A stretch of 22,074 nt of DNA from a virus (IMGVR_UViG_3300031216_000074:1-22074); one strand, 5' to 3'; counted from the stretch's first letter, positions 1 through 22,074 are shown. A program made the numbers and translations. The notes: generated by a model from the letters alone, not told the origin.

Positions 1-174
1 CCGTCATTTGAGAGATTTCCAGTAAAGGGGCCGAGGATACTGTCTGCCACGACTCCGGGATACCTCGCTTGAAAGGCCGCTGAGCTTTTCACAATATAGA
101 GGGACTCACCTACTGCCATTACGCGTGGGTTAGATGGAAAAATATAGTCAACCGCTGAGAGCAGGCGGAAAGCT
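1..174 (-). pseudogene. Truncated host gene: lamin-tail-domain (LTD) fragment
   Basis: The minus strand is open from the stop triplet at 189-191 to the window edge, giving about 62 residues. The part from about residue 7 on (FRLLSAVDYIFPSNP, then ESLYIVKSSAAFQARYPG, then LGPFTGNLSNDG) follows the usual LTD layout: a beta strand ending in DYxFP, then 'AAF.ARYPG', then 'G.LSN.GE'. LTDs occur in very large secreted or surface proteins of Verrucomicrobiota and Planctomycetota. No start codon or ribosome site precedes the homologous part, and the resemblance stops at about 168-173, just before a TG dinucleotide at 175. I infer that the gene was interrupted by prophage insertion and that its 5' part lies beyond the prophage right end. 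The LTD assignment is from remembered family pattern, not from a search. Confidence 0.55.
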
Positions 175-303
175 TGAAATAGCTTGATTTAGAATGAAAC
201 GGCGCGACTTGGCTTTAACAGTGAGCTCAAAAGAGGCTGTTTCAAAAGAGGCAAAATTATCGGTATTCGCTAAACGAATTAGATGCTTATAGATTGAAAA
301 GGG
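175..303. other. Probable prophage left end with transposase-site-like repeats
   Basis: This 129-bp stretch lies between the host fragment and the portal stop codon and has no plausible gene. It begins TG and contains an imperfect 10-bp repeat (agcttgaaat at 171-180, agcttgattt at 181-190), the string aatgaaacg at 193-201, and a perfect 11-bp direct repeat tcaaaagaggc at 227-237 and 242-252 (period 15). A small dyad (attcg/cgaat, 5-nt loop) lies at 265-279. Mu ends carry several imperfect MuA sites with a GAAACG-like core, so these repeats are candidates for transposase sites. That role is inferred. Confidence 0.45.
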
Positions 304-1854
304 TTAGGCGGTGGGCTGACTTGTGGCTCCGTTTGCGGCGAAGGCGGTTAATGCATCTGCGACAAGTGTTTCTACTTTGCCGGACTTCCATTCTGAATAA
401 AGGGTGCGGATGGATTGCTCTAATTCTTCAGGGCTTTCGCTGTTGAGCACGAGCTGCCGGACTGGTGCAAGTGAACTGCGGAAGGCCTGCGTGATGTCTG
501 CGGTGGCGTCTAAAACTATCAATTCGTCGGGATCTGCGCTGAGAGCTCGGAGTTGTTTGAGTGGTGCCTCTGCTTTGGGTGGTGTCGCAATGTCGCGCTC
601 GACGGTGAAGCCTAGGCGCTTGTTGAGGGTTACTAGCCCGTCGTCTGTTATGATGAGGCCGGAGTCTTTGAGACTCTTCAAAAGGGTGCCGACTGTTGAT
701 AGCTCGTCGGATGAATCGGATCCCCAGGTTGCGCTGGGGCAGCCGCCTTTTACTCCGTTGATTTGGAGATACTGTTTGAAGAGTTGGTCGCGTAGTGTGG
801 CTGCCAAGAGAACAGAGTCGAATTGGCGGATGTCTTGGCGGACGTTTTCTTGTCCTTTTCCGACAGAGGAACCTAGTCCAGTAGATTGAGCTTCGGCGGA
901 AAGGGTCTGCCCGATGATGAGTTTTGACTTCTCGCGTTGGCAGATGGTGTGGAACTTTTCGTAAGCATCGCCTGCGTCGCCTTTGGCGGCTTCGACTAAT
1001 TCGACTTCGGTTTCTTTGCTGACGACTAGACCTCCGAGTTTTTTTGCTGCGGAGAATGCCTGCATTAAAACGGAGCGACTGGCGTCGTCGTTCTGGTCGT
1101 ATTTTCCTACGGGGAATGGGCTGCCGTATTTATCGAGGAAGTTTGCCCACCAGGTTCGGTCTTGGGTGGAGAGGAAACCCCAGAAAAGGATGGAGCGCAT
1201 GGGGCCGCCCCAGTTGTCGGGGAGAGAGAGTATGTGATTGCGGTGGATGATGTAGCGCATCGGATCCGGCGCGTGGAAGGTTTGGAGCCGGCGGCCGGTG
1301 TCGGGATCGGTGTCGCGGATCATTAGCTTGCCGGTGGTGAAGTCTTGCAGGTCGTGTTCGACGGGCACGAGCTCGGCGATTTCGTAGTTGAGGCTGGGTT
1401 CGCGACTGGGGCGGTAAACTTTTTCGAGGATTGAGACTGGCCAGAGGGTGGAATCTAGGAGGTGGGCGAAGATTCGCTCTTTGCCATTGAGATGGGAGAG
1501 CATTTCCTCGATTGCTTTGGCGGCGGTTTTGTCGTCGGCCGAGTTTTCGTCTTTCTCCTGTATGCTGAGAGGATCTCCTAGTAGTGCGATTTTTCGTTTA
1601 GCGAACTCGGCCTGCAGGTGGTTATCGTTGGCCATGAAGTCGCGATAGATGGCGTAGAGGTCTTCGATGTGGCCGTCTTCGGCGGCTTTAATGGCGTTCC
1701 AGATGCTATCGACATCCATGTATTCGAGGCCGGATTCGGCACGGTCTCCGATGGGGCGTATCACGGTGGTGAGTGCTTTGAGGGGGAGCTTGCCCTTAAT
1801 GACTAGGGATAAGCGCTCTTTGAGGGTGAGGTTGGGAGATTCTACTTTGTTCAT
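304..1854 (-). CDS. Portal protein, Mu gp29 / DUF935 family
   Basis: 516 residues from the ATG at 1854, the usual length of the DUF935 portal family. The portal forms the dodecameric ring at the capsid vertex through which DNA is packaged and ejected. The diagnostic C-terminal stretch is present: 'LIIGQTLSAEAQSTGLGSS..GKGQENVRQDIRQFDSVLLAATLRDQLFKQYLQING', split here by dots, which in the family precedes the last helical domain. The N-terminal 'IEDLYAIYRDFMANDNHLQAEFAKRK' region also fits. The start was chosen because it overlaps the upstream terminase stop as ATGA (1851-1854); a longer open frame reaching 2097 lies entirely in the terminase nuclease gene and is discarded. It is the last gene of the leftward block, ending about 130 bp from the prophage end. 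Confidence 0.9.
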   Translation of the reverse strand: MNKVESPNLTLKERLSLVIKGKLPLKALTTVIRPIGDRAESGLEYMDVDSIWNAIKAAEDGHIEDLYAIYRDFMANDNHLQAEFAKRKIALLGDPLSIQEKDENSADDKTAAKAIEEMLSHLNGKERIFAHLLDSTLWPVSILEKVYRPSREPSLNYEIAELVPVEHDLQDFTTGKLMIRDTDPDTGRRLQTFHAPDPMRYIIHRNHILSLPDNWGGPMRSILFWGFLSTQDRTWWANFLDKYGSPFPVGKYDQNDDASRSVLMQAFSAAKKLGGLVVSKETEVELVEAAKGDAGDAYEKFHTICQREKSKLIIGQTLSAEAQSTGLGSSVGKGQENVRQDIRQFDSVLLAATLRDQLFKQYLQINGVKGGCPSATWGSDSSDELSTVGTLLKSLKDSGLIITDDGLVTLNKRLGFTVERDIATPPKAEAPLKQLRALSADPDELIVLDATADITQAFRSSLAPVRQLVLNSESPEELEQSIRTLYSEWKSGKVETLVADALTAFAANGATSQPTA

Positions 1855-2552
1855 GACCAGCGGGATTGAATGTTTCTTAATAGTGCAAAAGGGTTTTTGA
1901 TGCCGGGGCGTTGGCTTTTGGCTTTGTGGCCTACTCCGGCTGCCATGGCTTGGGCGGGGCCGGAGAGTTTGGATCCGCAGCCGTGCATGGAGTTTTTGAG
2001 GGCGTCGAAGTAATCGGCGTGATTGCCTTGTTCGTCGACGTCGGCGGCGAAGGTGCCGCGATCGGTGTAGACCTGGCGTATCATCTTCTTGCACCATTCT
2101 TCGTTTGGCATCTCGATGTAGCCGTCGATGAAGGCGTTGACGAGTAGGTTGCCGAGGTAGGTTTTCCAGTTCATGTCCTCATTTTGGTAGGTGAGCGTTT
2201 CTCCGGAGACGATTAGCTGTGTGGTGACTCTGCCTGCGAACTTCTTTTTGACGTTGGTGGCGAAGTAGCGTTCGTTGCTGGCATCGATACAGAGCTTGCG
2301 GACTTTTAGGCCGTGTGGAAGGTCGAGGGCTTCGTCGATTAAGTCTTCAGGGATCGCGGGATTGTCGGATTTGAAGGCTACGGCCGCGACGTTGCGGTAG
2401 GTCATACCGATCATCTGTGTGAGGCAGAGGCAGGATGGATTGCTCTTTTTTTTGGTGGTTGTGGCGACGTCGTAGCCTAGCCCGATCTTTGGGTATCGGG
2501 GATCTAGGAGGCCTTTCCAGTTTTTAGGCCAGCAATCTGTGACAGGGATCAT
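1851..2552 (-). CDS. Large terminase, C-terminal nuclease half (split gene)
   Basis: 233 residues forming the RNase H-fold nuclease domain of a TerL. This domain cuts concatemeric or integrated DNA at the start and end of packaging. Candidate metal-binding acidic residues are D28 (IGLGYDVATT), D90 (KLCIDASN) and D180 (GNHADYFDALKNS), the last in the usual 'H.D...AL' context. No Walker motifs are present; these are in the separate upstream ORF at 2923-3846. The two parts sum to 540 residues, close to an intact Mu-type TerL of about 550. The start codon is an ATG preceded by a tandem octamer leader and no Shine-Dalgarno. The stop overlaps the portal start (ATGA). Whether the half-protein assembles with the ATPase half is unknown. 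Confidence 0.8.
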   Translation of the reverse strand: MIPVTDCWPKNWKGLLDPRYPKIGLGYDVATTTKKKSNPSCLCLTQMIGMTYRNVAAVAFKSDNPAIPEDLIDEALDLPHGLKVRKLCIDASNERYFATNVKKKFAGRVTTQLIVSGETLTYQNEDMNWKTYLGNLLVNAFIDGYIEMPNEEWCKKMIRQVYTDRGTFAADVDEQGNHADYFDALKNSMHGCGSKLSGPAQAMAAGVGHKAKSQRPGIKNPFALLRNIQSRWS

Positions 2553-2586
2553 TTGTGTGGAAATATGAAATTTTGAAAATCTGAAA
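2553..2586 (-). repeat. Octamer leader array before TerL nuclease start
   Basis: Read on the minus strand, four consecutive 8-mers (tttcagat, tttcaaaa, tttcatat, ttccacac) run to 2 nt before the ATG at 2552. The same TTTCAGnn unit, also in sense orientation, precedes the gpG-like gene (17547-17587) and lies upstream of the gene starting at 5293 (5371-5410). No Shine-Dalgarno is present. Confidence 0.75.
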
Positions 2587-2592
2587 TAGTGC

Positions 2593-2622
2593 CCCGCTCT
2601 GCTTGCGCAGAGCGGGATTTTT
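2593..2622. terminator. Strong GC hairpin between the two TerL halves
   Basis: A perfect 10-bp stem (cccgctctgc / gcagagcggg, 2593-2616) with a ttgc loop. On the plus strand it is followed by atttttat, a good T-tract. On the minus strand, the direction of the local genes, the following bases are gcactatttc, a poor T-tract. It could act as a terminator or as a processing/stability hairpin between gp49-like gene and nuclease gene. Confidence 0.6.
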
Positions 2623-2650
2623 ATCGGTTAGATGGGGCGAATTTCGTCAC

Positions 2651-2926
2651 CTATGTAGCTAGCTTAGGCTCGCCCCTATGAATTGTTTTTTGCAGATGAT
2701 AGCCCTCCATCTTCCACAGCTGAGAACGAATTTTTTCTAGGCAGATTTCTTTGCCTTGATCTTCCGAGTAATTGGCCTGGTCGACCGCCCCAGAGGATTC
2801 TGTGAGGACGAAGCCGCTTTCGAGTCGAACGGCAACGAGTGTGACTTTGTCGAAAATTGTTTCTGTGTGGATCTCGGCTATGTCTATGAGTGCTTCGATG
2901 TCTGCGGGGTGGATTCGTGTCTTCAT
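2651..2926 (-). CDS. N4 gp49 / Sf6 gp66 family protein, inserted in the terminase
   Basis: 91 residues. The core 'VTLVAVRLESGFVLTESSGAVD.ANYSED.GKEICLEKIRSQLWKMEGY' matches my memory of the small N4 gp49/Sf6 gp66 family (Phage_gp49_66), whose biochemical role is not settled. The start is set at the ATG at 2926 because it forms an ATGA overlap with the terminase ATPase stop (2923-2926) and because homology begins a few residues later; an in-frame extension to 3229 lies in the ATPase gene and looks like out-of-frame noise. The gene sits exactly between the ATPase and nuclease ORFs of the large terminase and is followed by the strong hairpin at 2593-2616, so gene plus hairpin look like a compact insertion. 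It has no Shine-Dalgarno and is probably translated by coupling. Confidence 0.75.
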   Translation of the reverse strand: MKTRIHPADIEALIDIAEIHTETIFDKVTLVAVRLESGFVLTESSGAVDQANYSEDQGKEICLEKIRSQLWKMEGYHLQKTIHRGEPKLAT

Positions 2927-3846
2927 GCGATTTTTATTTCGTCTGTGATGTAGTTGCCCATGCAGGTATCTTTGCCTTTTTCCATGGCGTTTTGGAGGGC
3001 CATTAGTGGAACGGCGGAGACGCCGCCGGTGAGGAATTTTACGCCGTGGTTGCGGTCCCAGCTGCGTTTGTCGAAATAGGTTGCGCGGTGTTCTTCGGGG
3101 GTGATTACTTTGCCTGTCTCGGGGTGATAGTAAACGGCGCCTCCGGCTGCTCCGTCCCAGGCGTCGAGTCTGTGCACCATGATTCCGGATGGTGAACGAT
3201 ACCAGTTGCCGCGGGGGTTGGTCTCCCACTCTTGGGCGGGGGGTAGGAATAGCTCGAAGCTGTCGTGGCTGTCATCGGGGGGTGCTGTGGTGGCCATGAT
3301 CATTTCAAACTCGGGATTGGAGTCGATGAATGGCATGACGGCTTCGAAGACGTCTTTGAGTGAGGCTATACGGGCGACTTCGTCTAGGTAGACATCGCCT
3401 GTCCAGCCGACTGCGGTGTCGGGATTGGGTGCTACGACTTGGGTGCGGGAGTAGTCGACGTTGTTATGGTAGATGCGCGTTTCGAGCTTTTGATGCTCGA
3501 AGAGATCGGCGATGGCATCGACATCGAGGAGGTTGCCGTTGTCGTCGTCGGCGGTGGTGGTGAGTTGTTGCTGTCCTTGCGCGAGGAGCATCTCGCGATA
3601 TTTGGACATGACGATGCGCCAGACTTCGGACTCTTTGCGGATCCATTCGGAGCCTAGGAGGATGGATGCGCTGACGAAGATGACGGCGTGATTTTTGCGT
3701 TGCATCATGCGGCGCATGGCGCGTGAACCGAGGGTGAAGCTTTTGCCGTATTGGCGGCGCCATAGCATGAAGAAGATGCGGAGTTCGCACCAGAAGGCTT
3801 CTTCTTGGCCGGGCTTGAATTTGATGAATGGCTGTTGCTGAGGCAT
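2923..3846 (-). CDS. Large terminase, N-terminal ATPase half (split gene)
   Basis: 307 residues. This is the packaging motor ATPase domain: Walker A-like RRQYGKS at residues 30-36 (the 'RQ.GKS' form usual in TerL), Walker B DVYLDE at 151-156 and a coupling motif MATTAPP at 184-190. The protein stops after 'MGNYITDEIKIA', just where the linker to the nuclease domain should begin; the nuclease continues as a separate ORF at 1851-2552 after an intervening gene. The ATG at 3846 is chosen because the N-terminus matches the expected start of the domain. It lies 27 nt downstream of the small terminase stop, and that gap is itself a dispersed-repeat-like phrase with a small GCTT/AAGC hairpin. No Shine-Dalgarno is visible. 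Confidence 0.85.
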   Translation of the reverse strand: MPQQQPFIKFKPGQEEAFWCELRIFFMLWRRQYGKSFTLGSRAMRRMMQRKNHAVIFVSASILLGSEWIRKESEVWRIVMSKYREMLLAQGQQQLTTTADDDNGNLLDVDAIADLFEHQKLETRIYHNNVDYSRTQVVAPNPDTAVGWTGDVYLDEVARIASLKDVFEAVMPFIDSNPEFEMIMATTAPPDDSHDSFELFLPPAQEWETNPRGNWYRSPSGIMVHRLDAWDGAAGGAVYYHPETGKVITPEEHRATYFDKRSWDRNHGVKFLTGGVSAVPLMALQNAMEKGKDTCMGNYITDEIKIA

Positions 3847-3873
3847 ATGCGGGACGCTTGCTGAAGCTGCGCG

Positions 3874-4542
3874 CTACGGGTTTTTTTCGGGTGGTTTACC
3901 GAAGAAAAGTTGGACTAGGTCGCCTACTTTTTTGTCTTCGGTGCCGGTGCCGGCTGCGATGTCTTTGGCTTTCTTGTCTTCGTAGAATTTTAGGAATTGC
4001 TCGGCTGTGGTGCGGTGGAATTTTTCGATTTCTAGGTCCAGGCGTTGTTCGGTTTGCTTGAGGCGCTCTTCGGCGTGCTTGAGCTTTGCGCTACTGACGC
4101 TGCCTTTTTGCAGGGAGGTCAGGGCGCTGACTAGATCGATCATGACTTTGGGGTCGTTTTCGAGGAGTGTCTTTTGGGCTTCGATGTCGAGGGACTCGAA
4201 GATCTCTAGGAGCTGGCCGCCGACGATGGAGCTGCTGGCGGCGAAGAGATCGCGGCCGTTGTCGGCTAGCTCTAGGCTGTATTCTGTGAGCTGCTTGACT
4301 TCGGCTACGCGCTCTTTGCGGCGGAGGTATTTTTGATAGCCTTCTTTGGAGTTTTTCCAGCTGGAGATGTTCTGCGCGGAGACGGGCTCTTCGCGGTAGT
4401 GCTGGTCGAGGACTTCGAGCACGGAGGGTTGGGCATGGAGCCAGGCGATGATCTCGTGCGCTCGGTCGCCGGCGTGGATGCGCTTGTTGACCTCGGTGCG
4501 GATATCGGCGGGCATGGAGCCTATTTTACCTGGATTAGCCAT
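3874..4542 (-). CDS. Small terminase subunit, DUF3486 / Mu gp27-like
   Basis: 222 residues, typical for the DUF3486 family. Small terminase binds packaging-initiation DNA and loads the large subunit. An N-terminal helical DNA-binding region is visible: 'GKIGSMPADIRTEVNKRI..G....EIIAWLHAQPSVLEVL', a DUF3486-like opening with the 'MPADIR..VN' signature, then 'SAQNISSWKNSKEGYQKYL' as a second helix pair. Residues 130-205 are predicted long helices. The position directly upstream of the large terminase supports the call. The ATG at 4542 is 6 nt downstream of a five-copy heptamer array and has no Shine-Dalgarno. Confidence 0.8.
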   Translation of the reverse strand: MANPGKIGSMPADIRTEVNKRIHAGDRAHEIIAWLHAQPSVLEVLDQHYREEPVSAQNISSWKNSKEGYQKYLRRKERVAEVKQLTEYSLELADNGRDLFAASSSIVGGQLLEIFESLDIEAQKTLLENDPKVMIDLVSALTSLQKGSVSSAKLKHAEERLKQTEQRLDLEIEKFHRTTAEQFLKFYEDKKAKDIAAGTGTEDKKVGDLVQLFFGKPPEKNP

Positions 4543-4548
4543 CTTGGG

Positions 4549-4583
4549 GAATTAAGAATTAGGAATTGAGAATTACGAATTGA
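4549..4583 (-). repeat. Heptamer leader array before small terminase
   Basis: Five exact-period 7-nt units (plus-strand view gaattaa, gaattag, gaattga, gaattac, gaattga). On the coding strand they read as ATTC-rich units ending 6 nt before the ATG at 4542. The same unit in sense orientation precedes gpT (19766-19793) and gp36 (20844-20878). Confidence 0.85.
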
Positions 4584-4587
4584 TGAC

Positions 4588-4860
4588 CTAGAGACTGCGC
4601 TCGTAGTGGAGGACGCCGGTAGATGTGGCTTGCCAGTATTTGCTGGAGCCTAGTGGGTCGGGCTCGGATTTGATGAGCTGTGCGTTTTCGAGGAAGCTGA
4701 GGGCTAGCTCGATCTCGGGCAGGGTGAAGTTGTTCTCTTTGTTGACGCGCCGGAGGATGGTCTCGGCGGTTTGGGCGATGGCTTGGCGCTCGGCTAGGTA
4801 GGCGAGCACTTCGTTGCGGATGAGTTCGTTGCGTTTGAGTTCGTTGCGTTTGGGGTCCAT
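4588..4860 (-). CDS. Small winged-helix-like protein, Mu gp26-position
   Basis: 90 residues. Predicted helices followed by 'FTLPEIELALSFLENAQLIKSEPDPLGSSKYWQATSTGVLHYE' resemble a winged-helix fold with a beta wing. The N-terminus carries a tandem pentapeptide (KRNEL, KRNEL, IRNEV) encoded by a 15-nt DNA repeat starting three codons after the ATG. The position between a DUF2730-like protein and the DUF3486 small terminase equals that of Mu gene 26, whose role is poorly defined. A Shine-Dalgarno-like AAGGAG lies about a dozen bases upstream, and the start is 1 nt from the stop of the preceding gene, implying coupling. Function unknown. Confidence 0.6.
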   Translation of the reverse strand: MDPKRNELKRNELIRNEVLAYLAERQAIAQTAETILRRVNKENNFTLPEIELALSFLENAQLIKSEPDPLGSSKYWQATSTGVLHYERSL

Positions 4861-4861
4861 A

Positions 4862-5293
4862 TTATTTATCTCTCCTTTCGAGGGCGCGGACTGCGCCTGT
4901 GAGTTGGCCTATTTCTTTGGAGAGGTCGTTGAACTCCTTGTTGTTGGAGTCGGTGAGTTTAGAGAGGGCGGCGCTTTCTTTCTCGCCTTGTTCACGGATT
5001 AGGTTGAATAGGTCGCCATCTCGATCACTGCGCTGCTTGGAGAGCTTATCGACGGCTTGGGTCAGGCGATCTTCAGAGGCAATTAGCTTACGCTCGAACC
5101 TGTGCTCGACTTCTTTGAGCTGTGGCTTGGTGACGAGGTCGGCTAGGGTGACATCGATTGATGGGTTGCGCTTAAAATGCCTTACGATATTTAAGCAAAT
5201 AGCCATAAAGCTACCGATGGCGGTGAGCGCGGCGAAGACGAGCCCGACCATTAGCGGTATGAGCAAGTGCGGTGGCAGTGATGACAGATCCAT
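4862..5293 (-). CDS. Membrane-anchored coiled-coil protein, DUF2730 / Mu gp25-like
   Basis: 143 residues from the ATG at 5293. One N-terminal transmembrane helix (about residues 10-33, LLIPLMVGLVFAALTAIGSF) is followed by a short basic stretch and a long charged coiled coil (about 55-140). This layout and the position before the gp26-like and small-terminase genes match DUF2730, the Mu gp25 family, sometimes grouped with lysis or packaging genes. A TTG at 5311 could extend the frame by six codons but lies in the T-tract of a terminator, so the ATG is preferred. It is the first gene of the leftward packaging block; a holin or spanin role is possible but unsupported. Confidence 0.6.
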   Translation of the reverse strand: MDLSSLPPHLLIPLMVGLVFAALTAIGSFMAICLNIVRHFKRNPSIDVTLADLVTKPQLKEVEHRFERKLIASEDRLTQAVDKLSKQRSDRDGDLFNLIREQGEKESAALSKLTDSNNKEFNDLSKEIGQLTGAVRALERRDK

Positions 5294-5309
5294 GTGCCGC
5301 CGAGGATAC

Positions 5310-5343
5310 AAAAAAGCCCGGCCGCCAGATAGGCAGGCCGAGC
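5310..5343 (-). terminator. Rho-independent terminator, leftward, upstream of packaging block
   Basis: On the minus strand, gctcggcc pairs with ggccgggc (8 bp including one G-T wobble) around a partly paired 12-nt loop, followed by six T. It would end leftward transcripts from the repressor and secreted-protein genes 17 nt before the packaging block starts, unless relieved by an antiterminator. Confidence 0.75.
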
Positions 5344-5546
5344 GCGATGGCGGCAGAGGAGGGAAAAGAGTGGGGAAACGCTGAAATCAGGAAAAGCTGA
5401 AATGCTGAAATTTTACCACCCGCTGCGCTGGAGGCACGGAGGCACGGAGCTAGCGCGGACGCTGGCAATGCCGTTCGGCAAGCTCAGGCCGAGACGGAGA
5501 TCCGTCTGCTCTTCGCTACGCCGAGAGTTGTTGGCGATCTGGAGGG
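5344..5546 (-). repeat. Intergenic mosaic of short-unit repeats
   Basis: No gene is supported in this stretch, which lies between the secreted-protein stop and the terminator. On the minus strand it holds a tandem octamer array at 5371-5410 (tttcagca, tttcagct, tttcctga, tttcagcg, tttcccca), a double ctccgtgcctccgtgcctcc motif near 5430-5450, and palindromic phrases around 5465-5495 (gagcttgccgaacggcat). The open frame overlapping it on the minus strand (5211-5468) is composed of these repeats and is not considered a gene. Confidence 0.6.
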
Positions 5547-6290
5547 CTACTTGCCTGCTCCCACTGAGCGGGCTGCATGCCAGCCTTCGTTGTATCCGGA
5601 GTGATAGCCTTCAGCATATGCCTTTTTATCGCCTGGGTAATCTTGTGCGTGTATTTTTCCAAAACGTGCTGCTTTTAGTCCATCGCGCTTTTTCCCTGCC
5701 CAGGCATCGGCTTTGCCAAATATCCAGCCATCATCAAAGCCTGCCTTTTCGCTTGATGACCTGGCGCGGCTCACTACGGCTTGCGGCTGAACGTAGCCGT
5801 CGGCTTTTTTCATCGCTGCGGCATCGGCTAGTGTCTTTTCTATTAGCTGATTCAGCTCGTGACTTTTCTTTTCTTTCTGGGTTCGTGCGAGTGCTGCTTT
5901 TTGGGTTAGAGAGATGAAGTCTGTGTTGTCGATTAAGGTGACCAAGGTGCCGTTGTTACGCTCAAGCGTTATTGTCGCATCTTTAGGTGAAATTGACAGA
6001 ACCTTGAAGGATTTGTTTTTTTCAACCGTCTCGCTACCGACTGTTTCTCCATCTAAGGTGATAGGTAGTTCTAGCGTTTTGTTTAAGGTTATACTTTGGG
6101 GCCAATCATTTTTATTGGCGAGTGTGGCGAACACTGGGGCCGAGATGGATGCCTCTGTTTTTGGTTCCGCCGGAAGTAATGCGGTGGATAGTAATAATAG
6201 GATGATGGCTCTCATGGGGTTTCTTTCTCTTTTTGGGGTTAGGCTTTGAATGCAGATTAAAAACAATGCGATAGGGATGCTGATTTTCAT
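5547..6290 (-). CDS. Secreted SH3-like protein co-transcribed with the repressor
   Basis: 247 residues from the ATG at 6290, which overlaps the repressor stop as ATGA and has a strong GAGGAGG 7 nt upstream. An in-frame ATG at 6215 would start a cleaner signal peptide (MRAIILLLLSTALLPA before EPK), so two starts are possible. After the hydrophobic leader comes a predicted small beta barrel (about residues 55-130: 'WPQSITLNKTLELPITLDGETVGSE', 'FKVLSISPKDATITLERNNG'). This resembles SH3-like domains I associate with secreted verrucomicrobial proteins. Then a helical region, then a tail rich in G-x3-G spacing ('GFDDGWIFGKADAWAGK', 'YAEGYHSGYNEGWHAA'). Not a known Mu gene. Expression with the repressor in the lysogen suggests a lysogenic-conversion (moron) gene, for example a cell-envelope or exclusion factor. 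Function unknown. Confidence 0.65.
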   Translation of the reverse strand: MKISIPIALFLICIQSLTPKRERNPMRAIILLLLSTALLPAEPKTEASISAPVFATLANKNDWPQSITLNKTLELPITLDGETVGSETVEKNKSFKVLSISPKDATITLERNNGTLVTLIDNTDFISLTQKAALARTQKEKKSHELNQLIEKTLADAAAMKKADGYVQPQAVVSRARSSSEKAGFDDGWIFGKADAWAGKKRDGLKAARFGKIHAQDYPGDKKAYAEGYHSGYNEGWHAARSVGAGK

Positions 6291-6769
6291 GGGTTTTCCT
6301 CCTCTTTGAGTTGTTTGATTTTTTCGATGGGTAAGTAGAATTTTAGCTGCATCAGACAGTGGCCAATGCCACCAGTCACTTCACGGGCGTGGGAAAGGTA
6401 TTCTTCCAGGTATTTGGTGCAGTCGCCTGCGATTGGTTCTTTAGGCGAGAAAGGGGTTGAGTCTTCGTTTAATGAGATCACCTCATATTCTCGCCTATTT
6501 AAAAGCGACCTCGATTCGTCGGGGACGCTCGGAATTTCGGATTTAGACAAATTTAGAATTTCTTGGATAGTGCAATTTAGGGCTTTGGCGACGTTCTCAA
6601 CCGGCATTCCATTTGTCGGCTTATCGCGCCCTTCCCAGTTGTAGGCGGTCGCACGGCTCACACCGACAGATGCAGCAAACGCATCGACATTTTTATAGCC
6701 TGCTTGAATGCGGAGAAACTTTAGACGTTGTCCAAAGTTTTCTACATTTTTTCTAAGTTTTGCTTGCAT
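6287..6769 (-). CDS. Prophage repressor, Xre/HTH_3 type
   Basis: 160 residues. An N-terminal helix-turn-helix of the lambda-repressor type spans about residues 10-70 ('FGQRLKFLRIQAGYKNVDAFAASVGVSRATAYNWE.....P....VENVAKALNCTIQEIL'). The C-terminal half has no recognisable LexA-type protease signature, so induction by self-cleavage is not indicated. It is transcribed leftward, divergent from the Ner-like regulator across a 42-bp gap with repeated GTCTA half-sites, the position of Mu c. The ATG at 6769 has no Shine-Dalgarno and the leader can only be very short. The stop overlaps the start of the secreted-protein gene. Confidence 0.8.
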   Translation of the reverse strand: MQAKLRKNVENFGQRLKFLRIQAGYKNVDAFAASVGVSRATAYNWEGRDKPTNGMPVENVAKALNCTIQEILNLSKSEIPSVPDESRSLLNRREYEVISLNEDSTPFSPKEPIAGDCTKYLEEYLSHAREVTGGIGHCLMQLKFYLPIEKIKQLKEEENP

Positions 6770-6811
6770 TGTCTAAATTCTCGTCTAACTTTGTGTATAA
6801 ATCTAGACACG
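6770..6811. promoter_or_regulatory. Divergent promoter/operator between repressor and Ner-like gene
   Basis: 42 bp. It contains gtctaa at 6771-6776 and 6783-6788 and the inverted ctagac at 6803-6808; a further inverted copy (ttagac, 6721-6726) lies in the repressor gene. A -10-like tgtataaa at 6793-6800 could serve the rightward early promoter, giving an almost leaderless transcript for the gene at 6812. No convincing -35 is visible. Binding by the repressor and the Ner-like protein is inferred from position. Confidence 0.55.
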
Positions 6812-7009
6812 ATGATTAAGACAAAGTCAACTCCTAATACTCCCCAAGCCATTCGAGGCGCTCTCCTCGGACGAGGTTACACTGTGAAGAAGTTCGCTGA
6901 AGAGCACGGATTTAATGTCCACACGACGCGCTCTGCTATCTACGGCAGTCGCAACGGCGAAAAAGTTAGACTCGTCCGGGCTAAGATCAAGGAGGTATGC
7001 AGTGCATAA
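6812..7009 (+). CDS. Ner / BcepMu gp16-like DNA-binding regulator
   Basis: 65 residues from the ATG at 6812. A single HTH covers most of the protein: 'TPQAIRGALLGRGYTVKKFAEEHGF' then 'NVHTTRSAIYGSRNGEKVRLVRAKIKEV', the pattern of the small BcepMu gp16 family and of Mu Ner-type proteins. In such phages this first early gene tones down both repressor and early promoters. An in-frame ATG at 6728 would extend the protein back through the operator and into the repressor gene; that extension has no HTH-family resemblance and is rejected. The stop overlaps the GTG of the next gene. Confidence 0.75.
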   Translation: MIKTKSTPNTPQAIRGALLGRGYTVKKFAEEHGFNVHTTRSAIYGSRNGEKVRLVRAKIKEVCSA

Positions 7010-7211
7010 TCCAGTCCGGATACTTTTCCGCCATGCGATGGCTTCCGCTGAGCTAGGCTCGCTGAGTGATCAAATCGAAGTCGTCGAGGCGATTGCCGAA
7101 TTAAGCAATGACGAGCCTGAGCAACAAGAGATGCGCGAACACGCCGCGCAACTGCGCGAACTGCGCGCCGCCCATAATCAACTGCGGCTCAATCTGCAGG
7201 CACGTCGATAA
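7002..7211 (+). CDS. Small helical early protein, unknown function
   Basis: 69 residues. A GTG start at 7002 is chosen because AAGGAGG ends 6 nt upstream and the codon overlaps the preceding stop by 8 nt; ATG at 7038 is an alternative giving 57 residues. The protein is acidic then arginine-rich and almost all helical ('QIEVVEAIAELSNDEPEQQ', 'REHAAQLRELRAAHNQLRLN'), with a likely coiled coil at the C-terminus. No family recognised. Its position in the early operon suggests a regulatory or DNA-metabolism accessory role only by association. Confidence 0.6.
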   Translation: MHNPVRILFRHAMASAELGSLSDQIEVVEAIAELSNDEPEQQEMREHAAQLRELRAAHNQLRLNLQARR

Positions 7212-7215
7212 TTTT

Positions 7216-8043
7216 ATGAATCCAAAATCACTAAAACTCCACCCGCTCCTTGTGATGATGCCCCGCATCCCCGAGGAACTCCCTATAACTCAGGCGTTTA
7301 ACGACGATATTCGTGCCCATGGTATTCGCCAGCCTTTGCTGGTGGATGCGGAGATGCAGATTCTCGACGGTCGCCGCCGCTGGGAGCTGGCTCGCGAGCT
7401 TGGCCTAGAGGTCGAGGTTGTGGTCTGCGAAGATTCGCCGCTGATGGCGGTGCTTGGGTCGCTGACGCAGCGCCTACACCTGACTAAGGGGCAGCTGGCC
7501 TATACGGCTTATCCGCTGCTCAAGCCTGCGCTGGAAGAGGCTAAGGCTCGACATCTGGCTATGTTAAAATCGGGCGGTAAGAGCAGAACCGATTCAATCG
7601 GTCATGCTCGGTGCACTATCGAAGATCTATGCCTTCGCCTCGGCTTTTCCAAGGATACCTTTGACCAAGCTAGGCAAGTTCAAGAAGCAGCTGAGCTAGA
7701 CGAAGACTTACGGGTTTTGATCGAAGAATCGCTTTTTATTAAAGGTAGCGGGCTCGGTGGTATTCTTGCAGGACTCCCCGGACGTGAAGCGACCAAAGGG
7801 AAAGAGCGCGGTTCCACACAGTTGGCTCTCAATCTCCCGAGCGTCTATAATGCTTGCGAAACGTTTGCTAAGCGCTGGTCGCGTCCTGAGATTTTTGGAG
7901 GCTCTAATTTAGCTAAGACCCGCGAAAAATTGGATGCGAGCTTTAGCAAGTTGCCCAATGTAGCCCTAGAGGAAATAGCACGGAGCGCCAAGAAGGCACT
8001 TAAGGAGGTTGCGGATGGCAACACGAAAGGAGCCTCTACATGA
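7216..8043 (+). CDS. ParB/Srx-like nuclease-fold protein
   Basis: 275 residues from the ATG at 7216. The N-terminus has the ParB N-domain pattern: 'HPLLVMMPRIPEE' (as in 'i.p.p....'), 'DDIRAHGIRQPLLVD' and the box ILDGRRRWELARELG at residues 49-63. Residues 75-170 look like the central HTH region of ParB proteins ('LTKGQLAYTAYPLL', 'TIEDLCLRLGFSKDTFDQARQV'). ParB-fold proteins bind DNA and CTP, and some phage members act as regulators or as DNA-modification-related enzymes. No ParA partner or parS-like array is nearby, so partition is unlikely; a regulatory or transposition-accessory role is inferred. An upstream in-frame extension (7108) lies in the previous gene and is rejected. No Shine-Dalgarno. 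Confidence 0.75.
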   Translation: MNPKSLKLHPLLVMMPRIPEELPITQAFNDDIRAHGIRQPLLVDAEMQILDGRRRWELARELGLEVEVVVCEDSPLMAVLGSLTQRLHLTKGQLAYTAYPLLKPALEEAKARHLAMLKSGGKSRTDSIGHARCTIEDLCLRLGFSKDTFDQARQVQEAAELDEDLRVLIEESLFIKGSGLGGILAGLPGREATKGKERGSTQLALNLPSVYNACETFAKRWSRPEIFGGSNLAKTREKLDASFSKLPNVALEEIARSAKKALKEVADGNTKGAST

Positions 8044-8264
8044 GCGACCCTCAAACATTCGCTCGCACGAGTCGCGATCTCGGCATCGCGGTGACTCGCC
8101 AGTCGATCCTGCAGACTTGGCAGAAGCTGCAAGAGCCTTGGGGCGATATGCCTGGGCTTTCGCCTCAAGAGGCCGCCCGCGCTCTTGGAGCTTACTCCGA
8201 CACGATGGAGCTCTGGACAAACGCTTTCGAGAGCGGGGGGCTGGAGGCTTTGGCTGCGATATAA
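8040..8264 (+). CDS. HTH mini-protein resembling the MuA N-terminal HTH
   Basis: 74 residues. The ATGA overlap with the ParB-like stop and AAAGGAG nine bases upstream fix the start. The C-terminal half 'LSPQEAARALGAYSDTMELWTNAFESGGLEALAAI' parallels residues 34-67 of the transposase encoded next ('LSQNKAAAEMGESAATLCRYRKAYESNGLEGLMPK') position by position, including the closing E-S-x-G-L-E-x-L. This is the IS630/Mu-type HTH. A free-standing copy could compete with or recruit the transposase; this is inference from the resemblance. The N-terminal half is not recognised. Confidence 0.65.
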   Translation: MSDPQTFARTSRDLGIAVTRQSILQTWQKLQEPWGDMPGLSPQEAARALGAYSDTMELWTNAFESGGLEALAAI

Positions 8265-8350
8265 GCGGCATTTTTTTAACTACTAAAAACACGAAACCCA
8301 CTTAACCCACCGCGGCGCTTTGCGAGCAAAGGCCCTACGAAACTTAACCC
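8265..8350 (+). repeat. Hairpin-bearing dispersed repeat before transposase
   Basis: A short T-tract (8270-8277), a ttaactact/aaaacacgaaaccc-like stretch and then a 26-nt element at 8313-8338 form the transposase leader. Within the element, CTTTG (8318-8322) pairs with CAAAG (8327-8331) around CGAG. The same element with a compensated stem change precedes the MuB gene at 10316-10341. No Shine-Dalgarno before the ATG at 8351. Confidence 0.7.
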
Positions 8351-10255
8351 ATGGTCACTCTCAATTACAGTCCTGAAGAACGCGCCCTCCACGAGGCGAC
8401 ACGCCGCCGTGAGTTGGTGCATACGCTTAACATACTCCGATCGGACGGGCTGAGCCAAAACAAGGCGGCCGCCGAGATGGGGGAGAGCGCCGCGACGCTT
8501 TGTCGCTACCGTAAGGCTTACGAGTCGAACGGGCTTGAGGGGCTGATGCCGAAATTTGCCAACTGTGGGCGCAAGCCTTTGGCCGAACTCTCGCCGGAGC
8601 AGCAGCAGCTGGTGCAGCAGCTGGTCGTGAAGAGTGATCCTAATGCGAGCAAACGCATCTCGGTAAGCTTCGCGCTGCGGATCTTTGCCCACTCGGACCA
8701 ATGCCCGGATCACCTCCGCGAAGTTATTTTGAAGCAACGTAAAAGCAAACACACCCTCACTCCGACTCTGAAGCGCCAGGCGCGTGTCCGGAAAGAGGAC
8801 AAGGAAGCCTATCGCGGCCGCGCGCTCGATACCTACCGCCAGCCGCGGGACTTGACCTATATGGACGAGGCGGGCGAGATCGTGCCGATCGCACCTGGCG
8901 TCTGCATCGAGGGCGACGATATGCACTTCAACGAGCCGTTCTGGGTGGACTGGGATGATGCGGCCGATCCGTGCGCAGCAAAGTTTGGGGTGCGGGCTTT
9001 CCGTGCGCAGTTGATCCCCTGGCTCGACATCGGCAGTGGTCGCTTCGTCGCTTACTCGATCGTGCTGCGCTACTCGGATGCTTACCGGGCTAAGGATTTG
9101 CGCTGGTCGCTGAATCATGTTTTTCAGAGTGTCGGCATACCTAAGATCCTGCGCCTCGAAATGGGCGCTTGGAAGGCTAAGGATGTGGAGAGCATCGCTA
9201 CGGATGCGCGGGTGTGTAAGATCACGCACGCTACGAGCTCTGGCGCGAAGTTTATCGAGAATCGCTTTAACTCTTTGCAAAAGGCTTTCTCACTGAGCGG
9301 GGTGCAACTGGGGCGCACCCGTGGGGAGTTCGTCGAGGGGAATAAGCTATGGAGCGCTTGCCGCCAGGGGCGCAAGGATCCGCGCACTTGCCTGCCATCG
9401 CTCAAGGATGTGATCGCTAAGTGTGAGGCGGGCCTGAACTTTCTCAACGCCGACCCGATGGAGGGTGAACTGTATGGCCCGGCTCGCGCTCGCGAACTCT
9501 ACGGCCTGCAGCGCTGGGTGCCTGATGAGGTCTGGAGTGCGGGGCTGAAAGAGCCGATGCGCCGGCCCACGATCGAGGAGACTTGGCGGCTGATGCCTGA
9601 GCTGCACACACGCAGTATCTCTGCGGGCTTTGTGCGGGTGCGCTGCGATGAGGTGGGCACGGCCTATTGGTTTCACGATCCGAGGTTTGCCGAGCTGGGC
9701 ACGGGGTGGAAGGTGCAGGTGGCCTTCGACCCGGCCAACCCTGAGCAGGGCGCGGCGATCATTAACGCTGAGCCGAAGGATGGGGCGCGTAACCGCCTGG
9801 GCATCGCCGAGGGCGAGCTGCTCTGCGTGGCTGAGAATGTGGACCGCGTGCCACAGTTTAACTTGAGCGAACAGCCGGGCGACACTCAGGGCTTTGAGCG
9901 TAAGAAACGCTACTCGCAACTCTGCCGCTTGCTCTACCGTGAGATCATGCCTTATGGCAAATCGGGTGGTGCGGTGCGGCACCATGCTCGTGATGGGCGG
10001 GGGAACGTGGCTGAGATCGCCGCAGGCGGCGGGAGCGCTTCGCGCTATGACGAAGGACGAATCGCGGATGACGAATCTGGGGTGCGCTCCACTGAGAAGA
10101 ATTTTGTTAAAACCCGCGGGCAGGCCGCTGGCACTGGAGAGGCGAATGAAACCGCCAATGCGGCCGCCACGCGGGGTGAATTTGATAACCCAATACCAAA
10201 GAAGACGCGACGCGCTGTGACGCCTGCCGCCGATCCGCTGCTTCAATATCTCTAA
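8351..10255 (+). CDS. Transposase, Mu A family (DDE/rve)
   Basis: 634 residues, close to Mu A (663). It catalyses strand transfer during integration and replicative transposition. An HTH lies at about residues 30-68. The catalytic core shows 'CIEGDDMHFNEPFWVDW' (first Asp, D189 or D190), 'IPKILRLEMGAWKAKDVE' (second acidic site, here E270 where Mu A has Asp) and 'SSGAKFIENRFNSLQ' (E303). A beta-barrel region follows (about 425-500, 'GFVRVRCDEVGTAYWFHDPRF', 'GWKVQVAFDP'). The C-terminal tail from about 540 is low-complexity and contains a repeat-derived segment (10046-10080); residues 615-634 end 'AADPLLQYL'. The following MuB ATPase supports the call. The ATG at 8351 lies just after the hairpin repeat. 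Confidence 0.92.
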   Translation: MVTLNYSPEERALHEATRRRELVHTLNILRSDGLSQNKAAAEMGESAATLCRYRKAYESNGLEGLMPKFANCGRKPLAELSPEQQQLVQQLVVKSDPNASKRISVSFALRIFAHSDQCPDHLREVILKQRKSKHTLTPTLKRQARVRKEDKEAYRGRALDTYRQPRDLTYMDEAGEIVPIAPGVCIEGDDMHFNEPFWVDWDDAADPCAAKFGVRAFRAQLIPWLDIGSGRFVAYSIVLRYSDAYRAKDLRWSLNHVFQSVGIPKILRLEMGAWKAKDVESIATDARVCKITHATSSGAKFIENRFNSLQKAFSLSGVQLGRTRGEFVEGNKLWSACRQGRKDPRTCLPSLKDVIAKCEAGLNFLNADPMEGELYGPARARELYGLQRWVPDEVWSAGLKEPMRRPTIEETWRLMPELHTRSISAGFVRVRCDEVGTAYWFHDPRFAELGTGWKVQVAFDPANPEQGAAIINAEPKDGARNRLGIAEGELLCVAENVDRVPQFNLSEQPGDTQGFERKKRYSQLCRLLYREIMPYGKSGGAVRHHARDGRGNVAEIAAGGGSASRYDEGRIADDESGVRSTEKNFVKTRGQAAGTGEANETANAAATRGEFDNPIPKKTRRAVTPAADPLLQYL

Positions 10256-10398
10256 GCGACGTCTTTTTTAACCACAGATGAACACGGATAAACACGGATA
10301 TAACTTGAGCTACGGCGGCACTTCGCAAGCGAAGGCCCTACACTTTTTTAACCTAAAATAAATCGGAGACCCCTCTCCATAAACAAACAAAAACTGAT
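10256..10398 (+). repeat. Decamer and hairpin repeats in the MuB leader
   Basis: The 143-nt gap contains a T-tract, a decamer array at about 10271-10302 (accacagatg, aacacggata, aacacggata) and a 26-nt hairpin element at 10316-10341 (CTTCG 10321-10325 pairing with CGAAG 10330-10334 around CAAG). It ends in a T- and A-rich leader before the ATG at 10399. The decamer family recurs in sense orientation near 13009-13029 and 15569-15597. No gene and no Shine-Dalgarno. Confidence 0.7.
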
Positions 10399-11403
10399 AT
10401 GAAAACTGAGAACAACGACACCACTGCACAATCCGAGGAGCTCGAAAAGCTCGTCGATCGCATACGCCGGCACCAGGACGCGCTCGGGCTGAGCGATAAA
10501 CTATTTGTCGATCGCTACCGCACCTATCTGGGCTCGGAAAAGACGTGGCGCAACCGCCTCTGCGAGGCAGACTATAAAGACATGGCCGTGGGCAAACGCC
10601 TGGCACTGCTACGCACGATGGTGGGCGTGATCGATGGCGGCAGCCGCCTGGAGGAAGTCTTCGAGGACATGCCGATCTACCAGGGCTTTGACCGCCGGCT
10701 ACGCCTGCTGAAGGGCACGACGAACGACCGCCGCTGCATGGTGATGCTGGCCGAGACGGGCTGCGGAAAGAGCGTGTGCGGGAAGACGGCCTACCAGGCC
10801 AACCCGCGCGAAGTGGCCTATATGCAATGTTGGCCCACTTATAAAGGGCGCACCCTCCGCATCCTCAACGGCATGGCGGCCGCCCTCGGTGTGGCCGATA
10901 GTGGCGTGGCCAGCGAGGTGCTGGCCCGCGTGATCGAGTCGCTCAAGAGCCAGCCGATCACATTTATCATCGACGAGGCGCACGAGTGTGGGGTGGAGAT
11001 CTTTAAGATCGTGAAGCTACTGATCGATCAGACTCCGAGCCGCTTCGTGCTGCTGGGCTTTCCGACTCTCTGGAATGGTCTGGTGCGTAAGAGCAGCGAT
11101 GTGTGGGCCGAGGCTCGCCAGCTCTATGGCCGCACCAAGAAGCCGATCTACGATGACTACGCGAAGGGCACAACGGTCGAGGATGTGGCCTGCCTGCTCC
11201 GGCACTGCCTGGGCTTTAACGGGCACTCGACGGATGTGGCGCAAGAGATCCTGCCGACAGTGATCAAGAACGGTAATCTACGCCACGTCTGCGATGTGAT
11301 CGACACCTGCGAGACGATGGCTCAGGAGGACGGCATCGAGGTCGATGGCAAGCTGGTGATCAAACTCAGCCAAACCTACGCCATGAAAGGACTCTCAGTA
11401 TGA
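10399..11403 (+). CDS. Transposition ATPase, Mu B family
   Basis: 334 residues, like Mu B (312). This AAA+ ATPase coats target DNA, brings it to the transposase and gives target immunity. Walker A is MLAETGCGKSV (about residues 115-125) and Walker B is ITFIIDEAHE (about 188-197). Residues 10-85 form a helical N-domain of the Mu B type ('LVDRIRRHQDALGLSDKLFVDRY', 'TWRNRLCEADYKDMAVGKRLALL') with an HTH, followed by the AAA core and the C-terminal helical domain ('EDVACLLRHCLGFNG', 'NGNLRHVCDVIDTCETMAQ'). It directly follows the transposase and overlaps the next gene by ATGA. No frameshift is seen. Confidence 0.93.
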   Translation: MKTENNDTTAQSEELEKLVDRIRRHQDALGLSDKLFVDRYRTYLGSEKTWRNRLCEADYKDMAVGKRLALLRTMVGVIDGGSRLEEVFEDMPIYQGFDRRLRLLKGTTNDRRCMVMLAETGCGKSVCGKTAYQANPREVAYMQCWPTYKGRTLRILNGMAAALGVADSGVASEVLARVIESLKSQPITFIIDEAHECGVEIFKIVKLLIDQTPSRFVLLGFPTLWNGLVRKSSDVWAEARQLYGRTKKPIYDDYAKGTTVEDVACLLRHCLGFNGHSTDVAQEILPTVIKNGNLRHVCDVIDTCETMAQEDGIEVDGKLVIKLSQTYAMKGLSV

Positions 11404-11750
11404 GCCGCGAAAAACTCATGCCACCACACTCCTACCTGCTCTGTGCTCGCCAGTTTGAGGCGCTCAGCCTCTGCGGCGACGGCACCGATGTCGACGAGAG
11501 CGAGACGATAGCAGTCCTGCAGAGCCTACACACCGCTTACCCCGAGCTCGTGACCGTGCGCACCCCACCCGATGCCGACCTCTACGAGCGTATTGAGGCG
11601 AGCACCACTGCACTGGGTCGCAGTCTCGTGCACGCCTACTTGGTGGGTAAGTGTGAGGCCTACCATGATGTGCGTCTCCACGCTGAGGTCAATAACCGCA
11701 CTGATTTAAAGCAGCTAGATCGATTGGAGGCGATGCGCTATGAAGGATAA
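11400..11750 (+). CDS. Early-operon protein of unknown function
   Basis: 116 residues. The ATGA overlap with MuB and an AAAGGA about 9 nt upstream support translation. Acidic and mostly helical, with 'SETIAVLQSLHTAYPELVTVRTPPDADLYERIEASTTALGRSLVHAYLVGKCEAYHDVRLHAEVNNRTDLKQLDRLEAM'. Two cysteines near the N-terminus (C15, C25) and one in the middle are not arranged as a zinc site. Family not recognised. The 3' end overlaps the next gene by 11 nt. Confidence 0.6.
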   Translation: MSREKLMPPHSYLLCARQFEALSLCGDGTDVDESETIAVLQSLHTAYPELVTVRTPPDADLYERIEASTTALGRSLVHAYLVGKCEAYHDVRLHAEVNNRTDLKQLDRLEAMRYEG

Positions 11751-12126
11751 TCTCCACCACATCACGCAGCTCGCCGACGGACGGCACTGGGTAGGCGTGC
11801 AACATGCCGGCCAGCGGCAGCGTAAGGCATTTGCAGCTGGCGAGCTAGACCGCGCGATCGCCTGGCGCGATGCGCAGCTCGCCGCGCTACCCGCACCTGC
11901 GCAGCCGCCCCGCAGACCAACTGCACGCGAGTGGCGCGAGTGCCGCGCCCGCGGCATCTACCCCGTTTACGAGCCGCGCGGCCGCCGCTACGGCATACGC
12001 CTCTCGCTCAATGTGCACGGCAGCCGCCACTCACTCTATTACGGCATCGTCCGGCATGGCAGCTACCGGCTGGCCTACCGCGCGGCACTGCGCCAACGCG
12101 AACGCCTAGAAAGGAGCGGACGATGA
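11740..12126 (+). CDS. Tandem AP2-like DNA-binding protein (tentative)
   Basis: 128 residues, strongly basic. Two regions each show a pattern of three short beta strands plus one helix: residues 7-46 ('ITQLADGRHWVGVQHAGQRQRKAFAAGELDRAIAWRDAQLAAL') and residues 75-123 ('VYEPRGRRYGIRLSLNVHGSRHSLYYGIVRHGSYRLAYRAALRQRERL'). The second resembles an AP2/integrase N-terminal DNA-binding fold, with aromatic and basic strand residues and an Ala-rich helix. The link is a Pro-rich spacer (PAPAQPPRRP). A transcription or DNA-architecture role is inferred. GGAGG about 9 nt upstream and overlap with the previous gene fix the start; the stop overlaps the next start (ATGA). Confidence 0.55.
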   Translation: MKDNLHHITQLADGRHWVGVQHAGQRQRKAFAAGELDRAIAWRDAQLAALPAPAQPPRRPTAREWRECRARGIYPVYEPRGRRYGIRLSLNVHGSRHSLYYGIVRHGSYRLAYRAALRQRERLERSGR

Positions 12127-12299
12127 GTGCCCAGAGGACAGAGGCCAGAGGACATAAGACAGAGGCAGGCAGCCCGCTGCAACTGCGCAAGCGCAGCTAT
12201 GGCACTATCTTCCGCGCTAATCTCCCGATCGAGGTGTTCCGCACCGAGCGGCCGATCCGGAGCTGGCTACGCCGCTTTAGAGCAGGAGGCCGCCAGTGA
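12123..12299 (+). CDS. Small basic protein with repeat-derived N-terminus
   Basis: 58 residues, start by ATGA overlap with AAAGGAG 6 nt upstream. The first third is encoded by the purine-rich iterated motif cagaggacagaggccagagg and relatives (12131-12165), which reads as AQRTEARGHKTEAGS. The remaining part 'LQLRKRSYGTIFRANLPIEVFRTERPIRSWLRRFRAGG' is arginine-rich and may bind nucleic acid. No family recognised. The overlapping start of the next small gene (GTGA) supports a real coding chain. Confidence 0.5.
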   Translation: MSAQRTEARGHKTEAGSPLQLRKRSYGTIFRANLPIEVFRTERPIRSWLRRFRAGGRQ

Positions 12300-12469
12300 G
12301 CCAGCCGGAAAAAAAGGCCCTCCCCCTGAGCCACCGGACCGGCGGCCTCGTGCTGCCCGGCCACCGGGTGAGCAGATGGTATTGGCACCGCCCGCTGACG
12401 GACAGCCAGATCATCCGCCTCTACGACTCTTTTAGAAACCAACCTGAACCTACAAAGACAAGACCATGA
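12296..12469 (+). CDS. Small basic protein, GTG start
   Basis: 57 residues. The GTG at 12296 overlaps the previous stop (GTGA), with CAGGAGG about 7 nt upstream, and its own stop overlaps the next ATG (ATGA at 12466-12469). Overlaps on both sides argue that it is translated despite its size. Sequence includes 'LSHRTGGLVLPGHRVSRWYWHRPLTDSQIIRLYDSFRNQ', with a tryptophan- and arginine-rich middle and a helix at the end. No family recognised. Confidence 0.55.
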   Translation: MSQPEKKALPLSHRTGGLVLPGHRVSRWYWHRPLTDSQIIRLYDSFRNQPEPTKTRP

Positions 12470-12990
12470 CACAGACCACAGAAACCATCGAAACCTTTGA
12501 CACGCTGACCGAGACTTATGCGCTCTGCCGCGAGGAACTCGCAGACAGCCTGCGTAACCTGGAAGACGAACTGCAGGCGGTGCGCCGCAACTACCTGCAG
12601 CAAATCAAAGATCACGCGGCGACGACTCAGCAGGCCAAGAGTGATCTAGAAAACGCCATCGAGACCGCGCCCGCGATGTTCGTCAAACCACGCAGCTTCG
12701 TGCTGCACGGCATCAAGATCGGCTTTAAAAAGAGCAAGGGTAAGATCGAGCCGGGTAAGAACGCCGTCGAGCTGATCCGCAAGCATCTGGCTGATCGCTT
12801 TGACGTGCTCGTCGAGACGAAGGAAGAACCGATCAAACCTGCACTCGCAGATCTGACCGCGGGAGAACGTCAACTGATTGGCTGCAAACTGGTCGGCGCC
12901 GGGGATCTGCCATTCGTGAAAGCGACGGGCGATAACATCGAGAAGCTAGTCGATAAAATCCTCGAAGACGCGGGGAGCGTCGAGGACTGA
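12466..12990 (+). CDS. Gam-like DNA-end-protecting protein
   Basis: 174 residues, like Mu Gam (174). Mu Gam binds linear double-stranded DNA ends and blocks RecBCD-type exonucleases, and is related to Ku. Residues 10-70 form a helical coiled-coil region ('YALCREELADSLRNLEDELQAVRRNYLQQIKDHAATT'), then a strand-rich part 'FVKPRSFVLHGIKIGFKKSKGKI', then 'ELIRKHLADRFDVLVETKEEPIKPALADLTAGERQLIGCKLV', which has the Gam pattern of 'K.E..vnK.al..l....L...Gv.i'. The position in the early operon downstream of A and B also agrees. Assignment rests on pattern memory; DUF3164 was considered and fits less well. Confidence 0.65.
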   Translation: MTQTTETIETFDTLTETYALCREELADSLRNLEDELQAVRRNYLQQIKDHAATTQQAKSDLENAIETAPAMFVKPRSFVLHGIKIGFKKSKGKIEPGKNAVELIRKHLADRFDVLVETKEEPIKPALADLTAGERQLIGCKLVGAGDLPFVKATGDNIEKLVDKILEDAGSVED

Positions 12991-13000
12991 GGCACTGCAT

Positions 13001-13029
13001 TTTTTTTAAACCACGAACACACTAAACAC
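13001..13029 (+). repeat. T-tract and 9-mer leader before 13030 gene
   Basis: Eight T (13000-13007) are followed by aaaccacgaacacactaaac, a 9-nt periodic relative of the decamer family at 10271 and 15569, running straight into the ATG at 13030. No Shine-Dalgarno. Confidence 0.6.
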
Positions 13030-13278
13030 ATGAATGCTTTACAAGATGGAAAACCTCTCGTTTGCGGACTTAAGGATCGGCTGAGCTCTGACCAGATCGT
13101 GAATCTCCCTGAGTGCACGCTTCGGGTCAAGATACGCTGCCGTCCTGACGCCTTCGCTACGGCTTACGTCAAGACACCCTCCGGAGTTTTTCGGCATTAT
13201 ATATACGACGTCGACGACGGAATCGAACTGACCGAATGCGTCGCCGCGAACCTTAACCGCAAACCAAATACTCACTAA
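13030..13278 (+). CDS. Hypothetical protein
   Basis: 82 residues. Predicted mainly beta: 'CTLRVKIRCRPDAFATAYVKTPSGVFRHYIYDVDDGIELTECVAANL'. No motif or family is recognised. The start abuts a repeat leader. It is not overlapped by its neighbours, with 39 nt before and 27 nt after it, both filled by repeat-like, SD-less sequence. Confidence 0.5.
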   Translation: MNALQDGKPLVCGLKDRLSSDQIVNLPECTLRVKIRCRPDAFATAYVKTPSGVFRHYIYDVDDGIELTECVAANLNRKPNTH

Positions 13279-13305
13279 AAAATTAACCACTCAAACAAAG
13301 CGCCC

Positions 13306-13872
13306 ATGCAATACTTATCCAACAAACAAAAAGCCGTGCTCTGCCAGCTGGCGCGGAAGGCGTGGGATCAATGGCCGGAGCGCGAGGCCTTTCTGGATGT
13401 GAACCCTGATTTCTCGAAGAGCGCGGCCTTTGAAGCCTGGCGGCGCAATGAGCAGCTGGAGGCGGCGGGCGTCGCCTCGCTTAAGTCGGCTACCTCGGAG
13501 AACCACTACCTCCGGATCAAAGCACACTGGGAGGATAAGCTGGGCCACTACGAACGCGCCGCCAAGGATCTACTCAAGCACGCTGACGAAGCCTGCCTGC
13601 AGGTGCTCTATAAGATCTACGAAAGCTGCGCACAGCGCGGGCTCGACTACCCCGGCTACCCCGGCGCGATTTGCCGGCGGCAGTATAAGTGCGCCCTCGA
13701 GGAGGCCAGCGAGAAGCAGCTCTGGAGCCTCTGCTACACGATCCGCAACCGGAGGACCCGCAGCGGTGCGAAATATGCGAAAGGGAAGTATGCGAAGAAG
13801 GCAGCGGCCAGCGGCCAGAAGGCAGCGGTCAGAAAAGAAGCATCAGTCGTGCAGGCTAACATGCCTTTTTAA
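13306..13872 (+). CDS. Hypothetical protein with basic repeat-derived tail
   Basis: 188 residues. The N-terminal two thirds are helical ('YLSNKQKAVLCQLARKAWDQW', 'SAAFEAWRRNEQLEAAGVASLKSATSENHYLRIKAHWEDKLGHYERAAKDLL') and contain a conserved-looking C-x-R-R-Q-Y motif after 'DYPGYPGAICRRQYKCAL'. The Lys/Ala-rich tail from about residue 150 is encoded by iterated units (tatgcgaa.., ggcagcggccag..). I recognise a resemblance in style to phage early proteins placed near Mu gp16 but cannot assign a family. DNA binding is plausible from the basic tail only. Confidence 0.55.
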   Translation: MQYLSNKQKAVLCQLARKAWDQWPEREAFLDVNPDFSKSAAFEAWRRNEQLEAAGVASLKSATSENHYLRIKAHWEDKLGHYERAAKDLLKHADEACLQVLYKIYESCAQRGLDYPGYPGAICRRQYKCALEEASEKQLWSLCYTIRNRRTRSGAKYAKGKYAKKAAASGQKAAVRKEASVVQANMPF

Positions 13873-13902
13873 CCTCCGATTATCACTCCCAACTACGAAG
13901 CC

Positions 13903-14118
13903 ATGATCACCGACACCACACTCCCCCATTGCATCGAGCTCGTTGGCGGCCCTGCCGACGGCGCCGCAGTCGAGGCCCCCGAGGGCTGGCCCAATGTGCC
14001 TCATGTTACAGTGCTCTGGCGCGGGGCCACGCTCTACTACGCACCCGAGCCCGACAGCCAACACCTCGCCATCTTCGACCGCCAAGAAGGCAGCATTACC
14101 GTGCCGGCCGCCGACTGA
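13903..14118 (+). CDS. Small GGPADG-type phage protein
   Basis: 71 residues. The sequence 'CIELVGGPADGAAVEAPEGWPNV' and the ending 'YYAPEPDSQHLAIFD' follow the layout of many small phage and prophage proteins that start with 'lvGGP.DG' and end in a YxP-type strand. No function is known to me. Its stop codon (TGA at 14116-14118) is itself the first part of the heptamer array that leads into the next gene. Confidence 0.6.
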   Translation: MITDTTLPHCIELVGGPADGAAVEAPEGWPNVPHVTVLWRGATLYYAPEPDSQHLAIFDRQEGSITVPAAD

Positions 14119-14139
14119 ACATCGAACACTGAACATTGA
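14117..14139 (+). repeat. Heptamer array joining a stop to the next start
   Basis: Period-7 units gaacatc, gaacact, gaacatt, then gaATGac: the array starts inside the stop codon of the preceding ORF and the next start codon (14140) is in the fourth unit. No Shine-Dalgarno. Confidence 0.8.
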
Positions 14140-14580
14140 ATGACTGAAAAAGTAGAGATCCCCACCACGCTTGACACGCCCGCCTTTGGCGAGGCCTGGG
14201 GCGAGTTTCTCGCGCACCGCTGCGAGATACGTAAGCGGCTCACCCCCCGTGCCCAGCGTATGCAACTGCGTAAGCTCGAGCGCTGGGGGGCGCCCCGCGC
14301 CATCGCCGCGATCGAGCACAGCGTGGGCAATGGCTATGTCGGCCTCTTCGAGGACCCGGCCCAGCTCAAAACTGGTAAAGCAGCTGGCCGGGGCAACGCC
14401 CCTATGGGCCTCTGGGAGATCAACGAACGCGAGAAGGCGCTGCGCAACGAGCTCGACAGCCTCGGCTCCAACTTCTTCGGCCCGGATGCCGAGCGCGTCA
14501 ACGCCGAGCGCTCAGAGCAGCGCCGCAAAATCTCCGCCAAACTCCGCGAGCTCAAGACCGCTAAACTCGGACTCGCCTAA
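14140..14580 (+). CDS. Replication-initiator C-terminal-like helical protein
   Basis: 146 residues. 'FGEAWGEFLAHRCEIRKRLTPRAQRMQLRKLERWGAPRAIAAIEHSVGNGYVGLF' matches the common C-terminal pattern of phage replication initiators and DnaD-like loaders ('W..y...k..lt..a....l.kL......A...ieqSi.nGw.gly'). No DNA-binding N-domain or helicase motif is present in this ORF, so it may be a stand-alone loader or a recombination accessory. The C-terminal half (85-146) is charged coiled coil. Role inferred from the pattern. Confidence 0.55.
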   Translation: MTEKVEIPTTLDTPAFGEAWGEFLAHRCEIRKRLTPRAQRMQLRKLERWGAPRAIAAIEHSVGNGYVGLFEDPAQLKTGKAAGRGNAPMGLWEINEREKALRNELDSLGSNFFGPDAERVNAERSEQRRKISAKLRELKTAKLGLA

Positions 14581-14596
14581 CTTTAACATCAACTCT

Positions 14597-14619
14597 CTCA
14601 CGCCTCACGCCTCAAAAAA
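14597..14619 (+). repeat. Heptamer leader before 14620 gene
   Basis: Units ctcacgc, ctcacgc, ctcaaaa with exact period 7, ending 2 nt before the ATG at 14620. No Shine-Dalgarno. Confidence 0.8.
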
Positions 14620-14946
14620 ATGAAACCGATCGACTATCGCAACGCGACTTACCACGACCTCCTTAAGTCTATCTCCGGGCAGCGCGAAGCCACGTTGCTC
14701 GCCTGGCGTCGACACGGCCCGTGCACGACCGAAGAGTTAGCCGTCCGCTCCGGGCTCTCTATCCTCACACTCCGGCCCCGCACCACGGAGCTTTTCCAAA
14801 TGGGCTTTGTGCGCGTCGCCGATGCCGAAAAAGCAGCCAGCACCAATGGCGCCATTTACCGCGCCGCCACCACCCTCGAGACTCAAGCCCACATCACGCA
14901 ATACCGCCGCATCTCCGAAACCGGCCAGTGCGAGATGCCCCTGTAA
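14620..14946 (+). CDS. Winged-helix protein
   Basis: 108 residues. The central part 'GQREATLLAWRRHGPCTTEELAVRSGLSILTLRPRTTELFQMGFVRVADAEKAASTNGAIYRAA' has the classical winged-helix order: helix 1, a 'CTTEELA..SGLS' turn, recognition helix 'LRPRTTEL', then a wing 'GFVRV....ST..AIYR'. MarR/IclR-like folds in phages act in regulation or as small DNA-binding accessories. The specific target is unknown. It stands alone between repeat-led neighbours. Confidence 0.65.
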   Translation: MKPIDYRNATYHDLLKSISGQREATLLAWRRHGPCTTEELAVRSGLSILTLRPRTTELFQMGFVRVADAEKAASTNGAIYRAATTLETQAHITQYRRISETGQCEMPL

Positions 14947-14973
14947 TACATCCCGTCCTAACACATCATTAAA

Positions 14974-15444
14974 ATGAGCGCAGCAAACACCGAACAGATC
15001 CCCCTCTTCGACGATCCCTCGATCCAGGTCGAAGTCGCCCCGTTGCAAAATAAGGTGCGGCTGCCGCAGGCCGCGGCCGAGCGTTGCGTGGTGGCGCGTT
15101 GGGTGCCCGTGTCTGACGATCTCTACCGGCTCGTCGGCGAAGTGCACGCCCGAGGCGTGCGCATGTGCCAGGCTAACCTCGACCGGCTCAAGATCGAAGT
15201 CTCCGAGCAAGTCATGAAGCGCCTCGTGCTGGCCGGCTTCGTGCGCGGGGGCAAGCTCACGCCCAGCCTCTGGGTGTTCGACCTCGATAGCTACCGCGCC
15301 CACTGCCGCAGCTGCTACGAAGATCCCAGCTTCTGGGATAGCGACCACCCCCAGCAACACTTCAAAAAATACCGCGCTACCCTCAACAAAGACACCGGCG
15401 AGACACTCAGCGCCGGCGAGATGGAAGACACCGATGTGCTTTGA
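14974..15444 (+). CDS. Hypothetical helical protein with clamp-motif-like N-terminus
   Basis: 156 residues. The N-terminus TEQIPLFDD contains Q-I-P-L-F, which resembles the QxxLF motif that binds the replicative sliding clamp. Residues 35-100 look like a small helical or winged domain ('SDDLYRLVGEVHARGVRMCQANLDRLKIEVSEQVMKRLVLAGFVRGGKLTPSLWVFDLD'). The remainder is polar. No family recognised; a replication or DNA-binding accessory role is a guess from the motif and from its neighbours. Confidence 0.5.
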   Translation: MSAANTEQIPLFDDPSIQVEVAPLQNKVRLPQAAAERCVVARWVPVSDDLYRLVGEVHARGVRMCQANLDRLKIEVSEQVMKRLVLAGFVRGGKLTPSLWVFDLDSYRAHCRSCYEDPSFWDSDHPQQHFKKYRATLNKDTGETLSAGEMEDTDVL

Positions 15445-15597
15445 TCATTAAAAAAGGGTGCCAGAAATGCCCTAGAAACGCTCCACCGCCAAGACCCCTC
15501 CCAAGACTCAATCCCTACCTGTTCGCGATTCCGCCGGAAACTGCACCTAGCTAGCCGCTAAATTTTTAACCACAGATCATCACCGATGCACACAGAT
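15445..15597 (+). repeat. Intergenic region with decamer leader
   Basis: About 150 bp between the early/middle block and the head genes, without a supported ORF. It ends in a T-tract (15562-15566) and a decamer array accacagatc, atcaccgatg, cacacagata (about 15570-15599) whose last base pair joins the ATG at 15598. A middle or late promoter may lie here, but no clear -35/-10 pair is seen. Confidence 0.5.
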
Positions 15598-15765
15598 ATG
15601 ACAGATTACCAATCCGAGACCATCGAAACGATTAAATCGACGTTTCAACTCATCGCGAACTTAACCGACGAAGATCTCGTGATCGATGTCTGCCAGGGGG
15701 CACTCTCTGAAATGGCCAAGGCTTTTTCGTTTGAGAACAGCCCTGTTCAATCGCGCGAAGCATGA
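15598..15765 (+). CDS. Small acidic hypothetical protein
   Basis: 55 residues, MTDYQSETIETIKSTFQLIA then NLTDEDLVIDVCQGALSEMA then KAFSFENSPVQSREA. Acidic and helical. The start is the ATG at the end of the decamer array. No family is recognised. The codons use the C/A-rich third positions of neighbouring genes, which supports coding, but nothing more can be said. Confidence 0.45.
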   Translation: MTDYQSETIETIKSTFQLIANLTDEDLVIDVCQGALSEMAKAFSFENSPVQSREA

Positions 15766-15836
15766 GCGTCGTTTGCAACGGGAGTTCTGCTTCTCTTTTT
15801 TCTTACTCTCTGCTCACCACTAACTACTTTTAAAAA

Positions 15837-17372
15837 ATGCTAGATCTACTCACCAAAGCCGTGCCGAACACAGAAGCGGCTGCCTTCATCCGCAACAAGC
15901 CGATCGTGTCGCGCCAAGTGTATGACCGTATGCTGCCCGAGGTGCAGGCGCTCTCGTTTACCATCTCCGGAGTGGAGCGCTACGATGTGCTGCAGCGTGT
16001 GCGCGATATGACTGCAGAGCTACCGCTGGGCGGCGATTGGAACAAAATCAAGCGGGGCATCGCCGCTGAGCTCTCGCCCTGGCTGGGCGATGAGAAGGCC
16101 GCTAAGGCGCGGGCTGAGCTAATACTCCGGCACCATGGCTTGCAGAGCTACCGGGTGAGCCAGTGGGAGCAAGTGCAGCGGAATACCGATGTGTATCCCT
16201 ATCTTAAATACATCGCGACGCGCGATGGTAAGACCCGCAGCTCGCACCAAGCGCTGCATGGAGTGATCCTGCCCGTCGACGATCCCTTCTGGCAGGGGCA
16301 CATGCCGCCGTGGGAGTGGGGCTGCCGCTGCCAGGTGATACAAGTCAGCCAGGCGCAGTATGACGCGCAGCTGGCGAAAGATAAAGACCTGCCACTCGAC
16401 GAGCGGAAGGTGCTCGATGAGAAGGCGCGGGCGCGGCTCAATGATGAGGGCCGCTTCGTGCACGCACGCCGCGATAGTCAAGACCGCCTCCAGCCGCCGC
16501 AAAACTTCGACGTGCGCACCCCCCAACAAAAGGGCAATCGCGGCCCCGGCACTGTCGAGGATCTACGCATACCCATGGAGGTGCTGCGCGATCGGTATGA
16601 TGACGACATCTGGCAAGAGTTCGAGGGATGGGCTAAAAAGACAGATCTACCGCTGATGCAAAAGAGCGTATGGAGCTGGCTCGAAGATGGCGTCGATGCG
16701 ACGACAAGTGCGGCGACTAGCGCGGCCGCTGCCATAGGCACTGCCGGCAATGTGCCCGTGGTGCTGGCCACCGGGCAAGCACCCGTCTCGCAAGCGATCA
16801 CCGTGGCCACCCTCAAGCCCGCGATCCGCGAGTCGGCGCAAGAGGCGATCGATGCGATCGACTCAGTGCATGGCGATGGCGTGCTGCCAGCATCGGTCGT
16901 CAAGACCGGGCGCACTCGCCATCTAGGCACCTACCATCCCGTGACCCACGAGATTAAGATCAAAGAGATCGGGGCATGGCGTGAGTTGACGATGGTGCAT
17001 GAGACCGGGCACTTCCTGCATAATGCTGCACTAGGTGTGCCACCGATGGGCATACGCTCGATCCCCCAGATCATGGAGCGCTCGATGGTCGCGATTCGCG
17101 GGAGTGCTGCCTTTGATGGGCTGGAGCTGCAGCTGGCGAATAGTCTGGGCGTGCAGAGCCGCAAGCATTTGCGCTATCTACTCGAAGACTATGAGCTCTG
17201 GGCGCGTGCCTATGCGCAATACATCGCCGAGCGCAGCGGCTCGGCAAAACTGCTCGACCAGGTGCGCCGCGCCCGCCTACACCATGCCGAGCGCCAATGG
17301 TCGCGCGAAGACTTCGAACCGATCGGCATTGCGATCGATGAGATGTTTATCAAACTAGGATGGAGGAAATAA
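15837..17372 (+). CDS. MuF-like minor head protein fused to a C-terminal zincin domain
   Basis: 511 residues. Residues 40-170 are a phage Mu F-like head-morphogenesis domain: 'YRVSQWEQVQRNTDVYPYLKYIATRDGKTRSSHQALHGVILPVDDPFWQGHMPPWEWGCRCQV' has the family's 'R..H..l.G.....DP.W....PP.gW.CRC' signature. After a charged region and an Ala/Thr linker (about 285-320) comes a separate domain with HETGH at residues 388-392 (LTMVHETGHFLHNAAL) and a downstream 'EDYELWARAYAQYI' (450-463), the pattern of a metallopeptidase with Glu as third zinc ligand. MuF proteins with C-terminal enzyme or toxin domains are known; such domains may be injected with the DNA. A leader without SD precedes the ATG. Confidence 0.85.
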   Translation: MLDLLTKAVPNTEAAAFIRNKPIVSRQVYDRMLPEVQALSFTISGVERYDVLQRVRDMTAELPLGGDWNKIKRGIAAELSPWLGDEKAAKARAELILRHHGLQSYRVSQWEQVQRNTDVYPYLKYIATRDGKTRSSHQALHGVILPVDDPFWQGHMPPWEWGCRCQVIQVSQAQYDAQLAKDKDLPLDERKVLDEKARARLNDEGRFVHARRDSQDRLQPPQNFDVRTPQQKGNRGPGTVEDLRIPMEVLRDRYDDDIWQEFEGWAKKTDLPLMQKSVWSWLEDGVDATTSAATSAAAAIGTAGNVPVVLATGQAPVSQAITVATLKPAIRESAQEAIDAIDSVHGDGVLPASVVKTGRTRHLGTYHPVTHEIKIKEIGAWRELTMVHETGHFLHNAALGVPPMGIRSIPQIMERSMVAIRGSAAFDGLELQLANSLGVQSRKHLRYLLEDYELWARAYAQYIAERSGSAKLLDQVRRARLHHAERQWSREDFEPIGIAIDEMFIKLGWRK

Positions 17373-17374
17373 TT

Positions 17375-17542
17375 ATGAACCTAATCGAAGCACTCGAAGA
17401 AACCAGCCGCCTAAAGCTAGACGAAGCCGCCACAGCCAGCTATCTAGTCGAGCAGCTCGGCATGGAGCCCGCCGAGGCTGAAGACACCGCACACACCGCC
17501 CACGGCGGCAGTGATGTGGTGTATGAGGAGGAGGCAAAATAA
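17375..17542 (+). CDS. Small acidic protein after MuF
   Basis: 55 residues from the ATG at 17375, chosen over an in-frame ATG at 17360 because GGAGGAAATAATT precedes it and the longer form would overlap MuF. MNLIEALEETSRLKLDEAAT then ASYLVEQLGMEPAEAEDTAH then acidic tail. Helical and very acidic. It may be an immunity-like or accessory partner of the MuF-zincin, in the manner of small acidic proteins next to toxins, but that is a guess from position only. Confidence 0.55.
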   Translation: MNLIEALEETSRLKLDEAATASYLVEQLGMEPAEAEDTAHTAHGGSDVVYEEEAK

Positions 17543-17546
17543 TTTA

Positions 17547-17587
17547 TTTCAGCCTTTCCCCTTTTTCAGATTTTCAGCTTTTCATAA
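17547..17587 (+). repeat. Octamer leader array before gpG-like gene
   Basis: Units tttcagcc, tttcccct, (extra t) tttcagat, tttcagct, tttcataa, approximately period 8, ending 2 nt before the ATG at 17590. Same unit family and orientation as at 2553-2586 and 5371-5410. Confidence 0.75.
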
Positions 17588-17589
17588 AC

Positions 17590-18015
17590 ATGCCCATCAA
17601 AACTACATTCGACTCACTCACGCCGGGCCTCAAAAAGCTCGCCGCCTTCGGGCAGTCGCCCAAGCCCGTGCTCGAAGTGATGGGCGTCGAGCTCAAGAAC
17701 GTCACCATCGAGTCATTCTCCGATCCCTCCATCCGCCCCGCGCCCTGGGCAGATAAGAAAGACGGCGGCCCCTCTAACCTGACAGACTCAACGACCCTCA
17801 GTAAATCCTTCCGGGAGACGGCCACCAACAAAAAGGCCACCGTCTCCACCGATCGGGTTTACGCCGCCGTGCACCAGTTCGGCAGTAAAGACGGACGCAT
17901 CCCCGCAAGGCCGTTCTTCCCGTTCGTCAATGATACGATGGTGCCCGCCGCGCATGCCCGGATCGAAGCGATCGGGCAGCTCAAGCTGGATAACTTACTG
18001 CGCAAGATCCGCTAG
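17590..18015 (+). CDS. Phage virion morphogenesis protein, gpG-like
   Basis: 141 residues. 'STTLSKSFRETATNKKATVSTDRVYAAVHQFGSKDGRIPARPFFPFVNDTM' contains the family's 'Y...hq.G....ipaRpflg..' segment, which is typical of Mu gpG / P2 gpS-like morphogenesis (tail-completion) proteins. In Mu this gene follows gene 30 (MuF), as it does here. The sequence is complete and has no odd feature besides the octamer leader. No Shine-Dalgarno is present. Confidence 0.85.
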   Translation: MPIKTTFDSLTPGLKKLAAFGQSPKPVLEVMGVELKNVTIESFSDPSIRPAPWADKKDGGPSNLTDSTTLSKSFRETATNKKATVSTDRVYAAVHQFGSKDGRIPARPFFPFVNDTMVPAAHARIEAIGQLKLDNLLRKIR

Positions 18016-18109
18016 TCAGGAGTGGGGATACCTTAGATCGCTCCCCGCTCTCTACTCCCCGCTGTGGCACCTAGCGCCACTCCGGGCTTTGCTTATTATC
18101 GCCGCCTCT

Positions 18110-18137
18110 GCCGCCTTCGCAGTTAGGCGGCTTTTTC
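18110..18137 (+). terminator. Rho-independent terminator after gpG
   Basis: GCCGCC (18110-18115), 10-nt loop, GGCGGC (18126-18131), then TTTTT (18132-18136). It lies about 95 nt after the gpG stop and about 65 nt before the protease start, so the protease-capsid block may have its own promoter or rely on read-through. Confidence 0.8.
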
Positions 18138-18201
18138 ATGTCTGCACGTATCGGGTAGTGTGTGGTTTTTCGCCAAACCAACCAACCGCACACACCGCCC
18201 C

Positions 18202-19239
18202 ATGATACGAACTTTCCGCTCCGGCTCCCTCGGGATCGCCAAAGACAAGCCCCTCCCTTCGCGCCTCGTCGTGATGGGCTGGGGTGAGAGCGAGATCAAT
18301 GGCGGCGAAACACTGCGCGTCAATGCCACCACACTGGCGCAACTGCCGGGCAATCAAAAGAAGATCAACTTCGACCGCGTCGCCCTGGACTTTAACCATA
18401 ACTCTGTCGAAGGCTCCAAGTATTACAAGGGCGAGCCGGTCGAAGTCGCTGGCTACGCCACGCTCTCGGTGATCGAGGGCGAGGGGCTCATCTACGAAGA
18501 CATCGACTACACCCTCTCTGGCGAAGAGCGCCTGCGCAATGGCGACTACATCGACCTCTCTCCCGCAGTGAAAACCAACGCTCAAGGTGAAGTCATCTTT
18601 CTGCACTCCGTAGCCGTCTGCCGCCAAGGCCAAGTGCGCGGCCTCTCGATACTCGCGGCCGATCCTTTCGAAACCTCCCACCACGATAATAATAATAAAC
18701 ACCACACCATGGACCCAAAGAAACTCCTCCTCACACTCCTCTGCCTGAGTGCAGATGCCTCCGACCAGGAAATCACCGACGCCGCTGAAGCTGCCGGTAA
18801 GATGCCTGAGCAATTCGCCACACTCTCCGGCACCGTCGAGAGCCAAGCCGAAGAGATCAAGACGCTCTCCGCCTCGCTGACCACGCTCCAAGAAAAGAGC
18901 GACACCGTGCAGCTCGACGAAGTCGCTGCCGAGCGCATCGAGACGCTCTCCGCCTCGGTCGAAAGCCTGATCGCCCGCGACGAAGCCCGCGAGCGCACCA
19001 CCATCAAAGCCCAGGCACTCGCCTCCGGTAAGATCGTGCCACTCGCCGCCGATAAGCTCGGGCTCGAAGACTTCCGCACCCTCTGCTCAGAGCTGCCCGA
19101 AGATCAAGTGCCCATCGATCGCCGCACACCCGAGCACCTCAAAGTGCTCTCCTCGCAAAAGCCCGGCGATGCCGAGGCCGACACCATCTTCCGGCAGCTC
19201 AACGTCTCCGCCGACGACGTGAACAAGTATAACAACTAG
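18202..19239 (+). CDS. Head maturation protease / scaffold, Mu gpI-like
   Basis: 345 residues from the ATG at 18202; an upstream in-frame ATG (18160) would lie in the terminator downstream region and add a hydrophilic tail without resemblance to the family. The N-terminal half is the phage I-like protease ('FDRVALDFNHNSVEGSKYYKGEPVEVAGYA', 'DIDYTLSGEERLRNGDYIDLSPAVKTN'), with candidate His in FNHNS and Ser in DLSPAV. From about residue 168 comes a linker rich in His/Asn and then a mostly coiled-coil scaffold. In Mu, gpI and its in-frame C-terminal product gpZ act as protease and scaffold during head assembly. Confidence 0.85.
   Translation: MIRTFRSGSLGIAKDKPLPSRLVVMGWGESEINGGETLRVNATTLAQLPGNQKKINFDRVALDFNHNSVEGSKYYKGEPVEVAGYATLSVIEGEGLIYEDIDYTLSGEERLRNGDYIDLSPAVKTNAQGEVIFLHSVAVCRQGQVRGLSILAADPFETSHHDNNNKHHTMDPKKLLLTLLCLSADASDQEITDAAEAAGKMPEQFATLSGTVESQAEEIKTLSASLTTLQEKSDTVQLDEVAAERIETLSASVESLIARDEARERTTIKAQALASGKIVPLAADKLGLEDFRTLCSELPEDQVPIDRRTPEHLKVLSSQKPGDAEADTIFRQLNVSADDVNKYNN
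18709..19239 (+). CDS. Internal scaffold start, Mu gpZ-like
   Basis: An in-frame ATG at 18709 begins a 176-residue scaffold product (MDPKKLLLTLLCLSADASDQ..., coiled coil at about 45-120). It is preceded by the trinucleotide run ataataataataa and accacacc (about 18686-18708), a leader like those seen before other genes here, although it also encodes the HHDNNNKHHT linker of the longer protease. In Mu, Z is made from an internal start in gene I. This is a predicted second product, not a separate ORF. Confidence 0.6.
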   Translation: MDPKKLLLTLLCLSADASDQEITDAAEAAGKMPEQFATLSGTVESQAEEIKTLSASLTTLQEKSDTVQLDEVAAERIETLSASVESLIARDEARERTTIKAQALASGKIVPLAADKLGLEDFRTLCSELPEDQVPIDRRTPEHLKVLSSQKPGDAEADTIFRQLNVSADDVNKYNN

Positions 19240-19248
19240 GCGCTTCGC

Positions 19249-19279
19249 TCGAACTCCGAACCTCGAACTCCAGATAATT
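19249..19279 (+). repeat. Leader repeat before decoration-protein gene
   Basis: Iterated tcgaactccgaacc, tcgaactccagata phrase, then att, then the ATG at 19280. It begins 9 nt after the protease stop. No Shine-Dalgarno. Confidence 0.65.
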
Positions 19280-19744
19280 ATGATCACTGAACCCATCGAC
19301 ACACCCTCACGCAGCGGCTCTTCCGTTTCGCTGCCCGTAGCTGCGGCTACGGCACTTTTCGCCGGCGGCTTGATCGCCCTCAACGCCGCGGGCGACGCCG
19401 TCCCCGCTAGCGACACCGCTAGCCTCAAAGTCATCGGTCGCTGCGCCGCCGACGTTGATAACTCTGCCGGCGCTGCCGCAGACCTCGACGTAGTCGTCGC
19501 GCGAGGCGTCTACCGCTACGCTAACTCCGCTACAGATACCTTGACCAAGGCAGATGTAGGCACCGCCGCCATCGTCGAAGACGACGAGACAGTCGGCGAC
19601 GGCACCACACCCGCTCAGGGCATCGTAGCCGGCCTGATCGTCGCGATCGATGCCGACGGCGCCTGGATCGATACCAGCCGCGCCGCAGAGCTGCAGTCGC
19701 AAGCCGCCCTCGATGCCCGAGTCGTCGTGCTCGAGAACGTTTAA
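19280..19744 (+). CDS. Head decoration / capsid accessory protein
   Basis: 154 residues, Ala/Val/Asp-rich and predicted beta: 'SLPVAAATALFAGGLIALNAAGDAVPASDTASLKVIGRCAADVD', 'DLDVVVARGVYRYANSATDTLTKADVGTAAIVEDDETVGDG', 'GIVAGLIVAIDADGAWIDTSRAA'. This resembles capsid cement or DUF2190-type proteins that sit between protease and major head gene. It is placed exactly between gpI and gpT. Decoration proteins trimerise on the shell; this role is inferred from position and style. Confidence 0.7.
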   Translation: MITEPIDTPSRSGSSVSLPVAAATALFAGGLIALNAAGDAVPASDTASLKVIGRCAADVDNSAGAAADLDVVVARGVYRYANSATDTLTKADVGTAAIVEDDETVGDGTTPAQGIVAGLIVAIDADGAWIDTSRAAELQSQAALDARVVVLENV

Positions 19745-19765
19745 TCCTCCCTCCGCGTCTTCTCC

Positions 19766-19793
19766 ATTCCTAATTCCTAATTCCTAATTCTCA
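19766..19793 (+). repeat. Heptamer leader array before gpT
   Basis: Units attccta, attccta, attccta, attctca with exact period 7, ending 6 nt before the ATG at 19800. Same unit family as the arrays before the small terminase (opposite strand) and gp36. Confidence 0.9.
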
Positions 19794-19799
19794 AAAATT

Positions 19800-20708
19800 A
19801 TGCAAATCAACAAAGGCACACTCTCGAACCTCTTCCGTGGGTTCAAAACCGTCTTCTTCACCGCTTACCAAAGTAGTCAAGAAAACGTCCTGCTCGCGCT
19901 CGCTGAGGTCACTCAGTCCACTGCGGACGAGGAGGTCTACCACTGGCTCGGCGCCCTCCCTGGCATGAGCAAACTGATCGACGAGATCAAAATCCAGAAC
20001 GTCAAGGCCCACAACTACACCATCCCGAATGAGGAGTGGGAAGATTCGGTCGCCGTGAAACGCGCCGACATCGAACGCGACCGCTACGGCATCTACTCGC
20101 CGATGTTCCGCATCATGGGCGACATCGCTCGCCAGCACGATACCGAGCAACTCGCCGCACTCTGCATCGCCGGATTCACCGAGAACTGCTACACCGGTAA
20201 ACCCTTCTTCTCGCTCAATCATGAGCCGATCAAAGGCGGCACCAAGTTTAGCAACCTGACCGCGAAGAAGCTCAGCCAGGCAAACTTCCGCACCGGGCGT
20301 GAGAACATGCGCAGCCGCAAGAACGCTGCCGGCCGCATCATGGGGCTAGGCCGTGACCTCGTGCTCGTAGTCGGCCCGAAGAATGAGAGCCTCGCCCGCG
20401 AGATCCTCAAAGCCGAGCGCAGCGACAATGGTAAGACGAATGTCGATAAAGACACCGCCCGCATCGAGATCTCTGCCGAGCTAGGCGGAGTCAATGAAGA
20501 TGCCTGGTTCCTTTTCGACATGGGCCACCCGATGAAGCCGTTCATCCTGCAAAACGAGCTACCCATCGAGCTCAACTCCCTGACCGACGAGACATCCGAC
20601 CATGTCTTCAAGAAAAAGGAGTTCCTCTACCAAGCCTACAAGCGCTGTGGCTACGGCTTCGGCATGCCAGAAGTGGCTTACGGCTCCACCGGCGCAGCCG
20701 CTGCGTAA
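19800..20708 (+). CDS. Major head subunit, Mu gpT-like
   Basis: 302 residues, like Mu gpT (305). 'MQINKGTLSNLFRGFKTVFFTAYQ' is the typical gpT opening; 'HWLGALPGMSKLIDE' and 'SFLNH'-type region 'GKPFFSLNHEP' follow, then 'LVLVVGPKNESLAREILKAER' and 'WFLFDMGHPMKPFILQNELPIEL'. The protein forms the HK97-fold capsid. It is preceded by the protease/scaffold and decoration genes, as expected. The start is set by the N-terminus match; the leader has no Shine-Dalgarno but a heptamer array. Confidence 0.93.
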   Translation: MQINKGTLSNLFRGFKTVFFTAYQSSQENVLLALAEVTQSTADEEVYHWLGALPGMSKLIDEIKIQNVKAHNYTIPNEEWEDSVAVKRADIERDRYGIYSPMFRIMGDIARQHDTEQLAALCIAGFTENCYTGKPFFSLNHEPIKGGTKFSNLTAKKLSQANFRTGRENMRSRKNAAGRIMGLGRDLVLVVGPKNESLAREILKAERSDNGKTNVDKDTARIEISAELGGVNEDAWFLFDMGHPMKPFILQNELPIELNSLTDETSDHVFKKKEFLYQAYKRCGYGFGMPEVAYGSTGAAAA

Positions 20709-20717
20709 CCTTTCGGG

Positions 20718-20744
20718 AGCTCCGGCCACTCGGCCGGAGCTTCT
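20718..20744 (+). terminator. Hairpin terminator after gpT
   Basis: agctccggcc pairs perfectly with ggccggagct (10 bp, loop actc, 20718-20741), followed by tctt. It lies 9 nt after the major head stop. The T-tract is short, so partial termination or 3'-end protection of an abundant mRNA is likely. Confidence 0.75.
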
Positions 20745-20783
20745 TAAAACACTGTCTTACATATCAGTATTGGGACAATCCAC

Positions 20784-20815
20784 GGTCGCAGAGCTTAGGG
20801 GTAGGCTCTGCGACC
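20784..20815. terminator. Second long hairpin upstream of gp36
   Basis: ggtcgcagagc (20784-20794) pairs perfectly with gctctgcgacc (20805-20815), an 11-bp stem with a 10-nt loop. The T-tract appears only 13 nt later (tttttttt around 20828). Its part 'cagagc...gctctg' echoes the stem of the hairpin at 2593-2616. Confidence 0.6.
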
Positions 20816-20843
20816 ACCTCCCACCGCTTTTTTTACCCCACCC

Positions 20844-20878
20844 ATTCTTAATTCCTAATTCTTAATTTTTAATTCTTC
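20844..20878 (+). repeat. Heptamer leader array before gp36
   Basis: Units attctta, attccta, attctta, attttta, attcttc with exact period 7, ending 4 nt before the ATG at 20883. Confidence 0.9.
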
Positions 20879-20882
20879 TCCC

Positions 20883-21311
20883 ATGGCCGACTACGTTCAA
20901 ATGTCCGACCTCGCAGCCGAGCTGCCCGGTAAATTCCTGATCCAAGCGCTCGACGATAATAAGGACGGCGTGGCCGATCCTGAAGTATTCGCCGCCATCC
21001 AAAAAGCCGTCAAAGACGAAATCGACGGCAAGGTAGGCCAGCAAATCGACCCCGCACAGTTCGGCGCTAACCCGCCCGCCCTGGTCAAGAGCATCGCTCT
21101 AGTGCTAGCCGCCGAGAAGCTCTACCGCCGCCGTGGCATCGACGATAAAAATAACCCCTACAGCAAACGCGCCAAAGACGAACGCGCGAAGCTAGACGCC
21201 ATCTCTACCGGCGATCAAGTGCTCACCCCGAAAGCCAAAAAGACCAACGCCAGCGGCGCCGCCCTGGTCGCAGACGCCAAGACCGTCTCCAAGTCCGGCC
21301 GCACCAGCTGA
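20883..21311 (+). CDS. Head-completion protein, Mu gp36 / DUF1320-like
   Basis: 142 residues. 'MADYVQMSDLAAELPGKFLIQALDDNKDGVADPEVFAAIQKAVKDEIDGKVG' has the family opening (start strand, 'L...ltd....d...i..ai..A...id'), here with an EF-hand-like loop DDNKDGVAD. Then 'PPALVKSIALVLAAEKLYRRRG' is the typical helix before the end. The C-terminal extension is Lys/Ala-rich. Mu gp36-type proteins act at the head-tail connector. The position directly after gpT fits Mu order (T, 35, 36). Confidence 0.8.
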   Translation: MADYVQMSDLAAELPGKFLIQALDDNKDGVADPEVFAAIQKAVKDEIDGKVGQQIDPAQFGANPPALVKSIALVLAAEKLYRRRGIDDKNNPYSKRAKDERAKLDAISTGDQVLTPKAKKTNASGAALVADAKTVSKSGRTS

Positions 21312-21349
21312 TCTTTATTCAGGCATCATTCATCCGCCATCCGAACCAA

Positions 21350-21787
21350 GTGAGAACCCACCCCAGCATAGCCATCCAGCAAGCACTGCGCAGCTACTTC
21401 CCGGGCGCGCAGTTGCACCCGCTCGATGCGCAGTATGCCACGCTCACACTCGATGCTTGGGGCAAGGTGCATAGCGCCTTCGTCGCCCATATGTGGGAGC
21501 AAGACTTACCCGAGTGGCTAGAGCAGAAGGGCGACTGCGACGATTGGGCATGGCTCTTCCGCGCATACGTGATCGAGCATAACTGGTCGCAGCAGGCCAG
21601 CCGCGTGCCCGTAGCCTGCTTCTACCTGCACTACACGATGAGCGACGGCACCCACCACGCCATCAACGCCGTCGTCATCCGCGATGGCGAGCAGTTACTC
21701 GTCGCACCGATCGAGCCCCAGCCCGAGGGCGGGCTCATTACTTTAACGCAAGCCGAGCGCGAGTCCTGCACCCTCATTATCGGATAG
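21350..21787 (+). CDS. Papain-like / transglutaminase-fold protein
   Basis: 145 residues, GTG start. 'EQKGDCDDWAWLFRAYV' (C63) and 'TMSDGTHHAINAVVIRDGEQLLVAPIEPQPEGG' (H102 or H103, then E122) form the Cys-His-acid pattern of the transglutaminase-like/papain-fold superfamily: a Cys in 'DCDDxA' and a His in 'HHAxNAV'. Such proteins can be cysteine peptidases or amidases, and some phages use them in lysis or as particle parts. No signal peptide. It sits where Mu has gp37; the sequence is unlike gp37. No Shine-Dalgarno. Confidence 0.6.
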   Translation: MRTHPSIAIQQALRSYFPGAQLHPLDAQYATLTLDAWGKVHSAFVAHMWEQDLPEWLEQKGDCDDWAWLFRAYVIEHNWSQQASRVPVACFYLHYTMSDGTHHAINAVVIRDGEQLLVAPIEPQPEGGLITLTQAERESCTLIIG

Positions 21788-21793
21788 CTACCA

Positions 21794-21901
21794 ATGAAAA
21801 CTCTCCTCCTCACCATTTCCCTCTGCGCTCTCTGCGCTCTCTGCGGTTGCCAGTCCCCCTCCGGCTCCGGCGACACCTTCCCCATCGAATACTACGACTA
21901 A
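21794..21901 (+). CDS. Tiny lipoprotein with repeat-encoded signal peptide
   Basis: 35 residues: MKTLLLTISLCALCALCGC then QSPSGSGDTFPIEYYD. It has a lipobox-like 'CALCGC' and a short polar mature part of 17 residues. The hydrophobic core is encoded by ctctgcgct repeated with period 9 (about 21824-21848). A small lipoprotein next to a possible lysis enzyme would fit an outer-membrane spanin component, but this is only a suggestion. ATG 6 nt after the previous stop. Confidence 0.55.
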   Translation: MKTLLLTISLCALCALCGCQSPSGSGDTFPIEYYD

Positions 21902-21913
21902 CCCACAAAAACC

Positions 21914-22074
21914 ATGACTAGAACAACACTCCTGACTCTCTGCCTACTGTTCTCTATTCTCTGCTTTGCGGGCTGCCAGACCGGTAAGCTGGCCGAAGTA
22001 AAAGACGAGCACCCCGTCGCCTTCGCGATCGGTAAGACTCTCGCCCAGGGCGCACTCTACGCCGCCGTAGCTGA
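21914..22074 (+). CDS. Lipoprotein, partial (cut by window edge)
   Basis: At least 53 residues, running off the window: MTRTTLLTLCLLFSILCFAGC then QTGKLAEVKDEHPVAFAIGK then TLAQGALYAAVA. A clear type II signal peptide with lipobox CFAGC at residues 17-21. The mature start is charged, followed by a possible amphipathic or membrane helix ('VAFAIGKTLAQGALYAAVA'). Second lipoprotein in tandem. Function unknown; phage envelope or superinfection role possible. Confidence 0.6.
   Translation, partial: MTRTTLLTLCLLFSILCFAGCQTGKLAEVKDEHPVAFAIGKTLAQGALYAAVA

Follow-up and report, generated by a model that had tools for sequence, protein, structure and literature searches.

The DNA examined here (the window, a 22,074-base virus record from a Mu-like phage, probably incomplete) presents its large terminase, TerL, in an unexpected form. 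Few phage enzymes are as highly conserved as TerL, which commonly serves as a marker for phages. In the window, its ATPase and nuclease domains lie in separate genes with a third gene between them. This arrangement raises the question of whether the terminase is broken, is made whole again at the RNA or protein level, or works as a two-gene enzyme, and of what part the intervening gene played in the split.

Family searches with Pfam and PHROGs recognize a Mu portal, MuF, a protease, and a gpT capsid protein in the window. The terminase genes lie on the minus strand in the order probable TerS, ATPase, gp49/gp66-family gene, hairpin, nuclease, and portal (Table 1). The ATPase/gp49 and nuclease/portal junctions are ATGA overlaps, and a 98-nt gap containing the hairpin separates the gp49-family and nuclease genes. 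The ATPase/nuclease pair occupies the TerL slot between TerS and the portal, with TerS assigned by position and synteny only; this gene has no family match in Pfam/PHROGs-type searches, and its homologues adjoin TerL in relatives. Since the contig is incomplete, a further terminase gene could lie outside it.

Table 1. Features of the window's terminase region
Feature	Position	Strand	Basis
Probable TerS	3874..4542	-	Position and conservation beside TerL in relatives
TerL ATPase half, free-standing gene, 307 aa	2923..3846	-	Motifs and fold match
Inserted gp49/gp66-family gene (PF13876), 91 aa	2651..2926	-	PF13876 match, E=7e-19
Perfect 10-bp hairpin between gp49-family and nuclease genes	2593..2616	-	Folding; T tail on + strand only
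Degenerate period-8 AT-rich leader upstream of nuclease start	2561..2586	-	Repeat analysis
TerL nuclease half (RNase H-like), free-standing gene, 233 aa	1851..2552	-	Invariant residues and fold match
Mu-type portal	304..1854	-	Portal_Mu, E=2.8e-58

The overall layout is unusual for a Mu-like phage: TerS, TerL, and portal run leftward (304-4542, minus strand), and the MuF, protease, and capsid side runs rightward (15837-20708, plus strand). Transposase and MuB also read rightward, and early genes lie between the two blocks. The same opposed layout is found in Haloferula luteola (genome G001, contig C5, 66570-91992) and, within the part covered, in G041, so that it is not an assembly error.

Both halves retain the hallmarks of a terminase. 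The Walker A motif of the ATPase half is RRQYGKS and its Walker B motif is VYLDE; residues R31, Q32, K35, and S36 of the former and D155 and E156 of the latter are invariant among 20 relatives. The nuclease half has an acidic triad, D28, E94, and D180, that is invariant among 18 relatives. Asp91, in the motif IDASN, is replaced by Ala in two relatives, so the middle acid of the catalytic site is more plausibly E94. The predicted model of the ATPase half (pLDDT 75) matches the ATPase domains of P74-26 and T4 gp17 (E=1.8e-10), and that of the nuclease half (pLDDT 83) matches the nuclease domains of G20c, HCMV, and T4 (E=5.5e-6). The pair thus provides the ASCE ATPase domain and the RNase H-like triad of a TerL, but in separate ORFs with another gene between them rather than in one polypeptide. 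Alignments of both halves with one-piece relatives run over their full length, indicating that no sequence is missing at the cut. A reading made earlier from the sequence alone (the sequence-only reading) had described a Walker-motif half and a three-acid half that sum to normal TerL length and are cut at the interdomain linker, and the residues and alignments bear out each of these points. Pfam and PHROGs barely recognize either half, and annotation pipelines can therefore take such phages to lack a terminase. PDB sequence searches with the halves gave no matches, and an NCBIfam search gave chance matches only.

Many prophages are defective and the window contig is incomplete, so we considered whether the terminase is a pseudogene broken in two in a decaying prophage. 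The active-site residues, however, are invariant across 18 to 20 diverged relatives, and frames, overlaps, and Shine-Dalgarno motifs are kept in most relatives. Further, dN/dS is well below 1, at 0.05 to 0.26 for the ATPase and 0.08 to 0.49 for the nuclease over 13 pairs; these values are rough, as several pairs approach saturation at synonymous sites, but the close pair L054/L085 (dS 0.27-0.28) gives 0.08 and 0.15. Purifying selection acts on both halves. Decay, which the sequence-only reading had also discounted, is extremely improbable.

To see the split in relatives, as that reading had proposed, required an indirect route. Direct tblastn of both halves against phages and single-sequence peptide-pattern scans of viral and genome collections gave no matches, because this terminase family is remote from known phages. 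The family was opened with a hand-made degenerate pattern around NPDTAxGWxG, after which viral and genome contigs were searched with alignments and 388 Verrucomicrobiota genomes were surveyed. Three matches to the pattern (L010, L012, and L038) were rejected as unrelated proteins that merely contain a motif of this type, and several others as distant TerLs only. The final set comprises 62 loci including the window, or 46 non-redundant loci after collapsing ATPases at least 97% identical. TerL is split at the same point in 34 of the 46 and is one-piece in the other 12.

Close ATPase homologues are present in 12 of the 388 surveyed genomes, six split and six fused, and the nuclease adjoins the ATPase in all 12. 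The hosts that carry a name belong almost entirely to the Verrucomicrobiota (Haloferula luteola, Akkermansia muciniphila, Geminisphaera colitermitum, Rubritalea, Opitutaceae, and others); one further bin is labeled Kiritimatiellaeota. Some of the prophages among these loci may be defective. The split and the neighboring gene order recur in isolate genomes such as that of H. luteola, indicating that the split is not a metagenome assembly artefact.

The spacing between the halves varies widely. The ATPase stop and nuclease start overlap by exactly 4 nt (ATGA or GTGA) in 13 of the 34 split loci and are spaced at -8 to +34 nt in three more, giving 16 non-redundant split relatives without an insert. 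Another 17 split loci have a spacer of 163 to 2094 nt with same-strand genes, and one has an 80-nt spacer with no ORF of 35 aa. At the ATGA overlaps the nuclease reads in the -1 frame with respect to the ATPase, as would be needed if programmed -1 frameshifting joined the halves of insert-less relatives and the split were only apparent. Yet the slippery heptamer is absent from 14 of the 16 insert-less loci, the shared open stretch is at most 25 nt in seven of them, and frameshifting is impossible for loci with inserts, the window included. We give this explanation very little credence.

A one-piece TerL could also arise if the insert were removed from the RNA like an intron, as the sequence-only reading had suggested, or if the halves were joined as proteins by a split intein. 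Introns and endonuclease genes are known in or near phage terminase genes: the ICP1 terminase is interrupted and restored by RNA splicing (PMC10448857), and in Enterococcus phage iF6 a 95-aa terminase piece is cut off by VSR endonuclease genes, with the rest thought to be the enzyme (PMC10054541). As in these phages, foreign DNA interrupts a terminase gene in the window; unlike in them, the cut separates two complete domains and is found throughout the lineage, and the inserts are of various kinds, most of which are not nucleases. When group I/II intron structure was sought, neither the window nor the junction gave an Rfam match, even with E allowed up to 1. The window insert encodes no endonuclease and matches PF13876 only, inserts have ordinary coupled start and stop codons, and in insert-less relatives the stop codon is retained and the junction offers nothing to splice out. 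For an intein, there is no extra intein-like sequence at the inner ends, and the halves align fully with fused relatives. The suggestion of RNA-level removal thus found no support, and rejoining by either route is scarcely credible.

The gene between the halves is, as the sequence-only reading had it, a gp49/gp66-family member: its product matches PF13876 over positions 2-81 of the 82-position model with 68.6 bits, well above the Pfam gathering score of 27, and its ATG overlaps the ATPase stop as ATGA. That reading also proposed that this gene is a moron whose arrival broke an intact terminase gene and created a two-subunit enzyme. The insert does lie exactly at the domain boundary, and its family is spread over unrelated phages. 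Further, a gp49 homologue is present at none of the other fetched loci, where the junction holds other genes or nothing, so the gene is an addition that close relatives do not have at this position. However, the same split occurs without an insert in the 16 relatives described above, and other split relatives carry different inserts. One insert-less relative, L041, groups with the window in both the ATPase and nuclease trees. These observations indicate that fission came first and that the gp49-family gene is a later insert. The domain-boundary split proposed earlier is genuine and consistent with two subunits; that the moron caused it is very unlikely.

Morons of lambdoid phages are extra genes of widespread families that are absent from close relatives and inserted between late genes. 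The gp49-family insert resembles them in these respects, but it is ATGA-coupled to the ATPase gene. A search of the window found no match to a sigma-70-like promoter, and the nearby hairpin, with its T tail on the opposite strand, is probably not a proper terminator for the sense strand.

Similar overlaps are seen at nearly all insert loci. The first inserted ORF starts on an ATGA or GTGA overlapping the ATPase stop in 16 of the 17 insert loci, and directly after the stop in L068. These ORFs are mutually dissimilar except in L049 and L062 (62% identical). Pfam names four inserts, gp49/gp66 in the window, MT-A70 in L046, an N6/N4 DNA methylase in L050, and a C5 cytosine methylase in L052, so that the cargo includes three kinds of DNA methyltransferase. 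The remainder are mostly short ORFs without a convincing family, some of which may not be real genes. Close phages swap inserts whole: L066, L069, and L070 have ATPases 81-86% identical and three unrelated inserts, and L049 and L052, with ATPases 87% identical, carry a 72-aa ORF and a 414-aa methylase, respectively.

As a control, we counted gaps of at least 120 nt at neighboring junctions. Such gaps occur at 17 of 34 ATPase/nuclease junctions, 9 of 31 TerS/ATPase junctions, and 0 of 31 nuclease/portal junctions. The ATPase/nuclease junction is therefore a favored insertion slot but not a unique one; the idea that inserts are confined to the split junction was rejected, since the TerS/ATPase junction takes them too. 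Long inserts at the latter are found in L046 (1509 nt), L050 (587 nt), and L075 (2303 nt).

A Shine-Dalgarno core lies 5 to 20 nt upstream of the ATPase stop in 26 of the 34 split loci, whereas random in-gene windows gave 4.3 on average and never more than 10 in 200 draws; of 11 fused genes, only 2 have it at the matching place. This motif fits independent translation of the next gene, and a gene landing at the ATGA would be expressed at once. The window has no such motif near its ATPase stop; its nuclease gene is preceded by the period-8 leader instead.

Most one-piece forms branch near the base of the ATPase tree. Two one-piece loci, L065 and L076, nevertheless fall inside the split group and look like re-fusions. 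Insert presence requires at least six changes on well-supported branches of this tree. The two halves disagree on where the Akkermansia group belongs, so that either one or two fissions are possible. The trees conflict further for L049, L050, L052, and L081, which the ATPase tree unites in a single group (100/100) and the nuclease tree does not; keeping this group, which was named from the ATPase tree, together in the nuclease tree is rejected (p-AU 0.0036). In addition, L049 and L062 share insert and nuclease (61-62%) while their ATPases are only 54% identical. Taken together, the conflict and this pattern indicate that the halves have been exchanged by recombination near the junction. Four TerL ATPase homologues are present in the one bacterial genome of Geminisphaera colitermitum TAV2 (G003), three in short frames (301-327 aa) and one in a 542-aa frame that is probably one-piece, so that co-resident prophages could exchange halves.

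With high confidence, we interpret the TerL of the window's phage as a two-gene enzyme produced by an old fission whose junction became a slot for gene insertion. An ancestral one-piece TerL would have been cut at the linker between its domains, which left an overlapping stop and start (ATGA), accompanied in most descendants by a ribosome-binding motif within the final ATPase codons; the nuclease would thereby be made as a separate polypeptide by coupled re-initiation. The junction, by then like an ordinary gene boundary, received unrelated genes repeatedly in different phages. In the window this insert is the gp49-family gene, with the hairpin behind it; the ATGA now serves the insert, and the nuclease uses its own leader. 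The two separate proteins would act as one terminase, assembling at the portal, where the ATPase would pump DNA and the nuclease would make the initial and headful cuts. We also lean toward the broader proposal of a phage lineage with an obligate two-polypeptide TerL, a nuclease subunit swapped by recombination, and a reusable slot that usually has a built-in ribosome-binding site.

Mu-like TerLs already known from other hosts, such as those of Alteromonadaceae phage B23, Faecalibacterium phage FP_Mushu, and Klebsiella phage ST405-OXA48phi1.1, likewise combine an ATPase with an RNase H-like nuclease and are encoded between TerS and a Mu-type portal, but each is one polypeptide of 445-591 aa, whereas the window has two genes, with a stop at the linker and a gene between. 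In some actinobacteriophages, genes for the TerL ATPase and nuclease domains are annotated separately. Cluster AT Arthrobacter phages have two TerL-related genes (PMC5513430), as the window does, but belong to a different phage group from the Mu-like family. Another essential phage enzyme made from two genes after fission is a ribonucleotide reductase whose gene was split by a homing endonuclease (mentioned in PMC10448857); there the endonuclease was the cause, whereas here the insert-less splits suggest that fission came first. We found no direct description of a split or two-gene TerL in the open-access literature searched.

If the two-polypeptide TerL is indeed obligate, covalent linkage of motor and nuclease would be unnecessary for packaging. 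Models derived from structures with linked domains, T4 gp17 for instance, tend to treat the nuclease as tethered, and with this naturally split enzyme one can test directly whether DNA translocation and headful cutting depend on its attachment to the ATPase. The junction also illustrates a route by which fission of a gene can create a place where accessory genes land, DNA methyltransferases among them.

The sequence-only reading had also pointed to the hairpin and to an octamer leader ahead of the nuclease gene. The hairpin is perfect over 10 bp and folds well beyond chance (z=-5.1), but its role as a terminator of the gp49-family gene is doubtful, as the sense strand has no U tract. A second perfect 10-bp hairpin (20718-20741) lies 10 nt past the capsid gene stop and is followed by TTCTT, so such hairpins are not particular to the terminase junction. 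The leader is present before the nuclease ATG but is weak (period 8, 77% match, score 31), and similar leaders upstream of other genes indicate that it is not special to the nuclease. Degenerate period-7/8 tandem repeats, with units including ATTCCTA, ATTCTTA, TTTTCAGA, TGAACAT, and others, occur at 2561-2586, 4549-4583, 14116-14140, 14597-14614, 17563-17584, 19766-19790, and 20844-20877. They lie just upstream of several start codons, those of the capsid and nuclease genes among them, and are possibly leader or initiation signals.
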